Part shown: positions 1 to 64,000 of the stretch, in pieces | How the letters are laid out: the number at the start of each line of letters is the position of its first letter | How positions within the stretch are numbered: the stretch's first letter is position 1 | IMG/VR virus record: IMGVR_UViG_3300025010_000028 | Location: 62,001-126,000 of that record | Reading direction: 5' to 3' (one strand) | DNA: 64,000 nucleotides | From: a virus | Translations under genes and position numbers: made by a program | Notes under the pieces: generated by a model | The model's input: only the letters and a program-made list of their open reading frames with translations | Databases searched by the model: none | What the model was told of the DNA's origin: nothing

Positions 1-2
1 TA

Positions 3-3000
3 AAAACGGGTAAAGATAAAGGAAGATGTATTATATGTAAAAGACCCACTAAATGGAATGAAACTACTAATAAATATTTAAGATTTTGTGAAAGACCTGA
101 ATGTAAAGATAGATATAGAGAAATATTTAAACAAAGGATGATTGGTAAATATGGTAAGATACATTTATTAAGTAGTCCTGAACAACAAAAGAAAATGTTA
201 GCTAATAGAAAAATATCAGGTGAGTATGAATGGTCTGATGGTAATAAAAAAACATATACTGGTTCATATGAATTAGATTTATTAAAATTTTTAGATATAT
301 TTTTACAATTTGATTCAGATGATGTAATGACACCATCACCTCATGTTTATTATTATGTATATGAAGGTGAAGAAAAGTTTTATATTCCTGATGTATTTAT
401 AGTTTCTTTAGCATTAGAGATAGAAGTCAAACAAGGTGGGGAAAATCCTAATAACCATCATAAAATCATAGCAGTTGATAAAGTAAAAGAAAAATTAAAA
501 GACAGAGTATTAATGAGTCAAACAACTTTTAGTTATATCAAAGTTATTGATAAAAAATATGATTCTATATTTGAATTTTTAAAACAAGCTAAAGATAGAT
601 ATATTGAATCTAATGGTGAAGATAACAGACCTATATTTGTTTTAATGGAATCTTATAATGAAATTATTAATACTGATATTATAATGGAAGCTGAATATCA
701 ACGTGCATTAAGAATATTAGGAGATAATAAAGATAAAGAAAAATTAGGACCAAGGGAGTTTTATAATAAAGTATCTTTTAGATACATTTATAAAGTTGGT
801 AATAGAAATGCTGGATTTATTGAAGTAAAGGTTAAAAGAGAATATGCTTTCTTTAATATATTTATTAAAGAAGAGTTTCGTGGAAAAGGTATTTCTCATG
901 TTTTAATGAATGAGGGTATTCAATTCTGTCATCGTTCTAAAAGAGATATAACATCAATTGTTTTAAATATAAAAAAAACTAATAATATATCTATCAAATT
1001 AGCTAAAAAATATGGGTTTAAAGAACAAAAAAGCGACATGGTTAATAAAACACATATAAGGTTTATTAGATCTCTTGATGAATTTATTAAAGAATCTTTT
1101 ATAGAAGAGAATAAAGATGAAAAAGCTATTGACCTTAGTTATGATATACGACCAGATTCTAATTATGATTCTGAACAATTAAAAATAGGGATAAAAATTG
1201 AACAGGAACACACTAAAAATTTAGATAAAGCTAGAATGATAGCTAAAGATCATTTAGATGAAATACCCGATTATTATACTAGATTAGTTAAAATGGAGGA
1301 AGAAGCTAAAAAGAAATGGGATATACCTTGTAACGAAGGTTTTTTTAATGCCAATGAATTAAAAAATACTAAAATTAAAATACCAGTTATAACTTTTCCA
1401 AAGAACGAATGGGTTAGTATAAAAAAAAGACTTAATTCTGGTAAAATTGTTTATACTATACGTGTATATGCCGAAAGACATAAATATTTAGAGAATAATA
1501 TTTATCAAACTGAATGGGGGGCTCCTGTACAAATTATCAGTGTTATTGAAATAAAGAGTATTAATGATTATCAATTTAAAGAATATTTAAATGATAAAAT
1601 GAAAAATGATATTGGTGGTGCTAGAAAATTAGAAGTTATAACTTTAAAGAAGATAGATGATTCATATATTTCTGAAACATACTATAATGTTAAGGATTCA
1701 AAAATATCTGGTAAAGGTATATTTGCAAATAAAGGTATTGATTATAATACTAAATTATTAGCTATAAAGAAAGTTAATGAAACTGGTAATCCAGATAAAG
1801 ATTATGAACGAACTAAAGCTGGTCAATTTGTTAATCATTCAAATAATCCTAATTTAGTATTAGTTCAAGCTAATAGAAATGGGAAAAAAGTTTACTTTTA
1901 TAAATCTAAAAATAAAATTAAAAAAGGTGAGGAATTAACTATAGATTATAGGCAATTTGATTTTGAGGGTGAAAGAGATTTTGTTAAAGAATCTTATAAA
2001 TCAAATAATAATCTTTACCCAGTATTTATTTTATTAACTTACACTAATACTAATATGGCTAAAGTTATTAAGTTTGTTACTGGCGATCCATATAGTCATG
2101 TAAGTATTTCATTTGATAGTAGTTTAAATGATATGTATAGTTTTGGTAGAAAATTTAAAGATTCTGATATGACATTTATTAATGAAGATATTAAAGATGG
2201 TTTGCTTAAAGATGTTATTAAAGATACTAGTTATTCCCTTTATGTAATATTTGTTACTAAAGAACAAAGAGACTTAATGAAAAATAAACTAAATGAATTT
2301 AAAAAGAAAAAAGATAAATTAAGTTTTAGTTTTATTGGTTTATTTAATATAAGTATTGGTAAAGAAACTGATAGGGAAAATGAATATTTTTGTAGTCAAT
2401 TTGTAGCTGAAATATTAAAAGCTTCTAATAATGGTATGATTGATAAACATCCTAGTTTATATAAACCATATGATTTTACTAAACAAAAAGAAACTTATTT
2501 TGTAACCAGAGGTAAGTTAGAAAACTATAATAAAGATACAGTTGATAAAAATGTATTAAAAATAATGAATAAACAAGAAAATAATATTGTTACAGAACTA
2601 TATATAACTGATTTACCTAATTTTAATGGTGATGAAGATGTATATAATTTTATGAGAAATAATATTAAGAGCTCTGAATTTAATTTATTAAAAAATGATG
2701 ATGAACTTCTTGAAACTCAAAATGGTTCATCTCATGAACAAGCAATATTTATTCGTAATTTATTTAATAACAATAAAATATATAAAGCTAATTGTTTATT
2801 TTTTATTGAATACAATGAAAAAGAAAATACTGGTGGATTTAATCATACTTTATGTTATTATATTAAAAATGAAAAGGTTTATTGGATTGAAACTGTTTGG
2901 GGGGAACAACTAGGAATTCACGGACCATTTAATTCTTTAATACATCTAAAACAATATATTGAGGATATACATTCTAAAATGGAGTCTAATAAAAATTATC

Positions 3001-3092
3001 CTATATTAATATCAAATACTATACCCAATGAAATTAGATATGAAGTAGATTTAAAATCATATATTTTATTTTGTCTAAATATTAAAAAATAA
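3..3092 (+). CDS. Multi-domain mosaic enzyme (nuclease/GNAT/ASCH/SET/protease), 5' end outside window
   Basis: The frame is open from the first base, so the gene is 5'-truncated; the ATG at 138 is internal. Numbering from that ATG, I see in order: a CxxC...CxxxxC zinc ribbon just upstream of it; a PD-(D/E)XK nuclease core (E45, D85, ExK ending at K98); a GNAT acetyltransferase (about 210-300, RGKG acetyl-CoA loop); a DUF5661-like stretch (345-390, GIKIEQEHT...PDYYT); an ASCH/PUA-like domain (415-500); a SET domain (515-605, GKGIF, VNHSNNPN, GEELTIDY); a permuted papain/YiiX-like domain (630-790, H654 and C752 in FCSQF); and a transglutaminase-like domain (850-950) in which Ser865 sits where the catalytic Cys is expected. 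Such composites occur in large phages, but the role is unknown. A hairpin terminator follows. Domain calls are by eye; SET, GNAT and nuclease are the firmest. Confidence 0.75.
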   Translation, partial: KTGKDKGRCIICKRPTKWNETTNKYLRFCERPECKDRYREIFKQRMIGKYGKIHLLSSPEQQKKMLANRKISGEYEWSDGNKKTYTGSYELDLLKFLDIFLQFDSDDVMTPSPHVYYYVYEGEEKFYIPDVFIVSLALEIEVKQGGENPNNHHKIIAVDKVKEKLKDRVLMSQTTFSYIKVIDKKYDSIFEFLKQAKDRYIESNGEDNRPIFVLMESYNEIINTDIIMEAEYQRALRILGDNKDKEKLGPREFYNKVSFRYIYKVGNRNAGFIEVKVKREYAFFNIFIKEEFRGKGISHVLMNEGIQFCHRSKRDITSIVLNIKKTNNISIKLAKKYGFKEQKSDMVNKTHIRFIRSLDEFIKESFIEENKDEKAIDLSYDIRPDSNYDSEQLKIGIKIEQEHTKNLDKARMIAKDHLDEIPDYYTRLVKMEEEAKKKWDIPCNEGFFNANELKNTKIKIPVITFPKNEWVSIKKRLNSGKIVYTIRVYAERHKYLENNIYQTEWGAPVQIISVIEIKSINDYQFKEYLNDKMKNDIGGARKLEVITLKKIDDSYISETYYNVKDSKISGKGIFANKGIDYNTKLLAIKKVNETGNPDKDYERTKAGQFVNHSNNPNLVLVQANRNGKKVYFYKSKNKIKKGEELTIDYRQFDFEGERDFVKESYKSNNNLYPVFILLTYTNTNMAKVIKFVTGDPYSHVSISFDSSLNDMYSFGRKFKDSDMTFINEDIKDGLLKDVIKDTSYSLYVIFVTKEQRDLMKNKLNEFKKKKDKLSFSFIGLFNISIGKETDRENEYFCSQFVAEILKASNNGMIDKHPSLYKPYDFTKQKETYFVTRGKLENYNKDTVDKNVLKIMNKQENNIVTELYITDLPNFNGDEDVYNFMRNNIKSSEFNLLKNDDELLETQNGSSHEQAIFIRNLFNNNKIYKANCLFFIEYNEKENTGGFNHTLCYYIKNEKVYWIETVWGEQLGIHGPFNSLIHLKQYIEDIHSKMESNKNYPILISNTIPNEIRYEVDLKSYILFCLNIKK

Positions 3093-3096
3093 ATAT

Positions 3097-3137
3097 AATA
3101 TTAAAGAATGGATTAAATCTATCCATTCTTTAATATT
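3097..3137 (+). terminator. Intrinsic terminator after the mosaic gene
   Basis: A 17-bp inverted repeat (AATATTAAAGAATGGAT and its complement) is followed by a T run. Confidence 0.8.
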
Positions 3138-3145
3138 TTTATAAA

Positions 3146-3157
3146 TATATATTATTA
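3146..3157 (+). promoter_or_regulatory. TATATATTATT motif
   Basis: TATATATTATTA lies 38 nt before the ATG at 3196 and directly after a terminator. It is one of about 13 copies in the window. I see no -35 box. Confidence 0.5.
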
Positions 3158-3195
3158 AATAGAAAGTTATAATAAATTTTAGGAGGATGTTTAAG

Positions 3196-3672
3196 ATGAA
3201 TAAAAGATTTGGCAAATTATTAGATTTAAATAATAAATTAAAAGAAAAAGAACTAGAAGCTAAAGGTGACAAAGTAAAAGAATTTTTCATTAATAATGAA
3301 TTTTTATTACCAGGTTTTAATATGATTAACGATATTAGAGATTTCTCATTCTATGGGTTTCTTCCTGATATTATAAAAGAGTGTGAGGAATTCTCAGATA
3401 AAGAGAATAAGCTTTTACTTACTGATGCCTTTATTTATGCATTAATTTATAGAAATTTATTAGGTTCAATAAAACTTTTTATTGATATGAGTGTCGATGG
3501 TATTCTAAGAAACTCTGAATTAAATAAAGATAATATAGATGAATATATACAAATATTGGAAAAAAATATCAGTGATGAAAAAATTGAAGAGAATAAAGTT
3601 CTATTAGAGCAAGTAAAACATTTAAAAAATATTATGATAGTTTATGATAATATGGTAAAATATATTAGTTAG
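3196..3672 (+). CDS. Phage protein of unknown function, paralogue A
   Basis: 158 aa, mostly helical and charged. I chose the ATG at 3196 because AGGAGG at 3181-3186 abuts the upstream ATG (3187) but sits 9 nt before this one. It is paralogous to the gene at 4157: both start with a DLN(N/K)KLKEK motif and share an L-I-Y-(R/H)-N-L-L-x-x-x-x-L-F-I segment in the middle. No catalytic motif or membrane span is visible. It heads a likely operon of tiny membrane proteins. Function unknown. Confidence 0.7.
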   Translation: MNKRFGKLLDLNNKLKEKELEAKGDKVKEFFINNEFLLPGFNMINDIRDFSFYGFLPDIIKECEEFSDKENKLLLTDAFIYALIYRNLLGSIKLFIDMSVDGILRNSELNKDNIDEYIQILEKNISDEKIEENKVLLEQVKHLKNIMIVYDNMVKYIS

Positions 3673-3729
3673 GATATATAAAAAATGTTTATTGAAACAA
3701 TATGTGCAACAATAAGAAGGAGAACATAA

Positions 3730-3903
3730 ATGTTTGGATCAATATTTTTATTAACTATAATAATAGTTTTATCATATATATTAGAGTATTTAAATTATAT
3801 ATTAATATTAGTAATAATATATTGTACTTTAGATATCTTATATCCAGCAATTAAAGTCTTATTTATAAAAATAAAAAATATGAAATTGGTGGTGAAAAAA
3901 TAA
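3730..3903 (+). CDS. Small membrane protein (57 aa)
   Basis: The ATG follows an AAGGAG ribosome-binding site. The protein begins MFGSIFLLTIII and is nearly all hydrophobic, with two likely membrane spans and a basic C-terminus. It abuts the next small gene (TAA then ATG). The role could be a holin-like, exclusion or other envelope function; nothing in the sequence decides. Confidence 0.55.
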   Translation: MFGSIFLLTIIIVLSYILEYLNYILILVIIYCTLDILYPAIKVLFIKIKNMKLVVKK

Positions 3904-4071
3904 ATGTTTGAAGCTTTGTATGTATTAGTTATAGCAAAAATAATATTTTATGTACTAAAATGTATACAATATATATGTTTAATAATATTTTTATTTTATG
4001 TGTCAGTTTTTGTATATCAAACAGCTAGAGTATTATTTAGAAAAGTAAAGAACTATTTTGGAGTTGTTTAA
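3904..4071 (+). CDS. Small membrane protein (55 aa)
   Basis: It starts at the base after the stop of the previous gene, with GGTGGTGA as the ribosome-binding site inside that gene. One long or two short hydrophobic spans are followed by a basic tail (RKVKNYF). Translational coupling to its neighbour is likely. Function unknown. Confidence 0.55.
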   Translation: MFEALYVLVIAKIIFYVLKCIQYICLIIFLFYVSVFVYQTARVLFRKVKNYFGVV

Positions 4072-4156
4072 AATGATAGATATTTCATTATGGTATTTTT
4101 AATAAATTATATTAAATTCTACATTTTATTAACTAAATTTATAAAAAGAATGGGAT

Positions 4157-4600
4157 GTGTTTATAATTAATATTATCGATTTAAATAAAAAACTAAAAGA
4201 AAAAAAATTAAAAAAGGATTTTAATAAAATAAAGGCGTTTAGTGTGAATCATAGTGATTTATGTGAAGTGTATGGTGATTTTGCTGGTGCTAGAGATAAT
4301 ATATTTTTCTCAATGTTTCAAAGTATTATCGATGAGGTTGAAACATTCAATGAAAATGATGAACAAATTAAAGATGAGTTTGCATATAGTTTAATTTATC
4401 ATAATTTATTAGCTGCATTGGATTTATTTATTAATACAAATAATCTATTTGTATTAGAAAATGATTTAAAAATAACTAAAGAGAATATGAATGATATTAT
4501 TAATAAATTCGATAAAGAAAATGTTGACGATTTTGTAAAGAAACAAATTATGTTATTAAAGGATGCTTTCAGTTTATTAAATAAACTGAAAGCAGAATAG
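4157..4600 (+). CDS. Phage protein of unknown function, paralogue B
   Basis: 147 aa, paralogue of the gene at 3196 (shared IIDLNKKLKEK start and SLIYHNLLAALDLFI segment). The start is uncertain: GTG at 4157 is the only conventional candidate and its ribosome-binding site is poor; ATA at 4163 is also possible given other ATA-type starts in this genome. The pair, separated by small membrane genes, suggests duplication of a module. Function unknown. Confidence 0.65.
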   Translation: MFIINIIDLNKKLKEKKLKKDFNKIKAFSVNHSDLCEVYGDFAGARDNIFFSMFQSIIDEVETFNENDEQIKDEFAYSLIYHNLLAALDLFINTNNLFVLENDLKITKENMNDIINKFDKENVDDFVKKQIMLLKDAFSLLNKLKAE

Positions 4601-4615
4601 AAGGTTGTGAAATAA

Positions 4616-4798
4616 GTGAGTACTATAACTAAGATATCTATTCTTATTGGGTTGATATTACAGATATTTATTTTTATGGGTTTTATAATATATAGTATTC
4701 AAAAAAAAATTAATAAGAATAGTTTATTATCTTTACTTGTGATTGGTTTATGTATATTATCAGTATATATTTTTACTATATATTTATTTTATAGTTGA
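4616..4798 (+). CDS. Small membrane protein (60 aa)
   Basis: It starts at GTG behind AAGGTTGTGA. Two hydrophobic spans (about residues 6-27 and 37-58) are separated by a basic loop (QKKINKN). It lies in the small-membrane-protein run with tight spacing on both sides. Function unknown. Confidence 0.55.
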   Translation: MSTITKISILIGLILQIFIFMGFIIYSIQKKINKNSLLSLLVIGLCILSVYIFTIYLFYS

Positions 4799-4813
4799 AA
4801 GGTGGTGAAATTA

Positions 4814-4945
4814 ATGGAAAATAATTTAATTGTAAATAATTTGTCAGTTATAAGTGCGTCAATATTAATTGGTTTTATTACTTTTTGTATTGGATACAAA
4901 TTAGGTTATGAAGATGGAAACAGATCTTCTAAAGAAATAAGATAA
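4814..4945 (+). CDS. Small membrane protein (43 aa)
   Basis: The ATG at 4814 follows AAAGGTGGTGA. A single membrane span near residues 13-29 is followed by a polar tail, GYEDGNRSSKEIR. It is the last of four tiny membrane genes and the promoter-like motif for the next gene follows it. Function unknown. Confidence 0.5.
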   Translation: MENNLIVNNLSVISASILIGFITFCIGYKLGYEDGNRSSKEIR

Positions 4946-4991
4946 TTATTTATTAATATAAATTAAACATTTCTTTGAAATACATTTTAAG

Positions 4992-5002
4992 TATATATTA
5001 TT
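4992..5002 (+). promoter_or_regulatory. TATATATTATT motif
   Basis: The motif lies 68 nt before the ATG at 5071, in an intergenic stretch. Confidence 0.5.
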
Positions 5003-5070
5003 TAAGTGTATTAAAAATTAATACAAAGAACTAATAAAGTAAATAAAACTATTAATGGAGGTAGAATCAA

Positions 5071-5619
5071 ATGGCAAAAGTGACTAAAAGTTTTACAGAG
5101 GTATTTGAAGAAATTAAAAATGGTATTACCTTATCTAAAAAGGGTAAACCTATTGTTTCATTTAGTCGTGGTGACTTCGACAAATTAACCAAAGCATTTT
5201 TGAATGAAATCGACTATAAGGTTGAAAGTGTTTCAACCAAAGGTAATGAACTTGTAACTAAAGAAGTATTTCCAGTACAACTGTTCCGTAATATGATTAA
5301 AACAATTTTACTTGACTTCGGTGTTGATAAACAGGAAGCTCAGCGTATTGTTGAGTCGTATGAATTCAGAAATACTGATGGTTTGTATGAAGTATGCTCT
5401 GAACTCATTTATAAATATGTCGATGCCGGTAGGAAGTTTGACTTTATTCCTAAAGAAGATTTCAACGGTTCAATTGTTCTGAAGGATGTTTCTGAATTTG
5501 TTGGTCAATATACGAACATTCAAGATGGGCAAAAAATCAGTATTCGCAAAGAAGCTCATAAACTATTAAAAGCAAAGAGCAGATGTCCAAAAGGAAAAAA
5601 ACATAAAGTAAATGAATAA
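5071..5619 (+). CDS. Conserved phage protein, probably abundant
   Basis: 182 aa beginning MAKVTKSFTEVFEEIKNG, with a strong GGAGG ribosome-binding site. Base composition is visibly richer in G and C than its neighbours, the pattern of the well-expressed genes in this window (compare 10779 and the head-protein genes). The C-terminus is lysine-rich (CPKGKKHKVNE). It sits alone between a promoter-like motif and a strong terminator, so it is probably transcribed separately. It resembles conserved unannotated proteins of other Bacillota phages (from memory, not checked). A virion role is a guess. Confidence 0.7.
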   Translation: MAKVTKSFTEVFEEIKNGITLSKKGKPIVSFSRGDFDKLTKAFLNEIDYKVESVSTKGNELVTKEVFPVQLFRNMIKTILLDFGVDKQEAQRIVESYEFRNTDGLYEVCSELIYKYVDAGRKFDFIPKEDFNGSIVLKDVSEFVGQYTNIQDGQKISIRKEAHKLLKAKSRCPKGKKHKVNE

Positions 5620-5627
5620 TCTATAAA

Positions 5628-5663
5628 ATATAATGTAATGGATTAAATACCATTACATTATAT
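5628..5663 (+). terminator. Intrinsic terminator
   Basis: A 13-bp hairpin (TATAATGTAATGG and its complement) is followed by seven T. Confidence 0.85.
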
Positions 5664-5683
5664 TTTTTTATTTATAAAAAAAT

Positions 5684-5713
5684 AGAAATGGGGGTTAACC
5701 CATCTCCATTTTT
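5684..5713 (-). terminator. Terminator for the minus-strand gene
   Basis: A hairpin with the AAATGG/CCATTT arm and a GGGTTAACCC core is followed on the minus strand by CTATTTTTTT. It faces the preceding plus-strand terminator. Confidence 0.6.
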
Positions 5714-5738
5714 TAAAAAACCCATAATAATATTTTTT

Positions 5739-6068
5739 TTATTTTATAAATGAAACCACTTGAGGTTTCATTAAAGTTTTTAGGAATGTTATGAAAAACA
5801 GACCTAGAAAGCCTCCTTTCCTTGTATTGAGACTTTTTTCAATAGCTGGTTCGAATAACTGGTTCAAAAAGTGTTCACCGCCCTGTTGGATTTGATGTGG
5901 TCGAAACCGACTTATTAAGAAAGTCAATTCGCTATGACCAATAATAAATGTGTAATTGGTAACGGTTTCTACAATCAAGGGTCGGTATCCGATTAGGTAT
6001 CTACATCCCAAAGTCCCTTCATAACAATCCCATTTAACTAATTCTGTAAATCCTCGCTGTGGTTTCAT
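5739..6068 (-). CDS. Unknown protein (109 aa)
   Basis: An excellent AAGGAGGTGATAAAG ribosome-binding site precedes the ATG at 6068. The protein starts MKPQRGFTELVKWDCYEG and has a hydrophobic stretch near residues 88-100 (GLFFITFLKTLM). Base composition is clearly less AT-rich than its surroundings, which suggests high expression or recent acquisition. It is the promoter-distal gene of a three-gene minus-strand island in a plus-strand region. No family recognised. Confidence 0.6.
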   Translation of the reverse strand: MKPQRGFTELVKWDCYEGTLGCRYLIGYRPLIVETVTNYTFIIGHSELTFLISRFRPHQIQQGGEHFLNQLFEPAIEKSLNTRKGGFLGLFFITFLKTLMKPQVVSFIK

Positions 6069-6162
6069 TCTTTATCACCTCCTTATATACATAATTTTAT
6101 ATGTATCCCGATTATATTATAACCCTAAATCGGTGGGTAAAATTACTGATTATCTTACTAAT

Positions 6163-6172
6163 ATAATATATA
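6163..6172 (-). promoter_or_regulatory. TATATATTAT motif, minus strand
   Basis: It lies 95 nt upstream of the ATG at 6068, oriented towards that gene. Confidence 0.4.
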
Positions 6173-6216
6173 TTTAGTAGTATTAACTATACTAAAAAAT
6201 AAAAGGAACATAAAAA

Positions 6217-6249
6217 AATAAATAGAGACTAAAAATCTCTATTTATTTT
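6217..6249 (-). terminator. Intrinsic terminator
   Basis: Inverted repeat AAATAAATAGAGA with its complement, just past the stop of the 307-aa gene. Confidence 0.7.
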
Positions 6250-6257
6250 ATATTTTT

Positions 6258-7181
6258 TTAAATAACAGTTCCTTGTAAATGTTTATTAAATATAGCTCGT
6301 ACTGGCTTACTATTTATTATTTGAGGTAATGCTTGTTCCCAAAAATGTTTATTTGGTAAGTCCCCACCTTTTTCAAACCATTTTCGTAATAAATGATGGA
6401 ATGTTTTTATTGGAAGAAATTTACCATCAACATTAGTTATTGTATAATGACCATCATTACCAAGATATATAATAGCAGGGACCCACTCACCTTCTAATGT
6501 TGGAACTATACTAGTATCAGTATTTTTCATTGTAATTAATTTGTCTATCATTTGATTCACCCATTTTAAATCAAATTCAACAATATCCTTCTTTGTATAA
6601 CCATATTTTAATCGGTCACAACAACTACTTGCATACCATAAAACATTTTCGGTATTAAATAATCTACTGTCACATTCCTTTGAAACAAATTTCATACTAA
6701 ATTGTTGACTTACTCTATGTTGAGGTATAAATTCTCTATATACATAACTTTCATCTACGAAACCACCTCCAACAATAAGTTTATTTTGTTGTGCTTTTAA
6801 TTCAGCAAATTCCTTTGTTGCATCAGCAATATGTTTTGAAATTCCACATGCTTGCCCAGGACTTCTAAAAAACATATTATTTGGAAAAATATGAATAAGA
6901 CATGGTTCTTTAGGAAAATAATTTTCCTTAAATAAAGCAACACATTCAGTTTTCATTAAACCATCGTGAAAGAATTTTTGATTTTGTATTCCAGAACCGT
7001 CATTATAATCATTATCTGTTACAGCAACAAAGAAGTTTTTAGTGTTAAAGTTCTTTATACTTTTTAAAGAACCTAAATTACCAATCTGATGAAATATTAA
7101 CTGCTCATATTTAGTCTTTGTAGCTAAATAAGCATTTATTTCAATAAACTTACTACTAGTGTCAACCAATAAAATTTTCAT
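6258..7181 (-). CDS. Unknown protein (307 aa)
   Basis: AAGGAGG precedes the ATG at 7181. The protein starts MKILLVDTSSKFIEIN and contains a TDNDYNDGSG stretch, a CCDR motif and several aromatic-rich blocks. The MKILLVDTSS start looks like a beta strand with an acidic end, as in Rossmann or ribonuclease-H-like folds, but I cannot assign a family. No signal peptide or membrane span. Own terminator downstream; it lies in the minus-strand island at 5.7-7.6 kb, which may be accessory. Confidence 0.65.
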   Translation of the reverse strand: MKILLVDTSSKFIEINAYLATKTKYEQLIFHQIGNLGSLKSIKNFNTKNFFVAVTDNDYNDGSGIQNQKFFHDGLMKTECVALFKENYFPKEPCLIHIFPNNMFFRSPGQACGISKHIADATKEFAELKAQQNKLIVGGGFVDESYVYREFIPQHRVSQQFSMKFVSKECDSRLFNTENVLWYASSCCDRLKYGYTKKDIVEFDLKWVNQMIDKLITMKNTDTSIVPTLEGEWVPAIIYLGNDGHYTITNVDGKFLPIKTFHHLLRKWFEKGGDLPNKHFWEQALPQIINSKPVRAIFNKHLQGTVI

Positions 7182-7219
7182 ATTTAAAACCTCCTTAAAA
7201 TAATTTATTTTATAAAAAA

Positions 7220-7249
7220 TTAAAGAGTTAGTTAAAAACTAACTCTTTA
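7220..7249 (-). terminator. Intrinsic terminator
   Basis: AAAGAGTTAGTT and its complement form a 12-bp stem downstream of the 98-aa gene. Confidence 0.75.
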
Positions 7250-7259
7250 ATCATTAAAA

Positions 7260-7556
7260 CTAAAGTTCATAAGTTGCTAAAACTTCAGATGGTTCACACT
7301 TCAAACTTAGTATATACATAACAGTATTTTTACGAGATAATTTATTAAAAGAAATTTTATTATCCTTCATTACTGGATAAAAATTCCCATCCTTACATAA
7401 AACAATACCAAAAATTCTCACTACACAGTTTAAAGATTGGTCGATAACATATCCGTTATCTTCCCTAATTCTTTTTATATATCTTCTAAATTTTAAAGAT
7501 AACACATTATTAATTTTTTCTCCTATTTCATTAGTCCAAAGTTTACTAGTTTTCAT
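7260..7556 (-). CDS. Unknown protein (98 aa)
   Basis: GATGGGGG serves as the ribosome-binding site before the ATG at 7556. The protein is basic in its N-terminal half (KFRRYIKRIRED) and has no recognisable domain. It is the first gene of the minus-strand island and is divergent from the 639-aa gene. A promoter-like motif lies 46 nt upstream. Confidence 0.6.
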   Translation of the reverse strand: MKTSKLWTNEIGEKINNVLSLKFRRYIKRIREDNGYVIDQSLNCVVRIFGIVLCKDGNFYPVMKDNKISFNKLSRKNTVMYILSLKCEPSEVLATYEL

Positions 7557-7601
7557 TTTAAATTACCCCCATCTATTTTATTAATATTTATTTTCACTCT
7601 A

Positions 7602-7611
7602 ATAATATATA
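7602..7611 (-). promoter_or_regulatory. TATATATTAT motif, minus strand
   Basis: It reads AAATATATATTATTAGA on the minus strand, 46 nt upstream of the ATG at 7556. Confidence 0.5.
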
Positions 7612-7674
7612 TTTGAAATTTTAATTAAATAAAAACAATTATTTAAAGTGACAAATATAAAGGAGTGAAATATA

Positions 7675-9594
7675 TTGGACTTTAATATATTGTTAGAAAC
7701 TAAATTAAAATCTAAGGACCGAAAAAACCTATATTCGGAAGATTTTGGATTACCTGAAGATAGAAAATTCCCATTAATTGATGAGGAACATATACTTCAA
7801 GCTATTAGATTCTTTAGATATTGTCCTGCATCTAAAAAACTATTATTAGCTAATAATATAAATAAAAAAGCTAAAACTTACGGTTTAAAAATAAATATTA
7901 GTGAAAAGAACCCTTTTTATAAATTAGCTGATAAAAGTATAATAAAAGAATATGTTAATTACTCATCTGATGAATGTTCATTAACTGATATTGAGTTACC
8001 TGAGGAATTTTTAAATTATACTTCAACAAATAATTATTTTAAACAAATGATAAAAGAACTAAATACATTTATACCATCATCATTAGATGAATTTTATGAT
8101 TTTGAAAAAAAATTCTATGAAAATTTATATAAACCTTTTATAAATGATATTATAGTTAGTTCATTAAAAGATGATGCGATATATATTATACAAAGTTTAA
8201 ATAATTTTATTGAAAAAATATTATATGAAAGAGGATTTGAATATATATTATTTATAGGAGGAAAAGGGTTTAATCATATTGAATCAATCAGATTACAAAA
8301 AAGTATGATTGATGATTTTTGTTATATGATTGATAATGAAAACAATATTGAAGAAAATGAGAAATATTTATCATTATTAAAAGATATGTTAATACAAAAT
8401 TCAGATAATTTCTTTTTAGTTATAAGACGTATTTATTTATTATACATTGATGGATTAAAAGTAATTATTGAAATTGGTGTTAATAATGTGTCAAAAAATT
8501 CAATAAATCAAATTGAAATTTTAAATTCTTTATTAAAAGATTTTATTGATGATAAAAATTTAAGATGTGCTTATAAAAATCTTTATGTTTCTAGTGATAA
8601 TAGAGATATAGATTATGAGCAATTTTTAAATTTAAATATGAAAAATACTGAAGAATTTCTTAGGAAAAAATCGGTTGAATTAAAAGATTTATCTCGGTCT
8701 GCTGCAACTAAATTTAATCTTTCATTAGGTATTAACTTTTTTAATGATATGAGAGAATTCTTCTTACAAGAAATACCAAGACATAATAAAGAAATTTTAT
8801 CTATAATAGGTTATCTAGAAGGTTCCTTAAATCCAAAATTTATTAAATACTATGATAAAAATTATACACTAAAGTTAGATAGTATGGATTTATTATTTAT
8901 AAATAAATTAAAAGATATATTTACAGGGATATATAATTCCATAGATATAAATGGTGATATAATATATTATGGTATAGGTGAAAACCGTTTATATTTATTA
9001 GCTAAAAATAAAATTGATAATAATGAGATTATTTTAATAAAATTACATGATTCATCTGTAGATATTAATATATATTCCCTAGTAACATGTATTGTTAAAG
9101 ATTTAAAACCTATGGATATGACGATTGTGTATATGAATAAACAAGGTCTTGATAATTCATATAAAAATAAAATATTAACTGAAGGTATTTCTGTAGATGA
9201 AGATGGTATCAAATTTTATTTTAAACCAAGGAAATCTTATATGGATGATTATTCAGAAAATCATAAGTTATTAATTGAAAACTTTAAATCTAAAAATTAT
9301 GAAGCAATGAAACATAATTTAGCTTATTTATTTGCTTTAATAAATTCTATAGAAAGAGATGTGATATATAAGAAAAAAAATATTGATAATGAAAAACTAA
9401 AAGATGCTCAAAAAGCTAGAGCGTTTGCAATTAATGATTTTAAGACTTATTTAAAAGAAGTACAAAAGAATGAAAAAAGTTTTGATTTTACTAAATACTT
9501 TGAAAATGGTGGATATGATAAATTTGTTTATAATATAGATACAAAGTCTATATTAGGTGTAAAGAAACTATTTAAAATAATTATGTTTTCATAA
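7675..9594 (+). CDS. Phage protein with DUF6582-like N-terminal motif
   Basis: 639 aa from a TTG start behind AAAGGAGTGA. Residues 24-70 (FGLPEDRKFPLIDEEHIL followed by an AIRFF...KKLL...KKAKTYGL pattern) match the short motif often fused to phage head or scaffold proteins (DUF6582-like, from memory). The rest is helical, acidic and unassigned; there is no signal peptide. A strong terminator follows immediately. A virion-assembly role is plausible but not shown. Confidence 0.7.
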   Translation: MDFNILLETKLKSKDRKNLYSEDFGLPEDRKFPLIDEEHILQAIRFFRYCPASKKLLLANNINKKAKTYGLKINISEKNPFYKLADKSIIKEYVNYSSDECSLTDIELPEEFLNYTSTNNYFKQMIKELNTFIPSSLDEFYDFEKKFYENLYKPFINDIIVSSLKDDAIYIIQSLNNFIEKILYERGFEYILFIGGKGFNHIESIRLQKSMIDDFCYMIDNENNIEENEKYLSLLKDMLIQNSDNFFLVIRRIYLLYIDGLKVIIEIGVNNVSKNSINQIEILNSLLKDFIDDKNLRCAYKNLYVSSDNRDIDYEQFLNLNMKNTEEFLRKKSVELKDLSRSAATKFNLSLGINFFNDMREFFLQEIPRHNKEILSIIGYLEGSLNPKFIKYYDKNYTLKLDSMDLLFINKLKDIFTGIYNSIDINGDIIYYGIGENRLYLLAKNKIDNNEIILIKLHDSSVDINIYSLVTCIVKDLKPMDMTIVYMNKQGLDNSYKNKILTEGISVDEDGIKFYFKPRKSYMDDYSENHKLLIENFKSKNYEAMKHNLAYLFALINSIERDVIYKKKNIDNEKLKDAQKARAFAINDFKTYLKEVQKNEKSFDFTKYFENGGYDKFVYNIDTKSILGVKKLFKIIMFS

Positions 9595-9600
9595 AATATT

Positions 9601-9635
9601 ATGAGATAATCCTCTATTATAGAGGATTATCTCAT
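9601..9635 (+). terminator. Intrinsic terminator
   Basis: A near-perfect palindrome (ATGAGATAATCCTCTA and its complement) lies right after the stop of the 639-aa gene. Confidence 0.8.
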
Positions 9636-9684
9636 AATTAATAGCTTTTTATCATATATAAAACATTATTATAATTTAAGGGGG

Positions 9685-9908
9685 TAAAAAATATGTCAAA
9701 AAACAAAATTACTATTTATTTATTTTTATTTATTATTTCAGCATTAGTAACTACAATATTTTTTAATCATCTTATTAACCAAACTACAGAAGAAATTAAA
9801 AAATATGTCAAAAAACAAAATTACTATTTATTTATTTTTATTTATTATTTCAGCATTAGTAACTACAATATTTTTTAATCATCTTATTAACCAAACTACA
9901 GAAGAAAT
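9685..9908 (+). repeat. Perfect 112-bp tandem duplication
   Basis: Unit 1 (9685-9796) and unit 2 (9797-9908) are identical by eye, both beginning TAAAAAATATGTCAAA. The unit covers the start codon and the membrane anchor of the lysin gene. 112 is not a multiple of 3, so the first copy is out of frame with the rest of the gene. No divergence is visible, so the event is recent or an assembly artefact. Confidence 0.9.
9693..9878 (+). pseudogene. Truncated upstream copy of the lysin N-terminus
   Basis: It has the good ribosome-binding site (AAGGGGGT) and encodes the same first 37 residues as the lysin at 9805. At the duplication junction it shifts frame and ends after 61 codons. As written, ribosomes loading here make a short membrane peptide, and the full-length lysin must start at the second ATG, whose upstream sequence (AGAAGAAATTAAAAAAT) is a weaker site. 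Confidence 0.6.
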
Positions 9909-10689
9909 TAAAAAAAAGAATAAAGGAAACTCAAGTAAACCTATTCAAATTCAAGAAGAGCAGTACAAACGAAATAAAGAAAATAATATTAAAAAACCAG
10001 AAGGGAATAATCGAAAGGAATCGGAATATTATATTATTACTAGTAATACATTAAATATAAGGAAATCAAATAATGTAAATTCTGAATGTATTGGTATGTT
10101 ATATAAAAATGACTTTATAGAAATAATAGATAAAATTGATGATTGGTATAAAACGAAAGATAATGAATTCGTTAATAAAAATTATTTAAAAATTGTTAAT
10201 GAAGATAATTTTATTAGAAAACAAAAAAATGTTTCTCGTAGTTTATTTATAAGAAGACCTATAAGTATAGTAAATTCAAAATCTAATTTACATATAGAAG
10301 ATTTAAAAAAGCTTTTATCTAAAACAAAATTAGTAGGAATTGAAGAAGCTATTTTAAAGGCTGAGCAACAATATGAAATAAACGCCTTTTTTATATTAGC
10401 TGTAGCTAGATTAGAAAGTGGTGATGGTAATTCACAAATTGCAAGAAATAAAAATAATTTATTTGGTTTAAATGCTGTAGACAACGACCCTTATAATAAG
10501 GCATTTACTTTTAAAAGTAAATCTGAAAGTGTATATAGTTTTGCAAAATTAATTAAAAAATATTATATAGGAAAAAACTTAAAGACCGTTGAACAAATAA
10601 ATACAAAATATTCTTCTAGTGTTAAATGGTCTAATAAAATTTATAGAATCATGTTAAATGATTATCAAACAGTGAAGAAATTAAATTGA
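9805..10689 (+). CDS. Membrane-anchored SH3b-glucosaminidase lysin
   Basis: 294 aa. An N-terminal hydrophobic segment (residues 6-25) is a signal anchor. Residues 77-130 form a bacterial SH3 domain (NTLNIRKSNN...DWYKTK). Residues 160-285 form a glucosaminidase (LytG/FlgJ-type) domain with the catalytic-Glu motif ARLESGDG and the NNLFGLNA block. It would cleave the glycan backbone of host peptidoglycan. The anchor could tether it to the membrane or make it a SAR-type endolysin, or it may be a virion enzyme; the holin gene is 50 kb away. The promoter-proximal part is duplicated (9685-9908). Confidence 0.85.
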   Translation: MSKNKITIYLFLFIISALVTTIFFNHLINQTTEEIKKKNKGNSSKPIQIQEEQYKRNKENNIKKPEGNNRKESEYYIITSNTLNIRKSNNVNSECIGMLYKNDFIEIIDKIDDWYKTKDNEFVNKNYLKIVNEDNFIRKQKNVSRSLFIRRPISIVNSKSNLHIEDLKKLLSKTKLVGIEEAILKAEQQYEINAFFILAVARLESGDGNSQIARNKNNLFGLNAVDNDPYNKAFTFKSKSESVYSFAKLIKKYYIGKNLKTVEQINTKYSSSVKWSNKIYRIMLNDYQTVKKLN

Positions 10690-10698
10690 TATTTTAAT

Positions 10699-10710
10699 TA
10701 TATATTATTA
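10699..10710 (+). promoter_or_regulatory. TATATATTATT motif
   Basis: It lies 68 nt before the ATG at 10779, in the intergenic gap. Confidence 0.5.
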
Positions 10711-10778
10711 AAATATCTAAATAGATTTTTATATCTAATTAAACAAAAAAATAAATAAATTTAGGAGGTAGAGATTAC

Positions 10779-11360
10779 ATGAGTAATGGAGAACAAAAAA
10801 AAATTGGTTTATTGGATAGGTCGGTGGAAGTTGAACCTATCGGTGTGATTTATAATGTTATGTCAGAAGATATTGAAAACTTTTTATTTAATTATTTTAG
10901 AGATCTAAGAAAGATTGATGGTGTTGCAGCAATTAGAGCAGTTGCTACAAGGGATGGTTCAGCTAAACCGGAAATGAAAGTTTATGCTATGTTCCATATG
11001 AATTCTGCTGATGTTGACTCCGAATTAAAGAATGTTCCTGAACAGTTAAGAAGAAAAATGGATTCTGGTAATTATAGAGTTAGTGATAAATTAAAAAATG
11101 CTTTATACTCTGTTACCAAAGAATTTAAAATTGGTTCAGATGTTCGTGAAAGAATTGTTTATTCGGAGTGTAATATTTTTAAAGTGCTGGGACTAATGTT
11201 TGCAGTTGACAATAGGATACATGCAATTAGCATTCCCGAGGTAGTTAAGTTAAAGAAAAATAAATCAATTCTCACAGTTATTAAAACCAACAAATTTTTC
11301 AGTAAAGACGATGATGCGAATGACAAATATTCCAGTATCGTAAATAACATTGACAATTAA
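10779..11360 (+). CDS. Unknown, probably well-expressed phage protein (193 aa)
   Basis: TTAGGAGGTAG precedes the ATG. The protein starts MSNGEQKKIGLLDRSVEVEP. Third codon positions are richer in G and C than in neighbouring genes, as at 5071, suggesting abundant product. It is an alpha/beta protein without membrane spans or motifs I recognise. It is a single-gene unit, with a promoter-like motif upstream and a terminator downstream. Possibly a virion or assembly component. Confidence 0.65.
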   Translation: MSNGEQKKIGLLDRSVEVEPIGVIYNVMSEDIENFLFNYFRDLRKIDGVAAIRAVATRDGSAKPEMKVYAMFHMNSADVDSELKNVPEQLRRKMDSGNYRVSDKLKNALYSVTKEFKIGSDVRERIVYSECNIFKVLGLMFAVDNRIHAISIPEVVKLKKNKSILTVIKTNKFFSKDDDANDKYSSIVNNIDN

Positions 11361-11362
11361 TC

Positions 11363-11397
11363 ATATTGGAATACACCTAAAAAGTGTATTCCAATAT
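11363..11397 (+). terminator. Intrinsic terminator
   Basis: ATATTGGAATACAC and its complement flank a short loop, followed by TTTTATTTTTTT. Confidence 0.85.
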
Positions 11398-11439
11398 TTT
11401 ATTTTTTTATTAATATTTAAAAAAGGGGATATAAAATAA

Positions 11440-11799
11440 ATGACTAAAAGTAAAAAAAGAAAAAAACCAAATGAAGATTTTAAATTCACGATAGAAGAAG
11501 TTTTAGGGGTTATTAAAGAAAGTAGTAAACATGATTGGTGTAAAGCTATTGCTAAAATAACATGGGATAGTAACCCTACAACATTAGACGTTCGTAATAT
11601 AAATATGAGTAATAATCGTATTGGTAAAGGTATAAGTTTATCTGATGATGAAGCTAATAGTTTAATTGATATTTTATTAGAATGTGACTATGGAACATTG
11701 GAAGCATTAGAAAAAGCAATTGATAAAAAAAGAAAAAGATTTACTATATCAGATAATTCAAAATTTAAAGGCAGATTAATAATTAATATAAAGGTGTGA
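11440..11799 (+). CDS. Unknown basic protein (119 aa)
   Basis: AAAAGGGGAT precedes the ATG. The lysine-rich start (TKSKKRKKPNED) may bind nucleic acid. The rest is an acidic/basic alternating helical protein with no known motif. It is 7 nt from the following gene, so the two are probably co-translated. Confidence 0.6.
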   Translation: MTKSKKRKKPNEDFKFTIEEVLGVIKESSKHDWCKAIAKITWDSNPTTLDVRNINMSNNRIGKGISLSDDEANSLIDILLECDYGTLEALEKAIDKKRKRFTISDNSKFKGRLIINIKV

Positions 11800-11806
11800 T
11801 AAATTA

Positions 11807-12883
11807 ATGGAAATTATATTTAACTTATTTAAAATAAGATTTAAATTATTAGATGAGCTACTTACAAATAATTGTAAAGAAATAACACCAAATTCTACAA
11901 TAAATTTATTTATAAACTTTGAACCTATCTTAAAAAAATTAGTAACTGCTAATATAGAGGATTATTTAAAAGTAAAAAAAGATGAGCGTTCAATTGAATT
12001 GATGAGTAATATCTTAAATTTAGCATCTCATTATAGATCATTTTTTTCAAAGAATAAATTATACTCTAAGATTTATATATACATTTCATATCCAATAATA
12101 AAAAATACATATAAAAACAGAGCAATGAATGAAAACTATAGAAAATATTATGAGGATAAATATGGTAATAATCCTAAAACATTTGTTTTATCTCAAACTT
12201 TATCAACTATAATTCCTTTATTATCAGTTATTACTGATTATATAGAAGGGGTTTATTTTATTAAAAGTAATAATATTGAAAGTTCATTAATACCATATAT
12301 AATAACAAAAAACTTTAAGGATAGTTCAATAAATCTTATTCTGTCCAATGATAAGTATGAATACCAATATGTTAATAATAATTTTTATATAATACATCCC
12401 AAGAAACAAGACAGTTATATAATAGGTAAAGATAATCTTATTGAAATAATAAAATATGAAGATAAAATAATAAATAATATAGAAATAGATTCAAGTTTAT
12501 ATCCATTTATTAAATCTATATTAGGTGATAAATATCGAAACATAGAAAAAATTAAAAATTTAGGTTTATTAACTATTATAAAAACTTTAGATAAAGCTAT
12601 TAAACAAGGGGTTATTAATAATAACACTAATAGTATAAATATTCTTTCTAATATTATTAAAAAAGAATTTAAAAATCATTTATTAAATAATTATTATACA
12701 ACTAATTTAGGTAGTCAATTTAAAGCATTAACATTGAAAGATATATATAGTGTAACTGAACAAATAATTGACAAATTCGATAATCTATCTTTAAGAAATT
12801 TAAATGATAAATATTTTACACAATATCCAATCCAATTATTAGAATTAACGAGTGGTGGCAATTTATCTAAGAAAAAAGAATAA
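11807..12883 (+). CDS. Possible PIN/FEN-like fold protein (358 aa)
   Basis: The central part (residues 95-200) has the rhythm of a PIN/5'-nuclease domain: an RKYYEDKYG block, a long helix, a SSLIPYII segment, and LILSNDKYEYQYV resembling the 'SnDkDf.QL' strand of FEN-like nucleases. Most catalytic acidic residues are not evident, so it may be a degenerate or structural derivative. It forms a two-gene unit with the 119-aa gene. Low certainty; a structure prediction would settle the fold. Confidence 0.45.
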   Translation: MEIIFNLFKIRFKLLDELLTNNCKEITPNSTINLFINFEPILKKLVTANIEDYLKVKKDERSIELMSNILNLASHYRSFFSKNKLYSKIYIYISYPIIKNTYKNRAMNENYRKYYEDKYGNNPKTFVLSQTLSTIIPLLSVITDYIEGVYFIKSNNIESSLIPYIITKNFKDSSINLILSNDKYEYQYVNNNFYIIHPKKQDSYIIGKDNLIEIIKYEDKIINNIEIDSSLYPFIKSILGDKYRNIEKIKNLGLLTIIKTLDKAIKQGVINNNTNSINILSNIIKKEFKNHLLNNYYTTNLGSQFKALTLKDIYSVTEQIIDKFDNLSLRNLNDKYFTQYPIQLLELTSGGNLSKKKE

Positions 12884-12894
12884 TAAAATTTATT

Positions 12895-12906
12895 TATATA
12901 TTATTA
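12895..12906 (+). promoter_or_regulatory. TATATATTATT motif
   Basis: It lies 34 nt before the ATG at 12941. Confidence 0.5.
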
Positions 12907-12940
12907 TATAGAATGAATAATAATAAAAGGGGTTGGAAAG

Positions 12941-13741
12941 ATGGGAGTGAATGAATCAGAAGTAATTAAAATTTATAAGCAAGTTTTAGCCGGTAAAAAT
13001 AGAAAAATATTCCCAAAAGGCTTTTGGGTAAATAGTGATGAGGAAAATATAATCATTGGTAATACTCTGGTAAAATTTTTAATTGATGATTTATTAGGAT
13101 GGAATGATAAGGAATTGTGTAAGAAAATAAATAGAAATGTACTTATTGAGTATGGTCTTAACCAAGTTCTTAAAATTATTCACAATCAATCTGTGTTTAA
13201 TACTATTAATAGTGCGTATCCTGATAAATTTAAACCATGGGAAATAGATTCAGTTAAGTCAGTCCCACATAATTATTGGGACAATGATGACAATATAATT
13301 AAGGCTATTAGATGGTTGGTTGAGACAAAATTGAAATGTAGTAATGATGGTTGTATTGTAAATATAAGTTCAGATATGTTTGACAATAATAAGGTATCAA
13401 CAGTTTTAGATTTATTTGGTGGTTCTCCATTTAAAGCTATAAATAAAGCTTATCCGGAGAGATTTAAAATGTGGCAATTTAAATCTGTTTCTAGAAATTA
13501 CTGGAAAGATGATAATAACATAAAGGAAGCTATTGAATGGTTAATTAAAGAAAAACTTAAGAAAACTAATTGTAATATAATATTTCTATCAATGAATGAC
13601 TTTATTGATAATGATTTATCATCTTTATATAAAAATAGATTTAGATGCAAGAACGCTCTTTTATTAGAAAAACTTAATAAATTATTTCCTGATAAGACCT
13701 TTTTATTTAAAAAATATTATAAAGGCTGCTCATCATTTTAA
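12941..13741 (+). CDS. Protein with DUF4046-like repeats (266 aa)
   Basis: Two clear internal repeats: F(N/K)(T/A)IN.AYP(D/E)(K/R)FK.W followed by a (N)YW...(I)KAI.WL(V/I).(T/E)KLK block, at residues 88-130 and 167-205, with a weaker third copy near the C-terminus. This pattern resembles DUF4046, known from Bacillus and its phages (family name from memory). The repeats with conserved aromatic and basic residues suggest DNA binding, as in homing-endonuclease-associated modules, but no nuclease domain is visible here. Confidence 0.6.
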   Translation: MGVNESEVIKIYKQVLAGKNRKIFPKGFWVNSDEENIIIGNTLVKFLIDDLLGWNDKELCKKINRNVLIEYGLNQVLKIIHNQSVFNTINSAYPDKFKPWEIDSVKSVPHNYWDNDDNIIKAIRWLVETKLKCSNDGCIVNISSDMFDNNKVSTVLDLFGGSPFKAINKAYPERFKMWQFKSVSRNYWKDDNNIKEAIEWLIKEKLKKTNCNIIFLSMNDFIDNDLSSLYKNRFRCKNALLLEKLNKLFPDKTFLFKKYYKGCSSF

Positions 13742-13766
13742 TAAAAAAATAAAAGTGGGATGAATT

Positions 13767-14084
13767 ATGAAACAGTTAAGAGTTATTTCAGTTGAGAACG
13801 TAGTAGGTAAATATCCTTCATCTGATACACATAGTGATGTTGATTATGAAATTGAGTTTGTTGATTTACCTAGGGAATATATTACTATTTTATTACCAAA
13901 AAGGTATTTTGAACCTCTTATAATTGATAATAATATTATTGTAGAAGCTACTATGATATATGAAAACGAGTTATACAGTTGTAAGTTTGAAGGTATAATA
14001 GATGAAACTTTTTGTTATTCTTTACAATGTGGAGATAAAAATTTTAATTTATATTATGACGAAAAGTTTGAAGAATTACATTAA
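13767..14084 (+). CDS. Unknown protein (105 aa)
   Basis: A small acidic beta-rich protein starting MKQLRVISVENVVGKYPSSD. GTGGGATG is the ribosome-binding site, 26 nt after the DUF4046-like gene. No motif or membrane span. It ends just before a long perfect palindrome that acts as terminator. Confidence 0.6.
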   Translation: MKQLRVISVENVVGKYPSSDTHSDVDYEIEFVDLPREYITILLPKRYFEPLIIDNNIIVEATMIYENELYSCKFEGIIDETFCYSLQCGDKNFNLYYDEKFEELH

Positions 14085-14090
14085 GAATAT

Positions 14091-14124
14091 AATAAATCAG
14101 AGATAATATTATCTCTGATTTATT
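14091..14124 (+). terminator. Perfect 17-bp palindromic terminator
   Basis: AATAAATCAGAGATAAT is followed directly by its complement, then TATTTATTTTC. The stretch 14125-14282 behind it holds no supported gene. Confidence 0.75.
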
Positions 14125-14282
14125 ATTTATTTTCTTTTAAACTTTATTATAATAAATAGAAAAGATAGTTAAGAAAAATCAGTATTAAAGATTGGATGAA
14201 GTGTTGCATCCTAATATGGAGATTGTAAAACAAATGAATATACATTTGCAAGATGAGATTTAAAAAAAGGAGAAAAAATAAA

Positions 14283-14897
14283 ATGATAGAATTTTTTAAT
14301 TTTGATGTTAACCATGATGATTTAGAATATATTATTGAAATAATTAATAATATAAATTCTGATTTAGTATTTGGTAAGGAAATAGATGCTCGTATTTGTT
14401 TAATAAATATAAAATATAAAACGATATTTCATAACCATTTATGTTATAGTACAGGAAACTATACTGTTGTTGATCATGTTAATGGTTTTTGTGTACCAAC
14501 ACATGAGGAAATAGTATTATTTATAAATGAAAATTTTAATAAAGAAATTATACTTTGGACAATATTTCATGAATTAACACATCTTGCTATAGATAATAGT
14601 AAAATACTACATATGTATTTTACTTTGTTTCAAATTAAATGGATTAAAGAAAGGTTTAATATAGATTTTTTTGATTATTATAAAAATAATGAGATGTGTT
14701 CAGCTAAAGGTATACATGAAGACAACCCTGAAGAAAAATTTGCTAATGATGTGGCCGATTTATTAATGAAAGAATATCTTAATTATGAGATGGAATGGAA
14801 TAAGAAAAAAGGTATTATAAAAAAATTTATAAATTATTATATTGAGAATATTAAGAAATTTATGATGAAATATACACTAATAAAATATTTAACTTAA
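14283..14897 (+). CDS. ImmA/IrrE-like zinc metallopeptidase 1
   Basis: 204 aa. I chose the ATG at 14283 because GGAG lies 10 nt upstream of it; the in-frame ATG at 14253 has none. The zinc-binding HExxH is in IFHELTHLAID, and the third-ligand helix has the ImmA/IrrE-type pattern PEEKFANDVADLLM. In that family the peptidase cleaves repressor-type proteins. It is followed by a paralogue. The N-terminal part (FFNFDVNHDDLEYI) carries no separate DNA-binding domain. Confidence 0.75.
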   Translation: MIEFFNFDVNHDDLEYIIEIINNINSDLVFGKEIDARICLINIKYKTIFHNHLCYSTGNYTVVDHVNGFCVPTHEEIVLFINENFNKEIILWTIFHELTHLAIDNSKILHMYFTLFQIKWIKERFNIDFFDYYKNNEMCSAKGIHEDNPEEKFANDVADLLMKEYLNYEMEWNKKKGIIKKFINYYIENIKKFMMKYTLIKYLT

Positions 14898-14940
14898 TAA
14901 GGTACCTTTTTAATTATAAATAATGGGGGGGTAAAATAAT

Positions 14941-15501
14941 ATGATAAACTTTGTTGATTTTGATGTCATTGGTATAGATGTCAATGGTATTAAAAAAGAA
15001 TTTGATCAACTTAACTCAGATAAATTTTGGGGAGAAGAAATAGATGTCAATGTTTTTATTATAAATTCAAAATATAAGAAATTCTTTTTTGAAAGAGATC
15101 CCTACTATAAAAATAGAAAATATCCTGGTGATAATGCATTTCGAGCTTTTTATCAACCAATTACTAATGAAATATTTATATTCATTGATAAACATGAACA
15201 TACTAACAGTATAATGTGGTTATTATTACATGAATTAGCCCACCATGCTGTCTTAAATAATAGAATACTTTGTTGGTATTTTAATTTATCTAGACAAAAC
15301 TGGGTTAAAGAAAAATTTAAGTTAACTCTTCAAGAATTTTATGAAAATATTGAATTAAAAACATCCGATGATGTACATGAGACAGATCCTGAAGAAATAT
15401 TTGCTAATAATATAGCAAATTTATTAATGGAAGAATGTTTTGACCGTAAATTTTGGCGAGAAAGAATTAAAAATAATAAAACTAGAACTATTTTCTCATA
15501 A
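14941..15501 (+). CDS. ImmA/IrrE-like zinc metallopeptidase 2
   Basis: 186 aa, a tandem paralogue of the preceding gene. Shared blocks are the opening F-x-x-F-D-V start, LLLHELAHHAVLNNRIL with HELAH as zinc motif, and DPEEIFANNIANLLMEE carrying the third ligand. GGGGGGG precedes the ATG. Both copies retain all zinc ligands and look active. A terminator hairpin follows. Confidence 0.75.
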   Translation: MINFVDFDVIGIDVNGIKKEFDQLNSDKFWGEEIDVNVFIINSKYKKFFFERDPYYKNRKYPGDNAFRAFYQPITNEIFIFIDKHEHTNSIMWLLLHELAHHAVLNNRILCWYFNLSRQNWVKEKFKLTLQEFYENIELKTSDDVHETDPEEIFANNIANLLMEECFDRKFWRERIKNNKTRTIFS

Positions 15502-15503
15502 TA

Positions 15504-15535
15504 AATAAACTAGGGATTAACTTCTCTAGTTTATT
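15504..15535 (+). terminator. Intrinsic terminator
   Basis: ATAAACTAG and CTAGTTTAT arms with a T run, after peptidase 2. Confidence 0.65.
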
Positions 15536-15587
15536 TTTTTCTTTTAATACAGATTATTAAAGAATATTTATTATAGGGGGGATTTTT

Positions 15588-16835
15588 TTGGCTAATAATA
15601 TACCGAATAATACACGAACATATAAATACACGGTAGATTCAATGGATATTTTATTCCCAGAAGAGGTTGAGCCAACTAAAATAAATACTAATTTTATTAC
15701 AGGAATTTTATTAGAACATGATTTTGATAATGATTATTTTCCTGTATTTAAATTATCTGTTTCTATAGAACCAAAAATATATTTTAAAATATTATCAAAT
15801 AAGTTAAAAGTAAGATTTAGACTTAGAATGCAAAAATATGCTTATGATGGGAATAAAGATTTTCAATTCAAGAAAGATATTGTTAATACAGTTTTTTGTG
15901 TATTCATGGATGAAAATACACCATATTTTGATGAAACAAGTTATAAAGAAAGTAAATTAGTTGAAAGAACTGGAACAACTCCTAGAGATTTAGCAAATGT
16001 ATATTCTTTTTATTTATTTAAAGAAAGTGATTTAGACAATTCTAAAAAAATAGTAAATAATGTTATAACTAATAGTAACTTAACTGATACTATAACATAT
16101 TTATTGTCAACTTGTGGTATGAAAAATGTATTAATGAGCCCATTACAAAATAAAAGTATTTTTAAAGAAATATTATTACCACCATTAACATTATTAAATA
16201 ATTTACTTTATTTAAATCAACAATATGGATTTTATACTAAGGGAGCTTTAATATTCTTTGATTTATTATGTATGTATATTATTGAGTCTAATTCAAAATG
16301 TACTGCATTTATAAAAGAAGAATATACACGTACTGTATTTAATATTAAGGAAGTGACAAACCCAAATAGTTTCACTCCTGGTAGTTTTATAATAGAAAAA
16401 GAAAAGGAAAATCATATAAATATAACCCCAGATAGTATAAATATATATAGTAATTCTGTTGTAGCTGATCAAATAATTGGTAACAATTTTATTATAATAG
16501 ATCCAAAACAAGGAACAGTTGAAAATATCAAACCCGAAACTGTTCAACGAGGCGTTGGAACATACCAAGTACTAGTTAATAATTATGGAAATGAATATAG
16601 TAATAATGATGCGAAGACTAGAAAAATTGAAAATAATACTGTTATAAATGTAAATATATCGGATTTTAATATAGATGCTATAACTCCAAATAAAGAATTT
16701 ATTTTTATATTTGATAATACTAAAATTAATTCAACATATAGTGGTTCGTATAGATTAACTAAACGAATTATACAATTTAAATCAGAAGGAAATGAATTTA
16801 TTATGAGTGGGATATGTGAATTTAAAAAAATATAG
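15588..16835 (+). CDS. Baseplate hub-like virion protein
   Basis: 415 aa from a TTG start behind ATAGGGGGGAT. The central segment (LLNNLLYLNQQYGFYTKGAL then IFFDLLCMYI) resembles the hub/gp27-like proteins of large myophages, which form the socket joining tube, spike and baseplate. The C-terminal third is beta-rich (INVNISDFNID...YRLTKRIIQF). It is followed by a bidirectional terminator facing the head-protein operon. Assignment is by pattern memory and context. Confidence 0.5.
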   Translation: MANNIPNNTRTYKYTVDSMDILFPEEVEPTKINTNFITGILLEHDFDNDYFPVFKLSVSIEPKIYFKILSNKLKVRFRLRMQKYAYDGNKDFQFKKDIVNTVFCVFMDENTPYFDETSYKESKLVERTGTTPRDLANVYSFYLFKESDLDNSKKIVNNVITNSNLTDTITYLLSTCGMKNVLMSPLQNKSIFKEILLPPLTLLNNLLYLNQQYGFYTKGALIFFDLLCMYIIESNSKCTAFIKEEYTRTVFNIKEVTNPNSFTPGSFIIEKEKENHINITPDSINIYSNSVVADQIIGNNFIIIDPKQGTVENIKPETVQRGVGTYQVLVNNYGNEYSNNDAKTRKIENNTVINVNISDFNIDAITPNKEFIFIFDNTKINSTYSGSYRLTKRIIQFKSEGNEFIMSGICEFKKI

Positions 16836-16860
16836 GTAGAGATTATTTCTCTACCTATAT
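16830..16860. terminator. Bidirectional terminator
   Basis: ATATAGGTAGAGA and its complement with T-rich flanks on both sides, between convergent genes ending at 16835 (+) and 16866 (-). Confidence 0.85.
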
Positions 16861-16865
16861 TTTTT

Positions 16866-17957
16866 TTATTTTTTTTCATCAGGATTATTATTTATATTAT
16901 TTCCACCTTCAGCAACAATCTTCTTTAAAGCATTTAGATACGCACTAAATCTTTCTTCTAAAACCGTCATTGCTGAAGTTATAGCTAATTGAATAATTTG
17001 AGCTATATTCTTATACATAGTGAGTTGAGAATTGCTTACATCAGAATATTTTTTATTTTCATTTTGTTCATCAACTTTATTTTTATCATCTGTATTAACA
17101 ACTGAGACTTCAGTTGGTTTAGTTGATTCTCCAGGTTTTTTTTCATCCTTTCTTTTATCATTAGTTTGTGTAGTATTATCCGCTTCAAATATAGCTTCAA
17201 AATTACTACAATAAATCAAATCAGTATTAGAATAAATAATATTTTCAATTAAACAAAAATCCATTCCAATACTTTCTTTTAAAACTTTTTCAATACGAGT
17301 TAATGATTGTTCGGCCTTATTAATCCAAGCTTGGACCATGGGTGTTATATCTTTACCATAATTATAACAATACTCTCTGAATTCACCAACTTTAGTCTTT
17401 AACTCTCCTCCAGATAGCTCTTGTGTTTTAATAGGTCCTTTAGGATTATTACTTCTAAATTTATTCTTTAATCCTAAGGTTAAATCATTGTCTTCATTGA
17501 AATATTCTTTAAATAAGGTATTTTTCATATCATCTACATTCTTATATTTTTCTAACTTTTTAGGATTATTTAATTCATTATCAGCTATTCCTTGAATTGT
17601 ACTGAGAACACCTTTGATATCATTAATAGTCATTAACCAGAATGGCCACATTGTTATCTTCAATTTGTCATAATTAATTTTATCTAATTTATTAAAATTC
17701 TCATCCATCCATTTTTTATTTGAATCAAAAATTGTTTTAGTTTTTTCTGAAAATACACCAAATATACGTTTAAAGAAAGTTTTAATCTTTTCCCATATTC
17801 CTTGATTATTAGTTGTATCAGATTCCAACACAATATAATTATTATTTAGTGATTTATTGATAAATTCGGATTCTTCTTCCATTCTTTCCAATAATGTAGA
17901 AAAGAAATCTTTATCATATTCTAAATGAAATATACTTGTTTCTAAACAATAGTCCAT
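16866..17957 (-). CDS. Internal head protein paralogue 4
   Basis: 363 aa. I place the start at the ATG at 17957 (GAGGTGA 5 nt upstream), since the longer frame would overlap the previous gene. It contains the amphipathic WEKIKTFFKRIFGVFSEK helix that marks this four-gene paralogue family, an IFEA potential Glu-type processing site, and a low-complexity K/D/N/E-rich linker near residue 260. Last gene of the operon. Inferred to be packaged inside the capsid. Confidence 0.6.
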   Translation of the reverse strand: MDYCLETSIFHLEYDKDFFSTLLERMEEESEFINKSLNNNYIVLESDTTNNQGIWEKIKTFFKRIFGVFSEKTKTIFDSNKKWMDENFNKLDKINYDKLKITMWPFWLMTINDIKGVLSTIQGIADNELNNPKKLEKYKNVDDMKNTLFKEYFNEDNDLTLGLKNKFRSNNPKGPIKTQELSGGELKTKVGEFREYCYNYGKDITPMVQAWINKAEQSLTRIEKVLKESIGMDFCLIENIIYSNTDLIYCSNFEAIFEADNTTQTNDKRKDEKKPGESTKPTEVSVVNTDDKNKVDEQNENKKYSDVSNSQLTMYKNIAQIIQLAITSAMTVLEERFSAYLNALKKIVAEGGNNINNNPDEKK

Positions 17958-17979
17958 TATATTCACCTCATAATCTTTT

Positions 17980-19059
17980 TTAATCATCTTCTGTTGATTT
18001 CTTAGGTCCTTTAAATGCACATCTTTTAATAGTTTCTCTATAAAAAGATAGGCATTCTTTTAGTGCATTAGCTTTTTCAATACAAGCTATTGTACAGATA
18101 CTACCAATTTCTTTTGATTGTGTAAATTTGAAACTAAAAAAGGTGTTAATTAAATTAATTTTACTTTCACTATGATTCTTTTCAACAGTGTCATTAATTT
18201 GAATCTTATTACCATTTCTATTTAATAATTTAACCCCAATGGTTTTATCAGTACCCTTATAATAAACTGATGCACTTTTTTCAAAAAAAGATTTAATTTT
18301 TTCTATAATTACAATTATATTATCTCTTTCTTTAATAGAATCACTATATTCTTTTTTTAAAAATGGGTAATCTGCTATAATTGTTGTTAAGAATGATTTA
18401 TTTACATCAATATCTATTTTTTCATCATTATTATCCCTAAATATCTTTTTAACATCTTTTAAGTAATCTTCTGATGATACTTCACCTGTTACACCAATAA
18501 TATTAGCTCTAATTTTATTCAAATTAGTAGTTGACATAAATTTTTCTCTTTGTTCTATAATTTTATCTCTTGTCATATTATCAATATCATTCAATTCACT
18601 ATTATAAGAATTAATTATGTTATCAATAATTTCTAAATTTGGTATATTTGATTTAAAAGTATATTTGAATCCCTTAATACTAAACTTAGGGTCTAAACCT
18701 CTTAATTCTTCTTTATATTTATCTAAAAACTTTTCAAAATCACCAAGATATGCATAAATAACCATAAAGATTCTTTTCATAAATTCTTTAAATTTATCTA
18801 AAAGATTTTTAAAGAATGAAATAACCGAATTAATAAAATCACCAAACCCCTCTTGTAATATTTCTATATTATTATCTTTAATACCAATATGGGCTGATTG
18901 TAAATGATTTTTATTAATATTAAAATATTTTTCTTCTAATAATATAAAATATTCTAAACAAGATTGACTTGTATCAAAATCAATATTATCAGTGGTTAAT
19001 AAAAGTGATGTTGGTTTATTACATATAATATTTTTATTAAAAATATTCTTTAAATTCAT
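17980..19059 (-). CDS. Internal head protein paralogue 3
   Basis: 359 aa with AAAAGGAGCTG before the ATG. It has the family signature: an amphipathic segment (FINSVISFFKNLLDKFKEFM), then LDKYKEELRGLD and a KGFKYTF motif. A prohead-protease-like junction, ILQE followed by GFGDF, lies just before the amphipathic helix, so a propeptide of about 70 residues may be removed. The stop lies 22 nt from the start of the next paralogue. Confidence 0.65.
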   Translation of the reverse strand: MNLKNIFNKNIICNKPTSLLLTTDNIDFDTSQSCLEYFILLEEKYFNINKNHLQSAHIGIKDNNIEILQEGFGDFINSVISFFKNLLDKFKEFMKRIFMVIYAYLGDFEKFLDKYKEELRGLDPKFSIKGFKYTFKSNIPNLEIIDNIINSYNSELNDIDNMTRDKIIEQREKFMSTTNLNKIRANIIGVTGEVSSEDYLKDVKKIFRDNNDEKIDIDVNKSFLTTIIADYPFLKKEYSDSIKERDNIIVIIEKIKSFFEKSASVYYKGTDKTIGVKLLNRNGNKIQINDTVEKNHSESKINLINTFFSFKFTQSKEIGSICTIACIEKANALKECLSFYRETIKRCAFKGPKKSTEDD

Positions 19060-19117
19060 AGATAATATTCAGCTCCTTTTTTTTTCTTATTTATTTGTTT
19101 TCATAGAAAATATAAAA

Positions 19118-19157
19118 TACATTAGATGAATAGTTTATTCACTATTCATCTAATGTA
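19118..19157 (-). terminator. Strong hairpin between head-protein genes
   Basis: TACATTAGATGAATAG and its complement form a 16-bp stem after paralogue 2. It probably terminates or attenuates transcription into the lower pair. Confidence 0.75.
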
Positions 19158-19162
19158 ATATA

Positions 19163-20245
19163 TTAAACCAAACGCATTGCCGCTTCAAAAATATTTGTAG
19201 TATCAGTTTTGTCGTCATGACTAACATCAAGACTTTCTTTAAGCGGTTTAAATCTTAAATAACCTTTTAAAATAGATTCAAATTCACTGGCAGCTTCTTT
19301 TACATATTCAACATGCATTTTACTTAATGCTGAACGAATTGACATACAAAATCTCAACATTTCAACACTATGAGAGACATATGGTGAAACTTTAGAAAAT
19401 TCTTCATTCTTATATTTATTACCAGCCGTTTCAATAGCCTTAACAATTTTACTAAAATGTGAATCCATATCTTTCTGATATCTTTCAAGATCGGCTAAAT
19501 TTTTACTACTATCCTTAATGAATTTCATCATATCATCTTTGCTATTATTTTCAAAATCTTCAAATTCTTCTTTTTCTTTAGAACCATTTCTATATTCTTG
19601 GTATGATTCTTCTTGTAATTCAGAAATAGAATCAACACCCATACTCTTAAATAAAGATTCTTTATCATCGTTAGTGTCATATTCTTCTTTCATATTATCT
19701 TTTTTGGAATCCATTGCATCTTTATGTTTGGACGAACTTCTTACATCCAAACCACCAAGTTTATTCTCGTATTCATTCTCAGTACTATCAATTGTACTTA
19801 GTATTTTGCTGGCAAAGGCATCACCTTTACTTGCGGTATATTTAAATGACTTATATTTATAACCTTTGACATTCTTTTTCCGTAGATCATTTTCAAACTT
19901 ATCTACAAAAGTTTTACCCGAAGAGAAAAACATAACAAGAGATTTTTTCATTTTTTCAAACCAAGCTTTAACAGCATTCCACATTTTTACGAACATATCT
20001 TTTACTTTGGCAAAAAAACCTTTGCCAAAGGCTTCCAAAAGAACTTCTGGGTCAGCTGATTCAAACAATACAGCTTGTTCCATCATGACATCTGATACAT
20101 ACATACCGGCACGAAGTTTATAAGAATCTTTAGCAGATTCGGTTATAATTTGTTCCAGTGCTTCTGTGGTAGGTTGAATGTGGTCATATTTTGAAATATC
20201 AAAATCGTCATTTAAAGAGCTTCTCTTATTTCCAAAAATAGCCAT
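19163..20245 (-). CDS. Internal head protein paralogue 2
   Basis: 360 aa with AAAGGAGG before the ATG. It begins MAIFGNKRSS. Junctions TTE/A, ITE/S, LFE/S and LLE/A in the first 80 residues resemble myophage prohead-protease cleavage sites. Then come an amphipathic region (MFVKMWNAVKAWFEKM), VDKFENDLRKK and KGYKYKSFKYT. Codon use is richer in G and C than in surrounding genes, suggesting high expression. Family analogies: phiKZ inner-body and T4 internal proteins (function, not homology). Confidence 0.7.
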   Translation of the reverse strand: MAIFGNKRSSLNDDFDISKYDHIQPTTEALEQIITESAKDSYKLRAGMYVSDVMMEQAVLFESADPEVLLEAFGKGFFAKVKDMFVKMWNAVKAWFEKMKKSLVMFFSSGKTFVDKFENDLRKKNVKGYKYKSFKYTASKGDAFASKILSTIDSTENEYENKLGGLDVRSSSKHKDAMDSKKDNMKEEYDTNDDKESLFKSMGVDSISELQEESYQEYRNGSKEKEEFEDFENNSKDDMMKFIKDSSKNLADLERYQKDMDSHFSKIVKAIETAGNKYKNEEFSKVSPYVSHSVEMLRFCMSIRSALSKMHVEYVKEAASEFESILKGYLRFKPLKESLDVSHDDKTDTTNIFEAAMRLV

Positions 20246-20311
20246 TTTACTGTGTCCTCCTTTGATTTTTTAAACTCAAGTTTAGTTTATCAATTGATAA
20301 TTCATTATTGA

Positions 20312-21373
20312 TTATTTCTTATCTTCTTTGTATCTAAATGCACTTACACATACTTGCTTATATACTGACTCTCTTTCAGTAATAGCGTGTTTCCATGCCC
20401 CAAAATATTCAAGAGCGATATTTTTAGCTTCACTAAACAATGTTGAATATTTTTGCATAATAGAAATTTGAACAGAAGCAAGCTTTCTCTTATCTTCTGA
20501 TTTATTTTTGTCATCAACAGATTTTCCAAATTCCTTTTCATACCCGGTAATTTCTTTTAAAACCGTAGTGAATGATTTTTCAGCAGATTTTTCAGAATCA
20601 GCCGCCATTTTAGAAAACTTGTCACTCATCAAAGCGGTGATAATATTCCCAATATTAACAGATTGCTCTTCAATATCTTCACTATCTTTAGCACCACTTC
20701 TAAAGTGTGAAAATAATCCTTTTTTATAATCTTCATTGTCTTTGGAACCACCACCTATAAAAGTTCCACGGACCTTATTTATAATTTCTTCTTTGTTTTC
20801 TTCCATATCTTCCAAACATTTTTTAGCGTCAGCTTCAGAAGAAAAACTCTTCAAAGCTCCGGTTTGGTCAACAACATTCATTGCAACTTCAATACCATTA
20901 GATACGTGGTTGTTACTATCTAATTCGGTATAATTAAACATTTTATGTTTGTATCCAGAAAGACTTAATCTTCTAAGTTCTTTTTCATATTTAGTAGCAA
21001 ATTCTTTACCACTTTTAAACAACCCATCAAAAAAACGAATGACAGAAGCAAAGAATTGCTTCAATTTACCCCACATTTTACTGAAAAAAGCTTTAATTTT
21101 TTCCCAAACACTACTCATAGCACCTTCAGTTACGGTTACAAACTCTTGCATACGAGTTTCAATTTTAATTTCATCTCCACCAGATTCACGTAAAACTTTA
21201 ATATCATTTTCCATATTAATTTCTTCCATGTCCATTGTATGAATAGATTCGATAATGGCCAGTTGATCCTCAAAACCCTCCTGAGCTGCAACCAAGTCAC
21301 CATTTACCAAACAGTCGTACCCACTATATGAGGGTATATTAAATCCGTTTCCACTTCTATTAAAAATAGCCAT
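20312..21373 (-). CDS. Internal head protein paralogue 1
   Basis: 353 aa. I use the ATG at 21373, giving MAIFNRSG like paralogue 2's MAIFGNK; a GTG at 21388 is the alternative. AAQE/G, IIE/S and VTE/G junctions precede the amphipathic SSVWEKIKAFFSKMWGKL segment, then TKYEKELRRLSLSGYKHK. Codon use is like paralogue 2. Probably an abundant capsid-internal protein matured by the prohead protease. Confidence 0.7.
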   Translation of the reverse strand: MAIFNRSGNGFNIPSYSGYDCLVNGDLVAAQEGFEDQLAIIESIHTMDMEEINMENDIKVLRESGGDEIKIETRMQEFVTVTEGAMSSVWEKIKAFFSKMWGKLKQFFASVIRFFDGLFKSGKEFATKYEKELRRLSLSGYKHKMFNYTELDSNNHVSNGIEVAMNVVDQTGALKSFSSEADAKKCLEDMEENKEEIINKVRGTFIGGGSKDNEDYKKGLFSHFRSGAKDSEDIEEQSVNIGNIITALMSDKFSKMAADSEKSAEKSFTTVLKEITGYEKEFGKSVDDKNKSEDKRKLASVQISIMQKYSTLFSEAKNIALEYFGAWKHAITERESVYKQVCVSAFRYKEDKK

Positions 21374-21449
21374 ATTCTTATTTACCACCTTTCAGTATTA
21401 GGATTTTTTATAAATATGTTTATATTGTCAATTTAATAAAGTTATTTTT

Positions 21450-22442
21450 TTATAGTAACTTAAACCCATTTCCATCAATAGATGCAGATTGAGTTTTAAC
21501 ACTATCAAGTGTCCAACCTTTATTCTCATTATTCATTTCTCTATAGACATGAGAATTTGAAGTTGTATCATTAACACGAATTTTTTCAGATAATGACTGT
21601 AGATTTTTAATAACAGTTTGTTGTCTTTCTAAGATTTGTTTTTTATTTTTAGGTTGTAGTGATGCATTCATATTAACATTATTTTTATTAATTTCTAAAA
21701 ATAGAGCTTGAGTTTTTAAATAATCTGAAATTTTTAGTCTTGAGTAATAAAAATAAAAAATTAATTCTCTCATCAAAGGAACTAAAATTAAAACCCCACC
21801 AACTATTAAAGTTCCGATCATTAGTGTTTCAGTTCCAACAAATCCTTCTTTACCACTTTCAATAACAGATTTAATAACTTTACTAAATTCACCACTACGC
21901 ACACACGAATTAAATTTTTCAAGATTCATAATACAGATTCGACCAGACAATTGAGGGTAGTTAATTAAAGTAAACTCTATTTTATCTGGTCTTTTTATAA
22001 AATCAACATAAGATGAAATAATTGAACTCAAGCCTTCTATACATGCACAAACCAAAATATTGTATTGTAAAATAATAAATTCTTTTTCTAACTTAAATCC
22101 TTTTTCAAAAGATTCTTTAAAGTTAATAATATTACTTATAGCTTTATCTAAAATATCCAATTCTGGAATTTTAGTATTAGTTTTATTAGATAGTTGAAAT
22201 AATAAATCAATAGTATCTAGCATGGATTTAATACCTGAAAATTTACTTAAATCACCTTTACTATTAGGGATATCATCAAAATCAACATGAGCTTTTTCAA
22301 TAGCCGATTTATATAAATTAGATATCATCGTATTATTAACAATATTTTGGTCTGATTCTTTAAGAGAATAAATATTATTTTTTTCTTTAAATGTACTGGC
22401 ATTTTCAATTAATATTTTATAGGCGTCATTCATTTTAAACAT
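21450..22442 (-). CDS. Virion structural protein with membrane-like segment (330 aa)
   Basis: A helical protein with one strongly hydrophobic stretch near residues 205-232 (TETLMIGTLIVGGVLILVPL), followed by ELIFYFYYSRLKISDYLKTQ, a pattern I remember from structural proteins of Bacillota myophages. Its position between head-protein paralogues and the 485-aa protein supports a virion role. The segment could insert into the host membrane on ejection. AAAGGGG lies somewhat far upstream (13 nt). Confidence 0.55.
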   Translation of the reverse strand: MFKMNDAYKILIENASTFKEKNNIYSLKESDQNIVNNTMISNLYKSAIEKAHVDFDDIPNSKGDLSKFSGIKSMLDTIDLLFQLSNKTNTKIPELDILDKAISNIINFKESFEKGFKLEKEFIILQYNILVCACIEGLSSIISSYVDFIKRPDKIEFTLINYPQLSGRICIMNLEKFNSCVRSGEFSKVIKSVIESGKEGFVGTETLMIGTLIVGGVLILVPLMRELIFYFYYSRLKISDYLKTQALFLEINKNNVNMNASLQPKNKKQILERQQTVIKNLQSLSEKIRVNDTTSNSHVYREMNNENKGWTLDSVKTQSASIDGNGFKLL

Positions 22443-22472
22443 AATATTTTTTCAACCCCTTTATATAAAAAA

Positions 22473-23930
22473 TTAGACCCTATTGATTAATTTAAGCATT
22501 TCTTTAAATTTCTTCTCATCTGAGCCAGTTTCTCGTTCTAAACCAATAAATGTAGTAGTTTGATAAGAATTTTGCCCATCAAATAAAAAATGAGCTAATT
22601 GAGATGATGTGTCAACAACTACAAACCCTAATAAGAAATACGTTGCCATAATTTTATTAACGAAAGTTATATTCATTAAATCATACCCATATGTTGCCTT
22701 AATAAGATCTACTTCTTGCATAGATAAAACCAATGTTGTATTTGGTAATAACTGATTACCTAAAAGTAATGTATTTTTTACTTTAGATAAAGCTTTTCTT
22801 CTCTTTAAAGTAATCCACCAAGGGGAAGATCCACTCCCCCTACTATTAACATCACCTTTAATTTCTTTAATATTCAATATAAAATCTTGAAGGAAATTAA
22901 TTTCACCAGAAGTCCATCTAATAAAATCAAAAAGTTTATTGTTATTTTTACATGCATTAACAACATTGTTTACCATTTCATCTGAATTTACTGGATGGAC
23001 AACTGCTTTAATACCAATTAAATAATCATGTGTTCCATGGTTATTACCTTTTTTATCTATTAATTTTAAACGAAGATGTAGCATGGTTGGTACTAATTCA
23101 TTTGATTTTTTAACATCATTATCAAGTAATACTTTATTGGGTAGATTAAATTCACTTGAACGTTTTGAACTACCACTCTCACCATTATAAATTTTATCGT
23201 TACTTTTAGTACTACTGATAACTGTATTATTATTTAAAGTGCCAATACTATTAATTACTTGCGCAGATGGTTTATAAGGTCGTTGATTATTATTCTTGTT
23301 ACCACCTGGAGGTGAGTTATTAGAAGCTTCTAATAAAATATTTTTATTATAAAATGATGATAAATTTTCATTAGTAAATTTATATAGAGCTTGATTATTT
23401 GGAATAAATTTATCATTTAATAAATCTAACTGTAGATAATCTAAAATAATTTTAAGTTGTTCTTTATTAGCATCAATAATTTTTTTTGTTGAACAACAAC
23501 TTTCAAATGTACCAGTTAATACAGCAATATTTTCATGTTCATCAGTTAATAGTACATAATTTTCTTCTAAATTTTTTGTATCAACATCTATAAAAAAATT
23601 AAAAACATCATTCGTATCTATCTTACTATCTGAATTTTGATGAAATTTTTTTAAATATGTTGCTAAATTCTTTTCTGTTTCAACATTAAGAACTGGATTC
23701 ATAGTTAAAACTATTTGGGTAAAAGAACTGTACTGTCTTTCTAATGCTCTTGTAACAGTTTGAAGAGTTTCTATATCAAGTGATCTAGAAACTATAACAG
23801 GAAATTGAAGAGTCCCTTCCTGAGAATGTTTAGCTATAGATGAGTATTTTTTCTTTTTAAAATACTCATCTAAACTACCATGTATGTCTATATCTCTAAA
23901 CGTATCTAATATATCTTTTAAAACACCCAT
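22473..23930 (-). CDS. Virion structural protein (485 aa)
   Basis: AGGAAGGAAG precedes the ATG. The N-terminal half has RSLDIETLQTVTRALERQYS...QIVLTMNP, a conserved block that I remember from large-phage structural proteins. An N/S/P-rich linker lies near residues 200-255, and the C-terminal half is beta-rich. It heads the minus-strand operon running to 16.9 kb. Exact role (portal neighbour, inner body) unknown. Confidence 0.55.
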   Translation of the reverse strand: MGVLKDILDTFRDIDIHGSLDEYFKKKKYSSIAKHSQEGTLQFPVIVSRSLDIETLQTVTRALERQYSSFTQIVLTMNPVLNVETEKNLATYLKKFHQNSDSKIDTNDVFNFFIDVDTKNLEENYVLLTDEHENIAVLTGTFESCCSTKKIIDANKEQLKIILDYLQLDLLNDKFIPNNQALYKFTNENLSSFYNKNILLEASNNSPPGGNKNNNQRPYKPSAQVINSIGTLNNNTVISSTKSNDKIYNGESGSSKRSSEFNLPNKVLLDNDVKKSNELVPTMLHLRLKLIDKKGNNHGTHDYLIGIKAVVHPVNSDEMVNNVVNACKNNNKLFDFIRWTSGEINFLQDFILNIKEIKGDVNSRGSGSSPWWITLKRRKALSKVKNTLLLGNQLLPNTTLVLSMQEVDLIKATYGYDLMNITFVNKIMATYFLLGFVVVDTSSQLAHFLFDGQNSYQTTTFIGLERETGSDEKKFKEMLKLINRV

Positions 23931-24020
23931 TAAATTTACACTTCCTTCCTATAACTACTTATTTTATTTATATGTTTTATAAACAAAAAAAATAATCATC
24001 TGACTAGTATATGTTTTTAT

Positions 24021-24188
24021 CTACATGCTTAGATTAAATTTTCTCATAATAACTTTGTGTTGTTCCTTGTCAGATAATTGATTATATTTTTTTTCTATCT
24101 TTTTTCTTTTTTCTCTTATTTCTTCAATATTACCAAATTTACTAATAGTATTAATCGCAGATGCTATAGTAAATAACACTTCTAGCAT
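24021..24188 (-). CDS. Small charged protein (55 aa)
   Basis: The ATG at 24188 sits behind GGGAGAG. The protein begins MLEVLFTIASAINT and continues as a highly charged helix (EEIREKRKKIEKKY), ending in FNLSM. It is a probable coiled coil and may associate with a membrane or another helix. It lies in the otherwise empty gap 23.9-24.4 kb. Function unknown. Confidence 0.55.
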   Translation of the reverse strand: MLEVLFTIASAINTISKFGNIEEIREKRKKIEKKYNQLSDKEQHKVIMRKFNLSM

Positions 24189-24276
24189 AAAAATAACACT
24201 CTCCCTTATTTTTTTTAAATAACTTATATCTCTATATTTTTATATAAGTAATATAATTTTGCGGGAGGTTATTTTT

Positions 24277-24321
24277 ATAATAGTATATGTTAATTTAGTC
24301 AGTGATTATTTATTTTTCTAA
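24277..24321 (+). CDS. Possible 14-codon ORF with ATA start
   Basis: GGGAGG at 24263-24268 is an ideal ribosome-binding site, but the only start-like codon at the right distance (8 nt) is ATA. The frame reads IIVYVNLVSDYLFF and stops. A TATAAT element lies just upstream. It could be a leader, a decayed gene, or a genuine non-AUG peptide. Confidence 0.2.
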   Translation: MIVYVNLVSDYLFF

Positions 24322-24325
24322 ATAA

Positions 24326-24335
24326 ATAATATATA
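24326..24335 (-). promoter_or_regulatory. TATATATTAT motif, minus strand
   Basis: It reads ATTTATATATTATTTA on the minus strand, 138 nt upstream of the 55-aa gene. This long leader makes the link weaker than for other copies. Confidence 0.35.
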
Positions 24336-24410
24336 AATAAAAAAACCATTATTTTTTCTATCTTGAACATTTATTTAACAATAATTAATAATATGGAAGT
24401 TGGTGATATA

Positions 24411-25826
24411 ATGAGACAAAAACTTAGAGTATCTGCTAAACCTAATTTAAATATACGTTCCGCAGCAGGAACATCTAATCGAATAGTTGGTTCATTATCT
24501 ACAGGTGAAATAATAATAGTTAATGGTATAGTTGATATTGGTAATCAAACATGGTATAAATTAGAAGATGGTAGAGGTTGGGTTTGTGGATATAACCCAG
24601 GTGGTGGAGGTAGTGGTATATATCTTGAAATGGTTCAAGATTTAGAAGAATCAGATCCACCTCAAAAATCCCCAGAAGTTGATGAAAATTCACCAATAGT
24701 ACCAACCAATAATAATACCACAACATCTAATGACTCTACTAATAGTGATGATAATACAAGTTCATCGTCTTTTTCATCACAATTTAATAATAATACAACT
24801 TCTACTTCAGATGCGGAAAAAATAACTAAAACATCAACAGATGATGATGTTGAAACATACACATATTTAACAGATTATTCATTTGTAGAAGAAAATTTAA
24901 AAAAAATAAGAAATAATTTAAATCTTATAGGATATAAGGGGGTTCAAGAATTAAATTATCAATTATTTCATAATTTTAATAGATTTAAAGTTGCTTTTCC
25001 TGATTATCATTTATCAAAAACATTTGCACATATATTTTTCACAAGGCCTGATCTTAATATAATTAATTATAATGGTAATAGAAATTATTCTTTACATTCA
25101 CAATTACAAAATGAAGCATTATTTTATTATCTTTTTAAAAATAATCCTGATATATTAATATCTTTAACTTCCAGTTTTTCGGCAGATCATGATTTTCATC
25201 CATTTTTATCAAATACAGCACAATCATTTGAATTATCAGATGAGTATATTAAAACTATGGAACATGGGGAAACCTTTACAGGATATAAAGTTCAATATGG
25301 ACGAAGTAATATTGAATCAAAAACTGCTGGTAATATTTCAATATCATTTACAGATGATAATAATTTTTCTATATATAAAACCCTTAAAGCATGGGTTGAT
25401 TATATTTCAAAAGTATATAGAGGGGAATTGGTAACAAAAGATGAGTATATTTATAAAAAAATATTAGATTATGCTTGTAGTATTTATTTTTTTTTATGTG
25501 GCCCTGATGATGAAACACTGTTATTTTGGTCTAAATATTTTGGTATATTCCCAACTAATATTCCGGCTAGTACATCTAGTTGGTCTAAAAACAATTTACT
25601 TAAAATACCTGAATATTCTATTAATTTTGCATATGCATTTAAAGAAGATTTTAGTCCATTAACATTAGCTGAATTTAATATGAATAGTTCTGGTAATTTT
25701 GTTTATAAAAAAACTTATGAATCTAGTTTATTGTCTACAGGAAAAACACTTTCAGGTTCTCCTTTTATAGAGTCTATTACGGATTCTGACCAAGAATATG
25801 TTTTTAAATTAAGATTTAGGAAGTGA
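24411..25826 (+). CDS. SH3b-tail structural protein A
   Basis: 471 aa. I chose the ATG at 24411 because MRQKLRVSAKPNLNIRS aligns with the start of the paralogous SH3b domain at 32587. Residues 1-75 are an SH3b domain, nearly identical to that of the 583-aa protein. Then comes a low-complexity N/S/T/D linker (about 85-145) and a C-terminal domain with FTRPDLN, ILDYACSIYFFLCGPDDET and AYAFKEDFSP, resembling tail-tube or tube-initiator proteins of large phages. The SH3b domain may bind cell wall. Confidence 0.6.
   Translation: MRQKLRVSAKPNLNIRSAAGTSNRIVGSLSTGEIIIVNGIVDIGNQTWYKLEDGRGWVCGYNPGGGGSGIYLEMVQDLEESDPPQKSPEVDENSPIVPTNNNTTTSNDSTNSDDNTSSSSFSSQFNNNTTSTSDAEKITKTSTDDDVETYTYLTDYSFVEENLKKIRNNLNLIGYKGVQELNYQLFHNFNRFKVAFPDYHLSKTFAHIFFTRPDLNIINYNGNRNYSLHSQLQNEALFYYLFKNNPDILISLTSSFSADHDFHPFLSNTAQSFELSDEYIKTMEHGETFTGYKVQYGRSNIESKTAGNISISFTDDNNFSIYKTLKAWVDYISKVYRGELVTKDEYIYKKILDYACSIYFFLCGPDDETLLFWSKYFGIFPTNIPASTSSWSKNNLLKIPEYSINFAYAFKEDFSPLTLAEFNMNSSGNFVYKKTYESSLLSTGKTLSGSPFIESITDSDQEYVFKLRFRK
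24444..24629 (+). repeat. Inverted SH3b-coding repeat, left arm
   Basis: This arm matches 32369-32554 on the other strand. Within it, 24525-24629 (105 bp) differs from its partner by one visible base. The repeats face each other across 7.7 kb. Confidence 0.85.
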
Positions 25827-25831
25827 TAAAA

Positions 25832-28465
25832 GTGGTTCAAAATACCAGAGATTATAGTAGTAGTTATTCAATAAAAGATTTTTCCCTTAGTCTAATTAAA
25901 AAATATTTTGATACCGATGATGTTAATCAACTTAATATAGGGTTACTAGGTTATACTACTGAAATGATAAGTACAATTGGTGAAGATAGTTTTAATACTA
26001 TAACTACACTTATACCAGAAATATTCCCAAATAGAGCAAATCTACCAGAATCAATATATAATTACGCATCTATGTTCCAAATAGATAATATTTTTGCAAC
26101 ACCATCACAAATGGGATTGATAATATTTGTAAATGAAGATGATATTATTAGATTGGGAACTAATAAGGGTTCATTTATTGAATTTATCTTAGATTCAAAT
26201 ATGATTATAGATGTTGAAGGTATTCAATTTATGTTAGACTATGATATTAAAATTACTGCTACAAAACAGCTTGGTGAATATATTTATGTAGCATCTTATA
26301 ATTTAAATTTCAATAATACAATCAGTGATATTAATAATCCTTATATTAAAATAAAAAGAATTAATTATAATAATAGTAAGTATTTAGGTTTATTAGTTAA
26401 AGTTAGACAGATAAATAAATTTATTAAAAATGAGCATATTATAACTAATGATAAAATAAACTATCCAACAATTCCAATAGAATTTAATGATTATTTAGCA
26501 AATTTTGAAATATTTTATAAAGCTCCAGATTCTAGTGAATATATTCAAATGCAAAAAAAATTAATTAATACATCTCCTTTAAAAGACCCTTTTTGTTATT
26601 ATTCTTTTAAAGATGATGGGCAAATTAATATATCATTCACACCATTAGATTATTATTTTCAACCAAAATTTAATTCAGAATTATTAATTTATGTATATAA
26701 TACTATTGGGAGTAAAGGTAATTTTCCTTTATATGAAGGTAATAATATTTTAATAACACCTAGTTCTAACATATATGAATATAATAAAAATATAATCCTA
26801 TTTGCTATTGCACAAACTGAAAGTAAATTAGGTTTAGATACATTGTCAAAAGATGATTTACAGGCAAAGACAGTTGAAAAATTTTCTACTGTAGAATCAT
26901 ATAGTAATGAAAATGATCTACAAATATATTTTGATAATTTAAAATATAAATATGATTCACAAATGTTATTTATTAAAAAAAGAAATGATATGTTAGAAAG
27001 ATTATTTGGGTCATTTATATTATGTAAAGAAACTGATGGAAATATATACAGTACAAATTCTATACATTTAAAATTAAACCCATCTGATTTTGATTTAGAA
27101 TATGAGCAATCCGGAAGGTTTATATTAAAACCCGGTCACTTATTTAAATATGTTAATGATAGTATAGATACAGGAGAAATAATCCCATCATTAACGGTTA
27201 ATAGTGATTTAACACTTTTACAATATGATTTTATTTATACTAATCCGTTCTTAATAACAATGACAAAAAGCCCAGCTATAGTAGGATTTTTTTTAAATTC
27301 TATATTAAAAACGTTACAATTAGATTTTAGTTATGTTAATAGTAATTCGATTGTTCAATTTATTTGTAGTAATTTAAATATCAGTAGAAACGCTTTAATC
27401 GGAGAAGATTATTATAAATTATCTATTAATATAACACCAACTTTTGATTTAAATATAGTTACCGATGAATTTACTGATATTATTACAGCAGCCTCTCTAG
27501 TTATTAAAGTAATAGGGGTTTTTATGGATGGAAGTGAAACATGCTATATTGATTTTAATTTAAGTAATTATGACGAAGAATTAAATCTATTTACATTTGA
27601 TTCGTTATTACAAACAGATGATTATATAACATTAGATGAAAAAATAAGAGTTATTAATGTTAAGGATATATTAACTAGTGAACAGGGAATAAAATTGATT
27701 CCTATGAGTAAATCAATTATAAATATTTATGTATTTTATAAATATTCTGATAGTAATATCACTCATAAATTTAATTATATTACTGATTTACAAAACTTTA
27801 CCTTAACAAATATGTATTCTACAATAGATGAAAAAATTGATTTTATAAAACCATTAAATTTAATTACAAGTAAAATAAAATATGTTCAAATTGATGAATT
27901 AAATTATTATATACTTTTAAATTTTTTTCCTTTTGTAAAAGCAGAAACAATGAAAAATAATGACAAATATAATGATTTTATAAATAAATTATTTTTGAAT
28001 TATAAAAATATGGAAGATGTGGTTAATCTAGTTACCAATAATTATTCAATTGATATTAAATTTTATAACACATATGGATATTCTAAAAACTTTATAGTGG
28101 GAGAGGAACAAGAATTATTAGATAAGGTTAATTGTAAAATTTGGTTTAAAGTAAAACCAATTATTAATAATGATGAGGAAACTTTAATACAAAAATTAAA
28201 ATTATATATTAAGAGTTATATTGAAAATATAAATATTAAAGGAAATAATTCATTCTATGTATCTAATTTAATTACAGCAATTAAAACAAATATAAGTGAA
28301 GTTAATTACCTTAAATTTGTTAAAATAAATGACTATGATTCATCAATACAAGTCATAGAGAATAGGGCAGTTGATATAACAACTTTAACTAAAGAAGAAC
28401 AAAAAAATTATATACCTGAATATTTAACCATTAATATTGATGATATAATTATAGAAATAATATAG
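25832..28465 (+). CDS. Baseplate wedge-like protein (gp6/J-like)
   Basis: 877 aa from GTG at 25832; AGGA lies 10 nt upstream, whereas the GTG at 25823 is too close to it. The N-terminus VVQNTRDYSSSYSIKDFSLS, the GLLGYTTEMI block and FPNRANLPESIYNYASMFQ match the pattern I remember for baseplate wedge proteins of large Bacillota myophages. The C-terminus has ITAIKTNISEVNYLKFVKIN. It should polymerise around the hub and link it to the outer baseplate. It nearly abuts the upstream structural gene. Confidence 0.6.
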   Translation: MVQNTRDYSSSYSIKDFSLSLIKKYFDTDDVNQLNIGLLGYTTEMISTIGEDSFNTITTLIPEIFPNRANLPESIYNYASMFQIDNIFATPSQMGLIIFVNEDDIIRLGTNKGSFIEFILDSNMIIDVEGIQFMLDYDIKITATKQLGEYIYVASYNLNFNNTISDINNPYIKIKRINYNNSKYLGLLVKVRQINKFIKNEHIITNDKINYPTIPIEFNDYLANFEIFYKAPDSSEYIQMQKKLINTSPLKDPFCYYSFKDDGQINISFTPLDYYFQPKFNSELLIYVYNTIGSKGNFPLYEGNNILITPSSNIYEYNKNIILFAIAQTESKLGLDTLSKDDLQAKTVEKFSTVESYSNENDLQIYFDNLKYKYDSQMLFIKKRNDMLERLFGSFILCKETDGNIYSTNSIHLKLNPSDFDLEYEQSGRFILKPGHLFKYVNDSIDTGEIIPSLTVNSDLTLLQYDFIYTNPFLITMTKSPAIVGFFLNSILKTLQLDFSYVNSNSIVQFICSNLNISRNALIGEDYYKLSINITPTFDLNIVTDEFTDIITAASLVIKVIGVFMDGSETCYIDFNLSNYDEELNLFTFDSLLQTDDYITLDEKIRVINVKDILTSEQGIKLIPMSKSIINIYVFYKYSDSNITHKFNYITDLQNFTLTNMYSTIDEKIDFIKPLNLITSKIKYVQIDELNYYILLNFFPFVKAETMKNNDKYNDFINKLFLNYKNMEDVVNLVTNNYSIDIKFYNTYGYSKNFIVGEEQELLDKVNCKIWFKVKPIINNDEETLIQKLKLYIKSYIENINIKGNNSFYVSNLITAIKTNISEVNYLKFVKINDYDSSIQVIENRAVDITTLTKEEQKNYIPEYLTINIDDIIIEII

Positions 28466-28522
28466 ATACTAAAAACAATATAATAAAAAACCAACGGGTA
28501 TTTTTGAAGGGAGAATGAAATT

Positions 28523-29698
28523 ATGAGTATTTTTAATAAAACTGAAAGACAAATAGAACCTTTTTCCACTGGCATTAAGGAAATTTCTGATGCTTCTAAA
28601 AAAGCTAATAGTATAAGTATTTTTAATTTTTTAGAAAATCGAATTATCCGTGAGCATTGTGATATTATTGATGACAGTGCTAAAAAATCAGAAGAATTGT
28701 ATAATAAAAAAAAATCCTATGAACCTATTGTTAAAAGACAACTTCTTGAGTCACAAATTCTAAACAGAATTGATTCAATTAGTCATACTGGTAAAGATAT
28801 AATTTTTAAAGATATCATATTTGAGATGTTTAGAAAATCACTTTATATAGATGAAAGTTTTATTATGGAAAATTACGAAAATCTTAAATATGTAACTGAT
28901 AAATATATTAATGATAATGGTGGATATAAATTACTTGAGAGTTCAATTAATAGAACTAATTCACCTATATTAAAATCAATACAGGTTCTATGTGAAACTA
29001 CAACTAAAAGAACATGTAAAAGAAAGATTAAAGAATGTGGTAATAGTGTTGATAAAGAAAACGATTTGAATATTTTAAACTTTGAATTAAATGATGATGA
29101 AAAAGAAACATTTGATTTAAATAAAACTAAATTAGGTATTGATGAATTATCTGATTTAGTTAAAAACAAGGTATTAACTGTTGTACAAGATGAAAAAGCA
29201 CGACAGGAAAAAGAGGAAAATTTAATTAAAGATATTGAAGATGATATTAGTGATAAACTTGGAGATAATGATAATCCAGATGATAATAATGTTAAAGAAA
29301 CATTAAATAAAATTATAATAAATAAGAGTCCCATTGAAGAAACAACTTTATTCAATGCTCTATTACGACATTCATATAAAGAGGTCTTAGAGTCAATTGC
29401 TAGTTTAATACCTGGATTCACTGAACAGGAGAGAGAAGATAAGCGGCGATATAATGATTTTAAAGTTAGAACTACTTCTAAAGATGTCTCTAATGGAGAG
29501 TATAATCTTGATGAGGAGGTTAATCAAACTAAGCCCGATGAGGGATTTATAAAAGATGAAGAATATGATATTAATATGGATTTAGTTTTAGCCGAAGCTA
29601 TTACTAAATATACATTAATGGAATTATTATATACAATCCAGCTTGAGCAATATTCACATGACACAGTTCGTAAAATTTCTGAAAAATTAATTCATTAA
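28523..29698 (+). CDS. Unknown, probably virion-related protein (391 aa)
   Basis: GAAGGGAGAATG precedes the ATG. The protein is helical and very charged, with a K/E/D-rich central region (about 215-265) likely to be coiled coil. No enzymatic motif. It is the last gene of the plus-strand tail block and ends at a convergent terminator. A baseplate or assembly role is inferred from position only. Confidence 0.5.
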   Translation: MSIFNKTERQIEPFSTGIKEISDASKKANSISIFNFLENRIIREHCDIIDDSAKKSEELYNKKKSYEPIVKRQLLESQILNRIDSISHTGKDIIFKDIIFEMFRKSLYIDESFIMENYENLKYVTDKYINDNGGYKLLESSINRTNSPILKSIQVLCETTTKRTCKRKIKECGNSVDKENDLNILNFELNDDEKETFDLNKTKLGIDELSDLVKNKVLTVVQDEKARQEKEENLIKDIEDDISDKLGDNDNPDDNNVKETLNKIIINKSPIEETTLFNALLRHSYKEVLESIASLIPGFTEQEREDKRRYNDFKVRTTSKDVSNGEYNLDEEVNQTKPDEGFIKDEEYDINMDLVLAEAITKYTLMELLYTIQLEQYSHDTVRKISEKLIH

Positions 29699-29709
29699 CA
29701 AAAAAGAAT

Positions 29710-29743
29710 GTATAATAGATAGTATTAATACTATCTATTATAC
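29710..29743. terminator. Perfect 17-bp palindrome between convergent genes
   Basis: GTATAATAGATAGTATT and its exact complement sit between convergent genes and overlap the last codons of the minus-strand ORF. Confidence 0.7.
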
Positions 29744-30076
29744 ATTTCGTTTTATTTTAATTCTAATGACTTTATTTTCAATTATAAATTTAAATAAAAG
29801 GTCTATATTTATATCTATTTTAATAATAGATATAATATTGTATCTTATTTCTTGAATAATATCATTAGTTTTAATAATATTATTCAATTTTATTAAAATA
29901 CCATATTCAGTTCTCTGTATATTTTGTTGATACTTTTGATTTAACACAGTAAATAAATTGTCTAAAATATTATTTGTGTTAATAATTTTTTTATTTTGTT
30001 TTATTTTTCTTAATTCTGATTTTATATGGCCTGTTACATTATCATCGTCTATAAAGGCCAATGATGTTATATTCAT
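29738..30076 (-). CDS. Unknown protein (112 aa)
   Basis: AGGGGATGA precedes the ATG at 30076. It is isoleucine- and lysine-rich, with a basic C-terminus (VIRIKIKRNV) overlapping the terminator palindrome. It is 76 nt downstream of the RusA-like gene and probably co-transcribed. No family recognised. Confidence 0.5.
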   Translation of the reverse strand: MNITSLAFIDDDNVTGHIKSELRKIKQNKKIINTNNILDNLFTVLNQKYQQNIQRTEYGILIKLNNIIKTNDIIQEIRYNIISIIKIDINIDLLFKFIIENKVIRIKIKRNV

Positions 30077-30152
30077 TTTTTGTCATCCCCTTTTCTTAAT
30101 TTATTCATCTAATTGGTTGTTTATAAAAAAATTAATTTTTATTTAGGGTTTA

Positions 30153-30809
30153 TTAAATAATATCTTTTTTTATTATTTTCTCTTTGTTATCAGTATATAC
30201 TTTCCATTTTTCTATTTTTTTCTTATTAAATAAACAGTCATATTTATCCATATATTCTATATGTATTTCTATTCTTGGTTTACATGAATAAAATTTTCTA
30301 ACTCGCCCATCAACTATAAGACAATCTTCTATTATTAGATGTGTCTGCACCATATCTGAATAGGTTTTACCCGCATTATCCCAATCGGGTTTAGGTACTG
30401 CATATAATAATTTTAATTCAGATAACACCTTTTCTATTTTTGTCATTTGAGATGGTGTAGGTAAAAATAAATCACAATAAAATCTACAAGGTGTTGATAT
30501 TAAGTCCTTTAATTCTTCTGTTTGTTCTATAAATTCTTTAAATAAATTACTATAATTAAAGGCATCTTTAACATAAAAAGTTTTAGTAAAATTTGTGTAT
30601 CTGGCTCTCGGTGTTGCTTTTGGGTAAAAATAAAATATTAAATCTATTGAATTCCATTTAGCATTAATAATTTTAACTATTTTCTTCTTTATAGTTTCTA
30701 TATCATTTATTGATATTCTTAATTCTTTAATAAGATATAAAAATCTTTCATTAAAATCTTTTGGTATTGAACCATATTTAGTTAAATATTCTTTTATCTT
30801 TTTTTTCAT
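30153..30809 (-). CDS. RusA-like Holliday-junction resolvase
   Basis: 218 aa. It has the RusA order of motifs: PKATPRARYTNF near residue 62, then KPDWDNAGKTYSDMVQ, IIEDCLIVDGRVRK and a C-terminal RIEIHIEY strand. The Asp residues of PDWDN and of the IEDC/VDGRV strand match the metal-binding aspartates of the family. It would resolve branched DNA in recombination or packaging. An N-terminal extension of about 55 residues is unusual. It sits within tail genes. Confidence 0.8.
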   Translation of the reverse strand: MKKKIKEYLTKYGSIPKDFNERFLYLIKELRISINDIETIKKKIVKIINAKWNSIDLIFYFYPKATPRARYTNFTKTFYVKDAFNYSNLFKEFIEQTEELKDLISTPCRFYCDLFLPTPSQMTKIEKVLSELKLLYAVPKPDWDNAGKTYSDMVQTHLIIEDCLIVDGRVRKFYSCKPRIEIHIEYMDKYDCLFNKKKIEKWKVYTDNKEKIIKKDII

Positions 30810-30835
30810 TATTAATTATCTCCTAATTAAAATTA

Positions 30836-32587
30836 TTAAATACGGAATAGTGGTAAAATCTTTTCTCTAAGACTTTGAATAACATCATTAAAAGCTTCTT
30901 TAGGTAAATTTACAACTTTACCAAAAAATACTGAAAACATAGATTCTAATTTAATTAAAAAGTTTGGCTTAGTTAAATCTATACCGCACATTACAGCTAA
31001 AAAATCTATCATTCCTTGGTTTTCAAAAAATAAAGCTGGTTTAGTTGTAGGTGTTATCATTAAATTAGAGTAAAGGTCTTTTACCCCAATAGTAATTTTC
31101 ATTTCAGATGGTAAACCATCAACAGTCCATGCATCTCCACTACCACCTTTATCAATTTGAATAGAATCAATTATCCCCATTTCACATGAAAACCAACCTT
31201 TACTAAAAGCTTTAACTAAAAATGGATGAGCAAAACTATTAGCTGTGGATTGACGTGGTAAACCTAAAGTTAAAATATGCATTAATGGTACTAAAATATT
31301 TAAATATAAACTTTCTTTATCACCATATGGTGAAACTAAATTAATTGTTACATTATACGATTTATTATAATGGGAGTCCTGCCAAAGTTCTGGAAATAAA
31401 ATATTTGAACCTTTAAGAACAGCTGAAGACATTCCTAATAATCTAGAAAAAAAACCCTCACCATTATTATTAATCATTTTTTTACTTATTTCCTCCATAT
31501 TAACACCAAAAGATTTAGTTGCTTCATCAACACCTGATAAAGCTGCCGTATTAGTTAAAAATGAGAGTTCTTTCATTAAACCCTCCCCTGTTTCAAACAT
31601 TGATTGTAATTTAGAACTAGTTGTATTAGCCCCCATGGATTCACTGAATGAAGTATTTGGTTCCACATAGAATTGTATATAGTTAAAGTTACCGAAAAAT
31701 AACTCTTTGACATCATCCGTTACTTCTAAAGAAAATACAGATTTATTAGAACCTTCTTTATTTTTAGAAACATATCCTGTTTTATATTTATAATCGGTCC
31801 AATCATAATATTTATAAGTTGTATTTGTACCAAAAGCTTTTTTATTTTCAATACCTAAATAAATAGCACACATTCTACATAACAAATTAACATATCTCAT
31901 ATACTCAGCAAAATCATTAATAAAATCAAAATAACGAACATCAGTACTATTAGTTATATCATTTAACAAACTTTTAGAACTTTCATCAGTTTGCATCTTA
32001 GTAAAAAAGCTATTTAAAGCATCTTTTTGTGTTTGTGAAACATTTGGTAAATAATTAGGTCTCCCTGGTGTAAAAAAAACAATTGGGGATTCAGCAATTA
32101 TATTTTCTAAATACTTTCTACCTAAATCTAAACCATTATCATTAATTCTAAAGTCGGTTTGTTTAATAAATTGAAAAGGACAACCAAATAATCTAGTTGA
32201 TGCTGAAATTTTTTTACTGATATTTGCTTGCTGATTATATAACATTGTGATTATTGTTTCATCTAAACCCAAACTATCTTCAGTATCATTGGTACTATCA
32301 GTTGTAGTAGATGAATCAGTAGGAGTTGGAGATGGTTGAGGAACTGGTGCCTCTAAGTCTCTAATTAATTCAAGATATATACCACTACCTCCACCACCTG
32401 GGTTATATCCACAAACCCAACCCCTACCATCTTCTAATTTATACCATGTTTGATTACCAATATCAACTATACCTATCACAATAACTATTGAACCCGGAGA
32501 TAATGAACCAACTACTGGATTTGTTGTTCCTGCTGCGGAACGTATATTTAAATTTGATTTAGTAACTACTCTAACTTCCTGCTTCAT
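30836..32587 (-). CDS. SH3b-tail structural protein B
   Basis: 583 aa with GAGGGGG before the ATG. Residues 1-75 are the SH3b domain shared with protein A, followed by a P/T/S linker (75-105) and a long C-terminal region (LFGCPFQFIKQTDFRIND, LGRKYLENIIAESPIVF, FTPGRPNYLP) typical of a large-phage virion protein I remember beside tape-measure genes. A run near 330-400 includes a hydrophobic stretch. It is downstream of the tape-measure gene, so tail-tip or hub function is likely. Confidence 0.6.
   Translation of the reverse strand: MKQEVRVVTKSNLNIRSAAGTTNPVVGSLSPGSIVIVIGIVDIGNQTWYKLEDGRGWVCGYNPGGGGSGIYLELIRDLEAPVPQPSPTPTDSSTTTDSTNDTEDSLGLDETIITMLYNQQANISKKISASTRLFGCPFQFIKQTDFRINDNGLDLGRKYLENIIAESPIVFFTPGRPNYLPNVSQTQKDALNSFFTKMQTDESSKSLLNDITNSTDVRYFDFINDFAEYMRYVNLLCRMCAIYLGIENKKAFGTNTTYKYYDWTDYKYKTGYVSKNKEGSNKSVFSLEVTDDVKELFFGNFNYIQFYVEPNTSFSESMGANTTSSKLQSMFETGEGLMKELSFLTNTAALSGVDEATKSFGVNMEEISKKMINNNGEGFFSRLLGMSSAVLKGSNILFPELWQDSHYNKSYNVTINLVSPYGDKESLYLNILVPLMHILTLGLPRQSTANSFAHPFLVKAFSKGWFSCEMGIIDSIQIDKGGSGDAWTVDGLPSEMKITIGVKDLYSNLMITPTTKPALFFENQGMIDFLAVMCGIDLTKPNFLIKLESMFSVFFGKVVNLPKEAFNDVIQSLREKILPLFRI
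32369..32554 (-). repeat. Inverted SH3b-coding repeat, right arm
   Basis: Partner of 24444-24629. The stretch 32369-32473 matches 24525-24629 inverted, with one visible mismatch. Confidence 0.85.
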
Positions 32588-32620
32588 AGTATTAACCCCC
32601 TCTATATTTATAAATAAAAA

Positions 32621-32660
32621 ACATAATGGAAGATATAAATTTTATATCTTACCATTATGT
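32621..32660 (-). terminator. Intrinsic terminator after the tape-measure gene
   Basis: ACATAATGG and AGATATAA arms with complements on both sides of a short loop, and A/T tracts on both sides. Confidence 0.75.
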
Positions 32661-32692
32661 TTTTTTGGTTTTGATTTTAATTAACTGTTAAA

Positions 32693-35600
32693 TCATCTAC
32701 CTCTAGCTATTTTTTTAGCTGTAGTATAATCACGTTGTTCTTTATTATTACCAACACCATTTCCTTCATTTAAAGATTGAAAGAATGGACTAACAAATGT
32801 ATTTTTATGTTGTTGTGAATTTACATTGATATTATTAACTCGATCAGTATCACTTGTAGTGGGATTATTATTTACAGTAACTGTCATTTCTTTAGCAGCT
32901 ATTTCAGAAATACCTTTTGACGTTGTATTGGTATTTATTGCAATTTCCTTTAATACATTAACAATTTCATCCATTGATATATTTGAACTTTGTGTATTAC
33001 TACTAGTACTAATATAATCACCCATTCCACTATTTACACTTTCAAATATATTACGGTTATACTTAATTGCTTCACCTTTATATTTATTTGAGATAGATGT
33101 TGTTAAATCTCCTAGTCCGCCAGTAAATCTTTCTAAATTAACTTTATTATTAAGTATAATACTATTATCTTCACCAAAACCCCCAGGTAATGATTTTGAA
33201 TTACATGATAAACAAAAATCACCATTACCACCAAATTCAGGTTTCCATCCAGATAATTTAGAATAAGTATTGTTTATTCTATTAGCATATATTCCTTTAT
33301 TACCCCAATAACTCTTATTTTTAAATTCATTTAAAAAATGTTCAAATTCAGACATTCCACCGTTATTTGGATTGTATTTTTCTAAGAATGGTTTAATAAG
33401 AGCTGGTCCGGTATTAGCGAAATCAGCAAGAAATGCAATTGTTCTTGGATCTTTTATCTTATTAGTATCAACACCATATTTATATACTGGAGCCAAGTTC
33501 GTATCTCTAATATGAGATAGAGCCATTTCATTTTGAACTTTTTGACTTATACTCATATTATCACCAAGAAATTTTTTCAATCTTGCTCTTTGGCTATCAT
33601 TCCAGGGATTTTGATTACCCCAATCAACTTGATTAGCAAAATAATTAGCTTCACTATTACCAGGCAATTGTTCATACATTCTTTGCATTAATGATTTGGC
33701 ATTATTACCTCTCCACTGTAAAATACCTACAGATGGAGAAATTCTTCGTCCTGTAGATGCATTAGTATCATTATTAGAACTAGTATAATCACCTGATGAT
33801 TCTGAACCTATAGATAATTCTAAGGTTTTCTTTAAAATGACTTCTTGTAAATTCTTAGGAATAAAATTAGATAAACTACTTGATTCAGATGTTGATATTG
33901 AAACATTGAAATCATTACTAGTTCCTTCAATGTCATCCCATGATAATTTTTTATTTGTTCCAAGCATTACATTTTCGTTATATATTGTAAAAGCCTCTGA
34001 CATTTTGGTGAATAGATCCATTACAGATAATTGTTTTTGTTCAGAAATAATATTACTATTTGTTGATGAAACTATATTAGGGGGTAAAACTCCACCATTA
34101 TAACTAAAAGCCCACCCCTGTCTAGCTTCTTTAGTAATTTTATTAAAATCATATGGTTTAGAAAATTTAGAACCTCTAGGATCATTTATTAAAACATTAC
34201 CTTTATCATCTCTTCCAACGGCAACAACAAAGTGCCCACCAGGTGTAAATGGGGATTCATTTAATGAATAGGTATCTCTTTTACCTGATAGGATTACTGG
34301 CATACCTTTATTAATATAATTAAGCATATTTGAAGGGTTGATTGTTTCTTTATTTAAACTAAAGTCCCTAGCAACCCTATCAAAATAACCCCATGTTGTG
34401 CCGTCATTTGTACTATACCCACCCTCTTGAGCTAATTTAGCCATTTGGGGTGGTTCGTATTGTTTACCTGTTAATTGACTAACAACCATTGCCATAGAAG
34501 TTGGTCCACAACCTCTAGCAGATATTGTTGGGTGAACTGAATGACCTGAACTTAAATCATAAGTTGAATTACCCCATCTGTCATCATACTGTGAGTAATA
34601 TTTGAAATTATTAAGCTTATTTGGCTCTTCACCAAAACCACCATTTCCATTCCCACCTCTTCCACTAAAGAATGATGATGAACCATTGTATCCATCTTTA
34701 GAAAAATATTTTTTAATACCACTAATTTTATTATTTGCATAGTCAGATAGAGATAAATTATTACCATCTTTATCTTTAAATCCTAGTAATTCACCTAACC
34801 AATTATCTAAACTTTCAAATGCTTTTGGGAGTTTCTCAGTTAATTCTTTCCATTTCTTTTCAGTAAATGCTTTTGTGTTATCCCAATAAAATTTAGCACC
34901 ATCAGCAATTTCTTTCCAACTATCTCTAATACCTTTTATAATTCCCTTAAAACCTATATTAAATCCTTCTGTAAAACTAACGTCATTTCCTTCTTCATCT
35001 TTATATCCAAATAATTTACCTAAAGTATTATTAGTATCAGTTAAAGATTTAGAAACAAAACCTTTCATATTAACCCACTGCTTATTACTATTTTCTTGTA
35101 AATCTTCCCAATTTTTAGATAAACTATTCTTAATTGTTTTCAACCGTTCATTTGTATTAAAAAATGCTCCAGAAATATCATTACCCATCATATTAAAACC
35201 TCTACTAAAACCTCCTTTAAAACTATCCCAATTCTTAGATAAACTAGTGCCAATGTTATGTCCTGTTCTTAAAGCAAAATTTTTACCTACATTCCATTGT
35301 TTTTTACTATCATCCCAATTTTTAGATAAAAAATCTTTAGTTTTAGACAAAGGATTACTGATAAATTTCTGGAAGAAAGTTTTATTTTGCCTATCGTTAT
35401 AAGCATTTAAAGATAACTCAGTACCATTCTCTTCATTATATTTATTCTTATCATCTTCAAATACCTTTTTATTTAATTCTAATTTATTTAATTCTTCAGA
35501 TGAAGCTAATGTTGAATAAATTGTTGTAGCAACATATTGTTTTAAACTCATACCGGTTTGTTCATTAAATATTTCTGATATTATATCTATTACAGGAAAG

Positions 35601-38600
35601 AATCCTATTAATGATTTAGTTATAGATGAGGCTATTCTCATTTTTTCATCAACTGATTCATTTCTAACTCTAAATATTCTAGATGCTTCATATGCACCTG
35701 TAGCTAAATCCCATGTTATTATTACTGGAGCTGCAAATACAATGGCACCTGTTCTTAAAAAAGCTTTTGATAATTTACCCATATGATTAATTATAGTTTT
35801 ATAATTAAATACTTTAGTAACAACCCCTATTATTTTACTAGCTATTTTTGATGCAGATGAACCCAATTTTTCTCTAACAAATGCATTATTAAAGAATTTC
35901 TCAAAAGTATTTTTAATAGCTTGAATAATTTTATTAGAATCATTGACAGTAACTTCTCTAACAATTCTACCAGTATCATCAATAACTCTAAAAGAAGCAT
36001 CAATTACTCCAGTTCTACCTGATGAAAAGAATTTATTTTTTAAATCTGAGCTATACTTACTAATATTTTTTACGATACTAGAATTTACAAACTTATCTTT
36101 ACCTTTACTTAAAGACTCTAAAATTTTTGGTCCATTTCTTCTAATTAAAATACCAGAACCTTTAATATAACTTTCTCTACCTTGAGCATTTATAATTTTT
36201 TTAGTTGCTACTCCATTTTCATCCACATCATTTCGACTAGTATCATTTTTTTCTATTAAACCTAAAGCCTTATCAACAATTCCAGAATTGGAACCACCAA
36301 AAGGAAAATTATTTTTAACCCATTGAATAATATCTTTCAAAAAAGGTAATGCTAATAATAATGCTGTTGTTAAAGCACCTTTAACCCCAAATATTGATAA
36401 CCAGCTGTCATAATGACCTTTAGATGTATCAGCAATGTTTTGTAGTAATGAGGTTTGTCTTATTTCATTATTTCTAGTAAATTCTTTCTCATTTCTTAAA
36501 GTATTTTGAGCTATTAAAAACCCTGATGTTTTCCTAGAAACTTGTAATTGATTTTGATATAATTCTTTTTGTCTATCTTTTTCAGCTTGTTTATTATTTT
36601 CTTCTTCATCATTTTGTGTATCAAATATATCAAGTGCATTTATTAAAGATGATGTTAAATAATTACCATTATTCCCTATATTATTTAAACCTGGAATATT
36701 TGATGAACTAATTCTACGTTGATTTTGATTTGTATTCATATTAAAATAAACTGGAACAGGTTTATCTAAACCAACAATTCTAACTGAAGTAATTCCATCT
36801 ACTCTAACTGGTATAACTATATTATCTGAATTATTAAATAAATTATTTCTATTACTTTTTGGACTTTGTGTAAAATCAGAGCTGGTATCTCCAATTTTCT
36901 TAACCACATCAATAATACCACCTGTAATATACATTTCCGATCTATTAACACCTACAGCTCTACCAAGCATATCCGCTGCAAATCTAAGTGGTGAAGTTGC
37001 TATACTAAATAAAGATTTAGTAACACTTGTTAATAAACTACCAACATTTTTAATTATACCAAATCCAAAATCCATAATCATTTTACTGGAAGTTAATAAG
37101 AAGTCTCCTACAACTGGAACTATATTCATTATACTTTTAGTAAAAGCAGATAAAGTTGAGCCAATAACCTCACCAATACTAAAAGCAACTTGACCTATTC
37201 CTTTACCAACACCTATCATTGCTTCGCTAACCATTCCCATTGCACCTGAGAATAATTTAGCTACACCTTTAAGAGTTTCTCCAATAGCAGGTACTACCAT
37301 TTTTAATGATTCAGCAAATATTTTTGTAGTTTGAGCAAATAAATTTAATAATTGTCCTGGTAATTTAACTATAGTAAGAAACGTTTCTTTACCAATTGAT
37401 AATATTTCAGAACCTATATTATACATAGTTGAAAATATTTGTTTAGGTATAGTAACTAATATTGTTTTACTAAAATCAAATATTTTTTTACCAACAGAAG
37501 TAATTTTATCAGTTACAAATTGAATAGATCCCATAACTTTCTCTTTAATAGTGTCTATAGGTTTATATAGCATTCTTCTTACTTTACCAAAGAATCCAAC
37601 TCTATCTCTATTTGAACTTCCACTTAAATCTTCGTCACTTATACCCTGTTGAGACTGAATTAATTTTCTTATTTTATAAACATTACCACCGACACCATCT
37701 AATTGACCATTAACTTCTTTAGCAATAGTTCTTACATCACCTGCTATTTGTATTATTAATTCATCTTTTGATTTAATTCTACGTGTAGATGTTTTTTTAG
37801 TAGGTTGTTGACTTTGACTAATAGTTGGTTGTATTATAGATGTGTCTTGAGTTTGTTGTTGATTAATAATGGGTTGATTTATAGATGAAGTTGTTGTTGA
37901 TTTTTTACCCCTTCTTCTACTACCATTTCTGTTATTTATAACATTAGTAACATCATCAACAATTGTTGTATCACCTTGTTGAACTGAACCAGGTAATATT
38001 ATTACACTTTGGTCATTTACAGGTTTAGGATTAGGTCTACCTCTTCTCCTTCTGCCAGTTCTACTATTTATATTATAAGTAGTATCATTAATTGGATTTG
38101 AGGTCATTTGTTCAACTCTTCGTTCTTCTGGAGATAAATATTGTTCTCTAACAACTTTTCCATCAGGACTAAAATTATCATAATTATTATTAATACCGGC
38201 TCTTTTTCTATCTTTCCACGCACTCCACATTTTTCTTATATCTTCTCTTTTAGCACCAAATTCAACATTAGCTTCATCTTCTCTTCTTTGTCTATCAATT
38301 TCCAATTGTCTAGCATATGGAGCACCTTGACTACTATTTCTAGCGTTATCTCTAGCTTGTCTATTAAAATAAATGTCTTTAAATTTCTTTAATCCACCAA
38401 AGAAACCTATTTTTTCCCCACGTTGTCTTCTACCTTTAAAATCAAGTAGATCGTTCCAACCTTCTTCAACATAAGCATCTAAACCAGCTTGCATATGTTT
38501 TTTTGTCAAACCTCTTGATAGCCCCTCCATTCCTTTAAATGGAGCGGATACAATACTACCAACTATTCTACCAATACCACCTAATATTTTTGACATGAAA

Positions 38601-41600
38601 CCTCTTAATGGTTTCATAACCTTATCTTCCATAAATTTACCAAAAGGCATACCTACATGTTTTTCAAATACATCACCGATAAAAATTTTAAAACTAGTCC
38701 AACCTTCTACAAAATTATCTTTTAAACTTCTTATCATTAATTTTATTTCATGTTTAATTGGATCAATTGCATTAAGAAATGGATTAGCTATACTTCTTGT
38801 AAACCATTCTTTAACATTTAGATTTATTTCTTGTAATTTTATTTTAATAGGTTGAACTACTTCTAAATTAGTCCAATTAATAACTTTACCTAATAAACCA
38901 CCTTTTCTCAATTGAGTTTCATCATCAAATTCACCAAACAACATTTTCTTCCATTTCTCAGATGATAAAGCTATACCGGCAGCAGCTCCTAATAAAGCTC
39001 CACCTAATGGTCCACCAGGTAATAAAGCGGCACCTAATAAACCAAATTTGCTTGTAATTAACCCTATACTAGCTCCACCTAATATACCAGCACTAACATT
39101 ACCAAACATTTTTTTAGCTTTAGTTTTATCAACTTTACCAAATATTTTTTGAGCTATACCTCCAAGTCTATTTCCGTCTGCTTGTAAATCACCAAACATA
39201 AATTTCTTAAATTTTTCTGAACTAGCTAACATTGATATACTCGCACCAAATAATGCACCACCAATAGGACCACCGGGTAAAAAGAATGATGGTAAAAATC
39301 CAAATCCTAATATAGATTTAAGAGCTCCTAAACTTGCACCACCAATAATACCTACCTTATTCTTTTTAAAGAACTCTTGAGTTTTCTTGTTAATAAAACC
39401 ACCAATATGATTATTATTAATATCTTTAGGACCAAATAACCAATCTTTAAATCTATCCGATTGTGATAGAAAACCAACTGTGGTACCAACAATAGCTCCA
39501 CCAATAGGACCACCGGGTAAAAATAATGAACCTAATAAACCTAACTTACCACCCATTAACAACCCACTACCGGCTCCGAGAATGCCAAAAGACAATGCTT
39601 TAGGTAATCTTTCTTTAAACTTTTTAAATAAGTCTCCAACTATCAAATAGTTTTTATTATCTTTTCCACCAATTTTTCGTGGACCAAAAATAGCATCTGA
39701 AAAATTTTGAAAACCATCTTTTATACTATTAACAGCTGATGAAAGAACTCCTGTTTCTTGTATATTACCATCTTGTGATCTTCTACCAAATAAATAAGAT
39801 TTTATAGTATCTTTAAAACCACCAAACATTGACTTTAATTCACCAAATACACTTTTATTATTACTAGGAAAAGAAACACCAGATCTATTTATATAAGCTC
39901 TACCAGTAAAATAATATTTAGCACCATCAAAAATATCTAAAAGATTATTTGCTGTGTCTGAAAATATCCCACCTTTTCTTTTACCAGTAGAATCCTTTAA
40001 CCCAAATAAAAAATCTGTTAATTTACCAAAATTAGATTTAATCCCTTTAAAAAAATCAGAATCTTTTAATTTAGTTATAAACCCATTAGGACCAAATAAA
40101 GATTCTCTAATAGGTGTAAATATTTTATCTTTAAACCATTCAGACATTGTTTGAAACTTACTTTGCATCAATGCCCATGTTCTACTAAGAAAAGATGTGG
40201 TACCACCACCTTCTTCATCACCAAAAATTATTTTAAACATACTATCATCTATTTTTTTAAATACAGTATTAAGTAATTTAGCTGGAGTATTAAAAATATC
40301 TCTTACTTTTTCTCTTAATAAATTATATTTAGTTTGCATATCACCAGATATAAAACTACTTAACCAACCACTTTGTTGTCGTCTATCTCGTTCAGAATCA
40401 CTTCTTCTTTGTTCATCAAATATTCTAATTTGGTCTCTCATTTCTTCAGGAGAAATATCTGAATCTGATAATCTATTTAAAATTCTTCTTCCTTGTTGTC
40501 TATTTATTCTTTCCAACTCAGGTGTAATTTCAGTATCTTGTTGTTTTTTTACTTTAAATTTTCTATCTCTTTCTCTTCTTTCAGTTTCCATCCTCCTTAA
40601 TTGTCTCTCATGATAGTTAAAATTAGGTTGGGTTATTGTTCCATCCGGATTAATTAATTGAGTTATTGGAAAGACTTTAATACCCTTTAATAGAATTTCT
40701 TTAATATCACGTAAATAATCTAAATCAATTTTATTGAATTGATCTGTTTTGGATAAAACACCAAAACCTTTCTTTACTTCAAATTGACCTCGATTATATT
40801 TATTTCTTTTAATATGGTCATCAAAATTTAATTGATTATTAACTAAAGCAGCATTATATCTTAGTGGATTTGTTTCAGCTTCATTAAATATTTTTTCTTT
40901 ATTTTTTCTAGCGTTTAATACATCAGTACCAAACATTTTTTGTATATCACCTTTATCAAGTGATAATACTAACTGTCTGAAGAAATTATTCATTTCTTCA
41001 CTACCAAAATCATGAACATCTTTTAATTCATTTATATTAACACCATTTCTATCTTTAGTTCTTACTGGATTTATTAATTTATTTAAACCTGGTAACTTTA
41101 AGAAAAAAGTCTCTAGGTCTTTATTAAATTTTTTTCTTTCCTCATCATTTTGAATATTAAAAGCATTAGCTTTATCTTTTATTTCACTTATAACATCTGA
41201 AAAACTACTTAGAATACTTCTATTCATAGTGCTTTGAAAATCTTTTTGCATAGAATCCATAGATTTAAAAACACCATTATCATAATCAAAAGCAACTTCT
41301 TCTTTACCATTTAATGCAGCTAATATTTTTCTTAAATATCCTGGTATAACTTCTGTAATAGATTTCTTTGTATATCCATCAAAAGGAACTGCACCCTTTT
41401 CATATTGAGATAAATCAACAGATGATTTTTGTTTTACATTTATACCAAAAACCTGACCTAAAAAATTAAGTATAGGGTTTTGAGAACCAATCATTCTATT
41501 AGCTTTCATTAATAAAGCTGGAAAGAAATTCTCAAAACTTTTATTCATACTAGTTAAAGTTTGTTTTAACATAGAAGGAATAAATGCAGATACTATTTTA

Positions 41601-42565
41601 GTGGATAGAAAACTTATAGGTGAAGCAGCTAAAAATTTTAATTGATCTTTATCTGATAACATATATTTTAGTTGAGACAATATCATATCTTGATCTACAG
41701 CTGCACCAAATTGTCTTTTAATTAAATTAGCATAACCGGATATATTTAGTCCACCTTTAGATAAAAAGACTGAATCCATGGGATCGACTTTTTCTTTAAC
41801 AATCTTTTCTTCTGAAACCCCTTTTTTCATTTCACTATGAATATTATTAAATAGATTTAAACTTTCTTCATAGTATTTAAAAGTAGTGCTTATATATCTA
41901 GTCATTGATTCACTTTGGAAGTTAACAAGTAGACTTAGATTATCATTTATAGCACTTAAACCTCTATTTAAATCTTCTCCAAGTTTTCTATTTATCATCA
42001 TATGATTAGTAGCTAAGGATATAGATATTTTATCACTAGCTTGAGTTGTATTATATAAAGCTTCGGTTTGTCTTTCTACTGCTTTAACCATAGGATTATT
42101 TTTATTTATATTGGAAGAAACTACAACTCTATTAACAGTAGGTGAACTACTAGAATCAGACATTGTTTCTGATGATACTTTATAATCATCATTATCAATA
42201 TTTAAATCATCACCAAATTCAAAATCAATATCATCATTAAATATTTCTTCCTGTCTACCTTTATTATAAATTTTACCCGATTTAATATCTTTTAAAGCAT
42301 TTTTTATTGCTGTTTGACCTATATTAATATATTCATTCTTTACTATCTGATCTGATAATTTTTTACTTAAAGATTTACTTTGTCTTAAATCATTATAAAA
42401 GTTTTTAAATGTTTCTGTGTTACTTTTAATAAAATCTATTGGGGCTGGAATCATTTCTTCAATTAATTCAGTTGTAGTATAACCTAAAGATTTTCCAACA
42501 TTTTTAAACCAACTTAAAGCTGTAGGTGATTTAGTCTTAATCTTAGTTCTATTTTTTATTGCCAT
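32693..42565 (-). CDS. Giant tape-measure protein with C39 peptidase and lysozyme-like domains
   Basis: 3,290 aa. The long alternating helical and hydrophobic architecture is that of a tail tape measure. Three glycine-rich repeats of about 81 residues lie near 990-1210, each with an (F/L)LPGGP(I/L)GGA core and (S)(D/E)(K/R)(F/W)K..(L/M)FG end. Near 2645-2815 is a C39-like papain-fold peptidase (Cys in ARGCGPTS, His in GGHFVVAVG, Asp in INDPRGS). Near 2915-3065 is a phage-tail lysozyme domain (SESSGDYT, SVGILQW). The enzymatic tip would open the cell wall during ejection. By the usual 0.15 nm per residue, the tail could approach 490 nm. Confidence 0.9.
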   Translation of the reverse strand: MAIKNRTKIKTKSPTALSWFKNVGKSLGYTTTELIEEMIPAPIDFIKSNTETFKNFYNDLRQSKSLSKKLSDQIVKNEYINIGQTAIKNALKDIKSGKIYNKGRQEEIFNDDIDFEFGDDLNIDNDDYKVSSETMSDSSSSPTVNRVVVSSNINKNNPMVKAVERQTEALYNTTQASDKISISLATNHMMINRKLGEDLNRGLSAINDNLSLLVNFQSESMTRYISTTFKYYEESLNLFNNIHSEMKKGVSEEKIVKEKVDPMDSVFLSKGGLNISGYANLIKRQFGAAVDQDMILSQLKYMLSDKDQLKFLAASPISFLSTKIVSAFIPSMLKQTLTSMNKSFENFFPALLMKANRMIGSQNPILNFLGQVFGINVKQKSSVDLSQYEKGAVPFDGYTKKSITEVIPGYLRKILAALNGKEEVAFDYDNGVFKSMDSMQKDFQSTMNRSILSSFSDVISEIKDKANAFNIQNDEERKKFNKDLETFFLKLPGLNKLINPVRTKDRNGVNINELKDVHDFGSEEMNNFFRQLVLSLDKGDIQKMFGTDVLNARKNKEKIFNEAETNPLRYNAALVNNQLNFDDHIKRNKYNRGQFEVKKGFGVLSKTDQFNKIDLDYLRDIKEILLKGIKVFPITQLINPDGTITQPNFNYHERQLRRMETERRERDRKFKVKKQQDTEITPELERINRQQGRRILNRLSDSDISPEEMRDQIRIFDEQRRSDSERDRRQQSGWLSSFISGDMQTKYNLLREKVRDIFNTPAKLLNTVFKKIDDSMFKIIFGDEEGGGTTSFLSRTWALMQSKFQTMSEWFKDKIFTPIRESLFGPNGFITKLKDSDFFKGIKSNFGKLTDFLFGLKDSTGKRKGGIFSDTANNLLDIFDGAKYYFTGRAYINRSGVSFPSNNKSVFGELKSMFGGFKDTIKSYLFGRRSQDGNIQETGVLSSAVNSIKDGFQNFSDAIFGPRKIGGKDNKNYLIVGDLFKKFKERLPKALSFGILGAGSGLLMGGKLGLLGSLFLPGGPIGGAIVGTTVGFLSQSDRFKDWLFGPKDINNNHIGGFINKKTQEFFKKNKVGIIGGASLGALKSILGFGFLPSFFLPGGPIGGALFGASISMLASSEKFKKFMFGDLQADGNRLGGIAQKIFGKVDKTKAKKMFGNVSAGILGGASIGLITSKFGLLGAALLPGGPLGGALLGAAAGIALSSEKWKKMLFGEFDDETQLRKGGLLGKVINWTNLEVVQPIKIKLQEINLNVKEWFTRSIANPFLNAIDPIKHEIKLMIRSLKDNFVEGWTSFKIFIGDVFEKHVGMPFGKFMEDKVMKPLRGFMSKILGGIGRIVGSIVSAPFKGMEGLSRGLTKKHMQAGLDAYVEEGWNDLLDFKGRRQRGEKIGFFGGLKKFKDIYFNRQARDNARNSSQGAPYARQLEIDRQRREDEANVEFGAKREDIRKMWSAWKDRKRAGINNNYDNFSPDGKVVREQYLSPEERRVEQMTSNPINDTTYNINSRTGRRRRGRPNPKPVNDQSVIILPGSVQQGDTTIVDDVTNVINNRNGSRRRGKKSTTTSSINQPIINQQQTQDTSIIQPTISQSQQPTKKTSTRRIKSKDELIIQIAGDVRTIAKEVNGQLDGVGGNVYKIRKLIQSQQGISDEDLSGSSNRDRVGFFGKVRRMLYKPIDTIKEKVMGSIQFVTDKITSVGKKIFDFSKTILVTIPKQIFSTMYNIGSEILSIGKETFLTIVKLPGQLLNLFAQTTKIFAESLKMVVPAIGETLKGVAKLFSGAMGMVSEAMIGVGKGIGQVAFSIGEVIGSTLSAFTKSIMNIVPVVGDFLLTSSKMIMDFGFGIIKNVGSLLTSVTKSLFSIATSPLRFAADMLGRAVGVNRSEMYITGGIIDVVKKIGDTSSDFTQSPKSNRNNLFNNSDNIVIPVRVDGITSVRIVGLDKPVPVYFNMNTNQNQRRISSSNIPGLNNIGNNGNYLTSSLINALDIFDTQNDEEENNKQAEKDRQKELYQNQLQVSRKTSGFLIAQNTLRNEKEFTRNNEIRQTSLLQNIADTSKGHYDSWLSIFGVKGALTTALLLALPFLKDIIQWVKNNFPFGGSNSGIVDKALGLIEKNDTSRNDVDENGVATKKIINAQGRESYIKGSGILIRRNGPKILESLSKGKDKFVNSSIVKNISKYSSDLKNKFFSSGRTGVIDASFRVIDDTGRIVREVTVNDSNKIIQAIKNTFEKFFNNAFVREKLGSSASKIASKIIGVVTKVFNYKTIINHMGKLSKAFLRTGAIVFAAPVIITWDLATGAYEASRIFRVRNESVDEKMRIASSITKSLIGFFPVIDIISEIFNEQTGMSLKQYVATTIYSTLASSEELNKLELNKKVFEDDKNKYNEENGTELSLNAYNDRQNKTFFQKFISNPLSKTKDFLSKNWDDSKKQWNVGKNFALRTGHNIGTSLSKNWDSFKGGFSRGFNMMGNDISGAFFNTNERLKTIKNSLSKNWEDLQENSNKQWVNMKGFVSKSLTDTNNTLGKLFGYKDEEGNDVSFTEGFNIGFKGIIKGIRDSWKEIADGAKFYWDNTKAFTEKKWKELTEKLPKAFESLDNWLGELLGFKDKDGNNLSLSDYANNKISGIKKYFSKDGYNGSSSFFSGRGGNGNGGFGEEPNKLNNFKYYSQYDDRWGNSTYDLSSGHSVHPTISARGCGPTSMAMVVSQLTGKQYEPPQMAKLAQEGGYSTNDGTTWGYFDRVARDFSLNKETINPSNMLNYINKGMPVILSGKRDTYSLNESPFTPGGHFVVAVGRDDKGNVLINDPRGSKFSKPYDFNKITKEARQGWAFSYNGGVLPPNIVSSTNSNIISEQKQLSVMDLFTKMSEAFTIYNENVMLGTNKKLSWDDIEGTSNDFNVSISTSESSSLSNFIPKNLQEVILKKTLELSIGSESSGDYTSSNNDTNASTGRRISPSVGILQWRGNNAKSLMQRMYEQLPGNSEANYFANQVDWGNQNPWNDSQRARLKKFLGDNMSISQKVQNEMALSHIRDTNLAPVYKYGVDTNKIKDPRTIAFLADFANTGPALIKPFLEKYNPNNGGMSEFEHFLNEFKNKSYWGNKGIYANRINNTYSKLSGWKPEFGGNGDFCLSCNSKSLPGGFGEDNSIILNNKVNLERFTGGLGDLTTSISNKYKGEAIKYNRNIFESVNSGMGDYISTSSNTQSSNISMDEIVNVLKEIAINTNTTSKGISEIAAKEMTVTVNNNPTTSDTDRVNNINVNSQQHKNTFVSPFFQSLNEGNGVGNNKEQRDYTTAKKIARGR

Positions 42566-42642
42566 CTTATTTTACAACTCCTCTCATTAAAATTGATTGT
42601 TTAAATTAATGTTTTTTAATAAAGAAAAAATGATAATGTAAA

Positions 42643-42681
42643 AATAAAATCAATAGAGAATTATTCTCTATTGATTTTATT
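42643..42681 (-). terminator. Intrinsic terminator
   Basis: AATAAAATCAATAGAGAA and its complement, with T-rich flanks, after the Cys-rich gene. Confidence 0.8.
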
Positions 42682-42685
42682 ATAT

Positions 42686-42940
42686 TTATTTTTTTAGTAT
42701 TTTTTCTAATAAATTCTTATTTATCCATTCACATATCTTTTTTAATACATTTTTAACTTTAAAAAAGATGTTGAATTGTTTTATAGGTAATGATGTAAAA
42801 TATCTACAATCTTCTGCTTTTTTTACATTACATATAGAATTCTGACATGTGGTTAATTGGCATGTCACATGGCCTTCTTTACCACGAAGATTATTACATA
42901 TTGTACATACACATTTTGCACAATTATGTTCACTTATCAT
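42686..42940 (-). CDS. Cysteine-rich small protein (84 aa)
   Basis: Nine Cys lie in the first 46 residues: CAKCVCTICNN, then CQLTTCQNSIC and DCRYF. This suggests one or two zinc-binding knuckles, followed by a basic amphipathic tail. It is 18 nt downstream of the RNA polymerase beta gene and probably co-transcribed, so a transcription-related role is possible. No family recognised. Confidence 0.6.
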   Translation of the reverse strand: MISEHNCAKCVCTICNNLRGKEGHVTCQLTTCQNSICNVKKAEDCRYFTSLPIKQFNIFFKVKNVLKKICEWINKNLLEKILKK

Positions 42941-42958
42941 ATTTTTAACATTCCTTTA

Positions 42959-43903
42959 TTATTCTTCATAGACGTCTTTTAATTTCCTTTTTAATTCTAT
43001 TAATACCTTATTACCAAACATTGACAATATAACAGATGGAGTCATTCTATTCATTACTGCTCCTGGGGCAACTACTGAAGATACTTCTTCATCCGGTCTA
43101 AATAAAGAATATGGCTCATATCCCTCAGGTATAACTTCACCGGAAATAGATTTTAATGCAGTAAAGAAACATATTTTATCTCCAACACCAACTGTATCTT
43201 TATATTTAATATAAAATATTATTAAAACCCCTGAATTAACAGTATGACCTTTAACTTTACCATCTTTACTTTCAATCTTACCAACAGGTTCATTTACCAT
43301 TATACCACATTTATAAACAGAGTCACTTTTATCATATTTATTAAGAACTTTTTTCTTCCTATTAATTCTGTCATAATAATCGTTAACAATCTTTTTTAAT
43401 GTAGGAGATAATTCTTCAATATCTACAGTTGAATATACTTTAATATCTTCAATTACACCTGAGTGTTTAGTTTTAATAGGTGTCTTACCCATTGCTTTAA
43501 TCTCTTCTTTTAACTCGTCTCCAACATTTGAAAGAAATTTATTTAATGAATCATCTTTAAATGAAATTTCAAATCTAATTAGCTCATCCCCAACACTAAC
43601 ATTTTGACCTATTTCAACTATATAGTCAACATTAGCATTTTTACCTAAAGTAACTGGTTTTTCCATAACAATATATGTTGCCATATCTTCACTTAATTTT
43701 TTACTAACAAACGTAGAATCTTCATATGTTGAATAAGAGGACATACAGGCTATTTTCTGCAATGAACCAATATTAAATCTATTACCATATAATTTATTAT
43801 TACTAAAAAAATTACTATCATAAGCCAATATATCTTTTTTCTTTATTTTTTGCCCTAATTTCAAATCACATGATAACTTATTTGATAAAAAGAAACCTCC
43901 GGC
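42959..43903 (-). CDS. rpoB-like: RNA polymerase beta subunit, exon 3
   Basis: 314 codons. The first bases restore the frame AGGFFLSNKLS after exon 2's KNG. Beta signatures: RFNIGSLQKIACMSSYSTYED (bacterial beta has vA.m.w.GyneED), IKTKHSGVIEDIKVYS, VGVGDKICFF and APGAVMNRMTPSVIL (the 'P.gv.sRMn.gq' clamp segment). The bacterial GRHGNKG active-site loop after GDK is not conserved, as in divergent phage polymerases. A reading frame starting at TTG 43864 is not a real start. Confidence 0.85.
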   Translation of the reverse strand, partial: AGGFFLSNKLSCDLKLGQKIKKKDILAYDSNFFSNNKLYGNRFNIGSLQKIACMSSYSTYEDSTFVSKKLSEDMATYIVMEKPVTLGKNANVDYIVEIGQNVSVGDELIRFEISFKDDSLNKFLSNVGDELKEEIKAMGKTPIKTKHSGVIEDIKVYSTVDIEELSPTLKKIVNDYYDRINRKKKVLNKYDKSDSVYKCGIMVNEPVGKIESKDGKVKGHTVNSGVLIIFYIKYKDTVGVGDKICFFTALKSISGEVIPEGYEPYSLFRPDEEVSSVVAPGAVMNRMTPSVILSMFGNKVLIELKRKLKDVYEE

Positions 43904-45025
43904 CGTAAAAATTCACATAGGTCGTTAATCTATGCAGTTCTCTTATGAACTTCCCTATATTTCTATAGGATACTAGACTATATCTTCATCTCATAAAGAT
44001 ACTTCCTATTTCGATTTAAGGGACTTTCACCCACCTACTTAGGCCCTACTCCTGTTGCTTATTTCAAAGCTAAAGGATAGTCGTTGAACTTTAATCAATA
44101 TACGCATTTCCATCTTTTATATTACGATATATGTCTCTATTATTAGAATTATTTCTAATTAATAAAATTCTACATATATCATTAAACGAATAATTTCTTA
44201 ATATTAATTCTTTCATTTCATTTATTTTTTTATAAGATTTTAATTTTCTTTTACCATTCGAACTATAAGAATCATTCCAAAAATAATTTTTACTAATATG
44301 TGCCCATGATATCCTTTTTCTTATTCTATATAAAGAAGCTCGTATATTTTTATTATCGTTTAATTTTAATTCTTTTATTATTTCAGAATAAGAATATTCG
44401 TGTTGAAGCATTTGACATATTTTATGAATTTCTTTATTACTGAAAATAGAATTATGACATTCTTCACCTTTATGAATTAAACCATTTTCTTTTGCGTGTT
44501 TATTATTAGCTGCATTACTAACCCACTTTAGATTATTAACATTATTATTAATTTTATCTTTTTTACTTTTTACATTTTTATGATTTACAGTATTATTAAT
44601 TTCACTTTTTTGAAATTTTAAAAAAGTATTTGCTACTAAAACATGTATTCTGTATTTTTTAATTCTTTTTTCTACTGTTTTTAACATAACTTGAACATAA
44701 CCTTTTTTATCAATATGACCTTTTAATATTTTACCATTTTCTTTATTAATAATATTACCATAAAAACTTATTTGATATATAGATAATATTATATCATAAT
44801 TTAAATCAACCCAAAACTCTTTATTACCACAAAAGACATATAACATATTTTTTCCTCCTTTCTTTTAATAGTTTTATCATAGTTAACGTATATTAATTAT
44901 TAGCTGCGGATCACCCAATCCTAAAACATTATTACTAATAATTTAGTAGTTTTAGGCTCTAAGAGCTTCCCCGACAATTAAAGAAGATTCACTTATATGT
45001 CACCATATAAATGGGCATTTAGTTT
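43904..45025 (-). ncRNA. Group I intron 2 (1,122 bp) in RNA polymerase beta gene
   Basis: On the minus strand it has AATTGTCGGGGAAGCTC near the 5' end, GATCCGCAGC (P4-P6), TTCAACGACTATCC and GAAGATATAGTCT (the two P7 strands), and a terminal G at 43904. Splicing AATGGT to GCCGGA gives KNG-AGGFFLSNK, in frame. P1 is imperfect (exon AAUGGU with intron GCCCAUU needs a bulge). It carries the HNH endonuclease gene. Confidence 0.85.
44091..44846 (-). CDS. Intron-encoded HNH homing endonuclease
   Basis: 251 aa with AAAGGAGG before the ATG. The N-terminal NUMOD4-like part (GKILKGHIDKKGYVQVMLK) leads to RIHVLVANTFL and a compact HNH core (NTVNHKNVKSKKDKINNNV then NNLKWVS and NNKHA). Two helix-turn-helix-like C-terminal repeats (EIHKICQMLQ..YSYSEIIKEL; EMKELILRNYSFNDICRIL) probably bind DNA. 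It would cut intronless alleles to spread intron 2. The stop lies right before the P7 strand. Confidence 0.9.
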   Translation of the reverse strand: MLYVFCGNKEFWVDLNYDIILSIYQISFYGNIINKENGKILKGHIDKKGYVQVMLKTVEKRIKKYRIHVLVANTFLKFQKSEINNTVNHKNVKSKKDKINNNVNNLKWVSNAANNKHAKENGLIHKGEECHNSIFSNKEIHKICQMLQHEYSYSEIIKELKLNDNKNIRASLYRIRKRISWAHISKNYFWNDSYSSNGKRKLKSYKKINEMKELILRNYSFNDICRILLIRNNSNNRDIYRNIKDGNAYID

Positions 45026-45277
45026 ACCATTTTTTACTACTCTTGGACTTGTATCAATTGCTTTCGTTTCACCATTTTTATATTTAATAATAACTAAACC
45101 AGTTTCTTTATTTATTTCAACGACTTCACCATCATCTTTAGCTACAACTGTAAAGTCGTCTGACAAATGATAATGAATAACTTGTTCAACTCCATTGGAT
45201 AATAAAACTGGTGATTGTTTTATTACTGGAACTATATGTTTTGATTGTTTTACACTCATCGCTGTTCTTATGCTATC
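45026..45277 (-). CDS. rpoB-like: RNA polymerase beta subunit, exon 2
   Basis: 84 codons, exactly in frame with both neighbours. It encodes DSIRTAMSVKQSKHIVPVIK, the beta segment that in bacterial RpoB reads 'Gs.MqrqavP', then GVEQVIHYHLSDDFTVVAKDD, matching 'tG.E......s...v.A...G.V'. The exon ends at KNG. The piece alone (with an ATG at 45259) looks like a gene but is only an exon. Confidence 0.85.
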
Positions 45278-45452
45278 CAGAAACCACCTATGATTTCCAT
45301 AAGTGACAGACTATATCATCATCTTCACCATTACGTGTTTAGATGCTCTCCGTTTGGGGTTTCCCCTACTCTACTCACTTCTGTTTATTAAATAATAAAC
45401 ATGCTTTCGATAGTCTTTGAACCTTTCTCATAGTATAATTTTATTTTTCATT

Positions 45453-45463
45453 TATATATTATT
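45453..45463 (+). promoter_or_regulatory. TATATATTATT motif for antisense intron gene
   Basis: It lies 32 nt before the ATG at 45496, inside intron 1, on the strand opposite to the polymerase gene. Confidence 0.5.
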
Positions 45464-45495
45464 TATATAATATAAAAAAGAAAGGAATGATTTTT

Positions 45496-45831
45496 ATGTC
45501 AGTTACCTACAAAGATATTTTAATGAATGGTATCAAAGAATTAGATCCAGATTGTATCTCCAAAGAATCTATAGAAATAACTAAAAAGTTCTTTGAACAA
45601 AGATTCACCAATGACTTAAAGCAATATAACAATAACGAAGAAAGAGCAACAGATGAATTTGTTACTCGTAAAAATTTAGAACTTTTTAGATATTATATCG
45701 AAGAAACCTTCTTATTATATGATGAATTATATGATGGTACTGGAGAAATACATAAATTATATATTAGAAGAGAACTTCGTGATATCCATAACTATCTTTG
45801 TCATGTAATAAAAGGTAAAGAATATTGTTAA
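45496..45831 (+). CDS. Unknown protein encoded antisense inside group I intron 1
   Basis: 111 aa. The ATG at 45496 is 9 nt after AAAGGA; the ATG at 45487 abuts it. The protein (MSVTYKDILMNGIKELDPD...) is helical and acidic, with RRELRDIHNYLCHVIKG near the end. It has none of the homing-endonuclease motifs (HNH, GIY-YIG, LAGLIDADG). Own promoter-like motif and terminator make it a complete cassette opposite to the intron. Confidence 0.7.
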   Translation: MSVTYKDILMNGIKELDPDCISKESIEITKKFFEQRFTNDLKQYNNNEERATDEFVTRKNLELFRYYIEETFLLYDELYDGTGEIHKLYIRRELRDIHNYLCHVIKGKEYC

Positions 45832-45840
45832 AATTAATTT

Positions 45841-45868
45841 AAAAGAGTTATAATTTTTAACTCTTTTT
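45841..45868 (+). terminator. Terminator of antisense intron gene
   Basis: AAAAGAGTTA and TAACTCTTTT arms, followed by a T-rich run. Confidence 0.75.
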
Positions 45869-46056
45869 ATTTTTTTATACTATGAGACTTGGCTGCGGAT
45901 TACCCAATCTCTTATCTTGTTACCATACCTTAATTGATTAGATTAAGCCATTATATTATTACTAATATAATTTGGTAATAAGAGCAATAAGGATGTCCCC
46001 GACAATTAGAAGAGTTTTTAACTATATATTTCTATATAGTGGGACAATAGCAACTC

Positions 46057-48975
46057 ATCCCGTGTATTTCCTAAAGGAGACAATAATTCAGCTGGAGAAA
46101 ATAAATTCACATCTTTTAATTTATCAAGTCTATCATCATTTATATCAATATACCCTCTTGGATTTTTTATATTGGGTTCTAAGGTTAATTGTCTGGTTAC
46201 ACCACATGAAGAATCTGGTGAAGTTGACATTGCTAAAATACCTAACATTGTTTTATCATATGACCTTTTATCTTGTGTATAGGCTTCATCCAAGTTCATA
46301 CCTGAATGACCTTTTGGTGTAATAACTCTTGATTTCTCAACTTCAACAATAGGATTTAATGTGCTGTAGTCTTCCACGGTCTGTGCAACCAGTAATTTTT
46401 TAATAATGATATCTTGAGGTACAGATATTTTAACCGGATTATTATTTAAAGAAGTAGTTCTATATTTAATATAAGCGTTAGCAACTTCTTTATATATTAA
46501 AGCATTAACTAATTCATTTGATCTTATTCTATAAAGATTCATATTATTCTCTTTAATATACGAATTAGTTGCCAATAATGAATTTGCATATAGAACTAAA
46601 GAAACATAATCAGTTGGATAATTTAAATCTTGTAACACTTCTCTTGTAATAGGATCAATTAAAAATTCATATGAATTAAGAAAAGCATTACCAATTATTC
46701 TACTATTATAAAGAGTATCAAATAAAGATAAATAAACATCTTTTGAATCAAATTCACTATATTCAAAAGTTTTAGTAGGAATATCGGCAAATGCATTCAT
46801 TAATAAAGAGTTTTCAAATGGATACTTATCATAAATTAAGTACCCATCACTAAATTGAATTATTCCCTCATTACTAGTTATGTCTTTAGGTCTCTTATCT
46901 GAAAAGTAATGTTTTATATTAGCTTTCTTTATTACTGTAGATAAACCTTCTAGAAATGAAATTAATAAAATTACAGGGACATGTTTTTGCATTATATAAG
47001 CTCTAGTATATACGAATTTTTTACCACTTTTAATATCATCAAAATCTTGTACTAAACCTTGAGTCAACATAGAAAGTATATAACCAACTATATCAAAAGA
47101 TGTACCGATTCTTTGAGTATTTATATCAACTATAATAGGTATTGGTGTTTTACCATTATCATGAAAACCTATTAATAATTCATTTTCATTAAGTTTTATT
47201 TTTTTATCTGTAATCATATTAATAACATCATCTTGATTAAAATAAAATTCAGTTTTACCTATACGAATATAAGTAAAGCTTTTAGATAATTCATCATATT
47301 CTATAGTAGTATTATATTTATTATTACTAGATAAATTATTACCATATTTAACTTTAATACCTTCTTTTTGTTCATATAATAATTTTCTCATTTTTTCTAT
47401 TTTAGATGATATTTTAGTACCATAACGTCTAATAAACATCTTATTATAATTAGTACAAATTTGTACTTCGTCAGGACCTGTTTTAACAACAGGTTTCATA
47501 AATAATTGCTTCATAATAATCTTTTTATTTCCACCTAAATATAGAAATTTATCATCTATAAATTTAGGTACATCGAATTTTAATTTATGTCTAACTCTAT
47601 TTTCATCTTCTAATTCAAAGGTATATGTTTCTTTTAAATTTAATTCATCAGAAGAATCAATGTGTTCTATGTTCCTGATGTAAACTGGAATAGATTTTTC
47701 ATTTAAAAACTTTATATTATTAAGTAAATCTTTTTCATGAAGAACTTCATTATATGCCTTTTCAAAATGAGGATATCTTATAGTAGTTATATTTTTATTA
47801 GTAGTATTAACTTTATCAGAAACATCAAATTTAGGAATATCGAGTTGTTCTTTATTAGTAGTTTCATATATATTATCTATATATATTCCCATTTTATCTT
47901 CTATTATTTCTTTCTGCTTATTTCTTAATTCTTCATCCCTTTTAATAGAAGCTGTACTTCTACCAACTTTTTTCTCCTGATTCAACATATGAATTTTTTT
48001 TATAATTTCATTATCATTAATAATAGTAGATGAAACTTTATTATATATTTCTTCACTATTAGAATCATCTAATTTATTAGCATCAATTATTTCATCAACT
48101 TTTTCTTCAATACTATTTTCAAATTCATCATCTTGTTCAGTTTTATTATCACCAATAAATCTATGTTGGTCATTAAGATATCCTATCATTTTATCTGCAA
48201 TTTCTTTTCTTTTTAATATTTTTTCAATATTTTCTTCATCCATATCCAATAAACTTTTAGGAGATGATTTCATAATCTCTTTCTTAAATAATGAATATGA
48301 ATTTTTATCACATAATGATGGATTTAATCTTAATACACTATCATTAGTATAAAAGATAATATTAATATTTCCTAATTCTATAAATTTATCAAAATATTTA
48401 TACATACAGTAATAAATAATAAATATAGGATTATCAAAATTTAATTTACCTTTTATTTGGGTTCCCACGTCGTTAATCCAACTATTAATATCAATACAAA
48501 TTGTTTTATATTTGTATTGATTAAAATGACTATTATTAATTAAGTTATCTAAATAACTTATATAATTTTTAATTCTAACTCCAAAATTAACTTTCTTACT
48601 TAATTCAAAAAATAAAGTATTATGTTTTATTAAATCAACATATATATTTTTTTTATTTACTGATGGTAAATCTGTAACTGTTTGTATAAATCTAACTTGT
48701 TTTTCTATATTAGTATAAATATCAGTTCTTTCTTTACGGTATAAAATCCTAAATGTTCTATTAAATAATTTACCACTATAAATTTGGTCCATAAAATAAA
48801 AATGATACATACTACTATTTTTAATAAATTCATGTTTTAATAACTCTATAGAAGATTCTATAGTATTATTATTGATAAAAACAACACTATTAATACTAGG
48901 GTATTTTTCATCTTTAGGTAGTAAAACTTTTTGTTTATAAGTCTTAAGATGAGGTATATCTGAAATAAAAATCAA
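46057..48975 (-). CDS. rpoB-like: RNA polymerase beta subunit, exon 1
   Basis: 973 codons from a TTG at 48975 (GGTGA 7 nt upstream). The first 330 residues are divergent with an acidic linker. From about 400, beta features appear: a DDKFLYLGGNKKIIMKQLFM block ('GgyFIvnG.EkVi.Q'), KPVVKTGPDEV, and near the end VITPKGHSGMNLDEA and SPDSSCGVTRQLTLEP (rifampicin-pocket/fork region 'd.s.Gv.R.Ltl'), then SPLGNTRD at the splice site. The 12 codons beyond the splice site are intronic. The joined product is about 1,371 aa. No beta' gene is in the window. Confidence 0.85.
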
Positions 48976-48976
48976 A

Positions 48977-49033
48977 ACCTGTTCACCAACCCTTCCTTAT
49001 AATTTTTTATTATAAAGATGTTGGTGAACAGGT
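48977..49033 (-). promoter_or_regulatory. Hairpin sequestering the RNA polymerase Shine-Dalgarno
   Basis: A 14-bp stem (ACCTGTTCACCAAC and its complement) encloses a 29-nt loop containing a second small stem (TTATAA). The ribosome-binding GGTGA lies in the 3' arm, 7 nt before the TTG start, so it is paired when the whole leader is transcribed. Confidence 0.65.
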
Positions 49034-49055
49034 ATTTTACTCATACGAGTGTGGT

Positions 49056-49103
49056 AAAAAATAATCCTTACATTCTAAATTAATAACTTAGAATTAAGTA
49101 AGG
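49056..49103 (-). terminator. Leader terminator upstream of RNA polymerase gene
   Basis: CCTTAC and TTCTAA/TTAGAA arms, followed on the minus strand by ATTATTTTTT. It lies between a 9-codon ORF and the polymerase gene, as in an attenuator or an independent small transcript. Confidence 0.65.
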
Positions 49104-49117
49104 TTAAAGGTTTGTTA

Positions 49118-49147
49118 TTATTGAGCAGATGTCCAACCATTTGTCAT
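49118..49147 (-). CDS. 9-codon leader ORF
   Basis: A perfect AGGAGG sits 6 nt before ATG; the ORF encodes MTNGWTSAQ and ends at tandem stops. It is the first open frame in the polymerase leader and is followed at once by a terminator hairpin. It could be a leader peptide or an independent microprotein. Not provable from sequence. Confidence 0.45.
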   Translation of the reverse strand: MTNGWTSAQ

Positions 49148-49246
49148 CAATAACCTCCTGAAAAATTTAATAAAATTAGTCATTAATTATTTGTTCAACA
49201 ACTTTTAATTAGAGAAAAAAATTTAATTTAAAAGGAGCTGTTTTCA

Positions 49247-49930
49247 ATGTTTTCATTATCAGATGGAAATGAAATAAATAATATTAAAAACCATTATAAC
49301 AATATTTATACTACTGGGAATCATTATTTTGAGCCTATTCCAGATATATTATTACAAGAATATTTAAAATATATTCCTATAGGAAAAGTACTTGAATTAG
49401 GAATAGGTATTGGTAGAAACGTAGATTTTCTATTAAAAAATGGATTTTCAATTGAAGGTATAGATATATCTAATGTTATAATTAAGGAACTTGAAAACAA
49501 ATATCGTAATTCTAGATGTGTATTTAAAACAGAGGATATAACATCTTTTAATATACCTATAAATACATATTCATTAATTATATGCTCAATGACAATATCT
49601 TATTTATCAAAAAATAATATTGAAAAACTTATAAATAATATTAAGAATGGTTTAATTTATAATGGGATAGTTCTTATTAATACACTTTCTGAAAATGATC
49701 CAATATTTAATATTAATCAAAAAAATAAAATGTTATCAAATAAGGAATTATCAAAAAATGATATTAATTATTTAAATTTTAAACAAATACCTATTACTAA
49801 AAATGAAATGAAAAAATATTTTAGTGATTTTGAAATTATTGCATTAAATGATCTATATATAAAAGAACCAAAAAGAATGACAGGTGGGTATTATGGTCTA
49901 ATAATGTACATAGGAAGAAAAAAATATTAA
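49247..49930 (+). CDS. SAM-dependent class I methyltransferase
   Basis: 227 aa with AAAGGAG before the ATG. Motif I is LELGIGIGRNVDFLL, followed by IEGIDIS (acidic ribose-binding residue), a TEDITSFNIP motif, and SLIICSMTISYL (motif IV). The closest general type is the tellurite-resistance/UbiE-like small-molecule methyltransferase. The substrate cannot be told; there is no DNA-recognition domain. It is transcribed divergently from the polymerase gene. Confidence 0.8.
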   Translation: MFSLSDGNEINNIKNHYNNIYTTGNHYFEPIPDILLQEYLKYIPIGKVLELGIGIGRNVDFLLKNGFSIEGIDISNVIIKELENKYRNSRCVFKTEDITSFNIPINTYSLIICSMTISYLSKNNIEKLINNIKNGLIYNGIVLINTLSENDPIFNINQKNKMLSNKELSKNDINYLNFKQIPITKNEMKKYFSDFEIIALNDLYIKEPKRMTGGYYGLIMYIGRKKY

Positions 49931-49940
49931 TGAATAAGAA

Positions 49941-49952
49941 TATATATTATTA
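49941..49952 (+). promoter_or_regulatory. TATATATTATT motif
   Basis: It lies 37 nt before the ATG at 49990. Confidence 0.5.
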
Positions 49953-49989
49953 TAATGAAAAATAAAATAGAGGAATAGGAGTGAATTCA

Positions 49990-50385
49990 ATGTATATTAG
50001 AAATACTAAAGTTGTTTTTAGTAATGAAAATCAATTATGTATTAGTGGAGAAATGAAACTCAGTAAACGAGAAATAAAATATATACCTGAATGTAGTAGT
50101 AAACTTGCAAATATTTTACTTAGTAGATTTACATCTTTATCTATGAGTAAAATTAATGATAATATTAACGGTTTATCTTTTCATAATTTTAGTACAGAAA
50201 TTATATCTTTAGATAGTCTTAAAAAAGGTGATTATGCTGATTTTGTATTGTATTCTAGAACTTTTTATAATATTCGTATAGATGATTGGAAATTAACGGA
50301 TATTATTAATAATAATTTTGATAACTTAGCTTTATTATTAGATCATAAATCTTTTGAAAATTATTTAAAAATTTTATCACTTTAA
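49990..50385 (+). CDS. Unknown protein (131 aa)
   Basis: The start is at ATG 49990, 8 nt after AGGAG (the GTG at 49981 overlaps that site). An alpha/beta protein beginning MYIRNTKVVFSNENQLC; no known motif or membrane span. It is a single gene between two copies of the promoter-like motif. Confidence 0.6.
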   Translation: MYIRNTKVVFSNENQLCISGEMKLSKREIKYIPECSSKLANILLSRFTSLSMSKINDNINGLSFHNFSTEIISLDSLKKGDYADFVLYSRTFYNIRIDDWKLTDIINNNFDNLALLLDHKSFENYLKILSL

Positions 50386-50410
50386 TTTTAGTTTATTTAA
50401 CCCTTATAAA

Positions 50411-50420
50411 TATATATTAT
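50411..50420 (+). promoter_or_regulatory. TATATATTAT motif
   Basis: It lies 31 nt before the proposed ATA start at 50452, which supports that gene's reality. Confidence 0.45.
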
Positions 50421-50451
50421 AAAGTAATATAATAATATAGGGGTGATTTAA

Positions 50452-50667
50452 ATAAAGTTCTCTTTATTAGGTAAAAATTATAGAAGAAAGAAAAATGTTT
50501 CTTCTACTGATTTATGTGAAGTTTTAATAGAGGCTGAAAAAAGAGCCTCTTTAGAAAATGTTGTGTATTATATTTATCGTTGTAGTGATAGTGATAAATA
50601 TAATTTAACAACCAAAATAAATAAATGTAGAATAGATAAAAATTATTTAACTATTAAACCTAAATAA
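50452..50667 (+). CDS. Unknown 71-aa protein with probable ATA start
   Basis: The frame is open after a stop at 50449-50451 and has coding-like composition (KFSLLGKNYRRKKNVSSTDL...). The only start-like codon near the ribosome-binding site GGGGTGA (50440-50446) is ATA at 50452; there is no ATG in frame and the only GTG is far downstream. The first residues would be MKFSLLG. A sequencing error is the alternative. It is followed by the 142-aa gene. Confidence 0.5.
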   Translation: MKFSLLGKNYRRKKNVSSTDLCEVLIEAEKRASLENVVYYIYRCSDSDKYNLTTKINKCRIDKNYLTIKPK

Positions 50668-50686
50668 AAAATAAGGGGGATAAAAA

Positions 50687-51115
50687 ATGTTTATATGTAG
50701 TAAGTTTCAAAAAGATTGTAGTAAACCATTTAATAATTGTATTGACTCTATGAATTTGAAAAAACTCCATTGGTTTAGTCAACATGAATTAACTAATGGG
50801 CAGATTGCCACTTTGCAATGTGTGGGTATTACAAGTCATGAAAAGCACACTATTATCTTTAATGATAATATTGTTGAACAGATAGAAGAGGTTACAAAAT
50901 GTAAAGTTATAGGTATTGTCGCTCCTATAAATTATGCATTGAAACTTCTACGTTCCGGTTTTAAAATTATTGAATTTGTAAATATCCCTTCAGCTAGACA
51001 ACGTGGTAAATTTTTATGTAAGGGTTTAAATATCCATACTCTTAATGAGAGCTATTTTGTACCTTGTCCTATTCCAATTGAAGAGCAGGAAGAAGGTGAT
51101 TTAAACTATAAATAA
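50687..51115 (+). CDS. Unknown protein (142 aa)
   Basis: AAGGGGGAT precedes the ATG. The N-terminus is Cys-rich (CSKFQKDCSKPFNNC), followed by an alpha/beta domain with CKVIGIVAPINYALKLLRSGF and a C-terminal SARQRGKF stretch. Codon use is slightly richer in G and C. No family recognised. A strong palindromic terminator follows. Confidence 0.6.
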   Translation: MFICSKFQKDCSKPFNNCIDSMNLKKLHWFSQHELTNGQIATLQCVGITSHEKHTIIFNDNIVEQIEEVTKCKVIGIVAPINYALKLLRSGFKIIEFVNIPSARQRGKFLCKGLNIHTLNESYFVPCPIPIEEQEEGDLNYK

Positions 51116-51135
51116 TAGTGTATGATAATTTATTA

Positions 51136-51167
51136 ATAAAGGTTGTTAAATATTTAACAACCTTTAT
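51136..51167 (+). terminator. Perfect palindromic terminator
   Basis: ATAAAGGTTGTTAAAT and its exact complement, followed by a run of T. Confidence 0.85.
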
Positions 51168-51194
51168 ATTTTTTTTTATAAAGGTTATATTAAT

Positions 51195-51383
51195 ATAAAA
51201 AGATTATCATATAAGGATGTTTTGTATTCAGATCATTCTGCTTTTAGTTATAAAAATAGAGATGAATACTTTAAAGAAGTGGTAAAAAAGCTATATACCA
51301 TATGTTCTGGTACAGTTTATAAAGTTATTGAAAATGGAACTGATTATATAGCAGTAGATATTAAATTTAATGAAGTTGAATAA
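51195..51383 (+). CDS. Unknown 62-aa protein with probable ATA start
   Basis: An open frame directly after a terminator with coding character (KRLSYKDVLYSDHSAFSYKN... ending FNEVE). AAAGG at 51180-51184 is 10 nt before ATA at 51195; the alternatives are ATT at 51189 or TTG at 51222. No in-frame ATG. It parallels the gene at 50452. Confidence 0.4.
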   Translation: MKRLSYKDVLYSDHSAFSYKNRDEYFKEVVKKLYTICSGTVYKVIENGTDYIAVDIKFNEVE

Positions 51384-51448
51384 ATAATAAATGTATATGT
51401 TACAATTATATAGGTATTTATTTTTTTAGTATTTCTATTAATATTAAG

Positions 51449-51460
51449 TATATATTATTA
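51449..51460 (+). promoter_or_regulatory. TATATATTATT motif
   Basis: It lies 94 nt before the ATG at 51555. The leader between holds two G-rich ribosome-binding-like runs (51490 and 51541). Confidence 0.5.
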
Positions 51461-51554
51461 ATATAGTAATAAATATTATTCCACTAATAGGGGGAATAAA
51501 TATACTTATTATAATATATCAAATAATGATATATTAATTAGGGGGAGAAATAGT

Positions 51555-52154
51555 ATGAATCAATTACAACAATTAGCAATAGAACTTAATTTACCCAATA
51601 ATCCTGATAATGGAATGATATTAAATAGTAGTTTCTTTAAAACATCCTTAAGGTTATTATTGGTTGAAAATAAGGAAAGATTAATTGCTGAGCATTTAAT
51701 CGAAGATACCAAGTATATTGATACAGACATTATCGATAGTAGGGTATTGACTACAATATTTGAAGCAAATAAAGTAAATTATGATTATATCATATTGGTA
51801 TATGATGTAATAAAGTTTTTTAGTGATTTAGAAGTTGCTTATGTAATAATAGCCCATGAAATTGGCCATATTGAAATGAATGTAGAAGGTTTAGCAATTC
51901 CTGAGTTAGTTGAATGGATGGAAATAAATAAGAAAATTCCATCTTTAGATGATAGTGTTAAATTATCTAAAAATTTTAGTTCTTCAATACAGAGAGAAAT
52001 TACAGCAGACCAATGGGTTCTTATGTGTAATATGAAAAATGGTTTAATTAAATACCTCAATTTATTTAAAGAAAATTTAAGTGATTCCTACTTCTTTAAT
52101 ATTTCAATGGAATTACGATTGAGAGCTATAAATATATGGAATAATATATATTAA
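51555..52154 (+). CDS. HExxH zinc metallopeptidase 3
   Basis: 199 aa with TAGGGGGAG before the ATG. The zinc motif is in YVIIAHEIGHIEMN, and a downstream helix QREITADQWVLM supplies an acidic third ligand in the ImmA/IrrE or minigluzincin manner. No signal peptide, so it acts in the cytoplasm. It is distinct from the pair at 14.3-15.5 kb but follows the same single-domain design. Confidence 0.7.
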   Translation: MNQLQQLAIELNLPNNPDNGMILNSSFFKTSLRLLLVENKERLIAEHLIEDTKYIDTDIIDSRVLTTIFEANKVNYDYIILVYDVIKFFSDLEVAYVIIAHEIGHIEMNVEGLAIPELVEWMEINKKIPSLDDSVKLSKNFSSSIQREITADQWVLMCNMKNGLIKYLNLFKENLSDSYFFNISMELRLRAINIWNNIY

Positions 52155-52165
52155 CTTTTTAGTTT

Positions 52166-52193
52166 ATAAAGAACTTTCTAATAAGTTCTTTAT
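52166..52193 (+). terminator. Intrinsic terminator
   Basis: ATAAAGAACTT and its complement, followed by eight T. Confidence 0.8.
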
Positions 52194-52219
52194 TTTTTTT
52201 ATAATAGGGTGGTTTATAA

Positions 52220-52657
52220 ATGGTTATTGATGGATTAATTAAAGTATTTGGAATATATCCACATCATATTAAAAAAACTGATAAATATTATGAAGTATTT
52301 ATATTTAATTCTCATGATTCAATGTATAATTATTATAATAGTACGGGAGGATATGAAAAATGTGATTTTAACGCAATATGTAGAGACTTAGAGATATATA
52401 AAGGTAATATCCCATTAAATAAAATTGGAGAAGTGCTCATTCCTATAGAAAAATGTAATATAAATATAATTACACATGAATGTGGTCATGCTATATTTCA
52501 ATATATAAGAAAAATTAGTAAAATAGATACATTAAATTGTGTAAATAATAATTATTATTGGAAAGATGAGGAAATGTATTGTGAATTACTTGGAGAGATA
52601 ATATCTCAATTTATTCATATGATGTATATATTAGATTCAAAGGAAATATTATTATAA
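52220..52657 (+). CDS. HExxH zinc metallopeptidase 4
   Basis: 145 aa. It has NIITHECGHAIFQYI as zinc motif and WKDEEMYCELLGEIISQFIHMM as the probable third-ligand helix. Very short for a peptidase, with only the metal-binding half clearly recognisable. ATAGGGTGG is the ribosome-binding site. It may act with the preceding peptidase gene. Confidence 0.65.
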   Translation: MVIDGLIKVFGIYPHHIKKTDKYYEVFIFNSHDSMYNYYNSTGGYEKCDFNAICRDLEIYKGNIPLNKIGEVLIPIEKCNINIITHECGHAIFQYIRKISKIDTLNCVNNNYYWKDEEMYCELLGEIISQFIHMMYILDSKEILL

Positions 52658-52678
52658 AATTAATAGGAGTGTTTTATT

Positions 52679-53518
52679 ATGAATTTTACACATCCAATAT
52701 TAGATAGAGTTGTTACTTATAAAAGATTAACTAGAAGAACTTATACATGGTGGAGATATACAATTAAAGATAATAAAATAACTATAATGCCATTAAAAGA
52801 TAGTTTACCTTCTTTAGATGTTATATTTAATTCTTTATTAAGAGATATTGAATTTATTCATTTATTTATGAATGATAAATATTTAATAAATAAAAATGAT
52901 AATATGATTAGTCATGTGGATTTAAATAATAATCGTTATTTTACTTTATTTAAAGACAATGAATATAAAAAATTATTTAAGATAAATTTACAATCAAAAG
53001 AAATAGGTGAACCTATTATTGATTTATCTTTAGATAATTTCTTATCTGTTTTACGTTTTTTCTATCCTAAATATATAATAGAAGATAGTATTATTTTAAA
53101 TAAAAAAATTATTTCTCAATCAGATTTAAATGAAATCTTTTTTACATTCAATATAGTTAATATTAAAAAGAAACCTTATTATTTAAATAGTTATATTAAT
53201 CTAGTTGATAAATTTAAATTAATGAATAGTGATATTAATACTAATTATATATTTTCTAGACATTTAGCTGGTTTTTCTAAAAGTAAAAGAAAATTAGGTT
53301 TATATTCATATTCAATAATAAAAAATTGGGATGAAACATCTCAAAATAATAGGAGAAAAACTTTTAGAGAAATACTACAAGATAATTATAGTAAAAATTT
53401 ATCAATGATTTTCATTGTATATTTTAAAAATAATTATGAAATAAAAGATAAAATGACTAGAAAATTTATTAATAATATGATGAAATTATTTGATGACAAT
53501 GGTTTTATTTTTTATTAA
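52679..53518 (+). CDS. Unknown protein (279 aa)
   Basis: TAGGAGTG precedes the ATG. The protein begins MNFTHPILDRVVTYKRLTRR and has a basic aromatic N-terminus (TYTWWRY), an alpha/beta middle and a helical C-terminus. No recognised family. It is the last gene before the large structured RNA. Confidence 0.55.
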   Translation: MNFTHPILDRVVTYKRLTRRTYTWWRYTIKDNKITIMPLKDSLPSLDVIFNSLLRDIEFIHLFMNDKYLINKNDNMISHVDLNNNRYFTLFKDNEYKKLFKINLQSKEIGEPIIDLSLDNFLSVLRFFYPKYIIEDSIILNKKIISQSDLNEIFFTFNIVNIKKKPYYLNSYINLVDKFKLMNSDINTNYIFSRHLAGFSKSKRKLGLYSYSIIKNWDETSQNNRRKTFREILQDNYSKNLSMIFIVYFKNNYEIKDKMTRKFINNMMKLFDDNGFIFY

Positions 53519-53586
53519 ATTTTTATCAAATAAAAAATAATTTAAATAAACATATAATTAAATGCATCTTTATGTTTGATTTAATA

Positions 53587-54080
53587 TAGGGGTGCACAAA
53601 ATCGTTATTATAAATTATATTTGTAATGATATGTCATTACGTAATTTAAATTGACGATTTTGGATCAAGGTGGCGTTCACGAGAGTGAATTGTAGGCCAA
53701 GATTGAGATTATTACTTGTGTGAACAAGTAATAATTGAAAATCGCTCAAGGGCAATAGGGAAAGAATAACAATTAATCTAAAAGATTAATTTAAAATTAA
53801 CAACAAAGAATTAAACGTAAGAATATTACGAAGATAAAGTTCATTAATTTTAAATAAATTTTAAATAGTAATATTAATAAATATACTATATATAAATAAG
53901 TTATATAAATAAAGCATAACATTAAAGATATAAATGAAAAAAACACTCTTATGCAAACATACAATAATACAATTATAAATTTAGTTTGTCTCCAAAATCT
54001 CATAAATGAAGAATAATTATACTAATATATAACGAAGCACCCTATTGCTCCCTTGAGAATATCCCATCGGAGAGGGACCT
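53587..54080 (+). ncRNA. Large structured non-coding RNA (ROOL/GOLLD-like candidate)
   Basis: About 0.5 kb without a credible gene. Long-range pairings are GGGTGC (53591) with GCACCC (54035), and CTCAAGGG-CAATAG (53747) with CTATTGCTCCCTTGAG (54041), adjacent as a closing junction. Local stems: AAAATCGT/ACGATTTT; GTAATGA/TCATTAC; TTCAC-GAGA-GTGAA and a 12-bp ATTATTACTTGT stem capped by GTGA, both GNRA tetraloops; and TCCC/GGGA. Size, GNRA loops and phage context recall the ornate ROOL and GOLLD RNAs, but I cannot verify the class. The exact 5' end is uncertain. Confidence 0.7.
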
Positions 54081-54111
54081 ACACTATTTTTTTATATAAA
54101 AAAATAATTTC

Positions 54112-54171
54112 AAATTTAGTATAAAGCTTATATTTTCATAATAGAAGATATAATATCTTTATACTAAATTT
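54112..54171 (+). terminator. Long hairpin after the structured RNA
   Basis: AAATTTAGTATAAAG pairs with CTTTATACTAAATTT, with a further inner stem (TTATAT...ATATAA). It probably ends the RNA transcript. Confidence 0.7.
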
Positions 54172-54175
54172 TATT

Positions 54176-54186
54176 TATATATTATT
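54176..54186 (+). promoter_or_regulatory. TATATATTATT motif
   Basis: It lies 61 nt before the ATG at 54248, at the head of a five-gene run. Confidence 0.5.
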
Positions 54187-54247
54187 TATTAAGTTACAAT
54201 ATATTATATAAAAATATATAAATAACTTAAAATAAGAGGAGGATAAT

Positions 54248-54676
54248 ATGAATATAAAAAATACTAGTAACAATGATTTATTAATAAATTCTTTATATAA
54301 TAATATTATATATAATATTAAGAGTAATTTGATTAAAAATTTCTTTATCAATCTAGGAAAAACAAAAGAAGAGGATATAAAAATAATACAAACACCAGAT
54401 GGTTATTTAATAGGCTTAGAAATATTATTTCCAATTAGTGAAGAAACTAATATAGTAAATAATATTTTATTAAATAGATCAATTACATTAATACGAGATT
54501 ATATATTATATAATGAATATCCAACTATTGAAATAATCAATAATATATTAAAAGATAAAGGGGGTAATTCTATAATAGAAGAAATAGAAGTAGGTTTTAT
54601 TAATAAAAAGTATTATATTAAATTTTTAATTAAAGTAAACTTTATTGACTATAGTTCAATAGTGATATTACATTAA
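54248..54676 (+). CDS. Unknown protein (142 aa), first of a five-gene run
   Basis: AAGAGGAGG precedes the ATG. Rich in I, N and K, with alternating strands in the C-terminal half (IEEIEVGFINKKYYIKFLI). It shares general size and style with the next three genes but no clear sequence identity. No motif. It is led by the promoter-like motif at 54176. Confidence 0.55.
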   Translation: MNIKNTSNNDLLINSLYNNIIYNIKSNLIKNFFINLGKTKEEDIKIIQTPDGYLIGLEILFPISEETNIVNNILLNRSITLIRDYILYNEYPTIEIINNILKDKGGNSIIEEIEVGFINKKYYIKFLIKVNFIDYSSIVILH

Positions 54677-54695
54677 AAGGAGTTGTAAATTAATA

Positions 54696-55289
54696 ATGAG
54701 TATTAAAGAAGAATTAAAAAAATTAGTTAATACAAATAATTTAGAAATTTTTTCAAGAGATAATTTAATCGATAATTTAAAATATAATACCAAAATAGAT
54801 AGAACAGAAAAAGATATTAAATGTATTATATCATATTTAAGTTATTTAATGAATGTTAATTATGAAACAAAGATTGATATAAATACAATCAAAAAAATTA
54901 TTAATGAAAAAATTCATGATATAAGAATAGATAAAATTATATCAGGTAATACAATCACCTATGGTATAAATATAGATTTTAATATATCATTTAATTACAT
55001 TAGTATTAAAATATATAATAATATAGAACAACATTTTATACTGACTTATATTAAAGACCATATATCTAAAATATTATCTATTGATTTATTAGAAGGAAAA
55101 CAAGAATCAATATTTAATAAATATGATTTATTAGCTTTAGATATAGAAATAGAAGTAGTGGATAGTATTAAAATAACAATACCATTTGTATTTACTCAAA
55201 TAAGTGAATTTTATAGAATACTATCTGAATATGATTCTAATATAGAGTCAATTATAAAAAATAAAAAAATGGAGGATGGAAAATGTTAA
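54696..55289 (+). CDS. Unknown protein (197 aa)
   Basis: AAAAGGAG precedes the ATG. A helical N-terminal half is followed by beta-rich segments (IDFNISFNYISIKIYNN). The stop overlaps the start of the next gene by 7 nt, so the two are translationally coupled. No family recognised. Confidence 0.55.
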   Translation: MSIKEELKKLVNTNNLEIFSRDNLIDNLKYNTKIDRTEKDIKCIISYLSYLMNVNYETKIDINTIKKIINEKIHDIRIDKIISGNTITYGINIDFNISFNYISIKIYNNIEQHFILTYIKDHISKILSIDLLEGKQESIFNKYDLLALDIEIEVVDSIKITIPFVFTQISEFYRILSEYDSNIESIIKNKKMEDGKC

Positions 55290-55891
55290 ATATCAAAGGA
55301 AAGTTTTTAAATTGGTTAGCTAAAAAAACTATATGTATTTTAGAAAAAGAACAAATGGAAAAACGATCAGGAAAGAGTTTTAGTTTTAAAGAACTACATA
55401 AATATGTAAAAGAAAATAAAAATGATATGAAATTAATTAGAAAAATATCAGAATTTAAAAATTTTTATATACTTAATTTTGATATTTTTATGAAAGACTT
55501 TATAATTAATAACATAACAGAAGAATCTTTTTATAAATACAGGTTTGAAAATGAGGAAGATGAAATATCATTAATAGTTAAAGATATAATAATAGAGTAT
55601 CCGATAAATGTAAAATTTTTAGATAAAGTTCAAATAATATTTTTAGAAAATTATATACAAAGCGCAATTAATATTGATACTTTATATGATTCTATTGATA
55701 CAATAACTAAGGAATATTTATCTGCTATAATATTATCATATGATTTTCTTTATTATGAAGATGAAAATGATAGGTTTGTTATAAAAATTAAATTGATTAA
55801 GGAAAGTGATTTTCAAAAAATATTTGAATTGTCTAATAAAATAAATTTAATCATGAATGATTCTGTTTTATTTAATATTATAAGTAAATAA
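55283..55891 (+). CDS. Unknown protein (202 aa)
   Basis: It overlaps the previous gene, with GGAGGATGG upstream. A basic N-terminus (IKGKFLNWLAKKTICILEKE) precedes an acidic alpha/beta body; RFENEEDEISLIVKDIIIEY resembles the strand pattern of the preceding two proteins, so they could be distant paralogues. Function unknown. Confidence 0.55.
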   Translation: MLNIKGKFLNWLAKKTICILEKEQMEKRSGKSFSFKELHKYVKENKNDMKLIRKISEFKNFYILNFDIFMKDFIINNITEESFYKYRFENEEDEISLIVKDIIIEYPINVKFLDKVQIIFLENYIQSAINIDTLYDSIDTITKEYLSAIILSYDFLYYEDENDRFVIKIKLIKESDFQKIFELSNKINLIMNDSVLFNIISK

Positions 55892-55916
55892 TTTATATTT
55901 TTTAAGGAGTATGGAT

Positions 55917-56375
55917 ATGAAACTTTATGTACTTAAAAATATTAATAAAAAAATAATAGCTATATCAGAAGATAGAGATTTTATTATTAGATATATTCTT
56001 TTAAAAAATATAAATGAATTTGATATTAGTAAAATATCAAATAAAAAGGAAATAATAAAGTTAACAAATTCATTTAGTGAATTAATGCTAAATGAATTTG
56101 ATGAATTTATACTCACATCAGAAGAACTAAATATTGTTAATAATAGTATAGATGAATTTACATGTAGAATAACAGATAGTATAAATAATCTTTTATTAAT
56201 AAAAGATTATTTATCTATTATATCTAATAAAGATAAAAATAATATTGATAAAGTAATTAAATTATTAAGAAGAATTAATAAACCTAAAAGAATTAGTATT
56301 CTTTTAGATATCAAACAATTTATATTTTATATTTTTAAAACTAATATATCAGATTTATTTATTAAGTATAAATAG
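55917..56375 (+). CDS. Unknown protein (152 aa)
   Basis: I place the start at ATG 55917, 7 nt after AAGGAG; the ATG at 55911 is only 1 nt from it. It begins MKLYVLKNINKKII. Helical, with repeated N/I-rich segments and a hydrophobic C-terminal stretch (IKQFIFYIFKTNISDLFI). No motif recognised. Confidence 0.5.
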   Translation: MKLYVLKNINKKIIAISEDRDFIIRYILLKNINEFDISKISNKKEIIKLTNSFSELMLNEFDEFILTSEELNIVNNSIDEFTCRITDSINNLLLIKDYLSIISNKDKNNIDKVIKLLRRINKPKRISILLDIKQFIFYIFKTNISDLFIKYK

Positions 56376-56392
56376 AAAGAAGTTGTTGAATA

Positions 56393-56692
56393 ATGGATAA
56401 TTATTATATGATTGAACAAATATTTTATACTGAGGGTTATCCTGTTATTAGTTTTTCTATATGTAAAGTATTACAAGCTAAGTTATACATCTATAAAAAT
56501 GAATTGAATTTTAAAAAATTGTCTTATAATTATAATCCAAAATTATTTGAAACTAAAGAAGAAGCTTTAGAATTTATAAGAAAAGCATTATTAAATAAAG
56601 AAACACACATCCAAAATGATTATTATAAATATTATATAATTGAATTTAATAGAAAATTAAATAGAATGAATAGATTAAATATTTTAGTGTAG
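56393..56692 (+). CDS. Unknown protein (99 aa)
   Basis: AGAAG is a modest ribosome-binding site. The protein begins MDNYYMIEQIFYTEGYPVIS and contains FETKEEALEFIRKALLNKET, typical of small phage alpha/beta proteins that mirror host-derived modulators. Last gene of the run; a terminator follows. Confidence 0.5.
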   Translation: MDNYYMIEQIFYTEGYPVISFSICKVLQAKLYIYKNELNFKKLSYNYNPKLFETKEEALEFIRKALLNKETHIQNDYYKYYIIEFNRKLNRMNRLNILV

Positions 56693-56718
56693 ATGAACTA
56701 ATATAAATAAACCATTAT

Positions 56719-56743
56719 AAAAATTACTATAATAGTAATTTTT
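56719..56743 (+). terminator. Intrinsic terminator
   Basis: AAAAATTACTAT with its complement, then T-rich sequence. Confidence 0.7.
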
Positions 56744-56797
56744 AATTTTTTTGATAACTATATTATAATTATTTTTTTCCAAAAAAGGAGGTAAAAA

Positions 56798-57520
56798 ATG
56801 AAAGGTAAACTAATTGTTATTGAAGGTGTTGATGGGTCAGGTAAAGAAACCCAATCCAAATTATTAACTAATTTATTAAATTCCTTATCATTTAAAACTG
56901 AATTATTATCATTTCCGAATTATAAAGATGATTCATCTTATTTAGTTAGGAAATATTTAGAAGGTATGTTTATTAGGAATGATGGGTTTAATATATTATC
57001 ATATATTAAACAAACATCTAGTTTTTATACTGTTGATAGAATATACACTATATTCAATAAAAAAAATGGTGTTAAAAGTTATTTTGAGGAATTGACAGAA
57101 GGGCTTAATATAATTTGTGATAGATATACAACTTCTAATATATTACATATGTCTGCTAACTTACAACTAAATAATATGGCAAGAGAAATATATTCATATG
57201 TTGATTGGATTCAATCTATTGAGTACGGGGTATTTAAATTACCTAAGCCGGATTTAGTTATATTTTTAGATGTTAACATAAGACAGGTTATACAGAATAT
57301 AGAAAGTCGTAGTGGGGAAAACATTAAAGATATAAATGACATTCATGAAAAGAAAGAACATCAATATGCTGTAAATAGAATAAAAGATACTCTCATCCAT
57401 TTATGTGGCTGGGAACGAATTGATTGTATGTCTGAAAATGATAAGTATAAAATGTTAAGTAGAGAAGAAATAACTGAAAAAATAATTAAAGTTATTAATA
57501 GTAAATTTAATATTATTTAG
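56798..57520 (+). CDS. tmk: Thymidylate kinase
   Basis: 240 aa with AAAGGAGG before the ATG. The P-loop is EGVDGSGKETQSKLL, the dTMP-kinase type. DRYTTSN is the DRY/DRX substrate motif, and a lid-like segment (QNIESRSGE) follows the adenine-binding strand. It phosphorylates dTMP to dTDP. With the dCMP deaminase and ThyX genes downstream it makes a phage dTTP pathway. Slightly longer than the bacterial enzyme (about 210 aa). Confidence 0.88.
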   Translation: MKGKLIVIEGVDGSGKETQSKLLTNLLNSLSFKTELLSFPNYKDDSSYLVRKYLEGMFIRNDGFNILSYIKQTSSFYTVDRIYTIFNKKNGVKSYFEELTEGLNIICDRYTTSNILHMSANLQLNNMAREIYSYVDWIQSIEYGVFKLPKPDLVIFLDVNIRQVIQNIESRSGENIKDINDIHEKKEHQYAVNRIKDTLIHLCGWERIDCMSENDKYKMLSREEITEKIIKVINSKFNII

Positions 57521-57591
57521 TGTTAAGGATTATATAAGATATATCCAGGATATTAAAATTACTTAAATAATAAAAAAGAAAGGTATTTATT

Positions 57592-57660
57592 ATTGGAAAT
57601 GATATTGAAAATTATTATTTAATAGAAAAATGTCGGTGGTGTAGATATAAACTCATATGA
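57592..57660 (+). CDS. Possible 22-codon ORF with ATT start
   Basis: AAAGG lies 9 nt before ATT; the frame gives MGNDIENYYLIEKCRWCRYK with a CRWC pair. It is too short to be convincing, but it resembles the ATA-start cases. Confidence 0.2.
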   Translation: MGNDIENYYLIEKCRWCRYKLI

Positions 57661-57727
57661 ATATATAATGTCTTTATATTAATAATATGGAAATCTTTAA
57701 GAAAAAAAATCTAAAGGAGTGAACTGT

Positions 57728-58819
57728 ATGAAAAATGAAAATAATAGTTTACATGAAGAATGTCAAACTTGTTTCCAATTACATCAAATGGATTGTAGTG
57801 GTATTTATAAATCAAAAAAATTAGATTGTTTTTTACATCGAAAAGAAAGTGCTTTAATAAAATTAAAATATAGTGAATATATGGCTAGAGCATATAAACT
57901 ATCTAAAAATTCTACATGTTTAAGTAGAAAAGTTGGTTGTGTTATTGTAAAAAATGATAAGATTATTGCAGAAGCTCATAACTACACTATTAATTGTAAA
58001 GATATATGTAGAAGAAAAAAAGAAAATATATCTTCTGGTGCCAGAGCAGATATTTGTAATTCAATACATGCTGAATTTCAAGCTTTAGATAAAGCTGGTG
58101 ATAATGCACGTGATGGTGATTTATTTGTTAACTGTTCACCATGTTTTTTATGTGCTAAAATAATTTTTCATAAAGGTATTAAAAGAGTTATATATGATGA
58201 ACTTTATAATGACATTGAGGCTATTAACTTATTAAAAGATGTAAATATTCCATTAATTCAAATTAATGATTTAATTAATTCAGAAATAGAAAAATTAAAA
58301 GATAATGGTAAGATTTTATTATCATTATATGAACCAGAACCTATTTGGTGTGAAAAACAACGTATTGATACATTAAAAGAATTTGCTCAAATTAACAAAG
58401 AAAAAGGTGTTAAAGAGGAAAGAAAAAGAATTATTAATTTATTGGAAGGAAAAAGAGAATTTTCTTTTAGTTTAAAAGAATTTGATAAGTGTAAAATTTA
58501 TAGTGAAATTATTGGGTTTTTAAATATTGATAACAAGGAAATTATTAATAAAATTAGTTTTGATGAAATGAGAGAAAATTCATATAAAATAAAAGAAACT
58601 TTATCTGATTTATGTCATCAGATGTGGTCCGGTTGGATGGAATATTTATTTACTAAATGTATTACAAATGAAAATGGCTCACTTACTATCCCTCAAGAAT
58701 TTGTCGAAAGATGGGCTAGACAAATAGATACATGTTATGAAAAATTAAGTGAGGAAGAAAAAAATAGTGATAGAATTGAAGCATATAGAATTATTACAAT
58801 TTTAAGGAATACTAACTAA
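57728..58819 (+). CDS. dCMP deaminase fused to a phage C-terminal domain
   Basis: 363 aa. The start is at ATG 57728 (GGAG 8 nt upstream). A Cys-rich N-terminus (CQTCFQLHQMDC) precedes a zinc cytidine/dCMP deaminase domain (about 45-170) with HAEFQAL (zinc His and catalytic Glu) and SPCFLCAK (PCxxC). The C-terminal 130 residues (LCHQMWSGWMEYLFTKC, ERWARQIDTCYEKLSEEEK, SDRIEAYRI) form a block I remember as a stand-alone phage protein. It supplies dUMP for ThyX downstream. Confidence 0.82.
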   Translation: MKNENNSLHEECQTCFQLHQMDCSGIYKSKKLDCFLHRKESALIKLKYSEYMARAYKLSKNSTCLSRKVGCVIVKNDKIIAEAHNYTINCKDICRRKKENISSGARADICNSIHAEFQALDKAGDNARDGDLFVNCSPCFLCAKIIFHKGIKRVIYDELYNDIEAINLLKDVNIPLIQINDLINSEIEKLKDNGKILLSLYEPEPIWCEKQRIDTLKEFAQINKEKGVKEERKRIINLLEGKREFSFSLKEFDKCKIYSEIIGFLNIDNKEIINKISFDEMRENSYKIKETLSDLCHQMWSGWMEYLFTKCITNENGSLTIPQEFVERWARQIDTCYEKLSEEEKNSDRIEAYRIITILRNTN

Positions 58820-58859
58820 TTAAATAGTTAAAATAAAAAATAAAAGGGGTAATGAGAAA

Positions 58860-60191
58860 ATGGAAGTAACAGTTGTAAATACAGATGGATTATTAACTAT
58901 TAAAGAATTAATAAGTGATAATAATATTAAACCTTGTATGAGTGAATTACGTGAGTTATTAAAATTCACAAATATTTTTTTTATATTAGAAGGGATTAAT
59001 AGAGTACAAAGTACATTAATTTGTGAGTGTAAAGATTCATATGTTCAACAAAGTCAAAGATATGTTCAAATGAATTCAGATGCATATAATAAACTAAAAG
59101 GATTTGATGAAGAAGATACTAATAAGGCGCATTTTTTAATAGAAGAGTGTTTTAGTTTATATTCAAAAATGAGTGAAGTTAAAGAAGGTTGTAAAGGTAG
59201 ACCTAAAGTGGAAGATTTTAAACATGGTATTACTTTTGAAGATGCTCGATATAGTTTACCTTTAGCAACTAAGACAAATATTAGTATATCTTTAACTGGA
59301 GATAAATTAATTGATATGTTATTTTATCTTGCTGAGTATAAACATATTAATGATGAGCTTATTAATTTAATAATAAAAAAAGTTTTATTAAACCTTTTTG
59401 GACTAACAATTGAAGATTTTAAAAGAGAAACAACATATGATTCTAATATATTAGATGGATATAAAACATACCTTTTTAATAATATTACTACAACAGGTGA
59501 TTGTGTATCATTAAATTCATCATTTTCCTTACATGCTAATGAAAATGTTGGATTAGCAGCACTTACAAGCACACAACAATCACCAACTGAAGCATTTGCA
59601 GATAAATATGAAAATAATCAAGATGAATTAGTAAAAGTTATAGATAGGGTTCTTGGATATGGTCATAAAGGTATAGCTGAACATTGTAGAAGTTCTTTCT
59701 TATTGTCATGTAGTTTATCATCATATCATCAACAAATAAGACATAGAATTCCTACTATAGTAAGGGAAGATTTATTAAACATCATTCTTGATAATATCAA
59801 TAGAGAATTTTATATTCCTGAATCAATAAGAAATTCTATTTTTATTGATTCATATAAACAATTAATTTACGACATACAAAAATTTAGAATTGATATGTAT
59901 ATCAAATATGGTAAAGATTTACCTCTATCAATGCTACTTAATTGTGATATGATAAAATATTTTATCAGTAATAATGCAAGAGATGATGTTGAAATGTTAA
60001 AAGATAGGTTATGTATGACAGCTGCAACAGAAATAAGAGAAAATTCAACTAAGAAAGTTATTGAATTGAAAAAAATATCAAAGCTATTATTCGAAGAGGC
60101 TGAACCCCCATGTGTCAAAGGTAAATGTAAAGAAGGTAGTTTAACATGTGGTAAAATGGAAGAAGTAAAAAATAAATTTAAAAATATATAA
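58860..60191 (+). CDS. thyX: Flavin-dependent thymidylate synthase with tandem ThyX-like halves
   Basis: 443 aa, about twice a ThyX subunit. Both halves follow the ThyX plan. The first (residues 45-155) keeps SYVQQSQRYVQM and DARYSLPLATKTNIS but has lost the RHR signature (CEC instead). The second (about 265-420) keeps HKGIAEHCRSSFLL, YHQQIRHRIPTIVRED and a SMLLNC segment. The two halves therefore carry complementary conserved residues. A Cys-rich tail (PCVKGKCKEGSLTCGK) ends the protein. It makes dTMP from dUMP. Confidence 0.82.
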   Translation: MEVTVVNTDGLLTIKELISDNNIKPCMSELRELLKFTNIFFILEGINRVQSTLICECKDSYVQQSQRYVQMNSDAYNKLKGFDEEDTNKAHFLIEECFSLYSKMSEVKEGCKGRPKVEDFKHGITFEDARYSLPLATKTNISISLTGDKLIDMLFYLAEYKHINDELINLIIKKVLLNLFGLTIEDFKRETTYDSNILDGYKTYLFNNITTTGDCVSLNSSFSLHANENVGLAALTSTQQSPTEAFADKYENNQDELVKVIDRVLGYGHKGIAEHCRSSFLLSCSLSSYHQQIRHRIPTIVREDLLNIILDNINREFYIPESIRNSIFIDSYKQLIYDIQKFRIDMYIKYGKDLPLSMLLNCDMIKYFISNNARDDVEMLKDRLCMTAATEIRENSTKKVIELKKISKLLFEEAEPPCVKGKCKEGSLTCGKMEEVKNKFKNI

Positions 60192-60230
60192 TAAACAACT
60201 AATTAAAAAATAAAAAGGGGGTTTATTATT

Positions 60231-60698
60231 ATGGAAGTAAACAATGTCTCAATCACACAATTAATTTTAGGTATTATATCTATTCTTATTACAGTATTGG
60301 GAGCACAACTATCTTCATTTATGAATATAAAAATTAATAATGTTAAAGACAGTGTTAAAAATGAAAAAGTTAATAAATATATTGACAACGCCTTAGATAT
60401 AATTCGCAAGGTTGTAATTTCTTTAAACCAAACTACTGTTGGTAAATTAAAAGTTGCCGCTTCGGATGGAAAATTAACAGAAGAGGAAATTAATGATATT
60501 ACCACAGGTGCAATTGAAACTGTTTTAAATACTTTATCAGAAAATACAAAGGAACAGTTATCAATGATATACGGTGATGTTGAGGATTGGATATATATTA
60601 ATATTCAAAACTTCATTGTTAAAGAAAAATTTAATAATGTATTACTCGAAGGAGTTACAATACTTCAAACTCAAACAGACGAAACAACAAGTGAATAA
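60231..60698 (+). CDS. LL-H family holin
   Basis: 155 aa with AAAGGGGG before the ATG. One N-terminal membrane span (about 10-32) is followed by a long amphipathic region (IDNALDIIRKVVISLNQT) and the family block KLKVAASDGKLTEEEINDIT, as in phage holin LL-H (PF09682-type). It would permeabilise the membrane at lysis. It lies between nucleotide-metabolism genes and far from the lysin at 9.8 kb, which is unusual. Confidence 0.8.
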   Translation: MEVNNVSITQLILGIISILITVLGAQLSSFMNIKINNVKDSVKNEKVNKYIDNALDIIRKVVISLNQTTVGKLKVAASDGKLTEEEINDITTGAIETVLNTLSENTKEQLSMIYGDVEDWIYINIQNFIVKEKFNNVLLEGVTILQTQTDETTSE

Positions 60699-60705
60699 TT
60701 TTATA

Positions 60706-60737
60706 AAGAAGATGGAGAATAAAATCTTCATCTTCTT
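60706..60737 (+). terminator. Intrinsic terminator after the holin gene
   Basis: AAGAAGATG and CATCTTCTT arms with inner pairing. Confidence 0.65.
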
Positions 60738-60741
60738 CATT

Positions 60742-60752
60742 TATATATTATT
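60742..60752 (+). promoter_or_regulatory. TATATATTATT motif
   Basis: It lies 42 nt before the ATG at 60795, directly after the terminator. Confidence 0.5.
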
Positions 60753-60794
60753 CAAATAAGGATAAAAAATATAATTATAGGGAGATGTTGAATA

Positions 60795-61760
60795 ATGAAT
60801 GTTCAATCTTTTACTGATAGGGATCTAGATGGTGCTGGTTGTGGTGTAGTTATTGAAATATTTGAAGAAGCACTAGGTAATAAAGTGTATACTAGATTTG
60901 TAGATAGACTCAAAATAGGAACAATAGTTCAGGATTTTTTAAATAATCATGCTGATAAATTCGATAAATTAATTATTACTGATATGGGTGTTCCATTAGA
61001 AACAGCTAAACTTATAGATTTATACATAAGTAATAGACCTGACTTTGAAATAGTTTTAAGAGATCACCACGATACAAACAAGTTTTTAAATCGTTATTCC
61101 TGGGCCGAAGTAATAAGTGAAAGGGTTGGTATATTAACATCAGGGACTGAATTGATAGGGGAATATTATAAAAAAAATATGATTGATAGTGTATTATTCA
61201 GTAGAACTTATTGGAAATTGCATAAATTTATTTACCTTGTAACTGAATATGATACTTATAGATGGTATAAAAAGAATAATTTTGAAGCCTATGATTTAAG
61301 TATAGCGTGTAGTTTGTTAGGATTAGAACTCTTTAAAAATAGTATGAAGGTTAGTATTAAAAACCAGGAAGATTTGATTGATCCAGAATTACAAATACTA
61401 GTAAATAGAATAAAACAGAAAGAAGAAATATTTATTGAAAAGAAATTAGAAAAAGTTCATATAGCTGAAATTAAAGGGTATGTGGCCGGTATTGTATTTA
61501 TTAATTCATTTACAGATTTTATTAGTATTTTAGGTAATAAAATATGTGAAAAATATCCTGAAATTGATGTTGCACTAATGATTGATTTAACATCGGGTAA
61601 GGTTGATTTAAGGAGTAATGAAAATGATGTCCATTTAGGTAAATGGGCTGAGAAACATTTTGGTGGTGGAGGACATGCTAAAGCTGCCGGATTTATAATA
61701 AAAAATGATAAAGTTTTTACCAGTATAATTGGTATATTACAAGAATATTTAAATAGTTAA
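60795..61760 (+). CDS. DHH-family phosphoesterase
   Basis: 321 aa with AGGGAGATG before the ATG. Motif I is SFTDRDLDGAGC, motif II LIITDMGVP, motif III the DHH-type LRDHHDTN, and the DHHA1 glycine loop HFGGGGHAKAAGF is at the C-terminus. The family includes NrnA/RecJ-like nanoRNases and pAp phosphatases; this small two-domain form is closest to NrnA-like enzymes that degrade short oligonucleotides. It may recycle nucleotides from host nucleic acid breakdown or act on signalling nucleotides. Confidence 0.85.
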   Translation: MNVQSFTDRDLDGAGCGVVIEIFEEALGNKVYTRFVDRLKIGTIVQDFLNNHADKFDKLIITDMGVPLETAKLIDLYISNRPDFEIVLRDHHDTNKFLNRYSWAEVISERVGILTSGTELIGEYYKKNMIDSVLFSRTYWKLHKFIYLVTEYDTYRWYKKNNFEAYDLSIACSLLGLELFKNSMKVSIKNQEDLIDPELQILVNRIKQKEEIFIEKKLEKVHIAEIKGYVAGIVFINSFTDFISILGNKICEKYPEIDVALMIDLTSGKVDLRSNENDVHLGKWAEKHFGGGGHAKAAGFIIKNDKVFTSIIGILQEYLNS

Positions 61761-61806
61761 ATATAATAAAGGTGTAAAGTAAAAATACTTTACACCTTTA
61801 TTATAT
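61761..61806 (+). terminator. Strong intrinsic terminator
   Basis: ATATAATAAAGGTGTAAAGTA and its complement form a stem of about 21 bp, followed by five T. Confidence 0.88.
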
Positions 61807-61830
61807 TTTTAGTATGGGAGATGAGGGCCT

Positions 61831-62076
61831 ATGATTGATAATAAAAGTATTATTATAGATGAATTTGTTGATAAAGTAGATGGTGTATGTGAAAGATTTA
61901 AATATTTCACTAAATTTTTTAATGATGAATTTCAGGATAAAGAGTTAATTGATATAATTAATAAACATACTAAAGGTATGAAAAAAAGTAAATCTATTAA
62001 AGACATAAATAAATATTTAAAAGTTAAAAAAATATTAAAAGAAGATAAAAATAAGTTAAAGGTTGGAAAGAAGTGA
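61831..62076 (+). CDS. Unknown basic helical protein (81 aa)
   Basis: GAGGG precedes the ATG. The N-terminus is acidic (DNKSIIIDEFVDKVDGV); the C-terminus is a lysine-rich helical tail (KVKKILKEDKNKLKVGKK). It abuts the next gene. No family recognised. Confidence 0.5.
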   Translation: MIDNKSIIIDEFVDKVDGVCERFKYFTKFFNDEFQDKELIDIINKHTKGMKKSKSIKDINKYLKVKKILKEDKNKLKVGKK

Positions 62077-62081
62077 TTAAT

Positions 62082-62555
62082 ATGTTTATATATTTTTTTC
62101 TTAATAAAAAATCAGGAATGTTTTTAGGTCATAGTGATAAAAAAAAATTAGTAGACTTATTTTTAGAGAAAAGGGGTAAAAAACATTATAAGATAAAAAA
62201 AGTTAAAAAAAATAAATTACATAGATCATGTATTGAAGAATTAAGTAATTTTTCATCATATGAACTTATATGCTTCGATGATAATATTCCTGTTTTTGAA
62301 TATGAAGAAACCGCATTTGCTGAATCATTTCATCAGTTTTTAATAGATTTAGAAATTTCTATTATTGATTTGAAAGAAATTATTAAATTTTTTAATCTTA
62401 GTGATAATGAAAGACATAAAGTTAAAAAAACTATTAAAAAATTTATGAATATACTCAAGATAATAATGGATGAAGATTACGGAATAGAAGAAAGTGAATT
62501 TTCTTATTTAGATAGAGAAAAAATGATAATGGAATTTATTGAAAGACGATATTAA
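62082..62555 (+). CDS. Unknown protein (157 aa)
   Basis: I prefer the ATG at 62082 (GGAAAG 11 nt upstream) over the GTG at 62073. It begins MFIYFFLNKKSGMFLGHSDK and has a basic middle (KHYKIKKVKKNKLHR) and helical acidic C-terminus. No known motif. Followed by a long hairpin. Confidence 0.5.
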   Translation: MFIYFFLNKKSGMFLGHSDKKKLVDLFLEKRGKKHYKIKKVKKNKLHRSCIEELSNFSSYELICFDDNIPVFEYEETAFAESFHQFLIDLEISIIDLKEIIKFFNLSDNERHKVKKTIKKFMNILKIIMDEDYGIEESEFSYLDREKMIMEFIERRY

Positions 62556-62557
62556 TA

Positions 62558-62625
62558 TTTTATCACTCTTATTTCTTATTTTCAACAATTAAATAAAGAA
62601 AATATAAGAAATGGAGAGTGATAAA
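62558..62625 (+). promoter_or_regulatory. Long hairpin occluding the ribosome-binding site of the next gene
   Basis: Arms TTTTATCACTCT / AGAGTGATAAAA and ATTTCTTAT / ATAAGAAAT stack to about 27 bp with small bulges and a 14-nt loop. The Shine-Dalgarno GGAGAGTG of the gene at 62628 is in the 3' arm. Confidence 0.7.
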
Positions 62626-62627
62626 AA

Positions 62628-63290
62628 ATGAGAATGCCTAAAATTGATAATTATGAAAATAAGAATAAAATTGAATATGTAAAAATAAATGAAATACCGA
62701 CAACAACTCGTAATGTTATTATTATGAATGAGAAGGATAAAATTAAGCTTATAAAAACTATTGAAAGAATAGTTCGAAGCTCGATGGAATATAAACAATA
62801 TATACAATACTTAAGAGATGAAATTGATATGACTTTATGTTCTTTTTTTAACAATATTAATAATAAGAATACCAAAAAAATTTCTATTGAGATTCATCAT
62901 GAGCCATTTACTTTATTTGATTTAACACAAATAGTTTTAGATAAATGGGTTAATGAGGAAAAAGATATAATCCCTTTATTAATAGCTGAAGAGGTTGTAC
63001 TACTTCATTATAAAAATACTGTAGGTTTAATACCGTTATGTGTTACAGTTCATGAATTAGTTCATAACGGTAAATTATTTATACCTTTACAAAATCTATT
63101 TGGTAATTTTGTATCTTTTATTGAAGAATATGAAAAGTATATATCTAAAGATTTATTATCATTACTTGAAGCTAAATTTAAAATATCTAAAGAACTTAGT
63201 GAACCTGATATGAGTATTTTAGAGAAAAAATATATTTATCTTGAAATAAAAGGATTTACCTTTCCACAAATTATTGAAGATGCTTCATAA
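62628..63290 (+). CDS. Putative HNH-like phage protein (220 aa)
   Basis: The core EIHHEPFTLFDL...LHYKNTVGLIPLCVTVHELVHNGKLFIPL has the His pattern of a phage protein family resembling HNH nucleases (IHHxP, then LCxxxHxxxH). The HELVH could suggest a zinc peptidase, but the IHHEPF start and missing third-ligand helix favour the nuclease-like reading. Two Cys of classical zinc-HNH are absent. Its ribosome-binding site is buried in a hairpin. Confidence 0.55.
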   Translation: MRMPKIDNYENKNKIEYVKINEIPTTTRNVIIMNEKDKIKLIKTIERIVRSSMEYKQYIQYLRDEIDMTLCSFFNNINNKNTKKISIEIHHEPFTLFDLTQIVLDKWVNEEKDIIPLLIAEEVVLLHYKNTVGLIPLCVTVHELVHNGKLFIPLQNLFGNFVSFIEEYEKYISKDLLSLLEAKFKISKELSEPDMSILEKKYIYLEIKGFTFPQIIEDAS

Positions 63291-63305
63291 ACAACGATAA
63301 GATAG

Positions 63306-63344
63306 TTTCCTTACTAGAAGAGCCCGTTTCTTCTAGTAAGGAAA
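63306..63344 (+). terminator. Hairpin after the HNH-like gene
   Basis: TTTCCTTACTAGAAGA and its complement around a 7-nt loop. The T tract is weak, so it may be a processing or stability hairpin. Confidence 0.6.
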
Positions 63345-63371
63345 TATATAAATAAAGGAGGTAAGGATGTA

Positions 63372-63434
63372 ATGAAAGTATGTGGTTTTGTTTCCACAAT
63401 CCCATTATATATTTGTTTAAAAAAATATAAATAA
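63372..63434 (+). CDS. Possible 20-aa peptide
   Basis: AAAGGAGG lies 9 nt before an ATG encoding MKVCGFVSTIPLYICLKKYK, ending in TAA. The strong ribosome-binding site is the only evidence. It could be a leader for the RNase H gene. Confidence 0.35.
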   Translation: MKVCGFVSTIPLYICLKKYK

Positions 63435-63464
63435 AATGTAAAAAAAATATGAGGGGGTGTAAAA

Positions 63465-64000
63465 ATGAAAATAAGAATATTTACAGATGGTGGTGGATTT
63501 AAAAAGAGCAATAAGAAATTTACAGCGGTTTCTTCATATAGAATATTTAAAGATGATGAGTTATTACTTAAGGATGAAATAATTGTTGAAGATAAAACTA
63601 ATAATTTTGCTGAAATTTACTCTATACAAAAATCTTTAGAATTAGTAAATGAATATATCTCTGTAAGTAAAATTGATAATTATACAATTGAACTATATAC
63701 TGATTCTTTATTATGTGTAAAATCATTAACAGAATGGATATATAATTGGTTAAAAACTTCTGTTGAAGGAGTGTTATATACATCAAAGCTAACTATAGTG
63801 GCTAATCAAGAATATATTATTAAAGCTTTTAAATTATTAAATAAGTTAAAAAAAGTAAGAATATTTCATATTAATTCACATATGCCTTTATATAAAACAT
63901 ATCAACAGCATAAGTATTTTAATAAATTTAATAAATGTGATATTAGTTATGAAGATTTTTTAGGAGCATATTTAAATAATAAAGAGTGTGATAGAGCTAT
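63465..64000 (+). CDS. RNase H-like protein, 3' end outside window
   Basis: GAGGGGGTG precedes the ATG; 178 codons are visible and the frame is open at the window edge. RNase HI layout: first Asp in IFTDGGG, Glu in NNFAEIYSI, second Asp in LYTDSLLCVK, and CDRA at the visible end matching the last motif (aDrla). INSHM is the substrate-loop region. It would remove RNA from RNA-DNA hybrids during phage replication. Confidence 0.75.
   Translation, partial: MKIRIFTDGGGFKKSNKKFTAVSSYRIFKDDELLLKDEIIVEDKTNNFAEIYSIQKSLELVNEYISVSKIDNYTIELYTDSLLCVKSLTEWIYNWLKTSVEGVLYTSKLTIVANQEYIIKAFKLLNKLKKVRIFHINSHMPLYKTYQQHKYFNKFNKCDISYEDFLGAYLNNKECDRA

Follow-up and report, generated by a model that had tools for sequence, protein, structure and literature searches.

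The 64,000-nucleotide stretch of DNA analyzed here (the window) is part of the 187-kb virus record G000, an AR9/PBS1-like jumbo phage. Its minus strand carries an RNA polymerase beta gene that is split into three pieces, identified by their matches to the PHROG RNA polymerase beta families, as follows: exon 1 at 46057-48975 (TTG start as listed), exon 2 at 45020-45277 (3' end approximate) and exon 3 at 42959-43836 (5' end approximate). The closest annotated relatives of this gene include those of AR9, PBS1 and jumbo phages of Staphylococcus and Listeria, at 33-35% identity. Directly downstream of the beta gene, at 32693-42565 on the minus strand, is the gene for a 3290-aa protein with a Peptidase_C39-like domain (residues 2653-2796), which is probably a large virion protein. 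Exons 1 and 2 are separated by intron 1, which occupies 779 nt at 45278-46056 between the 5' splice site CGGGAT^GAGTTG and the end ...TTTCTG^GATAGC. Its excision (46056-45278) fuses CGGGAT with GATAGC and so gives ...GNTRD|DSIRTAMSVKQSKHIVPV... (GNTRD + DSIRTAMSVKQ), and the intronless relative L005 carries the same beta stretch without interruption (...IHDDSIRTAMASKQSKHIIPV... / DDSIRTAMASKQ). The intron boundaries are thus exact, since the spliced product matches the uninterrupted L005 sequence.

To which class does this intron belong? Its ends are those of a group I intron: the reading frame is restored by excision, a U closes the 5' exon and a G closes the intron. The Rfam group I model finds no match on intron 1 itself, either at the gathering score over the whole window or at E up to 5 over 43500-46500 (the only Rfam match from these searches is a chance snoRNA), probably due to its 471-nt P6 loop. 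A related stretch has an empty intron at this site, L004:8912-9257, which matches Rfam RF00028 at 61 bits (cut-off 50), and the flanks around the insert in intron 1 are 86-88% identical to it; intron 1 is called group I because of this homology. The group I intron of the original prediction is thus correctly placed to the base by its splice join, and its class is carried by the L004 homologue. When the whole intron is folded, the minimum free energy structure (z -5.0 against 20 shuffles) contains a stem, CTCATAGTATAA/TTATACTATGAG, that shuts off the insert and that we assign to P6 by comparison with other introns. Its arm on the 5' side of the intron RNA, CTCATAGTATAA, lies at 45875-45886 at the base of the insert, and the arm on the 3' side that pairs with it, TTATACTATGAG, at 45427-45438 (both minus strand); the same arms close an empty P6 in L039 and L040. 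L004 also has two beta-gene group I introns separated by about 20 nt of exon (9257-9300, GATAGCATAAGAACAGCGAT), an exon that would need splicing from both sides.

The P6 loop of intron 1 holds a plus-strand cassette, antisense to the intron, that consists of a putative early-promoter core, a ribosome-binding site, a 111-aa open reading frame and an AT-rich terminator. The frame with its stop codon lies at 45496-45831. An upstream ATG at 45487 would give a 114-aa version (45487-45831), and the frames of the relatives described below open at the position corresponding to the second ATG (45496). The ribosome-binding site AGAAAGGA (45479-45486) is kept in all four distinct sequences. Downstream of the frame, a hairpin followed by a T-run (45841-45876, plus strand) resembles an intrinsic terminator, with a folding energy of -9.4 kcal/mol and z -2.47; a stock terminator scan that requires three G-C pairs did not list this AT-rich hairpin. 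A hairpin with a T-run also lies 3' of the gene in the L001, L003 and L004 copies. It is retained with base changes in L001 and L003, and in L004 a different hairpin takes its place, whose fold is no better than that of shuffled sequences (z -1.1). All of the parts that the original prediction gave to the opposite strand, the frame and its own motif, ribosome-binding site and terminator, could thus be located by sequence.

The putative early-promoter core, TATATATTAT (45453-45462, plus strand), is of the type found in phage AR9 and is the core of the early consensus that the available part of PMC5312081 gives, AAATATATATTAT-6N-G with the G at +1. The window contains 19 copies of TATATATTAT against 5.9 expected, and 11 of them, including that of the cassette, are 20-140 nt upstream of one of 55 gene starts; random placement put a mean of 1.1 and a maximum of 6 copies before genes (5000 trials). 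The cassette promoter deviates from the AR9 consensus in having ATT for AAA before the core and, beyond the 6-nt spacer, A in place of G. In AR9 one deviation accompanied silence of a predicted early promoter (same excerpt of PMC5312081), and the A after the spacer is present in six of the 11 gene-linked window copies, again including that of the cassette. Before the beta gene itself there are three copies of AACA-6N-TA/G within 250 nt; we dropped a late-promoter reading of these, since the motif is too short to carry meaning.

The predicted protein had no match above chance in Pfam, PHROGs, PADLOC or NCBIfam; the lowest E-value, 0.0093, came from a PADLOC model whose role is unknown, matched by one member. 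None of the homing-endonuclease domains (HNH, GIY-YIG, LAGLIDADG, His-Cys, PD-(D/E)xK or VSR) was detected with these four collections, in agreement with the original prediction of a frame that has no endonuclease motif, and by this comparison the protein is outside the recognized homing-endonuclease families. The neighboring HNH gene in the window was recognized by both Pfam and PHROGs. The isoelectric point is 5.2-5.8 in three of the four copies and 7.7 in L004, compared with 9.8 for the window HNH protein, and such acidic to near-neutral values argue, though not decisively, against a nuclease or an RNA-binding helper. The structure prediction that had been proposed with the original prediction gave four helices but no significant structural relative: AlphaFold run with four sequences reached moderate confidence (mean pLDDT 75.8, pTM 0.71), a sequence-profile search of the PDB found nothing under E 0.6, Foldseek searches of the PDB and BFVD found no match at E <=0.001, and the best VIA score (Z 7.8, YqeY) is not significant for a helical bundle. 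An all-helical protein is therefore a firmer prediction than any fold assignment. Two specific candidates were considered and found no support. S23/IVP and Avd are related proteins; PF05635 matches none of the four proteins (E up to 5) and nothing in G000 or G004 (E up to 10), and the VIA scores for Avd (4dwl, 8ub7) and for 2gsc, Z 4.6-4.7, are background for helical bundles. HEPN ribonucleases carry an R-X(4-6)-H motif; an R-X5/6-H is present at residues 94/95-101 in three of the four sequences and is absent from L004.

A protein search of IMG/VR returned homologues in L001, L002 and L003 at 76-78% identity, and a profile search added the L004 copy, which had first been noticed in the list of open reading frames of L004. 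L001 and L002 encode identical proteins, so there are four distinct sequences overall in five records with one cassette each, that of the window included; the record of L005 has no copy. By contig name all of the relatives come from two metagenomes. The frame, whose lack of conservation had been named as grounds for abandoning the original prediction, is open in every copy found. No free-standing homologue outside introns was found in IMG/VR, in 50,697 phage records or in a bacterial and archaeal genome collection: tblastn in the phage records, AR9 and PBS1 included, gave one chance match (E 3), and a profile search of the bacterial and archaeal collection gave 150 pattern matches and no relatives. 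The cassette is antisense and at the tip of P6 in all copies, in an intron of a DNA polymerase gene in L001 and L002 (a label given, for the L001 gene, by sequence inspection), in beta intron 2 in L003 and L004, and in beta intron 1 in the window. These orientations are not independent observations, because the block travels with its flanks. A collection-wide search with a DNA pattern for the promoter block found it in only four records, all already known, and a pattern for the P6 arm found eight stretches, of which four contain the cassette and in the other four P6 is an empty hairpin; the exact empty tip, CTCATAGTAT-TACTATGAG, occurs in two records, L039 and L040.

The antisense frame bears a clear signature of coding selection. 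Among the window, L001 and L003 copies dN/dS is 0.161-0.228, and the differences between the window and L001 fall mostly at third codon positions (17/9/28 by position). Comparisons of L004 with the others give dN/dS of 0.25-0.49 at dS of 1.1-2.0, where such values are unreliable. We also made a census of P6 loops in 29 pairs of conserved core blocks, in stretches chosen around Rfam matches and with the AR9 row left out (L021, L030 and L032 have no core-block pair in it). Nineteen of the 29 loops are empty (25-38 nt), four hold the antisense cassette, four have an HNH-like frame of 138-251 aa on the sense strand, and two (L019 and L026) are long and contain only decayed HNH sequence; two more pairs in G000, outside the census, also have empty loops. 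The L019 (G000:35000-39000) and L026 (G004:47000-54500) loops, 844 and 748 nt long, are HNH-like by tblastn and have no frame of more than 52 aa, and so by sequence are decayed homing genes. Intron genes thus decay in these phages and the antisense gene has not, as is seen from these HNH remnants against the intact cassette frames. At E up to 1 the Rfam group I model has 10 matches in the 187-kb G000 and 19 in the 250-kb G004, some of which are halves of one intron.

The cassette and the introns that hold it have different histories. The DNA of the window cassette is 84-85% identical to that of L001 (DNA polymerase intron) and L003 (beta intron 2), and the 3' core of the window intron shares 97.1% identity with L004_I1a, the empty intron at the corresponding site, versus 73.6-76.9% with the three cassette-bearing introns. 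The 5' core of window intron 1 is 86.5% identical to the second L004 intron and 78.7% to the same-site intron; the intron is thus a mosaic on its 5' side too, since this core is closer to the second L004 intron than to the first. The breakpoints are in the conserved core blocks that flank P6. As read from these alignments, the cassette is mobile independently of its intron and has been exchanged between different genes and between introns whose core types differ. The DNA polymerase site is found in three forms: G004 is intronless there, G000 carries an empty intron, and L001 has the cassette intron (5476-5748). In beta intron 2 the P6 loop of the window holds a sense-strand NUMOD4/HNH endonuclease gene (44091-44846, minus strand; Pfam and PHROGs); in L003 and L004 this place is taken by the cassette, and the 3' cores of these introns are 90.6-91.3% identical. 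The suggestion that the gene is cargo in a safe site, standing where an endonuclease would be, is supported by this alternation, in which either of the two may have come first. The coding slot itself also varies: L003 and L004 are 96.2% identical in exon 3 (aa) and 96.5% in the aligned promoter-to-RBS region (nt), and their cassette proteins are 44.4% identical (aa). By this comparison the slot has been replaced or has diverged fast while its surroundings remained constant.

What, then, is this gene doing in an intron? Sequence comparison shows it to be conserved as a coding unit, and all of the copies that were found run antisense to their introns; we put at about even the chances that it is a mobile, early-expressed accessory gene, probably of conflict, parked in introns as a self-contained antisense cassette at the tip of P6. 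Early in infection the antisense gene would be transcribed by the injected RNA polymerase of the virion, and the beta gene would follow late if it behaves as in AR9, the source of this timing; the interrupted L001 gene, DNA polymerase, is possibly not a late one. The predicted transcript, about 408 nt (45469-45876), would extend two bases into a P6 arm and otherwise be complementary to the loop only. The opposite strand, the cassette's own promoter and terminator and the P6 stem could together permit expression with neither ribosomes nor antisense RNA in the ribozyme core; in this way the gene would avoid two difficulties known for genes in introns, the disturbance of the ribozyme by ribosomes and of splicing by antisense RNA. 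The protein may be accessory cargo whose early action is directed at the host or at a rival phage; this is the least certain step and the weak link of the explanation. It is suggested by a coding sequence that has been replaced or diversified while the promoter, P6 arms, intron and exons remained nearly constant. A conflict gene of the accessory kind would agree with the swapped slot, the early promoter and the small size, and residence only in introns fits a mobility factor as well; the lack of free-standing homologues speaks against ordinary cargo, for which they would be expected. A broader version, in which the tip of P6 is a conserved antisense docking slot with fixed promoter, ribosome-binding site and terminator, into which early conflict proteins are swapped, so that insertion is harmless and spread between genomes possible, seems to us conceivable but rather doubtful.

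The same residence in introns, with every copy found there and none outside, is what would be expected of an undescribed intron-mobility factor, a non-canonical endonuclease or a recombination helper in a selfish homing element that is antisense by chance. The polymorphism among no intron, empty intron and cassette intron at one DNA polymerase site and the HNH genes at the same place in sister introns agree with this. Against it are the lack of any endonuclease-family match in Pfam, PHROGs, PADLOC and NCBIfam, the all-alpha prediction (HNH, GIY-YIG, LAGLIDADG and PD-(D/E)xK folds are unlike all-alpha proteins) and the low pI of three of the four copies relative to the HNH protein (5.2-5.8, L004 7.7, versus 9.8), and we think this explanation unlikely. 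Could the protein instead be a maturase-like splicing helper, made before the intron-bearing genes are transcribed and acting in trans on the many introns of these phages? One copy is present in each of the intron-rich G000 (10 Rfam matches) and G004 (19), exclusively in introns, but G005 has five intron matches and no copy, and the phage records, AR9 and PBS1 included, contain no homologue even though in AR9 the beta gene is split into six pieces and includes an intron gene. In addition, three copies are acidic and do not look like RNA-binding proteins, and 56% of residues differ between the proteins of L003 and L004, whose introns are 94-95% identical. We regard a splicing helper as distinctly improbable.

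It had also been proposed that the antisense RNA interferes with folding or splicing of the polymerase pre-mRNA and so regulates the beta gene. An early promoter would yield such an RNA, and cyanophage S-PM2 offers a precedent in the antisense RNA CfrI, which spans psbA and a homing endonuclease gene (PMC2984593). This idea is weakened by the terminator, which would confine the transcript to the P6 loop with no complementarity to the catalytic core or splice sites, by selection on the coding sequence, and by the presence of the same cassette in different introns and in an unrelated host gene; its likely purpose is something other than control of splicing, and we give such regulation little credence, slightly less than a splicing helper. 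A chance frame or functionless decaying remnant, a concern in AT-rich DNA that is rich in short frames, is contradicted by the codon-level comparison (dN/dS 0.16-0.23), by the intact state of every copy with promoter and terminator conserved, and by the HNH decay in sister introns, which shows what neglect looks like, and is very improbable.

How does a parked antisense accessory gene, the reading we prefer, compare with known intron genes? The closest likeness is in slime moulds, where the homing endonuclease genes I-DirII (Didymium iridis) and I-DsqI (D. squamulosum) are antisense in nuclear group I introns, in a peripheral stem and with their own promoter, and antisense interference is thought to be avoided by keeping two transcripts or polymerases apart (excerpts of PMC9548176 and PMC3073962). 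The phage gene likewise lies opposite the ribozyme strand with a promoter of its own, the latter recognized by sequence only. The slime-mould genes are in eukaryotic rDNA, encode His-Cys endonucleases and rely on separation of RNA polymerases I and II in space; in contrast, the phage cassette is in protein-coding host genes, has no endonuclease match and would probably be separated in time by two phage RNA polymerases. In AR9 itself, g190 has its own early promoter in an intron of the late gene g189 (excerpt of PMC5312081), and the beta gene of NC_031039 encloses a gene for an HNH endonuclease, which we infer to be g190 under shifted numbering; unlike the cassette it is on the sense strand and encodes an HNH endonuclease. 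T4 intron genes are also expressed at another time than their host genes, but from the sense strand, with middle or late promoters and hairpins that hide the ribosome-binding site, and this same-strand timing keeps ribosomes from disturbing the ribozyme (available part of PMC2988022). A jumbo-phage intron gene that acts in conflict is known from PhiPA3, where an endonuclease in an RNA polymerase-subunit intron acts against PhiKZ, although the weapon there is a homing endonuclease (excerpt of PMC12908238). The S23/IVP proteins of 23S rRNA intervening sequences are small four-helix proteins inside a removable insert (excerpt of PMC4990558), but they lack a sequence match, their structural scores (with Avd) are background, and the rRNA insert is cut by RNase III rather than self-splicing.

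The accessible portions of the open-licence literature on antisense or non-endonuclease intron genes gave no example of a gene that lies antisense in a group I intron of a phage. In the available part of a survey of Bastillevirinae introns the loop proteins are listed as endonucleases, with one group lacking a detectable domain, and the words 'antisense' and 'opposite' do not occur (PMC11878797). Phage intron genes are generally taken to be sense-strand homing endonucleases, and a mobile antisense gene under selection differs from this picture; to judge from its distribution the mobile antisense cassette is more general than an oddity of one intron, and its closest precedent is in eukaryotic rDNA. 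Its signals would separate the antisense gene from the gene that it interrupts both in time and by strand. If its expression is confirmed, it would be the phage counterpart of the slime-mould antisense intron genes, two phage RNA polymerases could use opposite strands of one locus at different times, and whether introns bear cargo that is useful to the phage, and not only to themselves, would become testable. The cassette suggests that introns in these phages may serve as moveable parking places for genes beyond DNA-cutting enzymes.

Follow-up and report, generated by a model that had tools for sequence, protein, structure and literature searches.

A predicted late non-coding RNA with an intricate fold in an AR9/PBS1-like phage

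A gene-free block in the genome of an AR9/PBS1-like phage is probably a stand-alone gene whose product is a late non-coding RNA, and on sequence grounds we call this RNA a new family with two members. The block lies in a window of 64,000 nucleotides (the whole stretch of DNA that was analysed, to whose positions all coordinates refer unless stated otherwise), which corresponds to bases 62001–126000 of virus record IMGVR_UViG_3300025010_000028, 187,268 bases in total. The reading rests on the stability of the fold, on the pattern of change in one close relative and on a late promoter in front of the block.

The gene-free block and its relative

The RNAP beta subunit gene of the phage (46018–48975, minus strand) matches phage RNAP beta families, and its nearest kin in the phage collection are those of Listeria phage LPJP1, Staphylococcus jumbo phages and Bacillus AR9/PBS1. 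Judged by this kinship, the source phage is therefore AR9/PBS1-like and of the jumbo type. The block is flanked by an ORF of 279 aa, which ends at 53518, and one of 142 aa, which starts at 54248; no plus-strand ORF of at least 60 aa lies between these two positions. This bears out the sequence-only reading, which had described a gene-free block of approximately 0.5 kb; its limits were refined to a predicted start at 53560 and an end hairpin reaching up to about 54172. A 68-aa minus-strand ORF is present inside the unconserved linker of the block.

The plus strand from 53560 to 54180 folded at −146.4 kcal/mol, compared with −91.05 ± 3.66 kcal/mol for 20 shuffled sequences (z = −15.1). When the window was scanned in 200-nt windows on both strands (n = 642), 53560–53759 on the plus strand ranked first with a z score of −9.4, versus −7.3 for the runner-up, so the density of pairing is far above chance, as had been claimed from the letters alone. 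The runner-up, 5601–5800 (z = −7.3 and −7.1 on its two strands), is probably an inverted repeat between genes.

A single close relative was recovered, IMGVR_UViG_3300025000_000053 (249,853 bases; locus labels L004 and L006), which shares the gene order around the block. The whole block is approximately 80% identical between the two phages. The 5' core (53655–53768) is 94% identical, and the 3' core has a mean column identity of 93% to L006 over 64 columns; in the linker, identity drops to 58–74%, and L004 carries a 46-nt insertion. Since the adjoining 279-aa gene is also mostly 80–97% identical at the DNA level, identity by itself is no proof of an RNA, and it is the pattern of change that provides it.

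The minimum free energy (MFE) structure computed from the window alone was projected onto the relative. Only 22 pairs were broken, versus 47.1 ± 4.3 under a null in which the same substitutions were shuffled among like bases, and none of the 2000 rounds gave a number as low. Double changes that kept pairing numbered 10 in this window-only structure, versus 4.1 ± 1.8 expected (p = 0.004). With one relative compared, this pattern shows selection for pairing in the block. Inside the linker, 15 of the 50 predicted pairs were broken in L004 and 3 were gapped; outside it, 7 were broken and 5 gapped.

In a refined consensus structure of 121 pairs, derived in part from the same two sequences on which it is scored, 241 of 241 standard cells were able to pair, with 6 double and 14 single pair-keeping changes, and sliding the partners brought pairing down to 40–44%. 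Because this consensus was partly built from both sequences, the test with the window-only structure is the fairer one. With two members only, 80% identical to each other, there is little covariation, and no variation at all in several of the core helices.

Anatomy of the predicted RNA

All features below lie on the plus strand. Directly past the predicted start, the MFE fold contains a 5' hairpin, P1 (53563–53596), in which 5 one-sided changes kept pairing and none broke it across 13 consensus pairs; its U-G/U-A exchanges are compatible with a plus-strand RNA only. It is followed by P2 (53597–53662), a long interrupted hairpin of 26 consensus pairs with 3 one-sided changes and no breaking ones.

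The two long-range stems noted by the sequence-only reading were both present. One of them, P3, joins its 5' strand UCAAGG (53665–53670) to 54051–54056 in the RNAalifold consensus. A second UCAAGG copy at 53746–53751 competes for this partner: the 3' strand CCCUUGA is able to pair with either conserved copy (53665 or 53746), and the changes in the relative favour the first. We took the first copy as P3 and GGGCAAUAGGG as P6 in our model, with the alternative pairing as a competitor. P6, the other long-range stem, would be an 11-bp helix between GGGCAAUAGGG (53750–53760) and 54040–54050, in which 53755/54045 shows a double compensatory change from A-U to G-C and one further change is one-sided.

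P4 (53672–53698) is formed by GGC/GCC pairs and a UUCAC-GNRA-GUGAA hairpin, and its bulge UGUAG (53691–53695) is complementary to CUACA (54079–54083), a possible pseudoknot. P5 (53701–53743) consists of a GAUU/AAUC helix, a GA-rich internal loop and a 13-bp stem, with three adjacent double compensatory changes at 53714/53729, 53715/53728 and 53716/53727. These are the two stems that had been described as capped by GNRA tetraloops. The loops are GAGA in P4 and GUGA in P5 in the window and GCGA and GAGA, respectively, in L004; the GNRA identity is therefore kept while the bases differ.

P6 encloses an AU-rich variable linker (53769–54026), of which the first hairpin alone (53771–53791) is kept in the relative. 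The 3' core, CGAAGCACCCUAUUGCUCCCUUGAG...AUCGGAGAGGGACCUACACU (54031–54084), holds the 3' strands of P6, P3 and the pseudoknot. The terminator-like hairpin recognised before was found at 54112–54171, where a long AU-rich terminal hairpin is followed by the T-rich stretch TTTTATTTATATA; among its 25 consensus pairs, there were 2 double compensatory changes and no broken pair. A terminator scan that requires G-C pairs in the stem made no call on this hairpin, which is probably a transcription end or a 3' stabiliser. No palindromic loop suggestive of self-dimers was noticed by eye in the RNA. The comparison supports a fold in which a rigid core would comprise the two 5' hairpins, a junction of the two GNRA-capped stems and the two long-range helices; the core probably adds the pseudoknot and bears the non-conserved AU-rich linker.

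The block also has long AT-rich inverted repeats, and its minus strand folds with a z score of −10.0, as might a DNA-level element (a replication origin or packaging site) whose palindromes mimic RNA stems. We regard such an element as very unlikely, because the plus strand folds clearly better than the minus strand, the G-U/A-U exchanges and the GNRA loops are sensible as plus-strand RNA alone, and the promoter points in the same direction as the RNA.

Promoter and transcription unit

The promoter of the AR9 non-virion RNAP (nvRNAP) reads A-11ACA-N6-T(A/G)+1 (PMC7598289, PMC9209446). A predicted late promoter of this type, AACA-TATAAT-TA, lies at 53549–53560 on the plus strand, giving the predicted start at 53560. 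Its sequence, AACATATAATTA, is the sole exact copy in the window, is kept in the relative (L004) and lies 3 nt 5' of P1. The consensus AACA-N6-T(A/G), whose matches are short for such AT-rich DNA, occurred 44 times in 139 ORF upstreams of this phage versus 18.0 expected from coding sequence (2.4-fold), and 54 times upstream of ORFs in the relative versus 20.5 expected (2.6-fold). The enrichment was confined to the N6 spacing in both phages, and N5 and N7 were depleted in this phage.

A homologue of the AR9 nvRNAP specificity subunit (BI022_gp225, which we take to be gp226 of the structural paper on AR9 nvRNAP) is encoded at 47144–48508 in genome (G000) coordinates (E = 6.8e-16), and such a homologue was present in all four phages tested. 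By its promoter and this subunit, the block would be an AR9-type late unit, and late expression is the prediction. The phage nvRNAP would initiate at 53560 late in infection, and transcription would stop at or after the 54112–54171 hairpin, yielding an RNA of ~0.55–0.6 kb.

The block lies on the same strand as the 142-aa gene and directly upstream of it, and late read-through may occur; it could thus be a long structured 5' leader of that gene, riboswitch-like or an attenuator, just as another leader-like structured block (48976–49184, minus strand) precedes the RNAP beta gene. Several observations make this unlikely. The terminal hairpin and T-rich tail close the block, and the RNA would end more than 60 nt short of the start codon at 54248. 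Furthermore, the 142-aa gene is preceded by an early-promoter-like TATATTAT (54197–54204, plus strand), which resembles the annotated AR9 early promoters that contain ATATATATTATAA. The early-type motif occurred 26 times upstream of ORFs versus 4.0 expected; it is AT-rich, and 11 copies were also found antisense in those upstream regions. The early-type promoter of the downstream gene implies that the block is not merely a leader of that gene, and with a late promoter at the block and an early-type one at its neighbour, it reads as a separate late unit with different timing. In addition, the 142-aa protein is 71% identical between the two phages, whereas for the RNA core the DNA identity is 94%. 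These points favour the stand-alone late RNA gene.

Known RNAs and the same place in other phages

ROOL often lies near a phage tRNA island and assembles as an octameric RNA-only nanocage. GOLLD expression rises in lysis, with a tRNA nearby or within the linker. Infernal searches with the Rfam models, including ROOL, GOLLD, OLE and group I, matched no family at gathering cut-offs in the whole window, nor even at E ≤ 10 over 53400–54400. ARAGORN found no tRNA genes in the window and the other fetched stretches, which make up ~98% of the genome, all but about 4 kb next to the window, and none in the relative, nearly the whole genome of which was covered. With no Rfam match at E = 10 and no tRNAs in the stretches covered, the block RNA is not ROOL or GOLLD. 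The kinship to these two families put forward by the sequence-only reading, lacking both an Rfam match and a tRNA island, is not supported; its broader interpretation, a large and intricate functional phage RNA, is supported by the fold, the compensatory changes, the kept GNRA loops and the late promoter.

The RNA resembles ROOL (RF03087, ~0.5–0.7 kb) in its size, phage origin, intricate fold and combination of conserved parts with a variable linker; unlike ROOL, it has no model match and no tRNA island and comes from an AR9-like phage of the lytic type that has its own RNAP promoter. With GOLLD (RF01998) it shares the nature of a large phage RNA, predicted to be late here where GOLLD rises in lysis, but it fails to match the model, is shorter, lacks the conserved 3' domain of GOLLD and has no tRNA in or near the block. 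A ROOL or GOLLD too diverged for its Rfam model would account for the similar size, the phage context, the intricate fold and the linker, which in ROOL is disordered and joins conserved parts (PMC12286853). We give it hardly any weight, because no model matched at E ≤ 10 over the block or at gathering cut-offs in the window and a tRNA was found in neither phage. The jumbo phage phiKZ, which has multisubunit RNAPs, also makes non-coding RNAs (mentioned in PMC13282480); the likeness, by description alone, is that of an RNA from a jumbo-type phage with such polymerases, but phiKZ is only distantly related to this phage.

A compact conserved core with a peripheral variable domain, in a phage with at least four group I introns elsewhere, could also be what is left of a ribozyme or an intron, such as one of group I, at an intergenic site. 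This is highly improbable: the group I model RF00028 picks the four over-cut-off introns elsewhere in the genome and not the block, no gene is interrupted, and the block opens with a late promoter and closes with a hairpin.

As a non-coding RNA gene, the block would yield a folded RNA that acts in trans, most likely as a scaffold. ROOL and GOLLD build RNA-only cages (PMC12286853), and by analogy we speculate that the GNRA loops may dock in helix receptors, either of the same molecule or of another copy, and that the RNA may bind protein or self-assemble; this scaffold or self-assembly role is held with much less confidence than the late RNA gene itself. Few structured RNAs are understood as poorly as ROOL, GOLLD and similar large phage RNAs. 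Another one, unrelated to them in sequence and found in an AR9-type phage, whose polymerase and promoters are well studied, would be a tractable case, since the timing, the ends and the need for the phage polymerase are predictable and testable. The find also suggests that further RNAs of this kind, beyond current Rfam coverage, are present in jumbo-type phages.

Searches for further homologues left the family at two members; the new class that the sequence-only reading had allowed for as an alternative fits this RNA. In viral contigs, DNA patterns of the 5' core, the 3' core and the P5/P6 joint found the relative only, and the 5' core pattern gave no further homologue in genome contigs. Searches with the neighbouring proteins found no locus beyond the one relative, blastn of the block in phages and plasmids found no further homologue, and the core model gave chance-level scores over 40 whole AR9-like/jumbo-phage records besides this one, the relative excepted. 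Of the weak core-model matches (11–16 bits), those inspected sit in unrelated genes: the one in PALS_2 at a gene start, the one in L130 across the junction between the 3' end of a dUTPase gene and the beginning of its neighbour. A blastn match in a Mycoplasma phage covers the AT-rich linker alone and was dropped, and a 3' pattern match in L090 resembles a group I intron end and was judged a coincidence. Stretches of several kb that seemed gene-free in related loci were mostly long ORFs running off the piece.

In IMGVR_UViG_3300009430_000004 (L024), whose RNAP beta is 56% identical to that of this phage, a different structured gene-free block (L024 8395–8150, minus strand; z = −6.0) lies at the syntenic place, beside a homologous 269-aa gene, and counts in favour of the late RNA gene. 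It is preceded by the late-type promoter AACA-ATATAA-TA (read by eye), carries two GGGGGACCGTAC copies and has an AU-rich end hairpin. The two blocks are alike in their place near the 269-aa gene homologue, their late-type promoter, their structure and their end hairpin, but are without clear sequence or model similarity; the best targeted score of the core model was 10.2 bits (E = 0.013 in 501 nt). A match of the L024 block to RT-17 was not significant (E = 0.46). In L025, a G-rich gene-free stretch (9050–8870, minus strand) follows AACA-TAAAAG-TA (read by eye) and ends in a terminator-like hairpin; its fold (z = −2.0) is only slightly more stable than those of shuffled sequences. It is possible, though we consider it doubtful, that AR9-like phages keep a fast-evolving slot near the virion-RNAP gene in which the late non-coding RNA is a different structured RNA in different lineages, and that the present RNA is a new large class whose role late in infection is self-assembly or the scaffolding of a protein of the phage or its host.

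Other structured RNAs are predicted in the same genome. The four group I introns above the Rfam cut-off are located at G000 137712, 3626, 167420 and 166578 (genome coordinates), and there are four weaker group I matches, one of which (43952–44100) lies beside an HNH-like ORF in the split RNAP beta gene. The leader of the RNAP beta gene (48976–49195, minus strand) has a late promoter AACAAATAATTA, a conserved ACACTCGTA and a z score of about −8. It contains a short ORF with a good ribosome site, encoding MTNGWTSAQ here, MTNAWTSAR in L004 and a longer peptide in L024, as well as a hairpin within which the beta gene's ribosome site lies. This leader is a candidate second structured RNA, conserved in three phages.
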